From contig NZ_LNDC01000105.1 in the NCBI RefSeq assembly GCF_001870905.1, positions 1 through 56,570 on the forward strand: 56,570 nt of DNA, written 5' to 3'. Below the pieces are notes generated by a model that saw only the letters and a program-made list of their open reading frames with translations, did no database searches and had not been told where the DNA came from. Positions 1 to 56,570 of this stretch are shown here, one piece after another. Position 1 is the first letter of the stretch. Each line of letters opens with the position of its first letter. The position numbers and the translations under genes are program-made. This stretch comes from Geitlerinema sp. PCC 9228. GTDB lineage: Bacteria; Cyanobacteriota; Cyanobacteriia; Cyanobacteriales; PCC-9228.

Positions 1-1
1 G

Positions 2-85
2 GTAGGTCTGGCACACTTTACGGTGGGATACATTCTCACCTATGCCGCCTTCCTCATCGCCAGTACGGCTAGCAAGTTTGGTTAG
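2..85 (+). CDS. psaB: Photosystem I P700 chlorophyll a apoprotein A2 (3' end only)
   Basis: Only the last 27 codons are in the window. They read VGLAHFTVGYILTYAAF and then end in STASKFG, which is the very conserved last transmembrane helix and C-terminus of PsaB. PsaB pairs with PsaA to form the thylakoid photosystem I core that carries P700 and the FX cluster. The gene enters from the left edge. The terminator downstream (135-165) lies inside a segment that is duplicated 6.3 kb away, so the 3' flank of this core gene has been the site of an insertion. Confidence 0.95.
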   Translation, partial: VGLAHFTVGYILTYAAFLIASTASKFG

Positions 86-122
86 GGGGATCTCCCAAAA
101 CTGTCTTGCCTAGCTAGTACCT

Positions 123-268
123 AGCAACCAACAACCCCCCCGCCAGTTTGGTGGGGGGATTTTTTGATGGGGGATGAGGTGGACAAAACTGGTCAATTTG
201 GTTATATGTTGTAGTGGAAAAAAGAAAAATTGAAGATTCAGTTGGTGCAAAGGAAAAAATTTTTTCCT
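123..268. repeat. Left copy of 146-bp direct repeat flanking the island
   Basis: This segment recurs in the same orientation at 6406-6546. Apart from five bases (GTTGT) in the left copy that are missing from the right one, I see no differences. The repeat includes the psaB terminator hairpin. The sequences outside the two copies differ, so the boundaries are sharp at 123/6406 and 268/6546. Everything between is AT-rich and contains no HIP1 site. At this length it is not an IS target-site duplication. It could come from single-crossover integration of a circular DNA carrying the psaB 3' region, or from a segmental duplication. Confidence 0.93.
135..165 (+). terminator. psaB terminator
   Basis: A run of C residues plus GCC pairs with GG-T-GGGGGG across a short loop, and a run of T follows. 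This is a strong intrinsic terminator about 50 nt after the psaB stop codon. An identical hairpin is at 6418-6448 in the second repeat copy. Confidence 0.85.
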
Positions 269-346
269 ATAATGCTATAATAAATAATAGCGTAATGCAT
301 TTTTATATTTTACGATTGATACAGCGTCAAGCCAAGGTTTCTCAAA

Positions 347-748
347 ATGATGGATCCGTCAAATTTTACTGCACCCGTAATAGCGGCTTTAACCGCAGTT
401 AAAGCTTTTGAAAAAATCGGTCACCACACAGGAGATGCTATTTGGGAATCTGGTGACAGACTAGTCGCAATTTTGCAAAACAGATTTCCCAAAATTGTAA
501 AATCAATTCAGGAAATTGCTGGCCAGGAAAATGGGGACTCTAAAAATCAGCAAATAAAAGCCCTAGCTTCCGAGGTTGAACAAGCAATGGAAAATGATCG
601 CGAACTAAAAGATATAGTTACCTATATTTCTAAGACAGTTCAATCGTCTGAGGAAAACATTCAAAATATGTACAAAGTAGCTGAGAAAGTTGGCTTTCTT
701 ATCCAAGGAGGTAATTCTGACTTTAGGCAATCTACGTTTAATTTTTGA
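347..748 (+). CDS. Small helical protein of unknown function, possible adaptor of a conflict module
   Basis: A 133-residue soluble protein with no signal peptide. The N-terminal 50 residues (around VIAALTAVKAFEKIGHHTGD) look like a helical segment found at the start of many small cyanobacterial proteins of unknown role; I know it by pattern, not by a named family. The middle (about 60-110) is charged and helical. The tail is hydrophobic and Asn/Gln-rich (FLIQGGNSDF, ending in TFNF), reminiscent of short amyloid-type signalling motifs. The next gene starts 12 nt downstream, so the two are probably co-transcribed. Base composition is AT-rich, unlike the genes beyond 6.6 kb. Function is unknown; a role as sensor or adaptor for the neighbouring effector-like proteins is only an inference. 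Confidence 0.7.
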   Translation: MMDPSNFTAPVIAALTAVKAFEKIGHHTGDAIWESGDRLVAILQNRFPKIVKSIQEIAGQENGDSKNQQIKALASEVEQAMENDRELKDIVTYISKTVQSSEENIQNMYKVAEKVGFLIQGGNSDFRQSTFNF

Positions 749-760
749 GTAAATACTAGA

Positions 761-1411
761 TTGTCTATTTCCCAAAAGGAAGACCATAAATATCTTATAA
801 AAGTTATCCAGAAAATTGTAAGTTTAGTTTCGATAACTACAGCAGTTATACTAGTTTCTCTCTTGAATGTTTATACACTTCCTAAAAACTTTCATCTTCA
901 GTGTTTTGAGTATCTTCAAACCCGCTTGATTCAATGGGAAAGTTTTAAAAACAGTAATTGTAGTGTAATGTTAAAGTACCCTAATTTTTGGGAATACGAG
1001 CTTCAAGATCAATTTTGGGGACCATTTGTTGCAGTTTTTAGTAATCCAAATGAATTTAATACAAAAGTTTCAGTAAGTCTAGAAACTTTAACTAAGTTAA
1101 TGTCATTAGAGGACTATGCGGATAGTAAAGAGAAAGAAATCAAAATACATAGCAAAAACAGCAAAATATTGGAAAGAAAATATACAACAATATCAAACAG
1201 AAAAGCAGTAAAAATAACCTATACTTATATTAACAGCAACCGTAATCGAACATCAATAAAAAGAGAGGTGATCGTAACTCTTTATGAGAAAAAAGCATAC
1301 TTACTTTCTTTTGAAGCCAAAATCGAAAAATTTTCTGAATCTTATTTTATATTTAAAAATATCAAAAGAAGTTTTCAAATATCATCAAATTTTTGTAAAA
1401 AAAAACGATAA
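761..1411 (+). CDS. Membrane-anchored PsbP-like domain protein
   Basis: A 216-residue protein with a TTG start (no better start is seen before the hydrophobic segment). Residues about 17-40 form one transmembrane helix, and the rest should face the outer or lumenal side. From about residue 68 the chain follows the PsbP-like (Mog1/PsbP fold) pattern: a YPxxW motif at 73-77, a later LEDYADSKEKEIK segment, NRKAVKITYTY, then KKAYLLSFEA near the end. Such domains occur in photosystem II extrinsic proteins and in many unrelated cyanobacterial anchored proteins, so this is not evidence for photosynthesis. The gene is AT-rich, Lys/Asn-rich and 12 nt after its partner. Confidence 0.72.
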   Translation: MSISQKEDHKYLIKVIQKIVSLVSITTAVILVSLLNVYTLPKNFHLQCFEYLQTRLIQWESFKNSNCSVMLKYPNFWEYELQDQFWGPFVAVFSNPNEFNTKVSVSLETLTKLMSLEDYADSKEKEIKIHSKNSKILERKYTTISNRKAVKITYTYINSNRNRTSIKREVIVTLYEKKAYLLSFEAKIEKFSESYFIFKNIKRSFQISSNFCKKKR

Positions 1412-1583
1412 ATATGGCTCTTTCGAACTTACTGTGTAAAAAATAATTAGATTTTGCCATAAAAATGGAAAGAAAATACAACGTTTATTGTCTGTAATAT
1501 CCGAATGACTGGACTTGAGCGTCGTATTTTTATTGTAAAATTTACATATCTATTTCCTATCAAATTCTACCTGAGGTGAGAAG

Positions 1584-2227
1584 ATGCCCTCCAATCCGGA
1601 ACTAAAATCAATGACAAAACTTCTTAACCTAGATGGTATGAAGGTTAAGGACAATCGATTTTTAGACCAAATAGGAATTTGTCTTTATATCGAAAACGAA
1701 ACAAAAGAAATTGTCTTTCCAAAATGTGGAAAAGAGACCAATAAGATTCACCAAAATCACTACTCTGCCGTTAAAGACTTGCCTTTGATGGAGCAACCCG
1801 TTTATCTACAAGTCAATCGTCGCCGTATGAGATGTTCCCACTGCGGTAATATCTTTTGTGAAGATTTAAATTTTCTTCCTAGAAAACGAAGGTATACGAA
1901 ACGATTTTGCCAGCAAGTTTGTCAAGAGCCTGGGAAGGAAGTATTAGCAAAACTGCCAAGAAATATCAAGTTAGTGAACAAGAGATCGAAACGATGCTTC
2001 CAGATTTAGAACGAGAGTTCATCGCGGAGAAACCCGAGCGTGTTAAACGCTTAGGAATTGATGAAATTGCTATTGTTAAAGGTCAAAAAAACTATTATGC
2101 CATCTTTGTAAATTTGGACACAGGGCATCGGTTTTTGGGAAAAACGAACAGAAGAGGAGATAACGCTATAGGTAAAAATAATAAGTTAAGTTATGAAAAA
2201 AACACTACAAGCTTTCATATCATTTAA
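1584..2227 (+). pseudogene. Broken ISL3-family transposase
   Basis: The N-terminal part starts at ATG 1584 after a GGTGAG ribosome site and shows the ISL3 zinc-binding region. The first CxxC pair is damaged (FPKCGKE), while the second (CSHCG) is intact. Reading then has to shift frame near 1920-1940 to continue into the helix-turn-helix part (SISKTAKKYQVSEQEIE) and the start of the DDE domain (RLGIDEIAIVKG, with the first catalytic Asp). The homology stops near 2150 after NLDTGHRFLG, so most of the catalytic domain is gone. The relic runs into the start of the COP23-like gene at 2193. Confidence 0.85.
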
Positions 2228-2720
2228 TATTCTTAAATTTTCTATAAAAATTTTTATGAGTTATATACTACTTCTATTTTTAGGATCCCCAAAAGCTTAT
2301 CCTTCAAATACTTTTTACTGTACAGTGCGAAATAGTGTTTTTACTACAATGGTTAGAATAAACTCTAAGAAAATCCCTTTTATATACTGGAGATTTGAAG
2401 ATTCTATTAATAATTTAACACCAGAGGAAAGGTGTAAAATAGCATCTGATAACTTGCAAGCAGCTCAAGACAATAATATGCTCGACCAAATTTCATATGG
2501 ATATATAGAAGATCAACCAACAATCTGTATTGTCGATAAGAAAAGCGAGGAATGTAACGAACCTATCATAATGCTTTCCCCGGGAACTGATCCTAAATCT
2601 GTATTATTACAAATGCTCGACTTAAGAGGTATTGTAGATGGTGAAGTTATTGAACAAAACTCTCGGGGTAGAGTGTACGTTAATATTTCTGAATATATTA
2701 GTAATATTCCACCCGATTAA
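2193..2720 (+). CDS. COP23-like secreted protein
   Basis: A 175-residue protein with a hydrophobic N-terminus (residues about 8-34) that looks like a signal peptide or anchor. The mature part matches the COP23 (circadian oscillating polypeptide) pattern: FYC at 43, a W at 66, LTPEERC with C81, then C112 and C121, four cysteines that could form two disulfides. The biochemical role of the family is not known. The start overlaps the transposase relic; an alternative start is Met22. The trypsin/TPR gene follows 47 nt downstream, so the two may form a unit. It is AT-rich like its neighbours. Confidence 0.75.
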   Translation: MKKTLQAFISFNILKFSIKIFMSYILLLFLGSPKAYPSNTFYCTVRNSVFTTMVRINSKKIPFIYWRFEDSINNLTPEERCKIASDNLQAAQDNNMLDQISYGYIEDQPTICIVDKKSEECNEPIIMLSPGTDPKSVLLQMLDLRGIVDGEVIEQNSRGRVYVNISEYISNIPPD

Positions 2721-2767
2721 TCACTGATATTTGTAGCTAAACATAGTTAATCCAACAAAATCCAACA

Positions 2768-5326
2768 ATGCGAAAAACAAAAGACACGAGTATTTTAAAT
2801 TTTTTTATTGAAACCAGTCCAAAGATAAGAGTTTCAATAAAACTGAACTTTTTCTTATTGATTGTTTTTGCAATTTTATTTTGCTGCAATGCAAAAAAAA
2901 TTACTGCCGGAACAACACAGAGTCAAAACTTAATTTTAGATAAAGAAAAATTAGTATCCCAAAAAAAGAAAAGTAAATTAATTTCTCAAGACGTAAATCA
3001 AATCATGAGAGAAACAACTGTTTTAATCAAAAAAAATAGAATAGTTGGTAGCGGTGTTTTAGTTGCAGCAGAAGGTAAAAAGCATTACGTTTTAACGGCT
3101 GCCCATGTTTTGAAACATGGTTCAGGGTATAGAATTATCCTAGAAAATGGCGAAAAATATAATGCATTTATAGTTATAAAAAAAATACCAGGCTTAGACT
3201 TAGCGTTATTAAGTTTTGAGAGTATAAATGATTATCCAATAGCTACTTTATTAAATAGTTCTATATCCAGCAATCCTATGAATGCTAATTTTAATGCTAA
3301 AGCGTCATACATATACAACTTAAGAGATTCCAAATCAAAAAATACTCCAATTATAAGTTGTGGTCTCTTGTTTGGAGAGCCCTTTGCATCAATTATACGT
3401 CAATCTACAATATACGAAAACGATGGATACGATTTGGTATACACAAATGTAACTAAACAAGGATTAAGTGGTAGTCCAATTTTTAATGATAGAGGTCAAG
3501 TAATTGGAATTCATGGTCGTGTAGAAGGAGATAACTTAAGCAATATTAGTTCACTTTCAATTGGTTTTAGTCTTGGAATACCAATTCAATATTTCATAAA
3601 AGTTATAAATCAAACTTCTTTAAATTTATCTTTAGTAACTGAAAAGGAAAACATAGATACTACATATAGATCTTTTTTTGATGGATTTGAAAATTCAACC
3701 TGCTCAAACTCCATTAATCCTCCTGGGTCAACAGCAACTGCTATTGAATGGGGGAACTATGCAAATTCTATGTTACGAAGCTTTCAATTACAAGAAGCTT
3801 TAAATGCATATAATAAAGCATTGAACAACAATTATAATGGTGAATTATATCATTTTTGGTACGGTAGAGGAATAACTTTAATTTTAATGGGGCGTATCAA
3901 TGAAGCTGCAAGTAACTTTAATAGAGCTTTATCTTTAGTAGATGGAATGTTAATTGGTAGAGAAGATTCACAACATTTAATTAAAACAGCTAAGGTTTTA
4001 TTACTTCGTTTTAAAGCAATTTTAGAAGATAACATATTAAACAGAATTAAAATATACAGAAAAGCATTAGCGATCGATCAAAATAATTTTCAAGTATGGT
4101 TATCAATTGCACAAGCATTAGAAAGTCTCGGCAGATACTCTGAAGCTCTTGAAGCATACAATGAAACTTTGCACATTTATCCTGAATTTACAGAATCAAG
4201 ATTATACAAAAGCATTATTTATATTAAAATTAATAAATATAATTTAGCTATAGAGGAACTTAGTCGTGCTATTAAAATAGATCCCAGAGATCCACAACTT
4301 TATGCACTAAGGAGTATAGTTTATGAAAAAATTGGAAATAACGAAAAATCAAAAGAAGACCGAGAAATAATTAGACAATTAGTTGGTCAACTAGGAACTA
4401 GATATGTGGATCACATAATACGCACTACACGATTATTATATGCATCGAATACAAATCCAGAAGATTCTCTAGAACATACAATTGAAACCACTGAAGTTTT
4501 AGTAGAAGGCATGAGGTTAAACGGTGTTGATATTCTTCCATTTGAATTTGATATATCAGAAGTGTTTGGAGAAGTTGCAAGCTCAATTAGATCTTTTGAC
4601 AATCAATCACCAAATATGGATGATATTTCATCAGATTATTTTAATAGATTTTTAAATAATTTTATAGGATCTATAGTAGGAGCTATAGAAAATAACAGCG
4701 AGCTAAATATAGAACCTGAAATATCCGATAAAATACTAGAAATTGTCAAATTACAGCAAGAAATACTAAATTTAAATGAATTAGAAAATTTTGATTATAA
4801 ATATTCTGAATTTATGAATATTTTAGGGAGTTTTAATACAAATGAAAATATTGTTGTTTTTAGTGAATTCTATAGCACGATCAAGTTAAATTTTTTATCT
4901 GCAATTTATATAAAACAACTACTCAAAAAGAACGAAAGTCCTACAATCAAAATAAATGAACTTAAACGGCGTATAGCGAATGAAGTAAACCATATGATAA
5001 CACAAAAGCAAAATTTATCTTCTACTGCCATAGCTTACGCTTTTCAAAGTGGATTTCGCGAAGAATTAAATAATGATGAAAGAGCTGTGTCGGACTTAAC
5101 CAGGGCAAGAAATTTACTTCAAGATGTAGACAGTGTTTTATATTTTTACAGAGGCTTAGGCTTTATGGTGGCAGGTAATTTTGAATTAGCTCAGCAATCA
5201 ATTGAAACTTCTATAAGCTTAGATACTGGTTCAGAGAAATCTCAAGAATTTTTCGATTTTAGTTTTTTTAATCATTATGAACTTAGGGTTATTATTGACA
5301 ATATTTTGTATGGTAAGCCTAATTAA
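2768..5326 (+). CDS. Membrane-anchored trypsin-like serine protease with TPR repeats
   Basis: An 852-residue protein. Residues about 24-42 form a signal anchor. A trypsin-like domain follows with the full triad visible: TAAH (His113), GLDLALL (Asp144) and GLSGSP (Ser234). From about 325 to 545 there are TPR units (for example ALEAYNETLHIYPEF and AIEELSRAIKIDPRD), then a long helical region, then a last TPR-like unit near 785-830. The protease is probably exported and active outside the cytoplasm, with the repeats binding a partner. Similar protease-TPR proteins are common in cyanobacteria and have been discussed as effectors of conflict systems. The sequence is very AT-rich and Asn/Ile/Lys-rich, which suggests transfer. 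The substrate is unknown. Confidence 0.85.
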   Translation: MRKTKDTSILNFFIETSPKIRVSIKLNFFLLIVFAILFCCNAKKITAGTTQSQNLILDKEKLVSQKKKSKLISQDVNQIMRETTVLIKKNRIVGSGVLVAAEGKKHYVLTAAHVLKHGSGYRIILENGEKYNAFIVIKKIPGLDLALLSFESINDYPIATLLNSSISSNPMNANFNAKASYIYNLRDSKSKNTPIISCGLLFGEPFASIIRQSTIYENDGYDLVYTNVTKQGLSGSPIFNDRGQVIGIHGRVEGDNLSNISSLSIGFSLGIPIQYFIKVINQTSLNLSLVTEKENIDTTYRSFFDGFENSTCSNSINPPGSTATAIEWGNYANSMLRSFQLQEALNAYNKALNNNYNGELYHFWYGRGITLILMGRINEAASNFNRALSLVDGMLIGREDSQHLIKTAKVLLLRFKAILEDNILNRIKIYRKALAIDQNNFQVWLSIAQALESLGRYSEALEAYNETLHIYPEFTESRLYKSIIYIKINKYNLAIEELSRAIKIDPRDPQLYALRSIVYEKIGNNEKSKEDREIIRQLVGQLGTRYVDHIIRTTRLLYASNTNPEDSLEHTIETTEVLVEGMRLNGVDILPFEFDISEVFGEVASSIRSFDNQSPNMDDISSDYFNRFLNNFIGSIVGAIENNSELNIEPEISDKILEIVKLQQEILNLNELENFDYKYSEFMNILGSFNTNENIVVFSEFYSTIKLNFLSAIYIKQLLKKNESPTIKINELKRRIANEVNHMITQKQNLSSTAIAYAFQSGFREELNNDERAVSDLTRARNLLQDVDSVLYFYRGLGFMVAGNFELAQQSIETSISLDTGSEKSQEFFDFSFFNHYELRVIIDNILYGKPN

Positions 5327-5602
5327 TTATATGAAATCCGGTTAATCACTTTGAATTAAACTTCGATCTACAAAAAAATTACAATATAGCAGCAATTCTC
5401 ATTTTGAAAAATCAACTTGTGTTGGGAGGAAGGTTGAATTCAAGCCCATCAAGCATAAAGTTTAGAAGATGGTCCCCACTATCGAAACAGCTGTAACGGG
5501 TTAAGAGAGCGTTCCTAAAGAAAATCTAAAAAGTCTTGACATCCCGTAAACAGAGTCGATAGAAAACTTTATCGAGGTGCATTCTGTGAAACTGGAGGAA
5601 GT

Positions 5603-6450
5603 ATGAGTAAACGTAAGCGTTACCCCAGTGATTTAACTGATGCCGAATGGAAACTGATTGAACCTCTGATTCCGAAACCAAAACCTCGCGGACCTAAGAA
5701 AAACGTAGACGTACGGGAAGTGCTTAATGGCATCTTCTATTTTCTTTATGAAGGGTGCCAGTGGAGAGCCTTACCTAAAGATTTACCACCTTGGACAACG
5801 GTTTCCAATTATTTTCGCAAGTGGCAAAGAAAAGGAATTTGGGTTCAAATCCAGCATACTTGAAGACACCGGGTCCGGGAAGCGGAAGGTCGAAATGTAG
5901 AAGCTTCTGCTGGCATTATGGATTCGCAATCGGTAAAAACCGGTCAAAAAAGGGGGAGGTCTATGGCTACGACGGTGGCAAGCAAATCAAGGGACGTAAG
6001 CGACATATATTGGTAGATACCCAGGGTTGGCTTCTGGGTACCGTGGTGAGTGAAGCCAATATGCCAGAACGATTGGGTGGCATGGCTGTGTTACTGGCTT
6101 TTCTCCCTCAAGCACGTTGCCTATCTTGGATTTGGGTAGACCAAGGTTACCAGGGAGAAAAGTTTGCCAAAGCTGTGAAACAGCTCATCAACGCTCGGGT
6201 GGAAGTGGTCAAACGTAGTCAAAAGCAGGGATTTCAAGTTTTACCTAGACGATGGGTTGTGGAAAGAACTTTTGCTTGGCTGCTGCAACATCGACATTTA
6301 GCGGTTGATTGGGAAAAGCTACCAGAAATTAGCGAAAATTTCATTCATATTGCTATGATTCGCCTGATGCTGAAACGCTTAGCGAAAATACCTTCAGCTT
6401 CTCAAAGCAACCAACAACCCCCCCGCCAGTTTGGTGGGGGGATTTTTTGA
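5603..6450 (+). pseudogene. Broken IS5-family (IS427/IS1031-like) transposase
   Basis: The start is well defined (GGAGGAAGT then ATG). The N-terminal part (YPSDLTDAEWKLIEPLIP, then GCQWRALP) is typical for the family. An in-frame TGA at 5861-5863 interrupts it. The same frame then continues with ASAGIMDSQSVKT (first catalytic Asp). A -1 shift in the A6G5 run at 5946-5956 is needed to reach GYDGGKQIKGRKRHILVDT and the rest (IWVDQGYQG; RRWVVERTFAWL). The normal C-terminus ends near LMLKRLA; here the frame runs on through the second copy of the psaB terminator, so the right IS end is missing. The stop makes it inactive; the shift alone might have been programmed. Confidence 0.88.
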
Positions 6451-6546
6451 TGGGGGATGAGGTGGACAAAACTGGTCAATTTGGTTATATAGTGGAAAAA
6501 AGAAAAATTGAAGATTCAGTTGGTGCAAAGGAAAAAATTTTTTCCT
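6406..6546. repeat. Right copy of the 146-bp direct repeat (141 bp)
   Basis: Direct repeat partner of 123-268, lacking GTTGT at the position corresponding to 208-212. It begins inside the 3' end of the broken IS5-type transposase and contains a second copy of the psaB terminator. Downstream of it the base composition and HIP1 content return to the normal level of the window. Confidence 0.93.
6418..6448. terminator. Duplicate of the psaB terminator hairpin
   Basis: C-rich/G-rich hairpin followed by a T run, identical to 135-165. It now lies at the end of the transposase relic and would stop transcription leaving the island to the right. Confidence 0.75.
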
Positions 6547-6632
6547 CCCTGCCCGGTAAGGGGAAACAAAATTTTTTGAAGACGTTTCGCTCAAACATCT
6601 AACCTGGACAAAAATAGTTTTGCAAAGATTTG

Positions 6633-7238
6633 TTAAGGAAGTTGGCAAATAGACGGCAAATTAAAAACCAAACCAGGCAACATATCTTCTCCAGAAAGGG
6701 AATTGGGAGATATTAACTGTTCCACCGCGCGATCGCGACGATAGATTTCCACTTGCTGGCTTTCAGGAACAATGAGCCATCCCAAACGAACGCCCGTATC
6801 GATATACTCTTGCATCTTGAGCTGCAAATCGGAAAATCGTTGGTTTTGCAAATCGCTGGGGCTAACCAGCTTAATAACAAAATCGGGAGCCAGGGGTGGA
6901 AAGCCTCGCCGCTATTGTTGATTTAGAGCTTCCCATCGCTGGCGTTGAGCCCAGGCAAAATCGGGCGATCGCATAGCTCCATTCGGCAGAGCAAAAATCG
7001 TAGAAGCATCAAACCCCACCCCCAGTTGGCTGCGTTCGTTCCACAGCAGCAAATCCTTGTACAGCAGAAAATTGAAATTCCCAGCCTCCCCACCTGTAGG
7101 TGGCATAACAACTAATTCTCCCCCGGCAGTCAGTTCCAATCGAACTTGGTCGTTGGCTGTTACGAGTTTTGCAAATTGAGAGGGAGTTATATAAAAATTT
7201 TGGGGAATTTTAATCGTATTCATGGCATCCACTTCCAT
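6633..7238 (-). pseudogene. Uma2-family (PD-(D/E)XK, DUF820) nuclease gene with an internal stop
   Basis: Read as one frame, this gives a normal-length Uma2 protein of about 201 residues: a DQVRLELTAGGELVVMPPTG region, MRSPDFAWAQ, then LAPDFVIKLVSPSD and a normal C-terminus. A TAG at 6912-6914 interrupts it after EALNQQ, at a place where the family usually has Gln or Glu followed by RRGFPPL. The catalytic Glu of the usual PDFVIEL motif is Lys here. Both changes are single transitions. Uma2 proteins are very common in cyanobacteria and of uncertain function. The gene is probably dead; a sequencing error could explain the stop but not the Lys as well. Confidence 0.85.
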
Positions 7239-7256
7239 GAAATGGCGAAAAAAACA

Positions 7257-7976
7257 TTAGGCTGCCAATCGCTGAATGCCCGTTTCCCTTTCTAGGAGTT
7301 GGTAACACTCGGAAACCGGCTGTCGCTGCTTCATCGCTTCCACCAATAAAGAATAGGCTTTCCAGTGGGCTTGCAATAACGTACGAGCTTGCTCCCTTGC
7401 CAGGCGTTCTTTTTGTTTTTGATTGAAACTAGAAGGTTCCGTAGCTGCTAAAACCGCCCGTAACTTTTGCAAATCGTCGCCGCCACCTTCCGCTTTCTCG
7501 TAAACCAGCTTCTCTGCAGCAATACCAGCCATCCAAACTGTAAAATAATTTTTTAAAATCGGCGAAGACATCCATTGCGATTTGGCAACCAGATACTTGT
7601 GCTGAGCTGTGTCGAAGCATTCATCGGAAAATTCAACACCTCCCCTAGCGGGATACCCTTGGCGGTGAGCTTCCCAAGCTGTCAACGCATAGTTGGTTAC
7701 CGGAATATCCAGCAAATAGGCAACCAAAAAATGCCCTGCCTCATGATAGGCAACCCGATCGCAATATTCGGGCGATCGCCGGGCTACCCAATCTACAAAT
7801 AAGGTAGCTCCCTTTCCTTCAAATCCCCATTGGTCTGCTGCCAGCAAACCCAACAAGCCAAACACGCCTGCCGCCGGAATTGCTTGGGAGTAATCCAGCA
7901 AAGGAGCGAAAACGCTAGCCATGGTAAAAACAAAAATCGCGATCGCGACCAAATTAAAAGTCGTTTGACTCATCAT
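7257..7976 (-). CDS. FtsH-like (peptidase M41) membrane protein without AAA domain
   Basis: 239 residues. Two hydrophobic segments (about 8-28 and 33-47) anchor it in the membrane. The zinc motif HEAGH is at 78-82, followed by the FtsH-type layout with GGGDDLQKL near 164-172, where Asp167 or Asp168 could be the third zinc ligand. The AAA ATPase domain of FtsH is absent. Proteins of this type occur in cyanobacteria and plastids beside true FtsH enzymes; whether they degrade proteins alone or assist FtsH is not clear. It lies 41 nt behind the HAD gene on the same strand and may be read through from the phn operon. Confidence 0.75.
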   Translation of the reverse strand: MMSQTTFNLVAIAIFVFTMASVFAPLLDYSQAIPAAGVFGLLGLLAADQWGFEGKGATLFVDWVARRSPEYCDRVAYHEAGHFLVAYLLDIPVTNYALTAWEAHRQGYPARGGVEFSDECFDTAQHKYLVAKSQWMSSPILKNYFTVWMAGIAAEKLVYEKAEGGGDDLQKLRAVLAATEPSSFNQKQKERLAREQARTLLQAHWKAYSLLVEAMKQRQPVSECYQLLERETGIQRLAA

Positions 7977-8017
7977 CGTTGCTAAAAATATATCTTTCCA
8001 GCGATCTACCCTTCCTA

Positions 8018-8701
8018 TTATGACGCCTCAAACGCTGGTAGCGACCAAACCGACGGATCGATATCCGCCAAAGAAGACAAAAAGACCGTTCCTTCCGGAT
8101 ACAAACTGCGATCGGCATCCGCTGCCGGTACCACCACCACCGACATACCCGCTGCCCTAGCTGCCAACACCCCAGCCGGAGAATCCTCAAACACCAAACA
8201 AGTTTCTGGCGGTGCTTGCAAGCGTTCCGCTGTCACCGTAAAAATATCCGGTTCTGGTTTGCCCTGTTTGACCGCCGGGTCGTCTCCCAACACCACGCAG
8301 TCAAAAATCGAAAACCATTCTTGGTGGCGACTGGTTTTTAGAGAAAACGGATAGCGAGCGGTACTGGTGGCAACCGCTTGGGGAACACCGTGGCGGTAAA
8401 GGTGGTACGTTAGCCGCACTGCCCCAGGCATGGGTTTGGCACGGGGAAACAGTTCAAACAAATATTCGTTGCGTCGATCCATATATTCTTTCGCCGTCAG
8501 CGGCAACGAAAGAGTTTCCACCGCCAACTGTGCCGATTCGATGGAAGGACGACCGGTCATTTGGGATTTCAACGCTTTCGTAAATGTCTTGCCGTGGGCA
8601 CGTGCCAAGGTGGCGTTTACTTGAGCGTGTAAGGATTCCGTATCCAACAGCAGACCGTCTAAATCGTAAATAACGTGGGAAATTTGTTTGCTCGTTTCCA
8701 T
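8018..8701 (-). CDS. HAD-superfamily phosphatase (beta-phosphoglucomutase/GS1-like)
   Basis: 227 residues from the ATG at 8701, chosen because the HAD motif I (YDLDGLLLDTE) begins 13 residues later; an upstream in-frame ATG at 8734 would add a tail without homology. Motif II is TST in VATSTARY, motif III the Lys in KQGKPEPDIF, and motif IV FEDSPAGVLAA. The cap is helical. This subfamily acts on small sugar or nucleoside phosphates. It follows the 2H phosphoesterase gene by 83 nt on the same strand. It could therefore act on a ribose phosphate made in phosphonate breakdown, but that is inference from position. Confidence 0.85.
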   Translation of the reverse strand: METSKQISHVIYDLDGLLLDTESLHAQVNATLARAHGKTFTKALKSQMTGRPSIESAQLAVETLSLPLTAKEYMDRRNEYLFELFPRAKPMPGAVRLTYHLYRHGVPQAVATSTARYPFSLKTSRHQEWFSIFDCVVLGDDPAVKQGKPEPDIFTVTAERLQAPPETCLVFEDSPAGVLAARAAGMSVVVVPAADADRSLYPEGTVFLSSLADIDPSVWSLPAFEAS

Positions 8702-8784
8702 AGAAAATACACGCAAAAAAACGCAAGCCTTCACCCTACGGCATCCAGTATGCCAGATGCGTGGGATTTCTCAGACGGTCGCTT

Positions 8785-9390
8785 TTAATACAGCGGCCAG
8801 CATTGATGGCAGGTCCAATACATTTCGCATCTGCGATCGCTGGTAGTGGGAGAAGTCGAACGGCTGGTAACCGGCGAAACCGAATTGCGATCGCGAATGT
8901 GGCGTTGGTAAAACCTCAACTCCCATTCCAAAGGTGCCTTGGGTTCGATAAGTTCTTGGGCAATTTCTGCTAAATGCTCGTGCTGCTGCAGATCAAAATC
9001 GTACGCCAGGGAAAGATGCAACCAATTTTTGGGACGCAACGCTTCCCCACCTCTGCGGGCATCTACTTTTTGAATAAAGTTAGCAATCAGTTCTTTAATC
9101 CACTCCGAATGCAGTTCTATACCATGCCAATCCTGGCGAAACGTCATTTGGGAAATCTCGATCGCCGGTTGCGGACAAGTCGCGATCGCATGGCACCAAA
9201 CCTCGTGCAACGCCTGCAAGTAGCTCGTTACCGAGGTGACTTCATCGCGAAAAAATCCGGTTAAGCTACAATGGGGCATGTACTTGTGGGCGGTGTTGGC
9301 TCCGCATTCGATGCGGGTGCGGTGGAAATACGATTCTACTTGGCGAGAAAATTCTCCCACCGGACAAGCATAGACAATATACGTACCCAT
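8785..9390 (-). CDS. 2H-superfamily cyclic phosphodiesterase, linked to C-P lyase operon
   Basis: 201 residues with the two signature motifs of 2H phosphoesterases: HCSL at 40-43 and HLSL at 125-128. These supply the two catalytic histidines. Known members open 2',3'-cyclic nucleotides or ADP-ribose 1'',2''-cyclic phosphate. It begins 5 nt after the phnM stop, so it is almost certainly co-transcribed with phnG-M. C-P lyase releases 5-phosphoribosyl 1,2-cyclic phosphate, normally hydrolysed by PhnP, which is not seen in this window. The reaction class fits, so I infer that this protein may replace PhnP. The last 40 residues (rich in Arg, Ser and Cys) lie outside the 2H core. Confidence 0.8.
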   Translation of the reverse strand: MGTYIVYACPVGEFSRQVESYFHRTRIECGANTAHKYMPHCSLTGFFRDEVTSVTSYLQALHEVWCHAIATCPQPAIEISQMTFRQDWHGIELHSEWIKELIANFIQKVDARRGGEALRPKNWLHLSLAYDFDLQQHEHLAEIAQELIEPKAPLEWELRFYQRHIRDRNSVSPVTSRSTSPTTSDRRCEMYWTCHQCWPLY

Positions 9391-9395
9391 GATGG

Positions 9396-10532
9396 TTAGG
9401 CGACTCGCTTTCCGCTACGAATAACAGCACTCAATCGCGGCACATTTCCATCATCGCGTACGCAAACCAAATCTGCCCGTTTTCCTATTTCCAAACTACC
9501 GCGATCGCCGAACAAGCCAATAGCTTTGGCGGGATTGCTGGTCACCAAACGCATGGTTTCGTACAATGGTTTTCCTGTCTTTTCGCTAACGATAAACACC
9601 GATTGTAACAAACTGTGCGGAACGTAATCGGAAGATAAAATATCCCCAAACCCTTGGGCAATTAAATCCATAGCCGCCACATTCCCAGAATGGGAACCAC
9701 CCAGTACCACATTGGGTGCCCCCAACAATACTTGCAAGCCCCGATTGTGGGCGGTTTGAGCGGCTTCGACTGTGGTGGGAAATTCCGCGATCGCAGCGCC
9801 ATCTTTGACGGCTTCCTGTACGTGGTCTGCGGTGGCATCGTCGTGGCTGGCAAGGGAAATGCCCCGTTGCTGGGTTAAATTCACCAAAGCCTGGCGATTT
9901 TGTTGGGCGTATCTCTGTTGGTTTTGTTGGCGGGAACGAATAAATTCCTCCATTTCTGCTGCCGAAATGCCATGTTTGCCCATGTAATATTCTTTGTACT
10001 TGTCAATACTGACAAACTGGCGTTGCCCTGGGGTATGGTCCATTAAAGAAATTAAAGTCAGCAAGGAATTATCGGCATATTGTTCCGCTACTTCGCAAAC
10101 ACTTTCGTAGGATAATTCGCAGCGTAAATGCAGGCGATGGTCAGCAGCAAATTTCTGTTCTTTTTGTCCTTTTTCAATAACATCAATGGCGGGGGCAAAA
10201 TCCCTCAAACGCCGGCTTCCTGGTTTGATATCTCCAATAGCGATCGCATCGCAAACGGTGGTAATCCCCGCACCAATTAAATCGCGATCGTGATAGGTGG
10301 CTGCTGCTTCTAAAGGCCATTCAATTCCCGGACGCGGCGACATACATTTTTCTAAATTATCGGTATGCAGTTCGATCGAACCAGGCATTAAAATTTCCCC
10401 TTCACCATTTTTTCCTTGGTTGACTATACCCGGCTGAATATCCGCGATCGCGCCATCTCTAACTACCAACGTTCCCAAAATTTCTTCATCGGGAAGCTGC
10501 AATCGATAGTTGGTATAAATTTGTTCGTTCAT
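9396..10532 (-). CDS. phnM: alpha-D-ribose 1-methylphosphonate 5-triphosphate diphosphatase
   Basis: 378 residues, the usual length. PhnM belongs to the amidohydrolase superfamily and removes pyrophosphate from ribose 1-phosphonate 5-triphosphate before C-P bond cleavage by PhnJ. Visible family motifs are MPGSIELHTDNLEKCM with the metal-binding HxD, RPGIEWP, LISLMDHTPGQRQF, ASHDDATADHV and LSSDYVPHSLL. It lies 43 nt behind phnL and 5 nt before the 2H phosphoesterase gene on the same strand, as part of the phnG-M operon. The enzyme is cytoplasmic. Confidence 0.95.
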   Translation of the reverse strand: MNEQIYTNYRLQLPDEEILGTLVVRDGAIADIQPGIVNQGKNGEGEILMPGSIELHTDNLEKCMSPRPGIEWPLEAAATYHDRDLIGAGITTVCDAIAIGDIKPGSRRLRDFAPAIDVIEKGQKEQKFAADHRLHLRCELSYESVCEVAEQYADNSLLTLISLMDHTPGQRQFVSIDKYKEYYMGKHGISAAEMEEFIRSRQQNQQRYAQQNRQALVNLTQQRGISLASHDDATADHVQEAVKDGAAIAEFPTTVEAAQTAHNRGLQVLLGAPNVVLGGSHSGNVAAMDLIAQGFGDILSSDYVPHSLLQSVFIVSEKTGKPLYETMRLVTSNPAKAIGLFGDRGSLEIGKRADLVCVRDDGNVPRLSAVIRSGKRVA

Positions 10533-10575
10533 GGTGCTATCAATTCCCTAAAAACCAGCAAAAAACATCAATAAA

Positions 10576-11316
10576 TTATCGCTCAAAAACCAGCTCGCAG
10601 TTGCAAACTTGAGAACGTACATCTTGGTCGTGGAAAATCCCAATAATGGCACATCCCTGAGATTTTTTCTCTTGAATACTGTCGATAATAACCTGACGGT
10701 TGGCAGCATCCAAAGCCGATGTAGGTTCGTCTAACAAAAAAATAGGATAATTAACAGCAAACGCACGGGCAACATTTACCCGCTGTTGTTCCCCTCCCGA
10801 AAAGGTAGTTGGCGACAAATGCCACAGCCGTTCTGGTAACTGAAAACGAGCAAACCATTCTTTCACTTTTTGATAGGCTTGTTCTGGTTGTTCTCCCAGT
10901 TCTAACAACGGTTCTGCTGCTACTTCAATGGCTGGTACTCGGGGAATTACTCGTAAAAATTGACTGACGTAACCAATGGTTTTTCGACGGATTTCCATGA
11001 GTTCGTGGGGCAACAATTGGGGAAGATTTACCCATTTCCCCTCATGTTTGACCCAAATCGCACCGCCATCCAAACCGTAATTGCCATACAGCGATCGCAT
11101 AAATGTAGATTTCCCAGAACCAGAAACCCCCGACAAAGCCACACATTCCCCAGGATAAACGGTTAAAGAAACCCCCTGCAAAACCGGCAACTCAACACCA
11201 CCCTGATTGTGCAAGATAAAACTCTTGTATAAATGGCGAGCTTGCAATAAGAATGTTGCTGTTTCATCCGGGGAATTTTTCTGATGGGTAGCTATATGAA
11301 ACGATTCCGAAACCAT
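10576..11316 (-). CDS. phnL: Phosphonate C-P lyase system ATP-binding subunit PhnL
   Basis: 246 residues with a Walker A motif GVSGSGKST at 63-71, signature SGGEQQRVNVARA and Walker B IFLLDEPTSALD. Together with PhnG, H, I and M, PhnL is needed to make the ribose phosphonate triphosphate from ATP and phosphonate. The C-P lyase ABC proteins are not transporters and bind the PhnGHIJ core. About 200 nt separate it from phnK, more than between the other genes of the operon, and that gap holds a 21-bp inverted repeat. Confidence 0.94.
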   Translation of the reverse strand: MVSESFHIATHQKNSPDETATFLLQARHLYKSFILHNQGGVELPVLQGVSLTVYPGECVALSGVSGSGKSTFMRSLYGNYGLDGGAIWVKHEGKWVNLPQLLPHELMEIRRKTIGYVSQFLRVIPRVPAIEVAAEPLLELGEQPEQAYQKVKEWFARFQLPERLWHLSPTTFSGGEQQRVNVARAFAVNYPIFLLDEPTSALDAANRQVIIDSIQEKKSQGCAIIGIFHDQDVRSQVCNCELVFER

Positions 11317-11359
11317 AGCAATTTGCTTTTGTTCTAGATTGACCTATCCTATTTTCTAG

Positions 11360-11380
11360 GGTGGGCAGGGCACACCCTAC
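11360..11380. repeat. Short repeated palindrome between phnK and phnL
   Basis: GGTGGGCAGGGCACACCCTAC; the same element occurs inverted with one mismatch at 52068-52088. The arms GGGTG and CACCC are complementary. It looks like a dispersed intergenic repeat. The rest of the 11317-11516 gap shows no gene. Confidence 0.6.
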
Positions 11381-11516
11381 TACGAGCGCATCTAGGCTAA
11401 AATCGTGGGTAACTAAATAGCTAGATTGTTTCCAAAATAGAAACTTTAGCGATTGCTTTACCTACCAAATTAAAATAGACATGCTACTACTACCGTTTTG
11501 GTAAAAAAATTTTTCC

Positions 11517-12287
11517 CTAAGGCGTTAACGTAGCACTCACCAATTGCTGCGTATAAGCATGACTGGGGTCATCTAAAACTCGATCGGTAATTCCCGCTTC
11601 TACAACTTCTCCATTTTTCATAACCAACAACCGATGGGCAAGCAATCTAACCACACCAATATCGTGGGTCACCAAAATTACACTCAGATTTAAAGTACGT
11701 ACCAGCGATCGCAACAAATCCAACAAACGAGCTTGTACGGAAACATCCAATCCCCCCGTCGGTTCGTCCATCAAAACCAACCGAGGCTGCGTCGCCAGGA
11801 CCCTCGCCAGTTGCAAGCGTTGCTGCATTCCCCCAGAAAACGTATGGGGCAATCCATCCAAGCGATCGCTGTCAACTTCCACCTGTTGCAGCCAATAAGC
11901 CGCATCCGAGCGAATTTTACCGTAGTTGCGTACCCCCAAATCCAACAAACGTTCGCCAACATTGGCACCCGCTGTCACACCCATACGCAAACCATCCTGG
12001 GGATTTTGCCGCACAAATCCCCATTCCGTACGCATCAAATGGCGGCGTTGGGATTCGTCAATGTGCAACATTTCCCAAACTTCACCATTTTTATCGGTAT
12101 ATCGAACGCTCCCATTTTCAACAGAAATGGCTCCAGCGATCGCATTCAGCAGCGTTGTTTTCCCCGAACCCGACTCGCCAACAATTCCCAAAACTTGCCC
12201 CGGATACAAATCAAAGGAAATGCGATCGCACGCCCGAATTTCTCCATATTCTTTCTGAATATTCTTAACAGTCAACAACGGTTCCAT
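11517..12287 (-). CDS. phnK: Phosphonate C-P lyase system ATP-binding subunit PhnK
   Basis: 256 residues from MEPLLTVKN; a longer frame upstream to 12365 carries no homology and overlaps phnJ. It has Walker A GESGSGKTT, the PhnK-typical sequence WGFVRQNPQDGLRM, signature SGGMQQRLQLARVL and Walker B LVLMDEPTGGLDVSVQARLL. PhnK resembles dipeptide transporter ATPases, but in E. coli it binds PhnJ in the C-P lyase core and drives conformational change. It starts 32 nt after phnJ. Confidence 0.95.
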   Translation of the reverse strand: MEPLLTVKNIQKEYGEIRACDRISFDLYPGQVLGIVGESGSGKTTLLNAIAGAISVENGSVRYTDKNGEVWEMLHIDESQRRHLMRTEWGFVRQNPQDGLRMGVTAGANVGERLLDLGVRNYGKIRSDAAYWLQQVEVDSDRLDGLPHTFSGGMQQRLQLARVLATQPRLVLMDEPTGGLDVSVQARLLDLLRSLVRTLNLSVILVTHDIGVVRLLAHRLLVMKNGEVVEAGITDRVLDDPSHAYTQQLVSATLTP

Positions 12288-12319
12288 AATTCCCCCAAAA
12301 GTTCGCACCTCTCTGCCAA

Positions 12320-13165
12320 CTACGACTGCCGAGACTGACAATAATCCGTATCCGAACAAATCCACATTCTGGTTCCCTGGTCGTCAATCACCACCTCATC
12401 GAGATAGCTTTCTGTAGAACCGCAAAACCCACAGGCATGGTCCCATTTTTGTACCGAAAACGGATAATCTTCAAAATCCAAACTTTTCACTTTTGTATAG
12501 GGAGGAATGGCATAAATACGTTTTTCTCTCCCTGCCCCAAACAACTGTAAAGCCGGACTCATATTCATTTTGGGATTGTCAAATTTGGGAATGGGACTGG
12601 GACTCATCAAATAGCGATCGTTCACCATAACCGGATAATCGTAAGCCGTCGCGATCGCACCATATTGGGTAATATCCTCGTAAAGCTTGACATACATAGA
12701 ACCGTATTCCTGCCAGGCATGCATTTTCTTCGCCTCCGCCACCGACGGTTCCAACCAACGCAACGGTTCTGGAATGGGAACTTGATATACCATAATTTGT
12801 CCCGGTTGTAAAGGCGTTTCCGGAATGCGATGGCGGGTTTGAATTATCGTTGCCTCATTGGTTTTTTCCGTGGTTTTCACACCACAAACCTTCGCAAAAA
12901 AACGGCGAATATTCACCGCATTGGTGGTATCATCCGCCCCCTGGTCAATTACCTTCAAAACATCATCTTGGCCAATCGTGGAAGCCGTCACCTGAACGCC
13001 ACCCGTTCCCCATCCATAAGACATAGGCATTTCCCGCGAAGAAAACGGAATTTGATGCCCGGGAATCGCGATCGCTTTCAAACAAGACCGCCGAATCGAA
13101 CGTTTGGTTTGTTCGTCCAAATAGGCAAAATTAAACCCCAATTCCGTATCTTGATATACAGACAT
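12320..13165 (-). CDS. phnJ: C-P lyase, radical SAM subunit (alpha-D-ribose 1-methylphosphonate 5-phosphate C-P lyase)
   Basis: 281 residues from MSVYQDTELGFNFAYLDEQ, the normal PhnJ start. PhnJ cleaves the C-P bond with a glycyl radical and a 4Fe-4S cluster and releases methane and 5-phosphoribosyl 1,2-cyclic phosphate. The four conserved cysteines near the C-terminus are all present: HACGFCGS and WICSDTDYC. The Gly-rich segment SYGWGTGGVQVTASTIG is intact. It lies 58 nt behind phnI. Confidence 0.97.
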   Translation of the reverse strand: MSVYQDTELGFNFAYLDEQTKRSIRRSCLKAIAIPGHQIPFSSREMPMSYGWGTGGVQVTASTIGQDDVLKVIDQGADDTTNAVNIRRFFAKVCGVKTTEKTNEATIIQTRHRIPETPLQPGQIMVYQVPIPEPLRWLEPSVAEAKKMHAWQEYGSMYVKLYEDITQYGAIATAYDYPVMVNDRYLMSPSPIPKFDNPKMNMSPALQLFGAGREKRIYAIPPYTKVKSLDFEDYPFSVQKWDHACGFCGSTESYLDEVVIDDQGTRMWICSDTDYCQSRQS

Positions 13166-13223
13166 AACCAATCTCTTCCATAAAAACCTTTGTGTCTTTG
13201 TGGTTCCCAATCATTGAATTTTT

Positions 13224-14312
13224 CTACTGCGAATCTTTTTTTTGACGAATCCGCATATCCCGCAACATATTCAACTCCGCCTGAAAATCAATATAGTGGG
13301 GTAATTTTAAATGTTGCACGAACCCTTGAGCCTCCACATTATCCGAATGGGAAAGCACAAATTCTTCATTTTGAGCCGGACTTTCCGCCGATTCGCCCAA
13401 TTCTTGCGATCGCAAAGCCCGATCGACCAAAGCCATCGACATCGCCTTGCGTTCGTTATAGCCAAACGTCAACCCATATCCCCGAGTAAACTGCGGTGGC
13501 ACCTCCTTGCTACCCGTAAATTGGTTCACCATCTGCACTTCCGTAATATCAATTTCCGCGATCGCCACCTCAAAACCCAACTCCTCCGGGAAAATCGCCA
13601 CTTCCACCTCACCCACCCGAATTTCCCCAGCAAAAGGATGGTTTTTTCCATACCCTCTTTGCGTAGAATAGGCAAGACTCAACAAAAAGCCTTCATCCGC
13701 ACGGGCTAAATTTTGCAATCGAGCTTCCCGAGAGGCGGGAAAATTTAAAGGCTGTCGCGTTAAATCGTCCACTGAATCCTTTTTCGTAGCATTTTCCGGC
13801 TGAATCAAACCTTCTGCCCCCAGAGCATCGATGGCTGGTGGCATATCGGAGGTTGCTGTGGTATCGCCGTCTTCGGTTTCCGGTGGTTGGGGTTGGTTTC
13901 CTTCGGCAGCCAATTTAAAATCCAGCAAACGGTGTATGTAATCAAACGTTGCCCCCAGTTGTTGCCCGCCGGGAACATCTTTAAAGATGCTGGAAATGCG
14001 GCGATGGACCTGCATTTGGCTGGTATCGATGGGCTGGCTGTAGTACCAACGCGGTAATGTGGTGCGATAGGCTCTCAGTAGAAAAATCGCCTCGACCACA
14101 TCTCCCCAAGCCTGTTTGATGGCTAGTGCGGCAAGTTCGCGATCGTACAAACTGCCTTCGCACATGACACGATTGACAGCCAAAGTCAATTGTTCTTGGA
14201 TTTGTGCCAAACTCAACTCTGGCGTATTGGGGTCGCCGCGACGCCAGGCTTGCAGCAAAGCTTCGGCATTGCGAATGGCTTTTTCGCCACCTTTTACGGC
14301 TACGTAAGCCAT
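13224..14312 (-). CDS. phnI: C-P lyase complex subunit PhnI
   Basis: 362 residues. The start at 14312 (MAYVAVKGGEKAIRNAEALL) is supported by an AGGAGGAA ribosome site just upstream; the frame is open further upstream but without homology. PhnI, with PhnG, H and L, transfers phosphonate to C1 of ATP ribose, releasing adenine. Family segments seen are GFLLSLAYSTQRGYGKNHPF and TRGYGLTFGYNERKAMSMA. It lies 38 nt after phnH. Residues about 200-245 (acidic, Pro-rich) form a linker. Confidence 0.95.
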   Translation of the reverse strand: MAYVAVKGGEKAIRNAEALLQAWRRGDPNTPELSLAQIQEQLTLAVNRVMCEGSLYDRELAALAIKQAWGDVVEAIFLLRAYRTTLPRWYYSQPIDTSQMQVHRRISSIFKDVPGGQQLGATFDYIHRLLDFKLAAEGNQPQPPETEDGDTTATSDMPPAIDALGAEGLIQPENATKKDSVDDLTRQPLNFPASREARLQNLARADEGFLLSLAYSTQRGYGKNHPFAGEIRVGEVEVAIFPEELGFEVAIAEIDITEVQMVNQFTGSKEVPPQFTRGYGLTFGYNERKAMSMALVDRALRSQELGESAESPAQNEEFVLSHSDNVEAQGFVQHLKLPHYIDFQAELNMLRDMRIRQKKDSQ

Positions 14313-14350
14313 ACAAGTTCCTCCTATTCTAGAAATATTGCGGATGGTGT

Positions 14351-14944
14351 CTACAAACTGACCTGGGTGGTACGGGGCAAACCCAGAACTTGCTCTTCGG
14401 TAAAGAAAACGATATCTACGCCGAGGGGGTAGCGACGGGTATTTTGCTGCCACTGTTGCCAAAAGTCTGGTGGCATGCCCACTAGGGAAAGCTCGCATGG
14501 GTGCAAAATTCCCGGTCCGCTACAGGAAACGGTGGGAAGATTGGGAGATTGGGCAAAACTCGGTAGTTGTACGAATAATGTGGTCGAGCGTTCCGGGTCG
14601 AGTGCCGTACCGGGGCAAAAGGCAGATAGTGCTGGCATGGCAAGGGAATCGCCAATAATGGCAAAGTCAGCCGCTGGTGGGGAATCGCTGAAACGACAGC
14701 CGGTGTGAAATAGCAGCCATTCGCGAACTTGGGCGGAAAATCCCGGTTGCAGCCAGACTTGGGTTTCCAGATCCAGCAGGGTCAGGCAAGCAACGGCACA
14801 TCCATTGTTGAGACCGGTTGGGGGTTGCAAGCGTATGGGCAGGGGTCTGGGTTGAGCTGGCTGGGATAGGGCTGTTAGCAATTCGCGGAAGGTTTGTTGG
14901 GCGTCGGTTATGGGTTGGGCAAACCCTGGTTGTTGCACTGTCAT
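14351..14944 (-). CDS. phnH: C-P lyase complex subunit PhnH
   Basis: 197 residues, the usual length, beginning PGFAQPITDAQQTFRELLTA and ending with the family's PLGVDIVFF segment. PhnH is a dimeric component of the C-P lyase core (PhnGHIJ) with a PLP-transferase-like fold but no cofactor. It lies 30 nt behind phnG and in the same operon. Nothing unusual was seen. Confidence 0.94.
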   Translation of the reverse strand: MTVQQPGFAQPITDAQQTFRELLTALSQPAQPRPLPIRLQPPTGLNNGCAVACLTLLDLETQVWLQPGFSAQVREWLLFHTGCRFSDSPPAADFAIIGDSLAMPALSAFCPGTALDPERSTTLFVQLPSFAQSPNLPTVSCSGPGILHPCELSLVGMPPDFWQQWQQNTRRYPLGVDIVFFTEEQVLGLPRTTQVSL

Positions 14945-14974
14945 GATTTTATTTTGGGATATCGAGAAAAAGAA

Positions 14975-15430
14975 TTATTCTCCACGGAGCAAGGTGAAAA
15001 AGTCTACCTTGGTGGTTTCGCATTGGCGTTGGGTTTGTTGTTTTTGGTGTTCGGCGATCGCTTGTAGGGGGTCGATAACGTTGGTTTGGACTTGGAGTTG
15101 CCACTGGGGATGCTGCATCAAAGCATCGCAGACGGCAGCTATTTCTGCATGGCGGTGCGATCGCCCGGCTACATAGCCGAATCCGTTGTATCCTTCCATT
15201 TTTACGACACAACGGGTTACGGTCATTTCCCCTAAGTTGAAGGGATTGCCGGTGCCACCGGTACGACCGCGGACCATAACCAACCCGATTTCTGGCGATC
15301 GCAAAAACTTGTAGTCGGGAAGGGAAGACAGTTGCCCGAAGTAAGCTTGCAGGTCTGGGAGGGAGGCTTTGGCTAGGGTTGCCATCCACTGCTTTCGTCT
15401 AGTTGTGGTAGAACAGTCACCAGAATTCAT
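14975..15430 (-). CDS. phnG: C-P lyase complex subunit PhnG
   Basis: 151 residues from the ATG at 15430 (MNSGDCSTTTRRKQWMATLA). The RKQWM start, MVRGRTGGTGNPFNLGEMTV and GYNGFGYVAGRSHRHAEIAA segments are typical for PhnG. It is the first gene of the C-P lyase operon, transcribed away from phnF over a 105-bp promoter region with a HutC-type operator, so repression by PhnF is likely. Confidence 0.95.
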   Translation of the reverse strand: MNSGDCSTTTRRKQWMATLAKASLPDLQAYFGQLSSLPDYKFLRSPEIGLVMVRGRTGGTGNPFNLGEMTVTRCVVKMEGYNGFGYVAGRSHRHAEIAAVCDALMQHPQWQLQVQTNVIDPLQAIAEHQKQQTQRQCETTKVDFFTLLRGE

Positions 15431-15496
15431 GGCAATCTTCAAAATTTGGGTTCGGTATGTATCTTGGCTTACATTACCCCACAAAATTTGATATTA

Positions 15497-15511
15497 TATA
15501 GATGTCTATAC
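15497..15511. promoter_or_regulatory. GntR/HutC-type operator in the phnF-phnG divergent promoter
   Basis: 15504-15511 is GTCTATAC, matching the GTnTAnAC core bound by HutC-subfamily GntR regulators, to which PhnF belongs. It overlaps a perfect inverted repeat TATAGA-TG-TCTATA at 15497-15510. A TTGATA at 15488-15493 and a TATAAG at 15515-15520 bracket it, so binding would block the phnF promoter and probably the phnG promoter as well. Confidence 0.7.
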
Positions 15512-15535
15512 AACTATAAGTAGAGCATACTGGAT

Positions 15536-16303
15536 ATGAAAGCAATTGACAATTCCCAACCGGAAAAATTTACCCTTCGGCATTCTAGCTTGCCAATTTA
15601 TGCTCAAATTGCCGAAGAACTCCGCAATGATATCCAAAAGGGCATGTATCAAGTAGGCGATCGCTTGCCCACCGAAGCCCAACTCAGCCAGCATTTTGGC
15701 GTCAATCGCCATACCCTACGTCGAGCCATTTCCGAACTGAAAAACGAAGGCTTGCTACGAGTAGACCGCGGTCGGGGCACCTTTGTTGCCGCCACGCCTA
15801 TTTACTACGCCATTAACAGTCGGGTTCGTTACAACGAATCCCTAAAAGCTCAAGGACTCGAACCGAAAATGCAACTGCTGCGTGTCATTCAAACCGAAGC
15901 CGATGCGGCAGTTGCCAAAGCGTTGCAATTGCCCCTTAGCGATCCCGTGGCTTTGGTGGAACGGTTTGGTTTAGCCAACGAACAACCCATCTGTTTGAAC
16001 AGCAGCTACTTTCCTTTGCAGCGTTTTCCCGATTTTGTAGAAAAGTGCCAGCATCTTACCCTCATTTCCATTTCCAAATTTCTACAGGAAAACTACAACT
16101 GCGACCACATCCGGCAATCGACGCGGGTTTCCACTCGTTTGGTGAATCCCCAGGATGCCCAACGGTTGTCTTTACCTGCCAGCCTGCCGGTCTTGGTGGT
16201 GGAATCCATCAATATCGATAGCCAGCAGCATCCCATTGAATACGGCATTACCCGATTTCGCGGCGATCGCGTGGAACTGGTTTTCGACAACCAATCCCCA
16301 TAA
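15536..16303 (+). CDS. phnF: GntR-family (HutC/UTRA) regulator of phosphonate genes
   Basis: 255 residues. The N-terminal winged helix (residues about 15-85) has LPIYAQIAEELRNDIQKGMY, DRLPTEAQLSQHFGVNRHTL and GRGTFVA. The UTRA effector domain follows (about 95-250), ending RFRGDRVELVFD. It is divergent from phnG. Family members repress phosphonate genes and release DNA on binding a ligand; for mycobacterial PhnF this responds to phosphate. The likely operator is at 15497-15511, so autoregulation is expected. The ligand cannot be read from the sequence. Confidence 0.93.
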   Translation: MKAIDNSQPEKFTLRHSSLPIYAQIAEELRNDIQKGMYQVGDRLPTEAQLSQHFGVNRHTLRRAISELKNEGLLRVDRGRGTFVAATPIYYAINSRVRYNESLKAQGLEPKMQLLRVIQTEADAAVAKALQLPLSDPVALVERFGLANEQPICLNSSYFPLQRFPDFVEKCQHLTLISISKFLQENYNCDHIRQSTRVSTRLVNPQDAQRLSLPASLPVLVVESINIDSQQHPIEYGITRFRGDRVELVFDNQSP

Positions 16304-16359
16304 GAACCAATTACAAGATAAAGACGGAAGCTTGAAAGCCCTGCCTCTTTCCCAGCCGG

Positions 16360-16850
16360 AAGGAAAAGCAACCCGTGCGGCGGTCGCCGCCGTCAAAATC
16401 CAGTCAATGTACTAGAATCTAGAAAAGCAGGCGAACTTTTATAAACTTATTTTTGTCCATCATGTTGACTCTCAGCTACGAATTTAAACTCAAGCCGACA
16501 TCCCGCCAGATTCACGCTTGTTGAAGTTGGCTCACCGTTGGTGCCACCAAGCTAACAGCATTTTTGCCGAGGCCCTGAATTTGAAAGCTCTTAGGCGAGG
16601 TCAGTTAGCCAAATTTTGTCTCGATGCGGCTTGGAAGGACTCATTTTTGCTCCCACTGCGGCAGCGGAACCCATCGAGACGTGGCAGCAGCACAAGTGGT
16701 TTGGAATCGAGGTATCGCAAGTATGTCCACCACAGAGTGGACAAATGCTCGTTGAGCGTCCCTGTGGCCGGGGATGGACTAGTTCATAGCGAATCTCTTC
16801 ACAGGCACATCCAATGAAGCGAGAAGCTCACGAATTCTATTGGTGAGAGT
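16360..16850 (+). mobile_element. Degenerate IS200/IS605-type element (tnpB only) between phnF and phnE
   Basis: The left end holds a GC-rich hairpin (GCGGCGG-TCG-CCGCCG at about 16376-16392). The middle is a wrecked tnpB. The right end shows GAAGCTCACGAATTCTATT with CTCAC/GTGAG arms, a form common at cyanobacterial IS200/IS605 right ends. Both ends have relatives in a second relic at 21331-21530. There is no tnpA. The right end touches the stop codon of phnE. Confidence 0.75.
16462..16755 (+). pseudogene. tnpB: tnpB relic
   Basis: The first 20 codons read MLTLSYEFKLKPTSRQIHAC, the typical TnpB N-terminus, then a TGA at 16522. After a large internal deletion another frame gives LNLKALRRGQLAKFCLDAAW (RuvC-region helix). 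A further frame gives FCSHCGSGTHRDVAAAQVV, which holds one half of the zinc ribbon and the last RuvC Asp. About 100 codons remain of some 400. It cannot encode an RNA-guided nuclease. Confidence 0.85.
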
Positions 16851-16851
16851 G

Positions 16852-17697
16852 TCAAACCAACCAACCGCGTAATTTTCCAGAAACCGTATCGATAGACCCC
16901 GTAGCCAGCACCAAAATAATTAAAATTGCACATACTTTTTGATACTCAAAGGACATAAAACTCTGATAGAGGGAAACCCCAATGCCACCGGCACCCACAA
17001 TTCCCACCACCGCCGCCGAACGTACGTTCGACTCGAAACGATATAAGGCAAACGATGCCCACAAAGGAATTACCTGGGGAATCACGCCAAAAATAATTTC
17101 TTGGATTTTGCTGGCACCCGTGGCACGAATTCCCTCTACTGGTCCGGGGTCGATTGCTTCCACTGCCTCTGAAAACAGTTTGCCTAAAATACCAGTGGTG
17201 TGTACGGATAAAGCCATAACTCCGGCAAAGGGCCCCAATCCCACGGCGGTAACAAACATCAATGCAAAGACAATTTCGTTAATGGCTCGCATGGCATCGA
17301 GGAATCGTCGCGTGGGTTGTACCACCCAAACCGGACTGATGTTTCCCGAAGCCAGTACGGACAGAGGGATAGCAGCTATAGCAGCCATTAAGGTTCCCCA
17401 AATTCCCATGGAAATGGTGACTAGGGTATCCCCTAGATAGGTTTTCCAATAGGTAAAATCTGGGGGAAAATAGGCAATTAAATAGGTGCCAATATTGCCA
17501 CTGCCCTGAAATAGGGTGATGAAGTTTAGCTCGCTTTGCCAGTAGGAAAGAATTAAAATTGCGATCGCGATCGCCAAATAGCCAATTCGCAAGGGAGTAA
17601 TGCGTTTTTGCTCCCGTTCCAACATGGCAGTAGCTGCCAGCGAAAATTCCTGCTTCTGGTCTTTGGAAAAATAGCTAGATTGATTGCTAGACTTCAT
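16852..17697 (-). CDS. phnE: Phosphonate ABC transporter permease
   Basis: 281 residues with about six membrane segments. The family's cytoplasmic loop with RATGASKIQEIIFGVIPQV, the EAA-type coupling motif, is clear, as are DAMRAINEIVFAL and GAGGIGVSLYQS. PhnE forms the inner-membrane channel of PhnCDE and takes up phosphonates or phosphite. It is the last gene of phnC-D-E on the minus strand. The gap to phnD is 389 nt, unusually long. A tnpB relic borders its 3' end. Confidence 0.93.
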   Translation of the reverse strand: MKSSNQSSYFSKDQKQEFSLAATAMLEREQKRITPLRIGYLAIAIAILILSYWQSELNFITLFQGSGNIGTYLIAYFPPDFTYWKTYLGDTLVTISMGIWGTLMAAIAAIPLSVLASGNISPVWVVQPTRRFLDAMRAINEIVFALMFVTAVGLGPFAGVMALSVHTTGILGKLFSEAVEAIDPGPVEGIRATGASKIQEIIFGVIPQVIPLWASFALYRFESNVRSAAVVGIVGAGGIGVSLYQSFMSFEYQKVCAILIILVLATGSIDTVSGKLRGWLV

Positions 17698-18086
17698 AGC
17701 TGCGATTGCCCTTTGTCGGTATAAAAATGTGACTTGGAAATATTCAGAAAAGATGTGATTGGGTTGACAATCTATCGGATGTTTTTATGAAAATCTGCCA
17801 ACGGTTCGGAGTCAGTTTCTGAATGTTACACTGGCATTGGGCAGGATGGCAATCGAAATCCCTCCCCTTGTTAAGGCTGGCCATGAGCTTGACCAAGAGG
17901 GATGGTATTCCCACCATTGCTATCTTACAAAATTTTCTATTTTCCTTCTAGGGCCACTTCACGAAGCCCCCTTATAAAAACGCCCCCATTGTCTCTCGAA
18001 ACTGGGATGTGATGTATTGCATATAAATATCCCCTTTTTTACGGGGATACAAGCAGGAAAAACCTAAATTCTTGTTTGGGAAAATA
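17698..18086. other. Intergenic region between phnD and phnE
   Basis: No convincing gene. It contains a hairpin (TATCCCC at 18028-18034 with GGGGATA at 18043-18049, a T-rich loop) just after phnD on the minus strand, which could slow or end transcription before phnE. Otherwise I see nothing. Confidence 0.5.
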
Positions 18087-19160
18087 TCAAGTTGTACTCA
18101 AACTTTCCAACTGTTTGTTTAGCTCTTCCAGCCGGCTTTCTTTTTCCGATGGTTGCAAATCAGGATTTGATTTTATTTCCATAATTTGGCGACCAATGTC
18201 CAATTCTCGTACCGTATCCCAACGGGAATCATCGGCTTCCTCAAAACCAGACCATCCCAGTGGTTCCAAAACTGACTCCTCAGAATAATTATAGAAAAAG
18301 TTGCGAATTTTTTCTTTCAAACTATCCGGTAAATCTTGGCGATAGGCAATTGGATCGGAAGGAATAATGGGAGAGGTCCAAATGGTTTCGATTTTGTCTC
18401 TTGCTTGGGGATTGGTTTCTTCCAAACGAGACAAAGATTCGTTGTTGTTGGTAGCCACATCCACTTGATTGTTGGCTACTGCCAAAGCAGTCGCTTCGTG
18501 ACTGCCAGCGAAAACCACTTTTTCAAACGCTTCTTTGGGGTCTACATTATTTTTGGCGAAAATATAATAGCTGGGAACCAAAAAACCAGAAGTAGAGTTG
18601 GGGTCGTTAAAAGCGAAGGTAAGGTCCGAAGCATTTTCTAGAACGTATTTATCTCCTCCCATGTCTTTGGCTTGGGAGATAAAAGGTTGGTTGCGGTTGG
18701 CAATCAAATGGGAGTAGTATCCTTTTTCTCCCTCCGTTCCTACGGTGAGAGCGAAAGCCTCCGCATTGGCCCGTTTGGCAGCTTCAATATAAGATTTGCC
18801 CCCATACCAAGCCACCTGCACTTTTTTGAAACGCATGGCTTCAATAACGCCGGCGTATTGCGTCGCGTAAAAGGCTTTTACAGGCATACCGATTTCTTCC
18901 GACATAGCCTGTACGAAAGGTTCCCAAATGGGTTTTTGATTGGCTTGGGATTCGGTGGAAATAATCCCAAAGTTAATGGTGTCTACATCTAAGGTATCGT
19001 CGCCAACAGCTGCTTCGGAAGCGGTGGTATTGGTGGTTCCGGATTGGTTGCCGGCACCTTGGTTTTCGGAGGGATTGCCGCCGCAACTAGACAGAAGTTT
19101 GGCACCACTTAGGGAAAGAGCAAATAAAGAAGCGGATTGAACAAACAGACGTCTTTTCAT
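18087..19160 (-). CDS. phnD: Phosphonate/phosphate ABC transporter substrate-binding lipoprotein
   Basis: 357 residues. A signal peptide with the lipobox LSSC (Cys26) indicates a lipoprotein tethered outside the inner membrane. After a Ser/Thr/Asn-rich linker comes the PhnD-type binding fold: FGIISTESQANQKPIWEPF, MRFKKVQVAWYGGKSYIEAA, FNDPNSTSGFLVPSYYIF. It captures phosphonates, and similar PtxB/PhnD proteins bind phosphite. It starts 86 nt after phnC. The long C-terminal tail, rich in Glu and Ser, is family-typical for cyanobacteria. Confidence 0.93.
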   Translation of the reverse strand: MKRRLFVQSASLFALSLSGAKLLSSCGGNPSENQGAGNQSGTTNTTASEAAVGDDTLDVDTINFGIISTESQANQKPIWEPFVQAMSEEIGMPVKAFYATQYAGVIEAMRFKKVQVAWYGGKSYIEAAKRANAEAFALTVGTEGEKGYYSHLIANRNQPFISQAKDMGGDKYVLENASDLTFAFNDPNSTSGFLVPSYYIFAKNNVDPKEAFEKVVFAGSHEATALAVANNQVDVATNNNESLSRLEETNPQARDKIETIWTSPIIPSDPIAYRQDLPDSLKEKIRNFFYNYSEESVLEPLGWSGFEEADDSRWDTVRELDIGRQIMEIKSNPDLQPSEKESRLEELNKQLESLSTT

Positions 19161-19246
19161 AATGGGCTGCCTCTCACAATTGTAGGTGGACTGGATAGGA
19201 GTTCCTTTAGGAATAGGTTTGCTTCCCCATTTCTTCTAGCATCAAA

Positions 19247-20044
19247 TCAAACAGCAAGTTCTCCATGTCCTCGGAAAATCAGCTCTTCAGCTGCTGCACC
19301 ATAAATGCTATTGAGCTTCGCTTCATCCAGAGCTTGGGTAGGACCGTCAAAAGCAATTTCTCCGTCTGTTAGCGCGATCGCGCGTTGAAAATACTGCCTG
19401 ACCATTTGAATTTGATGCAAAGCAGCAACGATGGTAATCCCGTTTTCGCGATTGAGGGTAGCGAGCAATTCCATTACTTTTCTAGCAGATTCTGGATCTA
19501 GAGAAGCAATGGGTTCGTCGGCTAAAATAATTTTGGCTCGCTGCATCAAACAACGTGCGATCGCAACCCGCTGTTGCTGACCTCCAGACAGCCACGCTGT
19601 TCGCTTATAGGCTTGGTCGAGGATTCCCACCCGTTCCAAAGCTGCTAGCGCTTCCAACTTTTCTTGGCAGCTAAACCAGCGTAAGGCCGATCGCGTTAAA
19701 GAAACGTTGGCAATGTTTCCCACCAGCACGTTTTCCAGTACAGTGAGGCGGTTGACCAAATTGAATTGTTGGAAAATACAGCCAAGATGGCTGCGCAAAT
19801 GTCTCACTTGTGAATGTAGCTTGCCCGCCGACTGCAGGTTGGTATCCCACAGGCGAACCTTACCGCTATCGGCTACCTGCAAGCCGTTGAGATTGCGCAG
19901 CAAAGTCGATTTTCCCGAGCCAGAAGCCCCCACCAACGCAATGGTTTCTCCTTCTGCAACCGTAAACCCTACATCTTGCAAGGCTACTTTGCCTTTGAAA
20001 CGCTTGGTGAGATGGCGTACTTCGAGTACTGTACTGGTAGTCAA
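19247..20044 (-). CDS. phnC: Phosphonate ABC transporter ATP-binding protein
   Basis: 265 residues, full length. Walker A GASGSGKST, FQQFNLVNRLTVLENVLVG (Q-loop, PhnC-typical), signature LSGGQQQRVAIARCL and Walker B ILADEPIASLD are visible. It energises uptake through PhnE with PhnD as the receptor. It is the first gene of the import unit; a PHO-box-like array lies 53 nt upstream of the start codon. Confidence 0.95.
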   Translation of the reverse strand: MTTSTVLEVRHLTKRFKGKVALQDVGFTVAEGETIALVGASGSGKSTLLRNLNGLQVADSGKVRLWDTNLQSAGKLHSQVRHLRSHLGCIFQQFNLVNRLTVLENVLVGNIANVSLTRSALRWFSCQEKLEALAALERVGILDQAYKRTAWLSGGQQQRVAIARCLMQRAKIILADEPIASLDPESARKVMELLATLNRENGITIVAALHQIQMVRQYFQRAIALTDGEIAFDGPTQALDEAKLNSIYGAAAEELIFRGHGELAV

Positions 20045-20096
20045 GTCGATATTTAAGGATAGTCAATCTACAACACCAGAATATTCTCAGATGTTG

Positions 20097-20126
20097 GGGT
20101 TAACAGATGGCTAAGTTCTGGTTATT
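20097..20126 (-). promoter_or_regulatory. PHO-box-like array upstream of phnC
   Basis: On the minus strand three 8-bp units follow each other with 3-bp spacers: AATAACCA, CTTAGCCA and GTTAACCC. The cyanobacterial Pho box is described as tandem 8-bp repeats of the form PyTTAAPyPy(T/A) with 3-bp gaps. Each unit here differs at one to three positions. The array ends 53 bp before the phnC start, the right place for SphR/PhoB activation under phosphate limitation. Confidence 0.65.
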
Positions 20127-20927
20127 TTTATATTAATTTACCGCAACTTGCCAAAAAACACTAGCATTCAGGCGCTCAGCGGGAGTTCGGATCGCGATGG
20201 TGCCGGTTGAGCTCTGGTGTAGCGGTCCGGCCACTCAACAGCCTTTCTTTGATGCTTGCGTGTGCTTTTCAAAGAAAAAATATCAATTAAAAAAAATCTC
20301 TAGTGGGTAGAGCGCGATCGAAATCATAATATAAATTCGTTTTGCTGGTGTTGCTTGGGCTGCTAAACGCTGCAGCCGAATTCGCAGATGATTTGGTTGG
20401 TGAATGGCTAAGAATTTAAGTAAGACTGTTTCTATAGAAAACGACGATAGCAAGTTCGGACTGAAGGCTGCTAAACAGATAGCGGTTGGTATTTGGTAGA
20501 TAATCTGAAGCAAGGGCTCTAACTTTCTGCAAGCGTGACCGTTCGGCTTTGCCAGCTACGTACTCGCCGCCACAGCCGCACCAGCAAAACCAACAGCACA
20601 GCCAAGCAATGAACCGAAAGCTCCTAACAATTCCTTCCAGCCTCTACCAATGGCAACAACTCCGACAAATCGCTACAAGCATTGATGTTCGCAGCAGAAA
20701 CAACGACCAATCCTATTCGTTATAATTAGAATCTAGGAGAGCTTTGTTCGTCCATTGTCCTTGACTTTGTTTCGATAGAGAATTGTTGTATACTCTATAC
20801 CTCTTAGGGGAGAGATTCCTACTGAAATAGGGAACCTCCCGCAGTTAAAGGATAGTTTTCCATACCCTTTTGTAGCCAGGCTCAACAGCCAATTGTACGC
20901 ACAGACAACCTGTAAGGAGGATACAGA
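20127..20927. other. Long intergenic region between phnC and rpsU
   Basis: About 800 bp with no supported gene. It has an inverted repeat TTTCTTTGA/TCAAAGAAA at 20244-20277 without a T run. The last 170 bp are the rpsU leader, with TTGACT at 20761-20766, TATACT at 20789-20794 (spacing too long for a standard promoter) and a hairpin near 20814-20836. The rest looks like decayed sequence. Confidence 0.5.
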
Positions 20928-21104
20928 ATGACCCAAGTGGTGGTTGGAGAAAACGAAAAACTAGACTCTGCCCTGCGTCGTTTTAAGCGCCAAGTTTCCA
21001 AAGCTGGAATTTTTGCCGAAATCAAACGTCGGCGTCACTACGAAACCCCCATTGAAAAGCGCAAGCGTAAGGCAGTAGCACGTCGCAAAAAACGCTATCG
21101 TTGA
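20928..21104 (+). CDS. rpsU: 30S ribosomal protein bS21
   Basis: A 58-residue gene beginning [20 protein letters not shown] and ending ARRKKRYR, the cyanobacterial bS21 form. It is very basic, especially the C-terminal half ([14 protein letters not shown]). A strong AAGGAGG site at 20914-20920 lies 7 nt before the ATG. bS21 joins the 30S subunit near the anti-Shine-Dalgarno region and helps initiation. It is monocistronic here; the leader of about 130 nt may carry regulation. Confidence 0.95.
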
Positions 21105-21330
21105 AACGTTCTAACCACAAAATGCCTCTTTGGTGGCAACCTGGGATTCCTCTGGCATAAAGATGGCAACCCATTTCCGCTTCCTGCGGAAGTTGCCAAG
21201 GAGGCCAGCGAGGTTCCAGCGATCGCTCCCCCCGGTCAGACCGAACAAAAAGCGATATCCCCTTCTGCGCGCACGGTGGCAAAATCCCATAGAACAACGG
21301 GAGTGCCCGTCGTCGGGTCGTTTGAGCAGC

Positions 21331-21530
21331 ACCGAAAAAAAGCGACTCGCGCGGCTAGAGCCGCAGTAAAAATCCAAAAATGTGTTATCTTCCAATCCCA
21401 AGTACGTCCGGTACGGGGCGGAAGAACGCTCGCGAGGGGGCAAGCAGCCATCAAAGAGGCCGGTTCATAGCTCGTTCATCTAGGAGCCAACCAGGAAGTG
21501 GGAAACTTGCGAACTCTATTCGTGAGAGGG
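21331..21530 (+). mobile_element. Internally deleted IS200/IS605-type relic (palindrome-associated MITE-like)
   Basis: The left part has a GCGGC-TAGA-GCCGC hairpin (21351-21364) followed by AGTAAAAATCC, matching the left end at 16360-16400. The right part (CAAGTACGTCC, then TTCATAGC, ending GCGAACTCTATTCGTGAGAG) matches the tnpB 3' end and right end at 16720-16850. No coding part is left between. It lies between rpsU and guaB3 and is a deletion product of the same element type. The rest of 21105-21800 shows no gene. Confidence 0.65.
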
Positions 21531-21800
21531 TTCTCAGGGGGTCTCCCTTGTCAAGCACCACCAACCAACCAAGCGATCGCCTATCCGGAAAGCTGATTGG
21601 TGGGGTTACTACCATCTTGCCCCCACAGCGCCCTCGTTGGTAAATACCTTAGCAAACTTTTTCATTTTGGGGTTGCGGTTCCCCTCAAAAAAGCGCACTT
21701 GCTGGTCTCGCGATTGTCAACTACCTTGCCGCAAGCAACATAGCAATCGGAGTCTGTTTGGTTTATTGTCCAATCGTCTTGGGAAGCAAAGGAGCCCGAA

Positions 21801-22964
21801 GTGGATATACAAATCGGTCGTGGTAAAACCGCTCGTAGAGCTTACGGAATTGATGAAATTGCCCTCGTTCCCGGTCAGCGAACGCTCGACCCGAGTTTGG
21901 CGAACCCCAGTTGGAGCTTAGGCGACATCGAACGGGAAATTCCCATTATTGCCAGTGCCATGGATGGCGTAGTTGACGTCAACATGGCCGTGCATTTGTC
22001 CCAAATGGGTGCGATGGGGGTGTTGAATCTAGAAGGCATTCAAACGCGCTACGAAGACCCCAACACGGTGTTACAACGAATTGTCAGCGTGGGCAAAGAT
22101 GAGTTTGTGCCGCTGATGCAAGAAGTCTACGCCGCCGAGATTCAACCCCAACTTATTGAAAAACGCATTCGCGAAATTAAACAGCAAGGGGGCATTGCTG
22201 CCGTTAGCGCGACACCAGCCGGTGCCATGAAATTCGGCGAGCAAGTAGCAGAGGCGGGTGCCGATTTGTTCTTCGTACAGGCAACTGTGGTTTCCACCGC
22301 CCACCTATCGCCTTCTGCTGAGTGCCCGTTGGATTTGCGCGATTTTTGCGATCGCATGCCCATGCCCGTGATTTTGGGCAACTGCGTGACCTACGAAGTG
22401 GCTTTAAACCTGATGAAAGCCGGTGCCGCTGGGGTTTTGGTAGGCATTGGTCCTGGGGCAGCTTGTACCTCCCGCGGTGTACTAGGAATTGGCGTGCCGC
22501 AAGCCACCGCCGTCGCTGATTGTGCTGCTGCCCGGGATGCGTTTTACCAGGAAACCGGCAAACAGGTAGCCATTATTGCCGATGGCGGTTTGATTACAGG
22601 GGGTGATATCTGCAAGTGCTTGGCTTGCGGGGCTGATGCAGTGATGATCGGTTCTCCCTTTGCCCGCGCCCAAGAAGCACCCGGTCAAGGATACCATTGG
22701 GGCATGGCAACGCCCAGTCCCTTGTTGCCCAGGGGAACGCGCATTCGCGTTGGTACCACCGGAACCCTCCAACAAATTCTCTGCGGTCCCGCCCAATTGG
22801 ACGATGGAACCCACAATTTATTGGGTGCTATCAAAACCAGCATGGGCACGCTAGGGGTGAAAAACCTGCAAGAAATGCAGCAAGTGGAAGTGGTGATTGC
22901 CCCTTCCCTGCTCACCGAAGGCAAGGTTTACCAAAAAGCACAGCAATTGGGGATGGGTAAATAG
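21801..22964 (+). CDS. guaB3: GuaB3-family IMP dehydrogenase-related protein
   Basis: 387 residues with a GTG start, preceded by AAAGGAG. It is a TIM-barrel protein of the IMPDH/GMPR superfamily without the CBS pair of true IMP dehydrogenase. Seen are IIASAMDGVVDVNMAVHLSQ, the cysteine loop GIGPGAACTSRGVLGIG and the phosphate-binding IIADGGLITGGDICK. GuaB3 proteins of cyanobacteria have been reported as GMP reductases, so purine salvage (GMP to IMP) is likely, not guanine synthesis. Yfr1 and trxA follow, a conserved order in cyanobacteria. Confidence 0.93.
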   Translation: MDIQIGRGKTARRAYGIDEIALVPGQRTLDPSLANPSWSLGDIEREIPIIASAMDGVVDVNMAVHLSQMGAMGVLNLEGIQTRYEDPNTVLQRIVSVGKDEFVPLMQEVYAAEIQPQLIEKRIREIKQQGGIAAVSATPAGAMKFGEQVAEAGADLFFVQATVVSTAHLSPSAECPLDLRDFCDRMPMPVILGNCVTYEVALNLMKAGAAGVLVGIGPGAACTSRGVLGIGVPQATAVADCAAARDAFYQETGKQVAIIADGGLITGGDICKCLACGADAVMIGSPFARAQEAPGQGYHWGMATPSPLLPRGTRIRVGTTGTLQQILCGPAQLDDGTHNLLGAIKTSMGTLGVKNLQEMQQVEVVIAPSLLTEGKVYQKAQQLGMGK

Positions 22965-23123
22965 CTCTGCGGCCGCTCTAACAGCTTCCCTGCCCCGAAA
23001 AAAGCGGCAAATACACGCGGTTCGCTGGAAAATTCAGCTTTGTTGGTAGGTGATTTGCCAATTTGAAAAATTTCTCCGAGCCTGGTGTTATGAAGGGAGA
23101 GAGTTGATTAGAATAGATAGTAG

Positions 23124-23190
23124 CGGAGACAAATGTTTCCGTTCACTCCTCACACCACACTCCGCCCGGGCTGGTTCCGGGCGGTTTCCT
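23124..23190 (+). ncRNA. yfr1: Yfr1 small regulatory RNA
   Basis: A short 5' hairpin (GGAGAC-AAAT-GTTTCC, 23125-23140) is followed by the unpaired hallmark ACTCCTCACACCAC (23145-23158). A perfect terminator stem CCGCCCGG/CCGGGCGG with a T-rich tail (23162-23190) closes it. This is the full architecture of Yfr1, which pairs with mRNAs such as outer-membrane porin messages through the CU-rich loop. Its place between guaB3 and trxA is the usual one. The 5' end is estimated from the stem. Confidence 0.93.
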
Positions 23191-23324
23191 ATTTTCCGGC
23201 TTTCTCGGAGGCGTTTCCGGAAAAAAGATCCCCATTGATGTGGCAATCTTTGCGCCTAGTTTGTTCTCCTGTGTGATAACATAAGGTAGTGTAGAATATT
23301 TTGAAAACATTGGGATAGACAGGC

Positions 23325-23648
23325 ATGTCAGCAGCTGCACAAGTCACTGATGCTACTTTTAAATCTGAAGTCCTAGAAAGCGAAGTTCCGGTGCTCGTGG
23401 ACTTTTGGGCACCCTGGTGCGGCCCCTGCAGAATGGTCGCGCCGGTGGTAGATGAAATTGCCCAACAATACGACGGCAAAATCAAGGTCGTTAAGGTGAA
23501 CACCGACGAAAGTCCAAACGTAGCCAGCCAATACGGCATCCGCAGTATTCCTACTTTGATGGTCTTTAAAGATGGCCAAAAGGTAGATATGGTGGTTGGT
23601 GCCGTTCCGAAAACCACCTTGGCCAATACCCTAGAGAAGTATTTGTAA
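23325..23648 (+). CDS. trxA: Thioredoxin (m type)
   Basis: 107 residues, the standard length, with the redox site WCGPC at 31-35, the cis-Pro in [11 protein letters not shown] and the typical C-terminus ending in LEKYL. It reduces disulfides of many cytoplasmic and Calvin-cycle enzymes using electrons from ferredoxin-thioredoxin reductase or NTR. It stands alone behind yfr1. A small hairpin (23662-23678) follows the stop but has no T run. Confidence 0.97.
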
Positions 23649-23920
23649 ACCGCTCTGGGAAAGCCAAAACCGTTGGCTGCAAAAAGCTAGGGAAACTTGT
23701 TGCCGGCCCACGCCAGTTAAAGTTGGCTTAGACGTACTTGGGTATTTCCACAAATGCCGTGGCGGTTTTCAAGATTTTCCCAGAAACTGCCTCGACCTGG
23801 TAGGAAGGCTTGTTGTTGCGGTAGCCTAAAAATAGCTACCAGCGATCGCCCAGAAGATGGGAGAGCCTACTCGATACCGGAGCGACGGGAAAAGATTTGG
23901 CTTCCGGTCACTAGAATTAC

Positions 23921-24994
23921 ATGAACTTACGTCAAGTTAATAGCCAAGAACTGTCTTACCTATACGATGGGGTAGACAAGTTAATGCAGGGTCTTCCCCA
24001 TCTTAGGTATACCAAATGGATCCAACGGGCGCTAGCGATCCTGGTCCGCCTTTCCGGAGAAGAAGACGCTCTGGAAAGGTTGGACTGGAAAATTTTATCT
24101 GCTTCCCTGCAAGATATGGAAAAAGGTTTTTATGCCTTTCATCCATACCGCCATATCCGCAAAGTGACGGTGTTTGGCTCGGCGCGCACGGAAGTAGATC
24201 GACCGGAATACCAGCTAGCGTTAGATTTTGCTCGCTGCATGACCGCACAAAAATTCATGGTCATGACTGGAGCGGGGGGTGGCATTATGCAAGCGGCCAA
24301 CGCCGGTGCTGGTGCTGAGAATTCTTTTGGTTTGAACATTCAGTTACCCTTCGAGCAGCGGGCCAATCCTTACATTGCGGGGGATGAGAAATTAATTTAT
24401 TTTAAATATTTCTTTACCCGCAAGTTGTTTTTGTTGAAAGAAAGCGATGCGATCGCTTTGTTCCCCGGCGGGTTTGGCACCCAAGACGAAGCTTTTGAAT
24501 GTCTGACTCTAACACAAACGGGTAAATTTGGTCCTGCCCCCATTGTCATGTTGGACAAACCGGGAGGCGACTACTGGCAAGAATGGAACGCCTACATCGA
24601 AAAACAACTGCTGCGGCGGGGATTGATTAGTCCCGACGACACCAGCTTGTATACCATTACCGACAGCGTCGAAGTTGCCTGCCAAACCATTACCAACTTT
24701 TACCGGGTTTACCATTCCAGCCGTTACGTCAACGACCTGTTGGTGATTCGCCTGAAATCCGACCTTTCCGAGGGCGAAGTAGACCGACTCAACCAGAAGT
24801 TTGGCGACATTCTCACCCAGGGAAAAATTGAAAAAAGTCAAGCACTTCCCCAAGAAGCCGGAGACGATACACAGAACCTGCCGCGACTGACTTTACACTT
24901 CAATCAACGAGATTTGGGCAGGCTTTACCAACTCATTGATACCATCAACCAAATGGGGACAGGAACGGCCCTCGAACATCCAGAACAAAAATAA
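23921..24994 (+). CDS. LOG-family protein (nucleotide 5'-monophosphate nucleosidase-like)
   Basis: 357 residues. The Rossmann-type LOG core spans about 80-265: VFGSAR, TGAGGGIMQAAN (117-128) and the signature PGGFGTQDE at 182-190, which supplies the catalytic Glu and the phosphate loop. An N-terminal extension of about 80 residues and a C-terminal one of about 85 are common in cyanobacterial members. LOG enzymes split nucleoside monophosphates into base and ribose 5-phosphate; in plants this activates cytokinins. The exact substrate here is unknown. A strong terminator follows. Confidence 0.88.
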   Translation: MNLRQVNSQELSYLYDGVDKLMQGLPHLRYTKWIQRALAILVRLSGEEDALERLDWKILSASLQDMEKGFYAFHPYRHIRKVTVFGSARTEVDRPEYQLALDFARCMTAQKFMVMTGAGGGIMQAANAGAGAENSFGLNIQLPFEQRANPYIAGDEKLIYFKYFFTRKLFLLKESDAIALFPGGFGTQDEAFECLTLTQTGKFGPAPIVMLDKPGGDYWQEWNAYIEKQLLRRGLISPDDTSLYTITDSVEVACQTITNFYRVYHSSRYVNDLLVIRLKSDLSEGEVDRLNQKFGDILTQGKIEKSQALPQEAGDDTQNLPRLTLHFNQRDLGRLYQLIDTINQMGTGTALEHPEQK

Positions 24995-25013
24995 CCAGGA
25001 ATCTTCCTTTTCC

Positions 25014-25057
25014 AACAAACAAGAAAACGCATCCGTTTCTTGTTTGTTCCTTTTTTT
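25014..25057 (+). terminator. Intrinsic terminator after the LOG-family gene
   Basis: AACAAACAAGAAAAC pairs with GTTTCTTGTTTGTT around a six-base loop, and after CC comes a run of seven T. Confidence 0.9.
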
Positions 25058-25085
25058 GGAGCATGGTGGCGAGGATCTAAAATTT

Positions 25086-25538
25086 ATGGAAGTCAAGTTT
25101 CGCGAATTCGACCCGTTTAATTTGTGGTTTTGGCTGAAATTTGAAACCGTTCCTAGCAACCAAGAAAAACAGTTTGTGGAAGAACTGTTAAACTCTTGGT
25201 TTTTATTGGGCAAACTCGGTGGTTTTAATGCCGAAAACCTGCAAATTCAAGAAGCCGGCTGGGATTTAAGCTACGTAGAATACGACACCAGCGTTGCCGA
25301 TTCCACCATGCTTTCGGTGATGCACAATATGGGTGAAGTGGAATATCAAGACACTTGGGCGCGCTGTTGGTTCGATCTGGGAACCAGCGATGCCGTGGCT
25401 TTGGATGTATTGGTAAATGCCCTTCAACAATTTAGCCGCGAATACGTTACCATCGAGCAGTTTCTGATTGGCGGTGAGAACCCAGACTGGCCGATTCCCA
25501 AAGAATATCAGCAATCCAGTTTTGCCACCTACAATTAA
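25086..25538 (+). CDS. DUF3531 family protein
   Basis: 150 residues from MEVKFREFDPFNLW, the usual family start. It is soluble, rich in aromatic residues, with conserved segments LLGKLGGFNAENLQ, MHNMGEVEYQDTWARCW and FDLGTSDAVALD. The family is restricted to cyanobacteria and plastid-bearing eukaryotes and has no known function. It starts 28 nt after the terminator of the LOG gene and 44 nt before a Nudix gene. Confidence 0.88.
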   Translation: MEVKFREFDPFNLWFWLKFETVPSNQEKQFVEELLNSWFLLGKLGGFNAENLQIQEAGWDLSYVEYDTSVADSTMLSVMHNMGEVEYQDTWARCWFDLGTSDAVALDVLVNALQQFSREYVTIEQFLIGGENPDWPIPKEYQQSSFATYN

Positions 25539-25582
25539 TGGTCCCACTCCATCTCTAGCCTGCGATTGTTCAAGCTTTTATT

Positions 25583-26014
25583 ATGGCCCATCAATCCGAT
25601 AGCATCCGCGTTCTTGCCCTCGGCATCATCCGCTGTGGCGATCGCTTGTTTCTTTCTCAGGGATACGACGCCAGCAAACAGCAAACTTTCTACCGTGCTC
25701 TGGGAGGGGGCGTTGATTTTGGTGAATACAGCCGCGATGCCTTAATCCGAGAATTCCAAGAAGAAATTCAAGCCCACCTCACCAATATTCGCTACATTAC
25801 CTGTATGGAAAACATCTTCGTTTACAACGACCGGCCGGGTCACGAACTCATCCAACTGTACCAGTGCGACTTTGCCAATCCCCAATGGTACGAAATCCCG
25901 GAAGTGACTTTTTGGGAAGGCGATCGCCAGAAAAAAGCCCTGTGGGTAGAGATGGAACGGCTAGCCTCTGGCGAACTGCGGTTGGTGCCCGAACAGTTCC
26001 TACAATATTGCTAG
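25583..26014 (+). CDS. Nudix hydrolase
   Basis: 143 residues with one Nudix domain. The box GGVDFGEYSRDALIREFQEE (about 42-61) fits GX5EX7REUXEE, with all metal-binding Glu residues present. The compact domain and conserved N-terminus (SIRVLALGIIRCGDRLFLSQ) suggest a small nucleotide diphosphate or sugar-nucleotide substrate, which cannot be specified. It is on the same strand as the DUF3531 gene and may be co-transcribed. Confidence 0.92.
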   Translation: MAHQSDSIRVLALGIIRCGDRLFLSQGYDASKQQTFYRALGGGVDFGEYSRDALIREFQEEIQAHLTNIRYITCMENIFVYNDRPGHELIQLYQCDFANPQWYEIPEVTFWEGDRQKKALWVEMERLASGELRLVPEQFLQYC

Positions 26015-26108
26015 CCACCAATTCCATAGCAACTCCCCTTGCCTTCCCCCGCCAAGCAAGCCGATCCGAAAAAATCGAATCAGCTAGCACCAGACGAGGA
26101 GAGCCATT

Positions 26109-26417
26109 CTATTTCTCGTCCTGTTCGTCGTGGGAATGACCGGGAGACTCTTTATAAATCGCGTCCAGTTGTTCGCGGGCGTCTTCTACATCCATAGAAC
26201 GCAGGACCATCAGCGGTTCTTTGACCACCTGACCCCGTTCGTCGAGTAGCTCTGGGTGGGGTGCTGTCTTTTGGGAACTGGCACCATAACCAAAGCCCCC
26301 GCGCGTAGCTGGATGGCGCTGGGATTGACGGCTAAACGACATCAAACTGCGAATCAAGTTGCCTACTGCCAGAAAAGCCAGGACCGTAAACGCCAAAATA
26401 TAAAGTAGGTGTAACAT
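26109..26417 (-). CDS. DUF2973 family membrane protein
   Basis: About 102 residues from MLHLLYILAFTVLAF. One transmembrane helix sits at the very N-terminus (about 2-22), followed by a basic, Gly-rich linker and a conserved C-terminal part (EPLMVLRSMDVEDAREQLDAIY). This is the cyanobacterial DUF2973 layout. Its neighbour on the same strand is DUF2605, a pairing I know from other cyanobacteria. Function is unknown. An upstream Met at 26435 is possible. Confidence 0.82.
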   Translation of the reverse strand: MLHLLYILAFTVLAFLAVGNLIRSLMSFSRQSQRHPATRGGFGYGASSQKTAPHPELLDERGQVVKEPLMVLRSMDVEDAREQLDAIYKESPGHSHDEQDEK

Positions 26418-26515
26418 ATTCTCGATTTCCTCCAAAGAAAGACGACGATTCGCCTGAGAAAAGTTTTAAAATAGAGTTTGTTATGGTCGGGGAAGACCGC
26501 GATCGCGCGATCGGG

Positions 26516-26884
26516 TCAAGCAGAACCAGCCGGTGGGTCGGTGGCTTCCCCAGACTCCGAACTCGTGGCAGCCGTTTGCTCCTGACGAAATCGCATCGCT
26601 ACTTGCCAGCATTCCGTCAACAGCTGGTGCCAGGGCATCAAAACATCCATTTGGACGCCAGCCGTACCGTTGGTAGCTTGAAAGAGCATTTGGGCGCTGC
26701 TCACCTCTTGTTGCGCCTGTTTGACCCGGTCCAGCAAATCGGCTTGCTGCTGCGGTTCCATAAAGGAAAGCCGTTGTGTCTCCAGCAAGTGACGCGATCG
26801 CCCAAACCAATACTGAAAGTCTTCAAACAGAGGCTGTAAAATCGATCTTAGCAGGTCGGTGTCAGAGGGACTCGGATCCACCAT
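26516..26884 (-). CDS. DUF2605 family protein
   Basis: 122 residues from MVDPSPSD. It is soluble and helical, with LLRSILQPLFEDFQYWFGRSR near the N-terminus and MLFQATNGTAGVQMDVLMPWH, both typical of DUF2605. It is divergent from thrS with about 90 nt between. It lies 98 nt before the DUF2973 gene and is likely transcribed with it. Function is unknown. Confidence 0.83.
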   Translation of the reverse strand: MVDPSPSDTDLLRSILQPLFEDFQYWFGRSRHLLETQRLSFMEPQQQADLLDRVKQAQQEVSSAQMLFQATNGTAGVQMDVLMPWHQLLTECWQVAMRFRQEQTAATSSESGEATDPPAGSA

Positions 26885-26974
26885 AAAATAGAAAAAAGAA
26901 CACCACATTCCCTATCTTAACTCAGTTTACATTTTGTAATAAACGTTGTTTTGGGAGCCAAACAAAAATTGTCC

Positions 26975-28786
26975 ATGTCCTCAGAAGTAGCCGAAAAAAT
27001 CAAACTCCCGCGCACCAGCGAATCTGAGAAATTAAAACGAATTCGCCACACCGCCTCCCACGTCATGGCCATGGCGGTGCAACGGCTGTTCCCCAACGCG
27101 CAGGTCACCATCGGTCCGTGGACGGAATACGGCTTTTACTACGACTTCGACCATCCCGAACCCTTCACCCCCGAAGACTTAAAAGCCATCAAAAAAGAGA
27201 TGGTGAAAATTATCAAACAAAAACTGCCCGTACAGCGGGAAGTGGTCACTCGGGAAGAAGCCAAGCGTCGCATTCAACAAATCCAGGCACCCTACAAACT
27301 GGAAATTCTCGATAGCATCCCCGAAGATCCCATCTCCATCTACCACCTCGGCGACACCTGGTGGGATTTGTGTGCCGGTCCCCACGTGGAAAACACCGGT
27401 GATTTAAACCCCAAAGCCATCGATGTAGAAAGCGTCGCCGGTGCCTACTGGCGGGGAGACGCCAACCGACAGCAACTGCAACGCATTTACGGAACTGCTT
27501 GGGAAACCCCAGAACAACTGCAAGAATACCAGCGCCGCAAAGCTGAAGCCCAAAAACGGGACCACCGCAAACTGGGCAAAGAACTGGGACTGTTTATTTT
27601 CTCGGACCCTGTAGGACCGGGGCTACCCATGTGGACCCCCAAAGGCACCACCTTGCGCAATACCCTGGAAGATTTTCTCAAACAGGAGCAGCTCAAACGG
27701 GGATATCTGCCGGTGGTTTCTCCCCATATTGCCCGGGTAGACCTGTTCAAAACCTCCGGACACTGGCAAAAATATAAGGATGATATGTTCCCGATGATGG
27801 CGGACGACCCGGAAGCCGCGGAAAGCGAACAGGGATTCGTCCTCAAACCTATGAACTGTCCGTTCCACATTCAAATTTATAAAAGCCAATTGCGCTCTTA
27901 TCGGGATTTGCCGGTGCGTTTGGCAGAATTTGGTACGGTGTATCGTTACGAACAATCCGGCGAATTGGGCGGTTTGACCAGGGTTCGCGGCTTTACCGTG
28001 GATGATGCCCACCTATTTGTGACTCCCGAACAATTGGACGATGAATTTCTCAAGGTGGTGGATCTGATTCTGTCGGTGTTCAACAGCTTGCAGTTAAAAG
28101 ATTTCCGGGCGCGGCTGAGTTTTCGCGACCCGGCAGAAGCGGAAAAATACATTGGTGCTCCCGAAGCTTGGGAAAAAGCAGAAAATGCCATTCGCCGGGC
28201 GGTTAACCAGCTAGGCATGGATTTCTTTGAAGCACCTGGGGAAGCGGCTTTCTACGGACCGAAGTTGGATTTTATTTTCCACGATGCCCTGGAACGGGAG
28301 TGGCAGCTGGGAACGGTTCAGGTGGATTACAATTTGCCAGAACGGTTCGATCTGGAGTATACGGCGTCGGATGGTTCTCGCCAGCGGCCGGTTATGATTC
28401 ACCGCGCGCCTTTTGGTTCGGTGGAACGGCTAATGGGAATTTTAATTGAAGAGTATGCTGGCGATTTCCCCCTGTGGCTGGCACCAACGCAGGTACGGCT
28501 GTTGCCGGTGAGCGACAACCAGCTTTCGTTTGCCAACGAGACGGCAGAGAGATTCCGCGCGGCAGGCATTCGCGTGGAGGTGGATACCAGTGGCGATCGC
28601 TTGGGGAAATTGATTCGCAATGCGGAAAAACAGAAAATCCCGGTTATGGGGATTGTGGGACAGAAAGAGGCGGAATCCGATTCTTTGAGCGTGCGTACCC
28701 GCGCTTCTGGGGAGTTAGGTAGTTTGCCGATTTCGCAAGTGTTGGAACAAATGCAAGCGGCGATCGCTTCCCATGGCGATTTTTAA
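26975..28786 (+). CDS. thrS: Threonine-tRNA ligase
   Basis: 603 residues from the ATG at 26975; an upstream TTG at 26951 is less likely. It lacks the N-terminal TGS domain found in E. coli ThrS but keeps the editing domain (RHTASHVMAMAV, DLCAGPH) and the class II catalytic core (KPMNCPFHIQIY with the zinc Cys and His, RYEQSGELGGLTRVRGFTVDD, HRAPFGSVERLMG), then the anticodon-binding domain. This shortened form is usual in cyanobacteria. The charged product is Thr-tRNA(Thr). A near-perfect hairpin follows at 28803-28823. Confidence 0.97.
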   Translation: MSSEVAEKIKLPRTSESEKLKRIRHTASHVMAMAVQRLFPNAQVTIGPWTEYGFYYDFDHPEPFTPEDLKAIKKEMVKIIKQKLPVQREVVTREEAKRRIQQIQAPYKLEILDSIPEDPISIYHLGDTWWDLCAGPHVENTGDLNPKAIDVESVAGAYWRGDANRQQLQRIYGTAWETPEQLQEYQRRKAEAQKRDHRKLGKELGLFIFSDPVGPGLPMWTPKGTTLRNTLEDFLKQEQLKRGYLPVVSPHIARVDLFKTSGHWQKYKDDMFPMMADDPEAAESEQGFVLKPMNCPFHIQIYKSQLRSYRDLPVRLAEFGTVYRYEQSGELGGLTRVRGFTVDDAHLFVTPEQLDDEFLKVVDLILSVFNSLQLKDFRARLSFRDPAEAEKYIGAPEAWEKAENAIRRAVNQLGMDFFEAPGEAAFYGPKLDFIFHDALEREWQLGTVQVDYNLPERFDLEYTASDGSRQRPVMIHRAPFGSVERLMGILIEEYAGDFPLWLAPTQVRLLPVSDNQLSFANETAERFRAAGIRVEVDTSGDRLGKLIRNAEKQKIPVMGIVGQKEAESDSLSVRTRASGELGSLPISQVLEQMQAAIASHGDF

Positions 28787-28802
28787 CGCGGTAAGAGCAA
28801 CG

Positions 28803-28823
28803 AGGGTGGGGACGTCCCACCCT
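28803..28823 (+). terminator. Hairpin after thrS
   Basis: AGGGTGGGGA and CGTCCCACCCT form a GC-rich stem directly after the thrS stop. No long T run follows, so it is a weak intrinsic or processing terminator. Confidence 0.45.
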
Positions 28824-28977
28824 GATTGATTTCCCTAGCTTGAACCTAGTTATAGCGGTGTTTTCGCTTTCGTTCTTAGCAAAAATATGCAATTAGGTTG
28901 GGGATGAACCAGAAGAAAAGCCAAAATTTCTCGATATCATGTCTAAGGTAGCGTAGAAAACAAAGGATAGAACGCAA

Positions 28978-30105
28978 GTGGCTCAATCTTCAACGCAGCA
29001 ATACGCCCGTACGCCCCTGTACGAAGCGATCGCGGGGCTGAATGCCAAAATGACCCATTTCGGGGGTTGGGAAATGCCCGTGCAGTTTAGCGGTATTTCC
29101 CAAGAACATGCTGCCGTTCGCCATGCGGCTGGCATTTTCGACGTGTCCCACATGGGCAAATTTGCCATGCGCGGTCCCCGCGTTTTGGAAAAACTTCAAA
29201 CCTTAGTGCCTTCCGATTTATCGCGGTTGCAGCCAGGAGAAGCGCAATATACCGTGTTGCTCAACGACCGCGGCGGTATTTTAGACGACTTAATTTTTTA
29301 CTACCAGGGAACCAACGCTGATGGCGAACAGCGGTGGGTTGCCATTGTCAATGCTGCCACCAAATCCCGGGATAAAGCTTGGATTGATGCACAAATCCAA
29401 TCTCCTCCAGAAGGAGATGTGCTGGAAGATTTGACCAAAAGCAGAATTTTGCTTGCGGTACAGGGACCGCAAACTTTGCAATACCTGCAACCCTTGGTCG
29501 AGGCGGATTTATCGATTTTGAAGTCTTTTACCCATACCGAAGCAACGATTTTGGGGAAACCGGCGTTTGTGGCTCGTACGGGGTATACTGGCGAAGATGG
29601 ATTTGAAATTGCCATCGAACCGGAAGCGGGCAAGCAACTGTGGCAGCAATTGGTGGATGCTGGGGTCACGCCTTGCGGCCTGGGGGCGCGGGATACCCTG
29701 CGTTTGGAAGCTGCCATGCCCCTATACGGACAAGAAATTGATGAAAGCACGACGCCGCTAGAAGCGGGATTGCGCTGGCTGGTGCATTTGGATAGCAAAG
29801 GCGATTTTAACGGTCGGGACATTTTGGAAAAACAAAGCAACGAAGGTTTGTCCCGCCGCTTGGTTGGATTGCAAATGGAAGGCAGGCGCATTGCCCGTCA
29901 CGGCTATTCCGTGGTTGGCGATGGGGAAGTGGTTGGAACGGTAACCAGCGGTTGTCCTTCGCCTACGTTGGGCTATCCCATTGCTTTGGCTTACGTTCCC
30001 ACTCACCTGGCGCGTGTCGGTCAGTCTTTGCAGGTAGACGTACGCGGCAAGATGGCTCCTGCCAAAGTGGTGAAAAAGCCTTTTTATCGCGGCAGTCGTG
30101 TGTAA
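28978..30105 (+). CDS. gcvT: Glycine cleavage system aminomethyltransferase (T protein)
   Basis: 375 residues with a GTG start, preceded by AAAGGA. GcvT moves the aminomethyl group from the H protein to tetrahydrofolate, releasing ammonia. Visible are MTHFGGWEMPVQFSGI, GIFDVSHMGK, the folate-binding TGYTGEDGFEI and GLGARDTLRLEAAMPLYG, and the C-terminal GYPIALAYV. In cyanobacteria the cycle serves photorespiration. The gene stands alone; no glycine riboswitch is evident upstream. A 96-nt hairpin lies downstream. Confidence 0.96.
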   Translation: MAQSSTQQYARTPLYEAIAGLNAKMTHFGGWEMPVQFSGISQEHAAVRHAAGIFDVSHMGKFAMRGPRVLEKLQTLVPSDLSRLQPGEAQYTVLLNDRGGILDDLIFYYQGTNADGEQRWVAIVNAATKSRDKAWIDAQIQSPPEGDVLEDLTKSRILLAVQGPQTLQYLQPLVEADLSILKSFTHTEATILGKPAFVARTGYTGEDGFEIAIEPEAGKQLWQQLVDAGVTPCGLGARDTLRLEAAMPLYGQEIDESTTPLEAGLRWLVHLDSKGDFNGRDILEKQSNEGLSRRLVGLQMEGRRIARHGYSVVGDGEVVGTVTSGCPSPTLGYPIALAYVPTHLARVGQSLQVDVRGKMAPAKVVKKPFYRGSRV

Positions 30106-30141
30106 TCTAAGGCTCTAGTGACCTAGAAAGCATACGAAAAT

Positions 30142-30237
30142 AGCCAACCCGCTTTTCTGTCTTGCTGGCCTGCCCTGCGAAGCGATCGCTGGGAGGGACT
30201 TGGGCTTGGGAGACAGGACGCAAAAGGCGGGTTGGCT
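30142..30237. terminator. Long stem-loop between convergent gcvT and speD
   Basis: AGCCAACCCGCTTTT at the left pairs with AAAAGGCGGGTTGGCT at the right (one unpaired base); inner arms CTGTC and GACAG add to the stem. The loop contains a HIP1 site. It is placed between two converging genes, so a two-way terminator is likely; a decayed palindromic element is the alternative. Confidence 0.6.
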
Positions 30238-30314
30238 TTGGGGTTTGACTGTTGGTTATTTGCAGATGGACGGAAAAGTTTTCTGCCGTTAAGCAAGCGA
30301 GGAAGGCGATCCTC

Positions 30315-30743
30315 TCATCTCGCAGTCAAGGAGGTTTCCAGAGCTTGCACGTCCTGCTTTTCTGTCGATTGTGAAACATCGGCATCGCCTTCGTCCTGCG
30401 GATCGAAGCCCCGTGGAATCTCTTTCACTCTCACCCGTTGAGCTTGGAGAGCATTTTGCAACACTTCCATTGCCTGGCGCGGATTGCCACTACCGCAGAA
30501 GAACAAATCGAGCGCTGCATAACCATGCTCCGGCCAAGTATGTAGGGCAATATGGGACTCTGCGAGCGTAGCCGTTGCTGTTACCCCGTGGGGACTAAAC
30601 TGATGCACGCACAAATCGATCAGCGTAGCCTCTCCCGCTGAAATGGATTCAGCGATCGCGCGGCGGATGCGTCCTGGATCGTTTAGTAGCTCTTGCGGAC
30701 ATTGCCAAGCTTCAACGACCAGATGGTTTCCCACTTTTATCAT
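30315..30743 (-). CDS. speD: S-adenosylmethionine decarboxylase proenzyme
   Basis: 142 residues from MIKVGNHLVVEAW; in-frame Met codons further upstream (to 30833) are possible but the usual prokaryotic start is this one. The self-cleavage site Glu62-Ser63 in LAESHIALHTWPEHGY, which yields the pyruvoyl group, is intact, as are His68 and Cys83. The product, decarboxylated SAM, feeds aminopropyl groups into polyamine synthesis. The C-terminal 25 residues (Gln/Asp/Ser-rich) form a non-conserved tail. Confidence 0.93.
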   Translation of the reverse strand: MIKVGNHLVVEAWQCPQELLNDPGRIRRAIAESISAGEATLIDLCVHQFSPHGVTATATLAESHIALHTWPEHGYAALDLFFCGSGNPRQAMEVLQNALQAQRVRVKEIPRGFDPQDEGDADVSQSTEKQDVQALETSLTAR

Positions 30744-30894
30744 TCTGCCCTTACACTCCACCCTTGTGAACACCGTCAACCTATTCATAATAGCATAAGT
30801 TGAAGTGGATTGGCTATACAAGCCAATCCCCATAGCAAGCAGCTCCAGGATGCCAGGCAGCTGCTGCTATGTTTACCTCAACCTCACTTCAATC

Positions 30895-30955
30895 GTTAGC
30901 ACCTCCGGCTAAAGCACGGGGGCTTCATGCCTCTAGCTTCAGGTAGCCGAGCAGC
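30895..30955 (-). repeat. IS200/IS605-end-like stem-loop repeat, copy A
   Basis: On the minus strand it reads CTACCTGAAGCTAGAGGCAT then GAAGCCCCCGTGCTTTAGCC. A related copy in the opposite orientation is at 41564-41623. Such hairpins are typical ends of IS200/IS605 elements and their orphan remnants. No transposase is near. Confidence 0.7.
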
Positions 30956-31023
30956 CCTTCGTCCTTTGGGGCTACATTTTTAGGGTGAAAAATTCCTCCA
31001 ACCACTGCCAATTGCGGTTATCC

Positions 31024-32064
31024 CTACGCACCGCGTACGTCCACTGGATGGGTAATGCCGTTGGGCAAAATGGCGTTTTCCAGCACGACCTCACTGAAAT
31101 TTGCCTCGCCAATTTGAGTGCCAATTAAATTGGCATTTTCCAAATTAGCTCCGTCTAAGTTGGCACCGCTTAAAGCACTGAGCAGCAATCCAGCTCCGCT
31201 GAGGTTGGCACCGTTGAGATTGGCACCGCGCAGATCGGCTTCCACCAAACTGGCACCTTCCAAGTTGGCACCGCTGAGGTTAGCTGCTTGCAGGTTCGCA
31301 CCAGACAAATCCGCCTCTTTGAGATCGGTGCCGCGCAGAATGCTGCCATCAACGTGGCACCAACTTAAATTTGCCCCCTGGAGATGGGCCCCATTGAGAT
31401 TGGCCCCATTGAGATTGGCCCCGCTGAGGTTGGCACCGCGCAGGTCGGCATGGCGCAAGTCAGCATAACTAAAGTCAGCTTCTACCAAGTTTGCCCCTGG
31501 GAAGCTGGCCCGATGGAAATAAGCGCAAATCGAGCTAACTTGGCGCAAACAGGCAAAGGCAAAATTGGCTTCGCTGGCGATCGCGCGGTTGAAGTTGGCT
31601 GCTGTTAGCTGGGCTTGTTGCCACTGGGTGCGGGCCAAGCTGGCACTGTTAAAATTGGCTTGCGTCAGCGTAGCTCCGGAAAAGTCAGCCCCCATGGCAC
31701 TGATAGCGGTAAAATCCCCTTGTGTTAGTATCGCTTCTACCAAGGAAGTACGGCTAAGATTGGCACCGCTGAAGTCGCTACCACGAGCGCGAATGCGTTT
31801 GAATACCGCGCCAGTGAGGTTGGCTTCGATGAGTTTGGCTTCCTGGAGATGACTATGGCTAAAGTCAGCTGCGGACAGATCGGCCATGACCAAGTTAGCA
31901 CCGCGTAGGTTGCTCCGTAGAAGATTGGCGCTTTGGAAATTGGTATGATTGAAGTTGATACCTGCTAGCTCTGCTTGCTTGAGATAGACGCCTGGGAAAT
32001 TACGCTCCCCACGATGGTGCCGTTCGAGTAAGGTTTGAGCAGTGATAAATCGATTGCTACTCAT
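31024..32064 (-). CDS. Pentapeptide-repeat protein (long)
   Basis: About 346 residues from MSSNRF; an upstream Met at 32112 is less likely. After a short N-terminal region (TLLERHHRGERNF) nearly the whole chain consists of A(N/D)LXX repeats, around 55-60 units, for example ADLRGANLNGANLNGANLNG, predicting a long right-handed beta-helix. There is no signal peptide. Some short relatives protect gyrase, but for long cyanobacterial ones no role is known. The N-terminal LL-x-GERNF pattern is shared with the protein at 42248-43255, so the two are paralogues. Confidence 0.9.
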   Translation of the reverse strand: MSSNRFITAQTLLERHHRGERNFPGVYLKQAELAGINFNHTNFQSANLLRSNLRGANLVMADLSAADFSHSHLQEAKLIEANLTGAVFKRIRARGSDFSGANLSRTSLVEAILTQGDFTAISAMGADFSGATLTQANFNSASLARTQWQQAQLTAANFNRAIASEANFAFACLRQVSSICAYFHRASFPGANLVEADFSYADLRHADLRGANLSGANLNGANLNGAHLQGANLSWCHVDGSILRGTDLKEADLSGANLQAANLSGANLEGASLVEADLRGANLNGANLSGAGLLLSALSGANLDGANLENANLIGTQIGEANFSEVVLENAILPNGITHPVDVRGA

Positions 32065-33325
32065 AAAATCTGTGCGTTTTGCCTTACTATTAGGAGTTTC
32101 TTGACGCTCCATAAATCCTCTGCAAATTGTTCTTTAAACGATTGGTAAATAGAATTTCCGACAAGCAAGTACTTCGTACTATTAAATTGGTGCCGGTTTC
32201 GCTCATTCGCCGGTAGGAAGACCTACAGGCAAAAGTAAATCGTTCACCAACCCCACACCTTCCTGTGTTCCCCTACTGTCGGACACGCCAAATGGGAAAC
32301 AGTACGATGAAAACCTGACTCGATGGAAAGCTCCCAGGGCCAGCCGTTTTCCATATCGGGAAAGAGGATGGTTTGCAGACACTCAGGAAGGTTCCCTACC
32401 TTCCTGGTGCCCACGTTGGTATCTGGTGGTTATTTCAAAAACGCTGCTTGTTCTCCCATCGAGTGTTTTTCGGTTCTAGCAAGTTTCCCAAAAACAGACA
32501 GAGAAAAGGATTTGGCGAAGAGATTGGTTTCCCAACAACCGGATTGTTGTTGCGGGTGGCGATCGCTTCTCCCATGTCTGGAGAAAAGCTTAGCCGGTCT
32601 CACCCCCCTGACCTTTGGTAGGTAGTAAGGCAACCAACGGCAAGCAAGCTAGAAAAAGAGCGACAAATAGCATAAAAAACGAAAGGTTGCTATCTCAGTT
32701 GCTTTATCTCATTGTCCAACTTTGATTTTGACAGAGGCAACATCGAACAAGTTAGAAACGATAGCATAGAGAATAGATATACGCTCCATTATAGAACAGC
32801 ATCTACGGGATATAAACCGTGGCCCTTAACCGCTGGTGTGCTTCCTCTGTCAAGTTTGCTATTCAGAATGCAGCCGCGTTGGAAAACCGGGTTCCGCTTG
32901 GCCGCTGCTGCCTTCTGGATAGCATCGATGGTTCGCTGAGAAAACAGTTGCTCGATCGACCCTTCCCCGACCGCGGGCAAAAGGTCCCAACACCTCCTTA
33001 TCGACCCACGCCAACCAACTGGAGCTGGCTGACGCGCGAAAATCGAGCGTTCTCTTCATGGCTTAACATAATATTATATCGCGATCGCGCCTTCCCCATC
33101 CTGAACCAACCAGAAAATTTGTTGCTGTGGTTGATAGCGGTCATTTTGTCCGATCCCTTAGAAACCAAGGGGTTTCTCCGTATTTTCCGAAAAGGAGGCC
33201 ATCGAGAAAGAGAAGCCCAACCTCCCAATTCTGATGGGGATTGTAACCATCTTAAAAGAATTTTAACAAAGGTGGGATAAGCTAGAAGCCATCGGGCACG
33301 TCAACCACCAACCGAGGGAACCATT
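32065..33325. other. 1.2-kb gene-free stretch
   Basis: No frame here shows codon use or homology I can support. Several short hairpins are present (for example GGAAGGT/ACCTTCC near 32388-32407 and CAACAA/TTGTTG near 32538). HIP1 sites are present, so the DNA is native. It may hold decayed genes, an untranslated RNA or dispersed repeats. The last 90 bp probably form the promoter of the phosphoesterase gene. Confidence 0.45.
33242..33269 (+). promoter_or_regulatory. Possible degenerate Pho box upstream of the phosphoesterase gene
   Basis: TGTAACCA, CTTAAAAG and TTTAACAA resemble PyTTAAPyPy(T/A) units. The last two have the right 3-bp gap; the first is 2 bp too close. The array ends 56 bp before the ATG, similar to the distance for phnC. 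The match is weak. Confidence 0.3.
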
Positions 33326-34351
33326 ATGGGCTGGCCGCGCCGTCGTTTTCTAAAATTGAGCACTCTAAGTTTGGTAGGGACTGCCTTAAGCAGCTCAGGA
33401 GGTCCCTTGGTCCAGAGCCAACCACCCGCACCCCCCGTTGCCGATACCAAGCTGCGTATTGCCGTCATCAGCGACTTAAACGGTGCTTACGGGTCCACCA
33501 CCTACGCTCCAGAAGTCACCAGAGCGATCGCGCGCATCCGCCAGTGGCAGCCCGATTTGGTTCTGTGTGCTGGCGACATGGTAGCCGGGCAAAAACGCTC
33601 CCTCAGCCGCGAGCAAATTGCAGCCATGTGGTCGGGATTCGACCGGGAAGTCATGCTAAACCTAGCCGAGTTCCCCTTTGCCCCCACCATGGGCAACCAC
33701 GACGCTTCCGGTGCCCGGCAGCAGGGAGAACCGATCTTTCAACGCGAGCGCGAAATCGCTGCCGCCTACTGGCAAAACCGGCAAGACCGCCTGGGCATCG
33801 AACTCCTCGACCGCCGCCGCTTCCCCTTCACCTACAGCTTTCGCCATCAAAACATATTCTGCTTGGTGTGGGATGCTTCCACCGGCCGCATTCCAGAGCC
33901 AGACCTAGCCATCGCCAGAGAAAACCTAGCCAGCCAAGCCGCTCAACAAGCCAATTTGCGCTTCGTCATGGGACATTTGCCCTTGTATGCCGTCGGGGTA
34001 GGGCGCGATCGCCCCGGGGATGTCTTGCAGGAAGCCGACCGCCTGCGATCGCTGTTGGAGCGCTACCGCGTACGTACGTATATTTGCGGACACCACCACG
34101 CTTACTTTCCCGGTCGCACCGGCAACCTAGAAACTCTGCACGCCGGCAACCTAGGTTCTGCCTCCCGCGTTTGGATTGGCACCGACCGCCGCAGCCCCAA
34201 AACCGTCACCCTCCTAGACATCCAACCGTCCAACTGCTCCATCACCTACACCACCTACGACATGGAGAGCGATCGCGCGATCGCCCTCCCGCAGCTTCCC
34301 CGCCAAATCGTCGCCCACAACGGCGAAACCTACCGACGGGACCTCCCATAG
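33326..34351 (+). CDS. Tat-exported metallophosphoesterase
   Basis: 341 residues. The N-terminus has a twin-arginine signal (PRRRFLKLSTLSLVG). The calcineurin-type metal motifs follow: SDLN (Asp50), CAGDM (Asp84), GNHD (123-126), MGHLPLY and CGHHHAY. The first motif has Asn in the usual His position, as in some family branches. It should be folded in the cytoplasm with two metals and exported to the periplasm, where it may release phosphate from organic esters. The substrate is unknown. It converges on glgB. Confidence 0.88.
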   Translation: MGWPRRRFLKLSTLSLVGTALSSSGGPLVQSQPPAPPVADTKLRIAVISDLNGAYGSTTYAPEVTRAIARIRQWQPDLVLCAGDMVAGQKRSLSREQIAAMWSGFDREVMLNLAEFPFAPTMGNHDASGARQQGEPIFQREREIAAAYWQNRQDRLGIELLDRRRFPFTYSFRHQNIFCLVWDASTGRIPEPDLAIARENLASQAAQQANLRFVMGHLPLYAVGVGRDRPGDVLQEADRLRSLLERYRVRTYICGHHHAYFPGRTGNLETLHAGNLGSASRVWIGTDRRSPKTVTLLDIQPSNCSITYTTYDMESDRAIALPQLPRQIVAHNGETYRRDLP

Positions 34352-34389
34352 CCACCCAAAGCCATCCTGCAGGCAGCTACACAAGCATT

Positions 34390-36684
34390 CTAAAGCGAAC
34401 CATTTGCATCGCGGTCCAACTTCAAGAAAATCACCCCCAACGGCGGCAAACACAAATCCAGGGAATGGGAATGGCCGTGGAACCACCACGCATCCGTCCA
34501 CTTACCTCCCAAATTGCCCATATTGCTGCCTCCATAGGGTTGGGCATCGCTGTTAAAAATCTCCCGATAGAAACCAGCCTCGGGAACCCCTACCCGGTAG
34601 TGGCTGTGGGGTTGCGGCGTAAAATTGCACACCGCTACCAAAAACGCTTCCGTATCCTTTGCCCGACGCACGAACGACACCACGCTGTGGCGGCTATCGC
34701 TGCAATCAATCCATTCAAACCCTTCCCGTTCAAAATCCTGGGTATACAGCGCCGGTTCGCGGGTATAAAGCTGGTTGAGGTCAGTAAAAAACTGCTTTAG
34801 CTGCCGGTGGGATTCGTACTGCAGCAAATGCCAGTCCAAATCGCTCCAAACATTCCATTCATTCCACTGACCGAACTCCATCCCCATAAACATGGTCTTT
34901 TTCCCAGGATGGGCCATCATATAGGCAAACAAACAGCGGACATTTGCAAACTTCTGCCAATCATCCGCCCCCGGCATTTTCGACAAAATACTCGCCTTGC
35001 CGTGAACCACCTCATCGTGGGAAAGCGCCAGCATAAAATTCTCGCTGTGGTGATACCACATGCTAAACGTAATATTGTTTTGATGGAACTGGCGGAACCA
35101 GGGGTCCATGCTGAAATAATCCAGCATATCGTGCATCCACCCCATATTCCATTTCAAATTAAAGCCCAATCCCCCGGTATACGTAGGCCAGGAAACCATC
35201 GGCCAAGAAGTGGACTCTTCCGCAATGCTCAAGGCACCAGGATAGTACGAAAACAGCAAATAATTGGTTTGGCGGAGAAACTCCACCGCTTCTAAATTTT
35301 CCCGACCACCATACTCGTTGGGCAGCCATTCCCCGTCTTCCCGTTGGTAGTCCAAATACAGCATGGAAGCCACCGCATCCACCCGAATGCCATCGATGTG
35401 GTACTTATCAAACCAAAACAGCACGTTGGAAACCAAGAAATTGCGCACCTCGTTGCGGCTGTAGTTGAACACCAACGTTCCCCATTGCTTGTGTTCTCCC
35501 CGACGGGGATCGGCATGTTCGTACAGGTGGGTGCCATCGAAAAACGCCAGACCGTGACCGTCTTTGGGGAAATGGCCGGGAACCCAATCCACAATTACGC
35601 CAATCCCATTTTGGTGGCATTGGTCCACAAAATACATGAAATCCTGGGGCGTACCGTAGCGAGAGGTGACGGCATAGTATCCGGTTACCTGATATCCCCA
35701 AGACCCATCAAAGGGATGCTCCGCCACGGGCAACAGTTCGATGTGGGTGTATCCCAACTCCTTGACGTAGGGAATTAGTCGATCCGCCAGTTCCCGATAG
35801 CTGAGAAAACGAGCGCCAGGTTTGAGGTCGGATACGGTTACGGGATTTTCCGGTTGTCCGTCAACGCTGATGGGGGGATTGGCAGAAGAAGCGTGTAGCC
35901 AGGACCCCAGGTGGCATTCGTAGACAGAAATGGGTTCTTTGAGAGGGTCGGTGTGGCGGCGTTTTTCCAACCAGTCTTCATCTGTCCAGGTGTAGGTATC
36001 CAAATCGGCTACCACCGAAGCAGTTTTGGGACGTACTTCCTGCCAAAATCCGTAGGGGTCGGATTTTTCGTAGATGTGACCTTCGTAGTTTTTAATTTCG
36101 TATTTGTAGGGTTCCCCCGGCTGAATTTCGGGAACGAATAGCTCCCAAACCCCATTGCCGCGTTTGCGCATTTGGTGCTGGCGACCGTCCCAACGGTTGA
36201 AATTGCCGATAATGGAGACATTGCGGGCATTGGGTGCCCAAACGGCAAAGTAAACCCCGCTAACACCTTCAAATTCGGTGGGGTGGGCACCGAGTTTTTC
36301 GTAAATGCGGTGGTGGTTGCCTTCGGAGAACAGGTGAATGTCGTAATCGGTGAGTTTGACGGAACGGAAGGCGTAGGGGTCGCGAATCACCCGTTCGTGT
36401 TCCCCATCTTGTATGCGGAGTTGGTAGTTGGTGAGGGGGTCTTGTTCCAGGACGCATTCAAAGAAATGGGGGTGATGTACCGATTGCATGGGCGCTTCTT
36501 GGCGTTTTTCTGGCAAGACCACCCAAGCTTGTTTGGCGTTGGGGAGGTAAGCACGGACCACCCAGACGGATTCCCCGTTGCGTTCGATTTGGTGGCAGCC
36601 CAAAACTTCAAAGGGATCGTGGTGTTGGTTCCAGACGATACGGTCGATTTGCTCGGTGGCGATGGTTGCGGACATAGCTGACAT
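34390..36684 (-). CDS. glgB: 1,4-alpha-glucan branching enzyme
   Basis: 764 residues, full length for the GH13 glgB type. An N-terminal carbohydrate-binding region ([12 protein letters not shown]) and a CBM48 domain ([18 protein letters not shown]) precede the barrel. The catalytic motifs are [15 protein letters not shown] (nucleophile Asp), LSIAEEST (acid Glu) and [11 protein letters not shown]. It makes the alpha-1,6 branches of glycogen. The start could be Met1 or Met4. It stands alone on the minus strand. Confidence 0.97.
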
Positions 36685-36787
36685 ATTCAGAGTCTATCTA
36701 AACAATAGGAAGGACGGAAGAAAGTGAAAGGACTGGATGTGCGTTTGTGCAGTTCTCACTGTTTTTTTCTGCACTCTAGGAGAAAAT

Positions 36788-38089
36788 TTAGCAGTTTTGG
36801 TTGGATTCCCTGCTAGAAATCTCGTGGTAGGGGCGTTGCGATGGTCCGGAGGACTGGTGCGGTAGGCACCATCGCGATGTTTTTGGCGCTTGCAAGCGCA
36901 GGCGACCGGTTTCGGGAAATCCTAACTCGCCGCGGGGAGCAAAATACCAGTGCTGCCGGTAGTGGTTGAGGAAGTTTTGCCCAACAATGCCGTCGATGCC
37001 AATTAGATCCAAGAGGGTATTGTCTAAAATAACAGTCTCGACTTGGTTTTGTTGGTGTTCGCCAATTTGCAAGCTGGATAGTTGGGTCAGTTGACCGGTT
37101 TGTTGGCCACAAAATCCTTGCACTTCCACGGTTTCCTTTTTTGATGGTAGGGAAAGCAAATTGGCAACTTTTTGGGAAATGACACCGATACTGGCACCGG
37201 TATCCAACATCAAAGTAAATGGTCCTTGGTTGTTGATGCGTGCTTGAGCGGTCATAAGGCCCATTTTGCCTTCTAAGGCGATCGCATTTTTGGGAGGTTG
37301 GGAAGGGGGCAATAACTGCAAGGTGGCGGTTGCGGGATTGATGGTCACATCGAAGCTACTGAGAAAGTCCAATCCCAAAATGCCGGCGCGATCGCTGGGA
37401 ATAGTAGTTGCTGGTACTTCCAAACCGCTCAACCCACTAACGGTGGCTGCACCAACGGTTAGGCTAGGAATTTGGTGCAGTTTGGCTTCCATGCCGGCGC
37501 AATCTTCTCCGACGGCAAAATAGGAAAGCAGTTCGCTGGGAAAAGATTCCCCTTGTAGGTTCAAAGCCGTGGCTACTTTCGGGGTCAAAATGGAGTTGGA
37601 AGCACCGGTGTCTAGTAGAAAATCTTCTTCGGTATCGCTAATGGTAACGGGAATGGTATAAACAGTGCTGCCTTCGGCAAGTGGTTCTAAAGCAACGGTC
37701 GCTTCCCCCTGAGAGCTGGGTTTGGGTAGGGAAAAACCGGTGGCACGCATCAAAGCCAGCAAACGCTGGTTGGCATCGGCACGCAAGGCACCATCGGCGT
37801 TCAGCAAAACCACTTGCAAAACGCACTGGGTGGCAATCGATTCGATTTCTTCCATTGAGGGAATTTCGGTGGCTGAGTCGGCAGAGGTTCGCATGCACCG
37901 AAACAAATCGTTGAGAATCTGTTCGCTGAGGTTTTGGTTTGAGTTTGGGGATTGCTGGGCTAGTTGAGGGGAGTGGCTGGCTTCGGGAACGGTTTCCGGC
38001 AGGGAAGGAGAAGAAACGATTTGACCGAGTCCACTATTTCCCAAAGTGGCAGCGGTCAAACCCAAGGCAACAATCCAAGAGAGGTTCAT
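36788..38089 (-). CDS. Secreted protein with two retropepsin-like aspartic protease domains
   Basis: 433 residues with an N-terminal signal peptide (about 1-25). Two domains each carry the aspartic protease signature: LDTGASNS (Asp160) and LDTGASIG (Asp296), with matching later motifs GILGLDFL and GIVGQNFL. A viral-type protease would need a dimer, whereas here the two halves could form one pepsin-like active site within a single chain. The start codon overlaps the stop of the preceding gene by 4 bp (ATGA), so the two are translationally coupled. Substrate and role are unknown. Confidence 0.85.
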   Translation of the reverse strand: MNLSWIVALGLTAATLGNSGLGQIVSSPSLPETVPEASHSPQLAQQSPNSNQNLSEQILNDLFRCMRTSADSATEIPSMEEIESIATQCVLQVVLLNADGALRADANQRLLALMRATGFSLPKPSSQGEATVALEPLAEGSTVYTIPVTISDTEEDFLLDTGASNSILTPKVATALNLQGESFPSELLSYFAVGEDCAGMEAKLHQIPSLTVGAATVSGLSGLEVPATTIPSDRAGILGLDFLSSFDVTINPATATLQLLPPSQPPKNAIALEGKMGLMTAQARINNQGPFTLMLDTGASIGVISQKVANLLSLPSKKETVEVQGFCGQQTGQLTQLSSLQIGEHQQNQVETVILDNTLLDLIGIDGIVGQNFLNHYRQHWYFAPRGELGFPETGRLRLQAPKTSRWCLPHQSSGPSQRPYHEISSRESNQNC

Positions 38090-39966
38090 TTTTCGGAAGA
38101 CTCCTGAGCTTGGCGATAGAGCTGTTCGGTTTCTTCTAGGATACGTTCAAAATCTTCTTGCGTGGAGCGTTTGACGTAGTTAATTTTGACTTCTTCAATG
38201 AAGACGTAAAGCAGTTCTTGGATTTCTTGGATGGTTTTTTCTTTTTGCACTTCGCTACGAAAGGTACCGGTAAAGTTTTGGACGATTTTTTCCAATAATT
38301 CCGAGCCGACATCGTCTTCTAAGCTGGATTGCAGGGCGTTACAAATGCTTCTGGTGAGATCTCCTGCCAGGCGGTCGGTCATTTGTGAGGGGAAGTTCCC
38401 CACGCCAGGGAGGTTTTTAAATTGTTTGTAAGCGTTTGATTGGGCTAAGGCCTGGTCTAAACTGTGACGCACAAAAGCTTGCAGGTCCGGTTGAATCGCG
38501 GGAAGGACCTGGTAAGCGGTGATTTGAACTAAGCGATCGCTGATGGTTTGCACCTCGTCAATATCGTTGAGGTCGATGTATTCCCGTTCTTCTTCTTGGA
38601 AAACCCATTGCACCAAATTCCCCTGGGCAATACCTTCTTGTACTTGACTAAGAACCCGAATGACCACAATTTCGGTAAGTTCCCCAGCAAAGTTGGCGAT
38701 GATGTCTTGGCTAATTTGTTGGCGCAGGGTCTCCATATCCACCAGACGAGATTCGTGCAGTCGTGCTGCCACAGGAATCACCCGCAACCACCGCCAAAAA
38801 GGCAGCAACAGGGGTAAGTCGTACCAACGCCGGGAAAATGCCCATTGCAGCCAATTCCCCACAGGCACCAACAGCAAATATTCGTACCAACGGTATTTAG
38901 GAATCGTAAAGGGATGGGTGAGATTGTAGTAAACCGCGCGCCCCAAAATTTCCCCGACAAAAATCAAAATAAACCAAACATCAATAATGCTTAAAAAGCG
39001 ATCGGTGAAGTTGCCGCTTTCGTTAATCGAGCGAAAGTAGTTGGTGGAAAGTAAAAACCGAATATCTTCATTAAAAAAGACCAGTTCCTGGGGCCAGTAA
39101 GGTTGCAGCAAATTTTCCCGACTCCAGTAAATTTGAAAGGATTGTTTGGCAGAATCTTCTGCTGTATAAATATGCTCGCGCATGCGATTTTTAATTTTCT
39201 CCAAAGTCCCGCTTTTTTCCGCCACCTGAAAGGGATTTTGGTCAATAATTTCCACACTCATTTCCTGCAGGTCGTCTAGCAAAATTCGAGAGGTGGTGGT
39301 ATTCAGCCAAGCTTCAGCCAGTTCGATTTTGAGCCGGTCGACCAGTCGCAGATATTCCAAGCCCTCGGGGGATTGCAAGGCGTTGATTTGCGGGCGAATT
39401 TCTGCATCGAAGAAAGCCAAAGCGGCTGGCAAACCACCAATTTCTTCCATGGTTTCCACCTGCCAAAAGACTGCCAAAGACCGATGAAAATCTGCGGGTT
39501 GGGTTTGGTAGTCGAGGAAATTGCCCTGCAGCCAATGGCGAAAACGTCGTTGCAGGTCTTGCAACCAATTGGCGAGTTCACCCAATAAACCGTACTGACG
39601 GTTGGGTTGCACCTGTTCGGGGAGTTGGGCGCTTTGCTGGCGCAGTTGTTGCAGCAATTCTTGGATTTGGGGCGATCGCTTGGCGGTGCGTACCAGTTGC
39701 GCTTCCAATTGGTTAACTCGATCTAAATATTTTTCCGTATCGCGATAGGGTTCGATTCCCTTAATCGGGTCGTATATTTCAACGAGTACTGGCAGATGAC
39801 GCAAGTAAAAATCGCGCCCAGGCACGTAGCTCATATCGAACAAAACCAGACCCAAATCAGCGACGGCGACCAGGGCCATTCCTTTTTCTAACGTGGGAAA
39901 CACCCATCGCAACCAAACTGGCATCCATTGGGGATATTTGCGAGGGAAACGCTTGCGCGAGGGCAT
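38086..39966 (-). CDS. Large membrane protein with ion-channel-like segment, unknown function
   Basis: 626 residues from MPSRKRFPRKY; a longer frame (to 40137) would add a tail without clear signal. Membrane segments lie near 30-50 (GMALVAVADLGLVLFDM) and in the 330-420 region. There IIDVWFILIFVGEILGRAV is followed by a paired-aromatic stretch and PFWRWLRVIPVAARL, which has spaced arginines like a voltage-sensor S4 helix. The N-terminal half after the first helix and the C-terminal third are long, helical and charged. Members are widespread in cyanobacteria and uncharacterised. The 4-bp overlap links it to the protease gene. Confidence 0.75.
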   Translation of the reverse strand: MPSRKRFPRKYPQWMPVWLRWVFPTLEKGMALVAVADLGLVLFDMSYVPGRDFYLRHLPVLVEIYDPIKGIEPYRDTEKYLDRVNQLEAQLVRTAKRSPQIQELLQQLRQQSAQLPEQVQPNRQYGLLGELANWLQDLQRRFRHWLQGNFLDYQTQPADFHRSLAVFWQVETMEEIGGLPAALAFFDAEIRPQINALQSPEGLEYLRLVDRLKIELAEAWLNTTTSRILLDDLQEMSVEIIDQNPFQVAEKSGTLEKIKNRMREHIYTAEDSAKQSFQIYWSRENLLQPYWPQELVFFNEDIRFLLSTNYFRSINESGNFTDRFLSIIDVWFILIFVGEILGRAVYYNLTHPFTIPKYRWYEYLLLVPVGNWLQWAFSRRWYDLPLLLPFWRWLRVIPVAARLHESRLVDMETLRQQISQDIIANFAGELTEIVVIRVLSQVQEGIAQGNLVQWVFQEEEREYIDLNDIDEVQTISDRLVQITAYQVLPAIQPDLQAFVRHSLDQALAQSNAYKQFKNLPGVGNFPSQMTDRLAGDLTRSICNALQSSLEDDVGSELLEKIVQNFTGTFRSEVQKEKTIQEIQELLYVFIEEVKINYVKRSTQEDFERILEETEQLYRQAQESSEK

Positions 39967-40137
39967 GGGCTCTACAAACTGCTGTTTTTTGCTAAAATTG
40001 GCTCCGTTGTTTAGCTTATCGTCTTTTGCCGGGACTTCAAAGCCATTCTCTTGGGAAAACCATCCAAACAAAATGCCCACCACGCTGAATGAAGATGGTG
40101 GGGAAAATAGGTGGCGATGCGATCGCGGAAAAATCAC

Positions 40138-40632
40138 CTACGAGAAACGGCGATCGTTATTGGATTCCTCTGGTGGTTCCTGAGGAGATTCTAGGGAATT
40201 GGTAAACTCCAAGGATTGGTTGTACGCCGAACGCAGGCGTTTGTTGGCGCGGCGGTTGGAGGCAGCCGATTTGCGGTTGAAGGTTCTCCAGGCAGCTTTT
40301 ACCCCGGAAAAGACGCCGCGGGTAGTGGTTTGTACTTTTTTCGCTTGTTTTCTAGCACCGCCAAAACTATCATCCACCCCTTTAACGACTTGACCGGCAC
40401 TTTTGACGCCTTCGCTTACGTCGTCGGTTAAATCGCTAATTTCCATACCCGTCAGGCGAATAGCTTCCAGGGTAGGCGGTAGTTCCCGGTTAAGGGTATC
40501 GGCCAGTTTTTCAATACTACGAGCTGCCCGGGTTAGTTCCCTGGCGGTGGGGATAAGCACCACCAAAACCATGGAAAAGCTAACGGCTACGAGCAGCAGG
40601 GAAAGTCCTAACCAAAAAATTGGGTCGCTCAC
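40138..40632 (-). CDS. DUF948-like membrane-anchored protein
   Basis: 164 residues. One N-terminal transmembrane helix (about 5-27) is followed by a helical region (ELTRAARSIEKLADTLNREL, then LTDDVSEGVKSAGQVVKGVD) typical of DUF948/YtxG-like proteins, and a basic disordered tail. It belongs to a cluster of three small membrane-associated proteins on the minus strand (with 40643-41029 and 41081-41407). Function is unknown; envelope or stress roles have been suggested for relatives. Confidence 0.75.
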   Translation of the reverse strand: MSDPIFWLGLSLLLVAVSFSMVLVVLIPTARELTRAARSIEKLADTLNRELPPTLEAIRLTGMEISDLTDDVSEGVKSAGQVVKGVDDSFGGARKQAKKVQTTTRGVFSGVKAAWRTFNRKSAASNRRANKRLRSAYNQSLEFTNSLESPQEPPEESNNDRRFS

Positions 40633-40642
40633 AAATCAATTC

Positions 40643-41029
40643 CTAGCGCAACAGGTTTTCGCTAGCAGGCGTTTTCGCCGACTGTTCGTCTGGAGATGTG
40701 TCGGCCGGTTCGATACCGTCGGTGTCGTCGGCTGGTTCGTTGGTTTGCCATTCTTCTTGCGCCACTTCCATTCCCACAGCGATCGCTTCTTGCAATCGCC
40801 CGAGGAAGCTATCCCAACGGCGATGGACGACATGGGAAATCCGGTTGGCACGCAATTGCATGCTGGTGGACATATCTTCGGCAAGTTCTGGTATGGCGGC
40901 GCTGGATTTGCGAGCCAAATACCGCAGGCGCTGGCGGCGGCGCGACGATAGCCAAATACCGGTTGCCGCACCAGCTACAGTTCCTACCAGCATGCCTCCG
41001 AGAAAGGCCCCATAGCGTTTCTTAGACAT
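40643..41029 (-). CDS. YtxH-like (gas-vesicle-protein-like) small membrane protein
   Basis: 128 residues. A glycine-rich transmembrane helix (YGAFLGGMLVGTVAGAATGI, about 6-25) is followed by a basic RRRQRLRYLARKS stretch and a helical, then acidic, tail. This is the YtxH pattern. The stop lies 10 nt before the DUF948-like start, so the two genes form a unit. Function is unknown. Confidence 0.75.
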   Translation of the reverse strand: MSKKRYGAFLGGMLVGTVAGAATGIWLSSRRRQRLRYLARKSSAAIPELAEDMSTSMQLRANRISHVVHRRWDSFLGRLQEAIAVGMEVAQEEWQTNEPADDTDGIEPADTSPDEQSAKTPASENLLR

Positions 41030-41080
41030 TGTAATAATTGGTTGGTTGGTTGAACAGCTGATTGAGGCATTGGCTGCATT

Positions 41081-41407
41081 CTACCAAGATTTGCGAGTAT
41101 ATCGCCGCGATCGCGAGGATCGCTGCTGCCAAAATTTCTGTAGGTTTCTCAATACCGATACAATTTTTTGCAATTGTTGCAGTTGCCAGTTGAGTTGCCG
41201 GTATTTTTCCCGCAAACGCCCCGTTCCCTGTTCGGCTAGGGCGATCGCACCAGGAGATTGGCGCAACCCGTTATGGGTACTGCGTTCGGCTCTGGCAACG
41301 GTATCGGCTACATTTCCCAATGTACGACCTACCTGCCAAATTTTCCAAGCCAGGTAAAATCCCAATAGCGATAGCAATGTATTAACGACGAGGACAAAAA
41401 CCAGCAT
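41081..41407 (-). CDS. Small membrane protein of unknown function
   Basis: 108 residues. The N-terminal helix (LVFVLVVNTLLSLLGFYLAW) crosses the membrane once. The rest is helical and strongly basic (RLREKYRQLNWQLQQLQKI, ending RSSRSRRYTRKSW). It is the first of three same-strand genes for small anchored proteins and likely co-transcribed with them (51-nt gap). I do not recognise a named family. Confidence 0.65.
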   Translation of the reverse strand: MLVFVLVVNTLLSLLGFYLAWKIWQVGRTLGNVADTVARAERSTHNGLRQSPGAIALAEQGTGRLREKYRQLNWQLQQLQKIVSVLRNLQKFWQQRSSRSRRYTRKSW

Positions 41408-41563
41408 TTTTACTTATAACCTAGAATCGGCAGGGGAGAACCAGATCCCTAAATCTACAGACGGAGCGATGCCGATCGTACGGCATTCACCCATCGTGGC
41501 TGCAGAGACTTTCAGAGAAAAATTCACCTTAAAAACGTAGTCAGTTCGTTAAGACTTAGGCTG

Positions 41564-41623
41564 GTCAGCTACCTGAAGCTGCAGGCATGAACAACCCCCC
41601 GTGCTTCAGCTGGGGGAGCTGAC
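41564..41623 (+). repeat. IS200/IS605-end-like stem-loop repeat, copy B
   Basis: Outer arms GTCAGCT/AGCTGAC and inner arms CTGAAGC/GCTTCAG form a stem; the loop has GGCATGAACAACCCCCCG. It is the inverted relative of 30895-30955. The rest of 41408-41757 shows no gene. Confidence 0.7.
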
Positions 41624-41757
41624 AATTTCCCGCTACTATTGAACAACTAGAAAATTTTGGGGTTGGCTACGAACTTTGGTTCTGATTCTGCCAGTTTCTA
41701 GTTTTCTACCATTGTCCGACCGGATCGAGCGTTCTTTTGCTATATTTTCGCCGTACA

Positions 41758-41775
41758 ATACTACAATTGTAGTAT
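41758..41775. promoter_or_regulatory. 18-bp perfect palindrome, BlaI/CopY-type operator candidate
   Basis: ATACTACAATTGTAGTAT is perfectly self-complementary and contains TACA-N2-TGTA inside TACTACA/TGTAGTA, the core bound by BlaI/MecI/CopY-type winged-helix repressors. It lies 43 bp before the start codon at 41819 and overlaps a possible -10 (TACAAT, 41754-41759). The gene behind it would be repressed by a factor encoded elsewhere, or by its own product. Confidence 0.6.
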
Positions 41776-41818
41776 GCTACCCAACGATGTTGACAGAATT
41801 TTTACAGGAGGAACTCCC

Positions 41819-42160
41819 ATGCGAACCATAACACACACATCCACCACAGAAATGGAAGTAACAAGCATTCGCCTGGAAAAAGCTTTAAAGGAAAAATTAA
41901 AATTTCTTGCGGGAAATCAAGGCTACCAGGCTTTAATTCGAGAGGTTTTGTGGAGCTACATCCAAGAAAAATCCGGCGAATACACGCCTCAAGTTTCTAA
42001 AGATGATATTCGTGCCACCATTCCTGCCACTGCCCAAAGAGAAGAACGCTGTGCGCTCACGGGCACAGCGATCGCACCGCAAGACCCCATGTTACTTGGA
42101 TTTACCGTACGTGGCAATATCGTTCCCCTTACCGCCGACAGTATCGACACCGAACTTTGA
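41819..42160 (+). CDS. Ribbon-helix-helix-like protein
   Basis: 113 residues from the ATG at 41819, which follows AGGAGGAA; an in-frame ATG at 41774 lies inside the operator palindrome and is unlikely. Residues about 11-50 (MEVTSIRLEKALKEKLKFLA, then ALIREVLWSYI) fit an RHH DNA-binding fold. The C-terminal part (CALTGTAIAPQDPMLLGF) is a separate conserved piece with one Cys. It could be a small transcription factor, perhaps autoregulated. No toxin gene is next to it, so a toxin-antitoxin pair is not supported. Confidence 0.7.
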   Translation: MRTITHTSTTEMEVTSIRLEKALKEKLKFLAGNQGYQALIREVLWSYIQEKSGEYTPQVSKDDIRATIPATAQREERCALTGTAIAPQDPMLLGFTVRGNIVPLTADSIDTEL

Positions 42161-42247
42161 AAGCCCTTCCAAGCTTCATCTGGGAAAGAGGAGAACTACG
42201 CGCGATCGCTACAATAGGGGAAATTCTCCCTTTCCCAACCAAATCCA

Positions 42248-43255
42248 TTACGAAGCCAAGGTATAATTTTCCGGTAGCGTAGCATTCGTGAGATCGGCAT
42301 CGGTTAAATCGGCATCTAACAAACAAGCATCCCGCAAGCTCGCCTCCCGCAAATTAGCTCCATGCAAACACGCACCTTCGAGATTGGTGCCCCAAAGATA
42401 CGCACCGCTGAGATTCGCTCCCCTGAGATCGGCTTCCGCAAAATTCGCCAAATTTAAATTTGCCCCCCGCAAATCCGCATGTTGCAGCTGGGCATTGGCA
42501 AAATCCGTTTTCATGAGATTTGCCTCGCTAAAGTGCGTATCCTTGAGTTGGCTATCGTGCAAATCGGCTTTTTTAAGAATTCCTTCATCCACATCGGCAA
42601 CCCGAATTCTTGCCTCGCTGAGATCGGCACCAGTAAAATCAATGCCGTGCAGTCTAACGCCGCTCATTTTGACCCCACTCAAGTCTAATCCACTAAAGTC
42701 TACCCCTTCCAAGCTAATCCCATTGAGAAAGGCACCGCTGAGTTTTACCCCATTTAACTGAGCCCCCTGCAAAATGGCACCACTGAGTTTGGCTTCGCTG
42801 AGATTCGCCCAGTTGAGGTTGGCACCGCTAAGGTTAGCAGCACGGAAATTAATCCCCGTTAAATTGGCACCGCATAAATTCACCCGCGACAGATTGGCTC
42901 GATAAAAACTCACCCAAGTTAAAATCGCGCCGCTGAGTTTGGCATCCCGTAGGTCAGCCCGTTCCAGCTGTGCCCCTTTTAAATTTGCCTTGGTTAAATC
43001 AGCAGAACGCAGCAAACAATCTTGTAACTTAGCAAAGCTCAAATCCGTACCGTACAAAAAAGCATTGCAAAGGTTGGCACCTACCAAAAATGCCCGAGAC
43101 AAATTACCGCGGGCAAAAGAAGCGTTTTCCAGGTGGGCGCGGGATAAATGAATTTGTTCTAGATGGGTACCAATCAAATTAGCCCCTGGCAAGGAAACTT
43201 CCTTAAAATTTCTTTCTCCGCTCTTATACTTTCTTAATAACTCATTGCTATCCAT
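42248..43255 (-). CDS. Pentapeptide-repeat protein (long)
   Basis: 335 residues from MDSNELLRKYKSGERNF, preceded by a GGAGAGAGGG ribosome site. Pentapeptide A(N/D)LXX repeats fill most of the chain, for example ANLSGANLNWANLSEAKLSG. One stretch (about 170-205) uses LSGVKL/FSGLDLSGVKM variants with Val and Phe. A right-handed beta-helix is expected. No signal peptide. The shared N-terminal LL-x-GERNF pattern makes it a paralogue of 31024-32064. Function is unknown. Confidence 0.9.
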   Translation of the reverse strand: MDSNELLRKYKSGERNFKEVSLPGANLIGTHLEQIHLSRAHLENASFARGNLSRAFLVGANLCNAFLYGTDLSFAKLQDCLLRSADLTKANLKGAQLERADLRDAKLSGAILTWVSFYRANLSRVNLCGANLTGINFRAANLSGANLNWANLSEAKLSGAILQGAQLNGVKLSGAFLNGISLEGVDFSGLDLSGVKMSGVRLHGIDFTGADLSEARIRVADVDEGILKKADLHDSQLKDTHFSEANLMKTDFANAQLQHADLRGANLNLANFAEADLRGANLSGAYLWGTNLEGACLHGANLREASLRDACLLDADLTDADLTNATLPENYTLAS

Positions 43256-43557
43256 AACCCTCTCTCCGTCAAAAAAACACTGGTGGACATCGTGCTTATT
43301 TTCTTTCATCGTGCCGCATTGCTAGCCGCAATTGAGAAATCTGTATTGGTTATTTACATCTTTTATTGTTTTTTAAAAAATCTTTTCTCCCGGCAAGATT
43401 GCTAGCAATAACGCTTTTGAAGGAAACCAAATTGCTATATAATAAATAGCCTGCAACGCTGTTTGCGAACTGGGGAACGGGATAGCAAGCGAATGGCTTT
43501 TTTTCTCTTCTCTGGTTCGATCGCTTCTGGTTTCGGACCCCCTATCAAAGCAATGCC

Positions 43558-44658
43558 ATGTCTACGACCATTTCCGTATCCCTGCCCGATAATAGCTATC
43601 CCATTCATATTGTTCCCGGGATGTTAGACCGTTTAGGTTCGTATTTGGCAGAACTCAACCCGGGCAAAAAAGTGTTGTTGGTTTCCAACCAAACCATTTT
43701 CCCCCATTACGGCGATCGCGCGATCGCATCTTTACAAGCATCAGGATTTGACGTTGCCACCTACCAACTCCCCGATGGCGAAGCTTACAAAACCCTCGAT
43801 TCCATCTCCCAAATTTACGACGCTGCCCTAGACCATCGTTTGGAGCGATCGTCTACCATGGTAGCGTTAGGCGGTGGTGTCGTTGGCGATATGACCGGAT
43901 TCGCTGCTGCTACCTGGCTGCGGGGCATTCACTTCGTACAAGTACCCACCAGCTTGCTAGCCATGGTGGATGCTTCGGTAGGCGGCAAAACCGGCGTGAA
44001 CCATCCCCAAGGCAAAAACTTAATCGGGGCTTTTTACCAACCGCGTTTGGTTGCCATCGACCCAGATGTGTTGCAAACCTTACCAGAAAGGGAATTTCGC
44101 GCTGGCATGGCGGAAGTTATCAAATACGGCATTATCTGGGATGTAGAATTGTTCTTACAGCTAGAAAAAGCCCAGCGTTTGGATAGCTTCGTCCATTTAA
44201 GCCACGACCTGTTGGAAATTATTTTATCCCGTTCGGTACAAAGCAAAGCCGATGTGGTCGCCAAAGACGAAAAAGAAGCCGGTTTGCGCGCTATTTTAAA
44301 CTACGGACATACCATTGCCCATGCCATCGAAACCCTCACCCACTATCAAGGAGTCAACCACGGAGAAGCTGTTGCCATTGGCATGGTTGCCGCCAGTCGC
44401 ATTGCCGCCAAAATGGGAATGTGGGATCCGCAAAGCGATCGCCGCCAGTATGCCATCATTGAAAAAGCTGGATTGCCCACCCAACTGCCGGCGGGATTGA
44501 ATATTGACGAAATTGTGGCTACCCTACAAAAAGATAAAAAAGTACAAGCGGGCAAAGTGCGTTTTATCTTACCCGAAAAAATTGGACAAGCCACCATCAG
44601 CGATCGCGTCATGCCCGAAACCGTCAAAGAAGTGTTGCAGGATATGCTACCAGCATAA
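43558..44658 (+). CDS. aroB: 3-dehydroquinate synthase
   Basis: 366 residues. AroB turns DAHP into 3-dehydroquinate in the shikimate pathway, using NAD and a metal. Visible motifs: [21 protein letters not shown] (in part), [34 protein letters not shown], and the metal-binding [13 protein letters not shown]-like segment [13 protein letters not shown] and [10 protein letters not shown]. The following ruvB starts 37 nt downstream on the same strand. Confidence 0.97.
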
Positions 44659-44695
44659 CCCACGCCATTGAAGCAATCGCATTTCGGGAATTGTT

Positions 44696-45832
44696 ATGGC
44701 TATTATTTCCTCCGCCAATCCCTCTCCCCATTCCAACCACAAAAAAAAGAAACCGGCAAAAGACCGCTTGCAAGAAGCCAGCGGTGACTATGCAGCCAGC
44801 GAAAAAAACGCTTCTCTAGTACAAGCAGAAGCCACCGAAGACGAACAAAACCAAATTTCCCCAGAAGAAGGGCTGCGACCGCAACATTTTGACGATTATA
44901 TCGGGCAAAAAGACCTAAAAGAACTCCTCCATATCTCCATTCAAGCCGCCAAATCCCGCCAGGAAGCCCTAGACCACCTGTTATTGTACGGACCCCCAGG
45001 CTTGGGAAAAACCACCATGGCGCTAATTTTAGCCCAGGAAATGGGGGTTAATTGTAAAATTACCACAGCCCCCGCCTTAGAACGCCCCCGGGATATTGTG
45101 GGATTGTTGGTGAATTTGCAACCCGGCGATATTTTATTCGTAGATGAAATTCACCGCCTGCCCCGCATCACCGAAGAAATTCTCTATCCGGCGATGGAAG
45201 ACTATCGGGTAGATATTACCGTGGGCAAAGGCAAAAGTGCCCGCAACCGCAGCATTTCTTTAAATCCATTTACCTTGGTGGGGGCAACAACTCGAGTTGG
45301 GGCTTTGACTTCACCGTTGCGCGATCGCTTTGGGACATTGCATCGGCTAAAATTTTATGAAATCGAAGAACTCGACCAAATTTTACGGCGAACCGCAGAA
45401 ATTCTACAAACCCCTCTCACCCCCGAAGGGTCGCTAGAAATTGCCCAACGCGCCCGGGGAACCCCTCGCATCGCCAATCGGCTGTTAAAACGGGTACGGG
45501 ATTACGCCCAAGTCAAAGCATCGGGAACCATTACCGCCGAAGTTGCCCGAGTGGCTTTAGAATTGTTCCAAGTAGACCCCAAAGGTTTGGATTGGACCGA
45601 CCGACACCTGCTAACCATAGCCATCGAAAACTTTCAAGGGGGTCCAGTGGGATTGGAAACGTTGGCGGCAGCAACGGGAGAAGATAGTCAAACCATTGAA
45701 GAAGTTTACGAACCGTACTTGCTACAAATCGGCTACCTGCAACGAACCCCCAGAGGTCGCCTAATTTCCCCGGCAGCTTGGCAGCATTTGGGGTATACCC
45801 CACCCGATACGCAGTTGCATTTAGAATTTTAG
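44696..45832 (+). CDS. ruvB: Holliday junction branch migration ATPase RuvB
   Basis: 378 residues. After a variable N-terminal extension of about 55 residues comes [19 protein letters not shown], Walker [10 protein letters not shown], Walker [11 protein letters not shown], sensor [18 protein letters not shown] and the C-terminal winged helix with [18 protein letters not shown]. With RuvA it drives branch migration in recombination and repair. The N-terminal extension (Lys/Glu-rich) is common in cyanobacteria. Confidence 0.97.
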
Positions 45833-46164
45833 GGGAATTTTCTTAAAAAACTGTTCGTTGCAGTATCGTCAAAGTTTCTCCACTACCTAGAATGCGGGAA
45901 TTAGCAACTGTCGAGATATGGTCGAATTTCCATCAAGGGGAAACTTAGGTGATGCAAATGCAATTCAAATAAAATTCGTATATTCCAGAGATACAAATTT
46001 TTTTATATTTCCTTTATACGAAGAAAAATAAGTATTTTCTCCAAAGCGCGACTGGTTAATAAATTTTACAAATGATTTCTTCCTATTAGACTGAAGGCTC
46101 AAAAAAATGAAGTAATATATCTCCAATATCAATATTTTGTTTCAATCGTCGATCTTTTGGTGGT
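45833..46164. other. Intergenic region before the FAD-GtrA fusion gene
   Basis: AT-rich, about 330 bp. I see no gene and no clear terminator for ruvB; it probably holds the promoter of the downstream membrane-protein cluster. Confidence 0.5.
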
Positions 46165-48084
46165 GTGATGGAATCGCAACCTATATATATTTTAGGCGCT
46201 GGTCCTGCGGGATTGGCAGCAGCCTACAGTTTGACCAAACACGGATATTCTGTTGTCGTTGTGGAACGGGAATCCCAAGTAGGAGGGTTAGCCAAAAGTA
46301 TAACCTATAAAAATTTTATTCTCGATTTTGGTCCCCATCGCTTTTATACCAAACTAGCACCGGTTTTGCGGCTTTGGGATGAAGTTTTGGGAACAGAACA
46401 AGTTACGGTGAATCGCCTGACACGTATTTATTATAGGGGCAAATATCTTTCCTATCCATTAAAAGCCAAAGAAGTTCTTTCTGTACTGGGGATTCAAGAA
46501 AATTTCCGCATTCTCACTTCATATTTTTGGGCGCGTTTGTTTCCCTACCGCCAGCCGGGCAATTTTGCCCAATGGGTGACCAATAAATTTGGGCGGCGGT
46601 TGTTTGAAATGTTCTTTAAAAGTTATACGGAAAAGTTGTGGGGGGTTCCCTGTACGGAAATTAGCGCTGATTGGGCTTCCCAGCGAATTAAGGGGTTGTC
46701 GCTGATGAAAGCTGCCCGCAATGCGTTGTTGGGAAACGATGGTAAGGTAAAAAGTTTGGTTGACCAGTTCCAGTTTCCTCGTTTGGGTTCCGGTCAGCTA
46801 TACGAAAAAATTGTGGAATTTCTGCATCGCCACGACCAGCAGGTATTGCTGAATACAGAAGTGACGAAGGTTCACCAAGAACAAGGTAAAGTTACTTATA
46901 TTACTTTACGCGATCGCGACACCAACGAAAGCAAAACAGTTCCCTGCAGCCAGGTGATTTCCTCGATTCCCATTACGGTGTTGCTGAAACAGCTAGATGA
47001 AGCCCCACCCCAGCCCATTATCGAACATGCGAAATCTTTGAAGTTCCGCAATACGGTTTTGGTGTATTTAATTGTGGATAGGGGAGATTTGTTTCCCGAT
47101 AACTGGCTGTATATCCACGACAATCGGGTGAAGTTAGGGCGAATTAGCAATTTTGCCAATTGGTCGCCGGATATGTTGCCCAATGACTGGCAAACGCCTT
47201 TGTGTTGCGAGTATTGGTGTAATTTTGACGATGAGTTGTGGCAAATGGATGAAGCGCAGTTGCGGCAGCAGGCGGAGACGGAACTGAGAACCATTGGTTT
47301 GTTGGGCAACGAACGGGTTTCGGATGGGTTTGTGGTACGCTTACCACGTACGTATCCCCTTTATGCGGGTAATTATAAGGTGGCGTTGGAAAATATTCAG
47401 GCTTATTTTGAAGGGTTTGAAAACCTGCAACTGATTGGTCGTTACGGTTCGTTTAAATACAACAATCAGGACCACAGTTTGCTAATGGGCATTTTAGCAG
47501 CGGAAAATGCGATCGCGCCGCAAAAACACGATCTTTGGTCGGTCAATACCGATAGCGAATATGTAGAAGAGGCATCCGCTGACGCTAAAACCACTGCCAG
47601 CAATCAAAACCAACCCAAACGCAAACGCGGTCTGTTGCGCCAGTTAGGCTATCAGTTTACCAGTTATTTGTTTACTGGTGGGGCGGCGACGATTGTGGAT
47701 GTGTTGGTGTTTGCGATTTTGACCCAGTCGGGTTTGTGGTATGTATGGGCGTTGTGTATTAGTTATTTGGTGGGAATGAGTACCAATTTCTGGCTGAGTC
47801 GTCGTTTTGTGTTTGGCATTTACTGGCAAAATTGGCTGGTACAATATGTAGTGTTTGCCGCGATCGCGACCAACAGTTTATTGGCAAATTTAGGTTTGCT
47901 ACAACTTTTGGTGAACGAATTGCAGTGGCATCCCACCTGGTCTCGTCTGGTGAGTGCAGCTTGCGTGGCAGTGTTAAGTTTTACTGGTCACAAGTTGTAT
48001 TCTTTTGCGGAAAAACCCAGCGAACGTTTTGGCAACTCTCCAAAAGCAAAAACTCGTCTACAAAGTTCTTCAATAGAGCAATAA
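46165..48084 (+). CDS. Fusion of FAD-dependent oxidoreductase (UDP-galactopyranose mutase/amine oxidase-like) and GtrA-type membrane domain
   Basis: 639 residues. The first 460 form an amine-oxidase/mutase-like FAD protein: dinucleotide motif ILGAGPAGLAAA (about 9-20), VVERESQVGGLAKS, FGPHRFYT, and the C-terminal FAD loop GRYGSFKYNNQDHSLLMGIL. After a linker of about 45 residues comes a GtrA domain (about 488-605, four membrane helices; FLFTGG-like YLFTGGAATIVDVLVF and SFTGHKLYSF). GtrA proteins move lipid-linked sugars across membranes. The fusion suggests sugar modification coupled to flipping for cell-surface glycans. Two DUF2142 proteins follow. Confidence 0.85.
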   Translation: MMESQPIYILGAGPAGLAAAYSLTKHGYSVVVVERESQVGGLAKSITYKNFILDFGPHRFYTKLAPVLRLWDEVLGTEQVTVNRLTRIYYRGKYLSYPLKAKEVLSVLGIQENFRILTSYFWARLFPYRQPGNFAQWVTNKFGRRLFEMFFKSYTEKLWGVPCTEISADWASQRIKGLSLMKAARNALLGNDGKVKSLVDQFQFPRLGSGQLYEKIVEFLHRHDQQVLLNTEVTKVHQEQGKVTYITLRDRDTNESKTVPCSQVISSIPITVLLKQLDEAPPQPIIEHAKSLKFRNTVLVYLIVDRGDLFPDNWLYIHDNRVKLGRISNFANWSPDMLPNDWQTPLCCEYWCNFDDELWQMDEAQLRQQAETELRTIGLLGNERVSDGFVVRLPRTYPLYAGNYKVALENIQAYFEGFENLQLIGRYGSFKYNNQDHSLLMGILAAENAIAPQKHDLWSVNTDSEYVEEASADAKTTASNQNQPKRKRGLLRQLGYQFTSYLFTGGAATIVDVLVFAILTQSGLWYVWALCISYLVGMSTNFWLSRRFVFGIYWQNWLVQYVVFAAIATNSLLANLGLLQLLVNELQWHPTWSRLVSAACVAVLSFTGHKLYSFAEKPSERFGNSPKAKTRLQSSSIEQ

Positions 48085-48161
48085 TAGTTATCTGTTGACG
48101 GTCGCATTTACCTAGCTTGGCAGCGTTCGATCGCAATTTTTTATTGGCATAGAAGCAAAAA

Positions 48162-49568
48162 ATGTACCCACAGGAACTTGGCAAGTTTTCTTGGCAACAA
48201 TTTTATCGCCAACCCGAATCCGCTTTTCTAATTTTATCCTTGGTTTTTGGGATAATTTTTTTACTGGTAGTGCCGCCTTTTCAAATTCCTGACGAACCCG
48301 CTCATTTTTTGCGGGCTTATCAGGTCAGCCAATTCGATCTAGTTGCCCAAAAAAAAGATGGCATCGTGGGTGGTATGCTGCCAGAAAGCGTCAGCCAAGT
48401 TTTTTACGGTTGGTTGGATTTACCTTTTCACGTAGAACGCAAAGCAATATTAGAATTATTTCAAAATTCTTGGCAAATTCCCTTGCAGCCTTCCCAGAAA
48501 AAGTTGACTTGGTTTTCCAATTCCGCTTTATATAGTCCGGTTCCTTATTTTCCGCAAAGTATCGGAATTGCCTTAGGAAAATTTTTTCATGTTCCTCCTC
48601 TAATTTTAATGTATTTGGGTAGATTGTTTGCCGGGATAGCTGCTATTGGAATTACATTTCGCGCAATTGCGATAGTACCATTTCTGAAATGGGCGTTTGT
48701 TTTTTTGTCTCTGACGCCGATGGCTATTTTTTTGCGGAGTTCTCTGTCGGCTGATAGTATGTTAATTGCCCTTTCTTTTTTGTTTGTAGCTCGTTGTTTG
48801 GATTTGGCTTTTCGCGATCGCGATCGAAAACGAATAGACGGTAAAATTGCTGAATTACTCATTGTAGGAAGTGCGATCGTTCTATGCAAACAGGTATACT
48901 TTCCTTTGGTATTTTTATTTTTTCTCATTCCCATCCGCAAACTGGGCAATACGAAAAAATATCTCTTAACGGCTAGTACCGTGATTGTTACTTCCTTGTT
49001 GGCAGCTTTTCTGTGGAGTTGGGTGGTTAAAGATATCTACGTACCGTCCAGATTTGATGTAGAAATCGATCCGGAGCAACAGTTTGCTTTTATTGTAGCC
49101 AATCCTGTCAAATTCCTAGTAATGATTTTAACAGATTTGCGCAACGATATTGATTTTTATCTTCATCAAATGGTTGGCGTTCTTGGATGGTTAGATACGC
49201 CGCTGCCAAATTTTTTATGGATTTCCTATTTGGTTTTGTTTTCTATTGTTTTTCTAACTGACAATCCCCATAAAATCCCCGTTTATCGATGGCAAAAGCT
49301 GGGAACTTTAGCAGTGATTTTCGGTGGCTTTTTTTTAGTATACGTATCGATTTTTATGTCTTGGACGGGGGTTGACGCAGATAATATCATCGGCATACAA
49401 GGACGATATTTTTATCCTTTTTTGCCTCTGTTTCCTTTTCTGTTGGTGAACCATCGGTGGCAAGTGCCATTGCCAGATAAAACATGGAAACTGATATTGG
49501 TTCTTTATTTAATATTCGTATTAAGTGCAAGTTTGGTGATTTTGAGCGATCGCTATTATGGAATATAA
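48162..49568 (+). CDS. DUF2142 family multi-spanning membrane protein (GT-C-like), copy 1
   Basis: 468 residues with about ten to twelve membrane segments. The first extracytoplasmic loop carries the family's PPFQIPDEPAHFLRAYQVSQ with an Asp-Glu pair as in GT-C glycosyltransferases that use lipid-linked sugars. Also visible are MLPESVSQ, LYSPVPYFPQSIGI and LTPMAIFLRSSLSADSM. It is 77 nt after the GtrA fusion. The tandem neighbour (49670) is a clear duplicate. It likely adds a sugar to a surface glycan; donor and acceptor are unknown. Confidence 0.82.
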   Translation: MYPQELGKFSWQQFYRQPESAFLILSLVFGIIFLLVVPPFQIPDEPAHFLRAYQVSQFDLVAQKKDGIVGGMLPESVSQVFYGWLDLPFHVERKAILELFQNSWQIPLQPSQKKLTWFSNSALYSPVPYFPQSIGIALGKFFHVPPLILMYLGRLFAGIAAIGITFRAIAIVPFLKWAFVFLSLTPMAIFLRSSLSADSMLIALSFLFVARCLDLAFRDRDRKRIDGKIAELLIVGSAIVLCKQVYFPLVFLFFLIPIRKLGNTKKYLLTASTVIVTSLLAAFLWSWVVKDIYVPSRFDVEIDPEQQFAFIVANPVKFLVMILTDLRNDIDFYLHQMVGVLGWLDTPLPNFLWISYLVLFSIVFLTDNPHKIPVYRWQKLGTLAVIFGGFFLVYVSIFMSWTGVDADNIIGIQGRYFYPFLPLFPFLLVNHRWQVPLPDKTWKLILVLYLIFVLSASLVILSDRYYGI

Positions 49569-49669
49569 CCAAAATACACAGATAGCGTATAGAATCAAAC
49601 GAAACTAGTGTTCGATATAAAAAACTGTAGTTTCCCATTGTGTGCCATCTATCTAAAAACGCTATTTTT

Positions 49670-51088
49670 ATGCAAAGGTCAAATTTGCGCTCGTTTTCTT
49701 GGACGAAATTTTACCGCCAACCAGAACATGCTTTTCTCATTTTGAGTTTGGTATTTGGAACAATTTTTCTATTGGTTGTTCCACCGTTTCAAATTCCCGA
49801 CGAACCCGCCCATTTTTTAAGAACTTATCAAGTATCTGAATTAAATTTTATTCCTGAAAAACAGTGGATGTCTAGCAGAAAAGGGGTTTACACCGGTGGT
49901 ATGCTACCAAAAAGTTTGCCTTACTGTTTTGCTTCTTGGTCTGAGCTAAATTTTCATCCAGAACGCAAAGCCACCCTAGAAAGATTTCGAGAATCTTGGC
50001 AAATTCCTTTACAGCCTTCTCAAAAAACGTTTTTGGGATTTTCCAATACCGCTTTATATAGCCCCGTTCCTTATTTGCCCCAAAGCATCGGCATAACCCT
50101 GGGCAAATTTTTTCACGCCCCGCCTTTACTTTTAATGTATTTGGGTAGGGTTTTTGCTTGGATGGCGGCTACGGGAATTACATTTTGGGCAATTGTCAGA
50201 CTCCCTTTGATGAAATGGGCTTTTGTTTTTTTAGCCCTAACACCAATGGCGGTTTTTTTGCGCAGTTCCCTATCGGCGGATAGCATATTATTGGCACTTG
50301 CTTTCTTGTTGGTGGCGACTTGTTGGCACTATGCTTTTCGTTCGCAAAAACTAACAGCATGGAATCTAGCCGAATTAACGATTTTAGGCATGGCAGTTTC
50401 CCTATGCAAACAAGTATATTTCCCTTTAATTTTTCTATTTTTCCTCATTCCCCGTCACAAACTGGGAAATACCAAAAGATACTTTGGTGCTGCCGGTATT
50501 GTTATTATCGCAGTGTTTGTGGTTGCTTTCATCTGGAGTTCTATTGCTAATAGCGTTTTTACCCCTGCGAGGGGAGACATTCCCATCGATCCAGCCAAGC
50601 AGCTAACTTTTATTGTAGAAAATCCGATGGAATTTGTTGGGATGGTTTGGAAGGATTTTGATGAAGATGTGGATTTTTACCTGCATCAAATTGTGGGGAT
50701 ATTGGGATGGTTGGATACGCCGTTACCTGGTTTTCTCTGGATTCCTTACATTGTGGCTTTGCTGGGGGGTGCTCTTGCTAGCGATCGCGCCCAATTTTTT
50801 ATACACTGGTGGCAAAAAGTGGGGACGTTTTTTGTTATAATTGGTATTTTCTTCTTGGTTTATGTTTCCATGTTTTTTGCATGGACTGCTGTAGGCGGTG
50901 AAGAAATTAAAGGGGTTCAAGGACGTTATTTTTTCCCGATTTTCCCTTTGGTTTTGTTTTTATTGGCGAACCGTCGTTGGCAGCTACCGATAGCCGATAG
51001 GATATGGCAGCCGGCGGCTGTTTTGTATCTCATCTTCGTTTTAAGTTCTAGTGTGGTCATTTTGTTCCATCGCTACTATCCGATTTAA
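49670..51088 (+). CDS. DUF2142 family multi-spanning membrane protein (GT-C-like), copy 2
   Basis: 472 residues from MQRSNLRSFSWTKFYRQPE, chosen by alignment with copy 1 (an upstream Met at 49640 is possible). It follows copy 1 along nearly the whole length: PPFQIPDEPAHFLRTYQVSE, LYSPVPYLPQSIGI, LTPMAVFLRSSLSADS, LGWLDTPLPGFLW, GVQGRYFFPIFPL. Loop regions after the first motif are more divergent, with a short insertion (KQWMSSRKGVYTG). This is a tandem duplication that may have split acceptor specificity. Confidence 0.82.
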   Translation: MQRSNLRSFSWTKFYRQPEHAFLILSLVFGTIFLLVVPPFQIPDEPAHFLRTYQVSELNFIPEKQWMSSRKGVYTGGMLPKSLPYCFASWSELNFHPERKATLERFRESWQIPLQPSQKTFLGFSNTALYSPVPYLPQSIGITLGKFFHAPPLLLMYLGRVFAWMAATGITFWAIVRLPLMKWAFVFLALTPMAVFLRSSLSADSILLALAFLLVATCWHYAFRSQKLTAWNLAELTILGMAVSLCKQVYFPLIFLFFLIPRHKLGNTKRYFGAAGIVIIAVFVVAFIWSSIANSVFTPARGDIPIDPAKQLTFIVENPMEFVGMVWKDFDEDVDFYLHQIVGILGWLDTPLPGFLWIPYIVALLGGALASDRAQFFIHWWQKVGTFFVIIGIFFLVYVSMFFAWTAVGGEEIKGVQGRYFFPIFPLVLFLLANRRWQLPIADRIWQPAAVLYLIFVLSSSVVILFHRYYPI

Positions 51089-51175
51089 CCCCTGCCAGGA
51101 ATCACCATCTCTTGCTAGACTCAAAAAGATATTAAAAAATGTTTCTAGCACCCAAAACCAGATGGAAGGGAGATT

Positions 51176-52006
51176 ATGCGAAACGTAGCGATCGCTTTTT
51201 TCGGATTTTGGCTATTGGTTGGTAGCATTTGGATATTGCCAACCGCATCGGCAATGGCTGAACCCACAGCCACACCAACCGAACAAGTGCAACAAGAAGA
51301 TATCGAAACCGTAGAAGACTTGGTAGAGCAAGCGTTGACGGCTACCCAAGCTGGCAATTTTGCGGAAGCCGAACGGTATTGGAGCCAATCAATCGACAAA
51401 CTGCCCAACAATCCGGCTTTGTGGAGCAATCGCGGCAACGCTCGCCTGTCGCAAAATCGGGTTCGAGAAGCGATCGCAGATTACAATCGTGCCATAGAAT
51501 TGTATCCCCAAGCACCCGATGCCTATCTCAACCGTGGCATTGCTTGGGAAAGATTGCAAAAATGGGAAAAAGCGATCGCGGATTACAATCAAGTTTTAGA
51601 AATCACCCCAGACGATCCCATCGCCTACAACAATCGTGGTAATGCCAAAGCCGGTGCTTTGCAGTGGCAAGAAGCTGCCGACGACTACCAAAAGGCGGTG
51701 GATTTGGCACCGGAATATGCCTTTGCTAGAGCCAATCATACATTGGCACTTTACGAACTGGGCAAAACCCAACAAGCCATTCGCGAGTTGCGCAATCTCG
51801 TGCGCAAATATCCCAAATTTGCCGATATGCGTGCGGCGTTGACAGCAGCTTTGTGGGAACAAGGTAGTCTGGGAGAAGCTGAAAGCCACTGGTATGCAGC
51901 AGTTGGTTTGGATGCGCGCTATCGGGATATGGATTGGGTGCGACAAGTGCGCCGCTGGCCGCCCACCATTGCCAATGCATTGGAACGATTTCAAAATATA
52001 GAATAA
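51176..52006 (+). CDS. Exported TPR protein
   Basis: 276 residues. The N-terminal signal peptide (about 1-28, ending near ASAMAEP) directs it across a membrane, to periplasm or thylakoid lumen. From about 50 four to five TPR units follow: AEAERYWSQSIDKLPNNPAL, AIADYNRAIELYPQAPD, AIADYNQVLEITPDDP, AADDYQKAVDLAPEY. The last 60 residues contain a conserved WPPTIANALERF segment. Similar proteins are found in plastid lumens. It probably acts as an assembly or scaffold factor; the partner is unknown. Confidence 0.85.
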   Translation: MRNVAIAFFGFWLLVGSIWILPTASAMAEPTATPTEQVQQEDIETVEDLVEQALTATQAGNFAEAERYWSQSIDKLPNNPALWSNRGNARLSQNRVREAIADYNRAIELYPQAPDAYLNRGIAWERLQKWEKAIADYNQVLEITPDDPIAYNNRGNAKAGALQWQEAADDYQKAVDLAPEYAFARANHTLALYELGKTQQAIRELRNLVRKYPKFADMRAALTAALWEQGSLGEAESHWYAAVGLDARYRDMDWVRQVRRWPPTIANALERFQNIE

Positions 52007-52067
52007 AGGCACCATGCCAAATCCGCTCTACAGCATAAACCCCAAATTGAAAAAAAAAACCGTTTTA

Positions 52068-52088
52068 GTAGGGTGTGCCTTGCCCACC
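52068..52088. repeat. Second copy of the short intergenic palindrome
   Basis: GTAGGGTGTGCCTTGCCCACC, inverted relative to 11360-11380 and differing at one position. It sits between two convergent genes. Confidence 0.6.
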
Positions 52089-52096
52089 CGACGATT

Positions 52097-52948
52097 CTAA
52101 ATGTGGTTTTGATTGGCGGATTTGGCATCGTTATCGGCAATTAATTTTTCAATGGCATCTGGCGTTAAATCCAATACTTGTTCCAACACCACAGCCGCCC
52201 CCGCTTGCTGCAATTTTTCGGTATAGCGGTGGCGGTTTTCGGTATCGGTTTGGGCGTGGGGAGGCAATACACCAACCCCAATCCATTCGCGGGAACTGTC
52301 TTGACGGCGTGCTTGCTGCACCACATACATATCGCCTACCGTATCGCCGACGTAAATCACTGGAGGATGGTTGGTGAAGTTATATCGCTGTTGCAGTTGT
52401 TGGCAGACGAGGAACAATCCCCTGGGATCGGGTTTGCCCGGTGCGTCTTCCATGGCAATTAAAATGGGATGGGCAATGCCTACATGTTTTTGGAGCAAAT
52501 ATTCGGCTTCTGCACGCATGGCACCGCTAAAAAATCCCCACGGTATCTGCGCTTGCAGCAAGTTTTGGAAGTATTCACCGGTAACCAAGACGGGTTCTTG
52601 GGTGATGTAACCGTTCCACTGTTGGTCGTTGTCGCCGCGATAGCGAGATTGGAAAAAATCAATGAGTTCGGGGAAGTTTAACTGGATTTGTTCGCGGGAT
52701 TTTCCCTGTGCTTCTCCATACCGGCAAACCAGTTCGGCGGAGGCTTCCCAGTCGTTGTTCCAAATGCCTTCCGATTTGAGGCGGTCGATTTCTTCTAAAC
52801 TGGGGCGGTAGGCGTTTTGGGTAAAATATTCTACGGTATCCGCGATCGCGCGGCGGTAGGATTGGCTAACATCCCGCAAAACGCCGTCGATGTCAAAAAC
52901 CACAATGCTGGTGGCAGTATCCCCGAAAGAAGACTGTGTGGGCTGCAA
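52097..52948 (-). CDS. HAD-IA hydrolase (TIGR01548-like)
   Basis: 283 residues. HAD motif I is VFDIDGVLRDVSQSYRRAI, with helical cap; motif II is the Ser in GFFSGAMRAEAEYLL; motif III Lys in PGKPDPRGLF; motif IV YVGDTVGDMYVV. The DGVLRDVS and FFSGA features fit the cyanobacterial TIGR01548 group, which is uncharacterised although some homologues are fused to or lie near histidine-biosynthesis genes. It is probably a small-molecule phosphatase. It converges with the TPR gene. Confidence 0.85.
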   Translation of the reverse strand: MQPTQSSFGDTATSIVVFDIDGVLRDVSQSYRRAIADTVEYFTQNAYRPSLEEIDRLKSEGIWNNDWEASAELVCRYGEAQGKSREQIQLNFPELIDFFQSRYRGDNDQQWNGYITQEPVLVTGEYFQNLLQAQIPWGFFSGAMRAEAEYLLQKHVGIAHPILIAMEDAPGKPDPRGLFLVCQQLQQRYNFTNHPPVIYVGDTVGDMYVVQQARRQDSSREWIGVGVLPPHAQTDTENRHRYTEKLQQAGAAVVLEQVLDLTPDAIEKLIADNDAKSANQNHI

Positions 52949-53050
52949 GATTTTTCCTCCAGATGCTGCTGGTCGATCGAAACAGGCAAATTGTTGTTTG
53001 CCAATGGTTTGTTTTAAAATAATAAGGTTGTACCGTTATTTTGCTCAAAC

Positions 53051-53377
53051 ATGGAAGCACAACAGCAACAGCAACATTCTTCCAAATTTGTCTTGAAAAT
53101 TCTCTGGCTGGAAAGCAACGTCGCGATCGCCGTTGACCAGGTAGTGGGCAAAGGCACCAGCCCTCTCACATCTTACTTTTTCTGGCCCCGCAACGATGCT
53201 TGGGAACAGCTAAAAAACGAACTGGAATCCAAACACTGGATTTCGGAAGTTGACCGGGTAGACCTGCTCAACCAAGCCACCGAAGTGATTAACTACTGGC
53301 AGGAAGAAGGCAGAAGGCGCTCTATGACCGTTGCCCAAGATAAATTTCCCAACGTTATTTTTACCGGTAGCGACTAA
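53051..53377 (+). CDS. ycf65: 30S ribosomal protein PSRP-3 / Ycf65 (cS23)
   Basis: 108 residues. After a short Gln-rich N-terminus ([11 protein letters not shown]) comes the very conserved [20 protein letters not shown] and [20 protein letters not shown], the hallmark of Ycf65/PSRP-3. The protein is specific to cyanobacteria and plastids and binds the small ribosomal subunit. The last 25 residues are longer than in the shortest homologues. A long terminator hairpin follows at 53422-53494. Confidence 0.95.
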
Positions 53378-53421
53378 TAGATATGGCACAACTGCCATTT
53401 TGAAAAAACTGCTGCTATTTT

Positions 53422-53494
53422 GGTGCCGTTGCTCCTTCCCGAAACCCAATTTTCTAGGTTCGGAAGTAGGAAGGGGGCAAAGCACCTTATTTTT
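53422..53494 (+). terminator. Long intrinsic terminator after ycf65
   Basis: GGTGC pairs with GCACC, TTGC with GCAA, CCTTCC with GGAAGG and GAAACC with GGTTC, forming one extended stem-loop, then TTATTTTT. The remainder of 53378-53705 shows no gene. Confidence 0.75.
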
Positions 53495-53705
53495 GTGGGG
53501 ATCGATAAGAATCCTCGCAGCGTCTGGTGGGATCTATAGATTTTTCTTTATCCATGGATTGTTAAGAATTATAAAGAAAATACAAAAAATGGTCAAGATC
53601 GGCGATCGCGCCCTCTGAGCTGTTTTCAAAGGGCAAGGATCCGAGTTAGGGTAGCTGATGGTAGTCTTCGTTTGAGCTGAAGAAGGATAGAAAGGATAAA
53701 GTTTT

Positions 53706-54389
53706 ATGACTGGTGCTGTGCAATCTCTAGAAACCCGCGAAGAAATTTCCACTTGGATGCGAGGCTTGCTAAAAGTCGCTTGGGTTGATGGTCATTTTGA
53801 CGAACAAGAGCAAGAACTCATCGCCAGCGTCACCCAACAGGAAGTGGATCCGAATACCAATTACCAATCCCAAGAAAACATCCAGCCAGAAGAAATTGGG
53901 GCGGTTCTGGGGAAAAATCCCAACGTCGCCGAAAATTTCATGAGAACGGCAGTTATGGTTGCCTTGGCGGATGGGGTGTATTCGCCTAGTGAAGACGACA
54001 TCCTGCATCAATTTTGTGATGCTTTGGGATTGCGAGTCCAGGCTTTAGAATCCTTACGGGAAACCCTGGAAGACCCCCAATCCCAACAACCAGATCGAGA
54101 CAGCCAATCCCAAGAACTTTCTCAAGCCCGTCCGCATCTGCTGCGACCCGTACGGGACTGGTTGGAGGGTTTGGAAATACACGATCCCAAAGTAGCACGT
54201 TTTCTGTGTAAAATGATACCAGCCCAGTGTCCTTTTGAACGGGAAATTAAGCTATTCGGACACAAAATTGTCTACATTCCACCGCTATGCAAGCTCAATC
54301 CCCTCTACGACCAATTGGTGAACCTACGCTTTCGCGCTCTTTCCTATCTTGCGGATGAGTGCGGCGAGGATGTTTCTAAGTACTGTTAA
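53706..54389 (+). CDS. TerB-like/Mo-dependent nitrogenase C-terminal domain protein
   Basis: 227 residues. The N-terminal 110 residues look TerB-like (WMRGLLKVAWVDGHFDEQEQ and AVMVALADGVYSPSEDDIL, two acidic helix pairs that may bind metal). The C-terminal 85 residues match the Mo-dependent nitrogenase C-terminal domain (PF06967): LLRPVRDWLEGLEIHDPKVA, CKMIPAQCPFER and LSYLADECGEDV. Despite the name, this domain is widespread in non-fixing cyanobacteria. There are no nif genes here. Function is unknown. Confidence 0.88.
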   Translation: MTGAVQSLETREEISTWMRGLLKVAWVDGHFDEQEQELIASVTQQEVDPNTNYQSQENIQPEEIGAVLGKNPNVAENFMRTAVMVALADGVYSPSEDDILHQFCDALGLRVQALESLRETLEDPQSQQPDRDSQSQELSQARPHLLRPVRDWLEGLEIHDPKVARFLCKMIPAQCPFEREIKLFGHKIVYIPPLCKLNPLYDQLVNLRFRALSYLADECGEDVSKYC

Positions 54390-54466
54390 AGCCAGTTGGT
54401 ATACCCAGTTTCATCCACAAACATCGCAATCGTCCTTTTTTCCCTACGTTTCCAACTAGCTAAGCC

Positions 54467-55507
54467 ATGCAATTTATCGACCAAGCAGACATTGAAGTAC
54501 AAGCAGGAAAAGGCGGCGACGGCATCGTTACCTTTCGGCGGGAAAAATACGTACCAGCCGGCGGTCCAGCTGGTGGGAACGGCGGCAGAGGCGGTTCGGT
54601 GATTTTGAGATCGGATGAAAACCTGCAAACGCTGCTAGATTTTCAATACGCCTATCGATTCCAAGCCGAAAAAGGCCAGCGTGGCGGACCCAACAACCGC
54701 ACGGGAGCTAATGGAAGCGATCGCTTCATTGAAGTTCCCTGCGGTACCGTGGTATATGACGGGGAAACGGGGGAGTGTTTGGGAGATTTAATCGAACCCG
54801 GTCAAACCCTGTGCGTGGCAGAGGGAGGGAAAGGCGGACTGGGAAACCGACATTTCCTCAGCAATCACAATCGCGCACCGGAATATGCCTTGCCAGGGAA
54901 GGAAGGTCAATATCGGCGCTTGCGTTTGGAGTTGAAATTGCTGGCAGAAGTGGGGATTATTGGGTTGCCCAATGCGGGAAAATCCACCCTACTTTCGGTG
55001 TTGTCGGCTGCCAAACCCAAAATTAACGATTATCCGTTTACCACGTTGGTACCGAATTTAGGCGTGGTACGCAAACCCACCGGCGACGGTACGGTTTTTG
55101 CGGATATTCCTGGTTTGGTAGAAGGGGCGCATTTGGGTGTTGGTTTGGGATACGATTTTTTGCGCCACATCGAACGCACCCGTTTGCTGGTGCATGTGGT
55201 AGATGTGATGGCATTCGACCCCGTTGCCGATTACCGCACCATTCAAGCCGAGTTGCAAGCTTACGAACATGGGTTAGAAAACCGCCCGCAAATTTTGGTT
55301 TTGAATAAAATTGATGCTTTGGGCGACGACCAAGAACCGATCGATGCGATCGCGGCTGAATTTGAAAAAATTCTAACATCTCAAAGCGATCGCTTACCCA
55401 TTATTAAAATTTCCGCCGTCACTCAAGTTGGCTTAGATAAGCTAATGGATACGGTTTGGCAAATGTTAGATTCCATGGAGCCAGTGCCAGCGGAATCGAC
55501 TCAGTAG
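54467..55507 (+). CDS. obg: GTPase Obg
   Basis: 346 residues. The glycine-rich Obg fold fills the N-terminus ([34 protein letters not shown]). The GTPase domain starts near 160 with G1 [10 protein letters not shown]2 in YPFTT, G3 DIPGLVEGA and G4 NKID. There is no C-terminal OCT domain, as usual in cyanobacteria. Obg couples 50S assembly to nucleotide state. The stop lies 7 nt before the 8-bp tandem arrays. Confidence 0.96.
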
Positions 55508-55514
55508 TTGCTGC

Positions 55515-55701
55515 GATCGAGCGATCGAGCGATCGAGCCTGGGAGCCTGGGAGCCTGGGAGCGTGGGAGCGTGGGAGCCTGGGAGCCTGGGAGATACAAT
55601 TGGTTGTTTTATCTGAAGCCCCGATGCTCCGATGCTCCGATGCTCCGATGCCCCGATGCTCCGATGCTCCGATGCTCCGATGCTCCGATGCTCCGATGCC
55701 C
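55515..55701. repeat. Three consecutive 8-bp tandem arrays between obg and the nuclease gene
   Basis: First GATCGAGC x3 (55515-55538); it overlaps by 4 bp with GAGCCTGG x7 (55535-55590, units 4 and 5 read GAGCGTGG). After 32 bp follows GATGCTCC x9 (55623-55694, one unit GATGCCCC) plus a partial unit to 55701. All three have the same 8-bp period and start with GA. The region lies between convergent genes and does not look coding, so it is a likely variable-number locus. Confidence 0.92.
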
Positions 55702-55706
55702 TTTCC

Positions 55707-56339
55707 TCACCAACGAACCACCACTTGCCCCAACTGTTTGAGAACCTGCAACACCTCATAAAGGTCATTTCCGGGGTTGAGCAGGGAAAACAGCCGCGAA
55801 TTGCTGTATTGGGAGGTGGGTTGGCGAATTGCTTTTAAAAATAAGAACTCGTTGCCATTAACGATCGCGCCGTAGGTGGGGCGATCGCTTTCTGGATTTC
55901 CCAGCATATAGGTTAAAGCTTGCGGGATTGCCCGCGTTACGGAAAAATCGCTGCATTTGGATTCAATAACCAGCAACCAAAGGCGATTTTTTTGCACCAG
56001 TACGTCAATTCTCCCTTGAATCACCGTGCCGTCATCTTCCATTTCCAAGGTGATACTGGTTTCTGTCTCAATATGAAAGGGTTTCCGGTAAAATCCTGCC
56101 AAATCAAGCAATGGTGCCAACACTACCATTTTAACGCTATTTTCTAACATGGGTGGGTCTTCCATCAGCGCCCAAAAATTATCTTTGACGCGATCCAATA
56201 ACTGCCGTTCTAATTCAGTTAGGTGGGGATGTGTTTGCGACCCTTCGGGAAAAAATTGGGGATCGGGATTGAATTGTAACCCCAATTGCTGTTTGAGCGA
56301 TCGCAAAGTAACCCGATTGGCAGGAAGAACGGGAGACAT
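55707..56339 (-). CDS. Restriction-endonuclease-like (PD-(D/E)XK, HsdR_N-type) protein
   Basis: 210 residues from MSPVLPANRVTLRSL; an upstream Met at 56501 would add a low-complexity tail overlapping a dispersed repeat. The nuclease core reads GTVIQGRIDVLVQKNRLWLL and VIESKCSDFSV, giving the Asp and the E-x-K of a PD-(D/E)XK site, then RAIPQALTYML. Such stand-alone HsdR-N-like proteins are frequent in cyanobacteria without a methylase or specificity partner, as here. Activity is unproved. Confidence 0.78.
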   Translation of the reverse strand: MSPVLPANRVTLRSLKQQLGLQFNPDPQFFPEGSQTHPHLTELERQLLDRVKDNFWALMEDPPMLENSVKMVVLAPLLDLAGFYRKPFHIETETSITLEMEDDGTVIQGRIDVLVQKNRLWLLVIESKCSDFSVTRAIPQALTYMLGNPESDRPTYGAIVNGNEFLFLKAIRQPTSQYSNSRLFSLLNPGNDLYEVLQVLKQLGQVVVRW

Positions 56340-56570
56340 AGATTGTTCGTAGTATTGTTCCGTTCTCCCATTATAGCTAGGGTTTTTCCCAAATTCCCCA
56401 TCTCCCAAACTACTGATACCAAATCCGTACTGGCAAGCCCCGATAATGCAAGCGGGTAACAACCCCCTGTGGTCCCCCTTGTAAAGGCAGGGCTGTTTCA
56501 TTCTAGCAAAATAGGAAGCAGCTCATACCGCTTCCAGAGCCATTTACGACCTTCTTTAATTGATATGAAA
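56340..56570. other. Right edge, non-coding
   Basis: No gene is supported. It contains a dispersed-repeat-like stretch (ACTGATACCAAATCCGTACT, 56411-56430, and a GTGGTCCCCCTTG region near 56470) of a kind common between cyanobacterial genes. Confidence 0.4.

Follow-up and report, generated by a model that had tools for sequence, protein, structure and literature searches.

The gene that follows phnM in the phn cluster of Geitlerinema sp. PCC 9228 probably encodes a two-histidine (2H) cyclic phosphodiesterase that does the job of PhnP. This replacement, which a preliminary description of the DNA had predicted, is supported by the position of the gene, the predicted fold and invariant residues of its product, by matches to PhnP and PhnN that stay under their cut-offs, and by the linkage of the gene with phn genes across three phyla. 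In the route that we propose, PhnJ would release 5-phosphoribosyl 1,2-cyclic phosphate, and H40 and H125 of the 2H enzyme would open the ring by acid-base catalysis. The product would probably be ribose 1,5-bisphosphate, where substrate, product and regiochemistry are those that we infer. As PhnN is missing as well, the HAD phosphatase encoded next door may then remove the 1-phosphate, leaving phosphate and ribose 5-phosphate rather than PRPP. This last step is the weakest of the route and must be considered somewhat doubtful.

The window, by which we mean the whole stretch of 56,570 nucleotides that was analysed, corresponds to contig C105. The genome measures 4.8 Mb in 223 contigs and is listed as 100% complete. 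On the minus strand, the genes run in the order phnG (14975..15484) and phnH (14351..14944), both matched by their family models, phnI (open frame 13224..14498, its start by reading probably nearer 14309; PF05861, 539 bits), phnJ, which encodes the C-P bond cleaving subunit (12320..13210; PF06007, 498 bits), phnK (open frame 11517..12365, with a start that by reading is probably nearer 12284; TIGR02323), phnL (10576..11316; TIGR02324), phnM (9396..10532; NCBIfam TIGR02318, 498 bits with a cut-off of 391), the 2H gene (8785..9390) and the gene for a HAD_2 phosphatase (8018..8734). The regulator gene phnF is divergent and lies on the plus strand (15536..16303; TIGR02325). Two further minus-strand genes encode a phnE-type permease (16852..17697) and a phnD-type binding protein (18087..19160), which cluster with the annotated phnE and phnD of Nostoc sp. 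ATCC 53789, respectively. Promoter and terminator scans gave a signal no higher than in shuffles. The sequence GCGATCGC is present in 83 copies in the window versus 0.67 expected.

The 2H gene is an open frame for a protein of 201 aa (P0001), whose HxS motifs occupy residues 40-42 and 125-127. Its coordinates and those of phnM, on the same strand, leave a gap of 5 nt, in agreement with the preliminary description. The HAD frame starts 50 nt past the 2H stop, or 83 nt past it with the ATG at 8701 as start codon. Its product is a beta-PGM-like phosphatase that scores below the cut-offs of the named families, and it is our candidate for the next enzyme.

Neither phnP nor phnN is present in the phn cluster of the window, as had been described from the DNA, and a search of the whole genome extends this observation. 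The best match to the PhnP model (TIGR03307) reaches 41.9 bits against a cut-off of 272, and the best match to the PhnN model 68.9 bits against a cut-off of 156, so that none passes. In our sample of 388 cyanobacterial genomes, PhnJ occurs in 38 and PhnM in 40. Across the 38 PhnJ genomes, PhnP is over its cut-off in none (best 45 bits), and neither is PhnN (best 74.5 bits versus the cut-off of 156). Both searches had one control genome over the cut-off, from control lists that begin with E. coli. PhnP over cut-off was also found in 0 of 30 genomes of further 2H relatives, which include Chloroflexota and Actinomycetota. Weaker matches to the PhnP model are present in nine of those 30; five of them score 74-117 bits, and four of these five span the whole model.

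Both HxS motifs of P0001 are intact (H40-C-S42 and H125-L-S127), again in line with the preliminary description. The two HxT/S motifs of the 2H phosphoesterase superfamily are present in P0001 and in all 53 aligned sequences. H40, H125, S127, R119, K121 and Y130 are invariant in 53/53, while residue 42 is T in 43 sequences and S in 10. By sequence, the 2H label is weak. PF13563 is the sole Pfam match of P0001 and, with 21.6 bits, lies below the gathering cut-off of 27; 39 of the 53 aligned sequences match this model at E 0.01 or better, the best at 2.9e-9. Among the NCBIfam models, TIGR03307 for PhnP included, none matched P0001 at an E value of 1 or below, and the family profile matched no solved structure up to E 1.

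By the structure of the AlphaFold model, the predicted 2H label is firm. The window protein went into this model together with 52 relatives, and the result has a pLDDT of 93.1 and a pTM of 0.87. The lists that Foldseek and VIA-align returned for it are both headed by 2H proteins, with Z up to 13.8. The first four Foldseek rows have E values of 2.7e-4 to 1.9e-3 and TM scores of 0.47-0.49 over the model at 12-14% identity; two rows in all are at E 0.001 or better. In VIA-align, 1iuh and 5h7e reach a Z of 13.8, E. coli LigT 13.4, and 1fsi and 1jh6 12.8. Because many 2H enzymes tie at a VIA Z of 12-14, with Foldseek TM scores of only 0.47-0.49, the fold does not name the substrate. Near the C terminus, P0001 carries about 23 extra in-frame residues (about 167-190), where the model has lower confidence and which are absent from those aligned relatives that were shown.

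The weak PF13563 match, and the fact that LigT and other CPDase folds give the best VIA Z, could be taken to indicate a LigT-type RNA-end or 2',3'-cyclic nucleotide phosphodiesterase that travels with phn genes by chance. We consider this very improbable, since the LigT model TIGR02258 leaves P0001 unmatched and matches just one of the 53 aligned sequences (E 0.048), and since the linkage with phn genes recurs in three phyla.

To define the family in the 388 genomes, we used a profile from seven 2H members, which matched 48 of them. We counted 22 genomes as carrying the family: 21 with at least 236 bits, and G113, which was kept because its two pieces make up one open frame. Left out of this count were 21 genomes at 129-165 bits (19 from one genus, two from another), as well as G386, G253, G199, G046 and G038, where the matches are broken, long or weak. 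Of the 22 family genomes, 16 have PhnJ (p 1e-13) and 21 have PhnM over its cut-off (p 1e-22), with p values that ignore kinship, which confounds these co-occurrence counts. PhnI was found in none of the six family genomes without PhnJ.

In seven of the 16 genomes with both PhnJ and the 2H family, the 2H gene is located inside the phnJ locus. In G131 it lies on a separate contig beside genes for an HD-oxygenase, phnE, phnD and phnF, and in eight genomes the fetched stretch around it contains no phn gene. Altogether, 16 of the 38 PhnJ cyanobacteria carry the family, all of them without PhnP over cut-off, and there are also owners of the 2H gene without PhnJ. Thirteen of the 38 have neither the 2H gene nor the metallophosphoesterase described below, the latter judged by the fetched loci; five of these thirteen belong to one genus. 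One truncated and one frameshifted 2H copy occur among them.

Two kinds of paralogue were seen alongside. A divergent 2H paralogue of one genus resides in a common non-phn neighbourhood (L129-L132). The four mapped members of the 129-165-bit class, from the genus with 19 genomes, have such a shared non-phn neighbourhood and sit within the tree on a long branch of their own. A second phnM paralogue is found in or beside the phn clusters of L036, L037, L039-L042, L044, L047, L050, L055, L060, L065 and L067; its best NCBIfam model, in the one copy scanned, is NF011987.

A wider search of the GTDB genome set yielded 74 loci fetched from named genomes, which overlap with the 388-genome sample. In the gene maps, only genes over 45 bits were labelled, and phnK and phnL over 200. 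The tree omits L201, L209, L214 and L220, which are short or split, and L213 and L224, which had no model match. A phnI or phnJ gene lies within 10 kb of the 2H gene in 22 of the 74 loci, and these comprise nine from cyanobacteria, five from Chloroflexota, seven from Actinomycetota and one record labelled Gracilibacteria. Fifteen loci have phnM without phnI or phnJ, and 37 have no phnI, phnJ or phnM within reach. Outside the window genome, the 2H gene thus sits next to phn genes in some other cyanobacteria and in two more phyla. On plasmids, the 2H gene gave no match at E 0.001. The phn cluster of one Nostoc plasmid contains a fosA-like gene according to the record's annotation (L225 6692-7114).

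PhnM is the next labelled upstream gene within 650 bp in 24 of the 74 loci and the commonest such neighbour, and two further loci with PhnM upstream were recognised by eye (L217 and L218). In two Chloroflexota loci among the 24 (L196 and L207), an unlabelled transferase-like gene stands between the PhnM and 2H genes. PhnN was considered for this position in Chloroflexota and rejected, as the gene in L196, L207 and L178 is by eye hexapeptide-repeat transferase-like. In L038, the position between phnM and the 2H gene is taken by an inositol-phosphatase-like gene.

A second set of results concerns genomes without C-P lyase. From the 52 loci lacking phnI and phnJ, 43 were checked, in 42 genomes. 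PhnJ is encoded elsewhere in 24 of these genomes, including the two with broken 2H copies. The 18 PhnJ-minus genomes contain PhnM over cut-off in seven cases and a broken match in one. The remaining ten include six of a Planktothrix type, four named Planktothrix and two Oscillatoriales assemblies, which show no PhnJ and no PhnM. In their loci, a gene of the HAD family comes directly after the 2H gene in the labelled maps (L181, L183, L186, L191, L192 and L214, with the L214 copy split into two frames). For the ten pairs of the five intact copies, dN/dS was 0.12-0.23 in the 2H gene and 0.05-0.13 in the HAD gene. The 2H gene is under purifying selection in these genomes. This means that C-P lyase is not the sole reason for keeping the 2H gene there, unless the loss of phnJ is very recent or phnJ is missing from the six assemblies. 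Moreover, two genomes that have neither phnJ nor phnI contain a stand-alone phnM-2H pair (L126 6937-8695 and L122 4370-6137).

If the 2H enzyme served something other than the C-P lyase product, both the selective maintenance of the 2H and HAD genes in Planktothrix-type genomes and the isolated phnM-2H pairs would be readily understood. We regard this explanation as rather unlikely, because the linkage to PhnM and PhnJ in three phyla would not easily be accounted for were the phn product no substrate. A further scenario makes the enzyme a partner of PhnM, acting on a relative of the PhnM substrate or product, for instance a cyclic compound with the 5-triphosphate still attached. The frequency of PhnM as the upstream neighbour, its occurrence in all but one of the 22 family genomes and the survival of phnM-2H pairs without phnJ would fit such a partnership. 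Its chances nevertheless appear slim, as PhnM as described in a passage of PMC3840354 makes no cyclic phosphate, and Planktothrix-type genomes keep the 2H gene without PhnM. The replacement of PhnP, which we favour, draws on the lack of PhnP over cut-off and on the phn linkage. The original prediction is supported in part: as a full account of the gene, replacement of PhnP is weakened by the retention of the gene in Planktothrix-type genomes and by the 13 of 38 PhnJ genomes with neither candidate enzyme. The PhnJ-minus genomes that keep PhnM, the eight PhnJ genomes with no phn gene around the 2H gene and the 37 loci without phnI, phnJ or phnM also count against it.

The second candidate is a calcineurin-like metallophosphoesterase, whose gene comes after an HD-oxygenase gene in seven phn loci and, on other contigs, in two genomes (L143 and L145). 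The nine loci, from two genera, are L041, L047, L048, L050, L052, L055, L061, L143 and L145. In the one member scanned, the best NCBIfam match is the 2',3'-cyclic nucleotide phosphodiesterase SpdA, with 155 bits versus a cut-off of 400. The counts of this gene and of the HAD gene refer to the fetched phn loci, some of which are cut by contig ends, and not to whole genomes. On this basis, the metallophosphoesterase is present in nine of the 38 PhnJ genomes, with no overlap with the 16 genomes that have the 2H gene (chance P 0.003); all nine represent two genera, and four carry the 2H paralogue of 129-165 bits. The in-cluster 2H gene precedes the HD-oxygenase gene and the metallophosphoesterase gene follows it, so the two lie on opposite sides of one gene and do not share a position. 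One genus includes both arrangements, with the 2H gene in the cluster of G308 and the metallophosphoesterase in that of four others. It is possible that this SpdA-like enzyme is a second stand-in for PhnP. Relatives of the metallophosphoesterase matched 583 plasmid records. The three proteobacterial loci that were opened have an adjoining ABC-ATPase-like frame, and none of them yielded a phn core gene, which implies that the metallophosphoesterase family, taken in its entirety, is not specific to phn loci.

The HAD gene is part of the fetched phn locus in five of the 38 PhnJ genomes, all of which have the 2H gene (P 0.009); in two of these loci (L053 and L056), the 2H gene is elsewhere. The HAD family recurs near the 2H gene in other loci.

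Taken together, these observations allow a broader and more speculative reading, in which the final steps of the C-P lyase pathway may have been rebuilt without PhnP and PhnN in cyanobacteria, Chloroflexota and Acidimicrobiia. Unrelated cyclic phosphodiesterases, either of the 2H family or SpdA-like metallophosphoesterases, would act first. An ordinary phosphatase would follow (HAD, or inositol-phosphatase-like in one locus), giving phosphate and ribose 5-phosphate and not PRPP. The 2H-HAD pair might also exist as a free-standing unit for the salvage of ribose cyclic phosphates where C-P lyase is missing.

T. erythraeum grows on methylphosphonate, although a passage in PMC10574752 describes it as devoid of PhnN, PhnO and PhnP, which turns the recovery of phosphate after C-P cleavage in such cyanobacteria into a question. 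For this recovery, our analysis puts forward two candidate enzyme families, the 2H family first, and one candidate for the step that follows. The 2H gene by itself is no marker of phosphonate use. The present 2H family was not found as a phn enzyme among the literature matches listed, in a search with most subscription journals outside its scope. As far as the searches go, its separate status, its spread across three phyla, its alternation with the metallophosphoesterase and its occurrence in genomes where C-P lyase is missing are new.

How does the 2H protein compare with known systems? PhnP is a metallo-beta-lactamase fold protein, whereas the window protein, for which we propose the same reaction, has a predicted 2H fold. 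The first four Foldseek rows for the P0001 model belong to the plant enzyme that acts on ADP-ribose cyclic phosphate, to which VIA-align assigns a Z of 12.8 and an rmsd of 3.2-3.4 A over 156-166 residues. Judging the substrate by the entry title, the first of these presumably has a ribose 1,2-cyclic phosphate as its substrate, with the type of bond found in the C-P lyase product, which agrees with the earlier remark that the 2H superfamily includes enzymes of this kind. PhnPP is a PHP-family enzyme that performs both steps, where we propose two proteins, 2H and HAD. According to passages in PMC8774927, the PhnPP route ends at ribose 5-phosphate, which is also the end product proposed here.

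The DUF1045 or 'RcsF' proteins (TIGR03223) have two HxT motifs in an alignment of 8 proteins, similar to the two HxS motifs of the window protein, and their gene adjoins phnN in Paracoccus and Loktanella. Passages in PMC3840354 and PMC10574752 place the 2H protein 'RcsF' in phn clusters without phnP and suggest that it may replace PhnP, so the idea of such a replacement by a 2H protein is not new. TIGR03223 gave no match at E 0.001 in the 38 PhnJ genomes, a negative that lacks a positive control because no control genome was over the cut-off. This model leaves the window protein unmatched and matches one of the 53 aligned sequences at E 0.012, and hhalign against DUF1045 proteins gave a probability of 2.4% and an E value of 0.019 with both motifs in register. 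Model scores give no support to membership of the window protein in DUF1045, and neither does the profile comparison, in which the low probability stands beside aligned motifs. The window protein does not score as a DUF1045 member, but the parallel drawn at the outset is apt as one of function: both proteins are proposed substitutes for PhnP.
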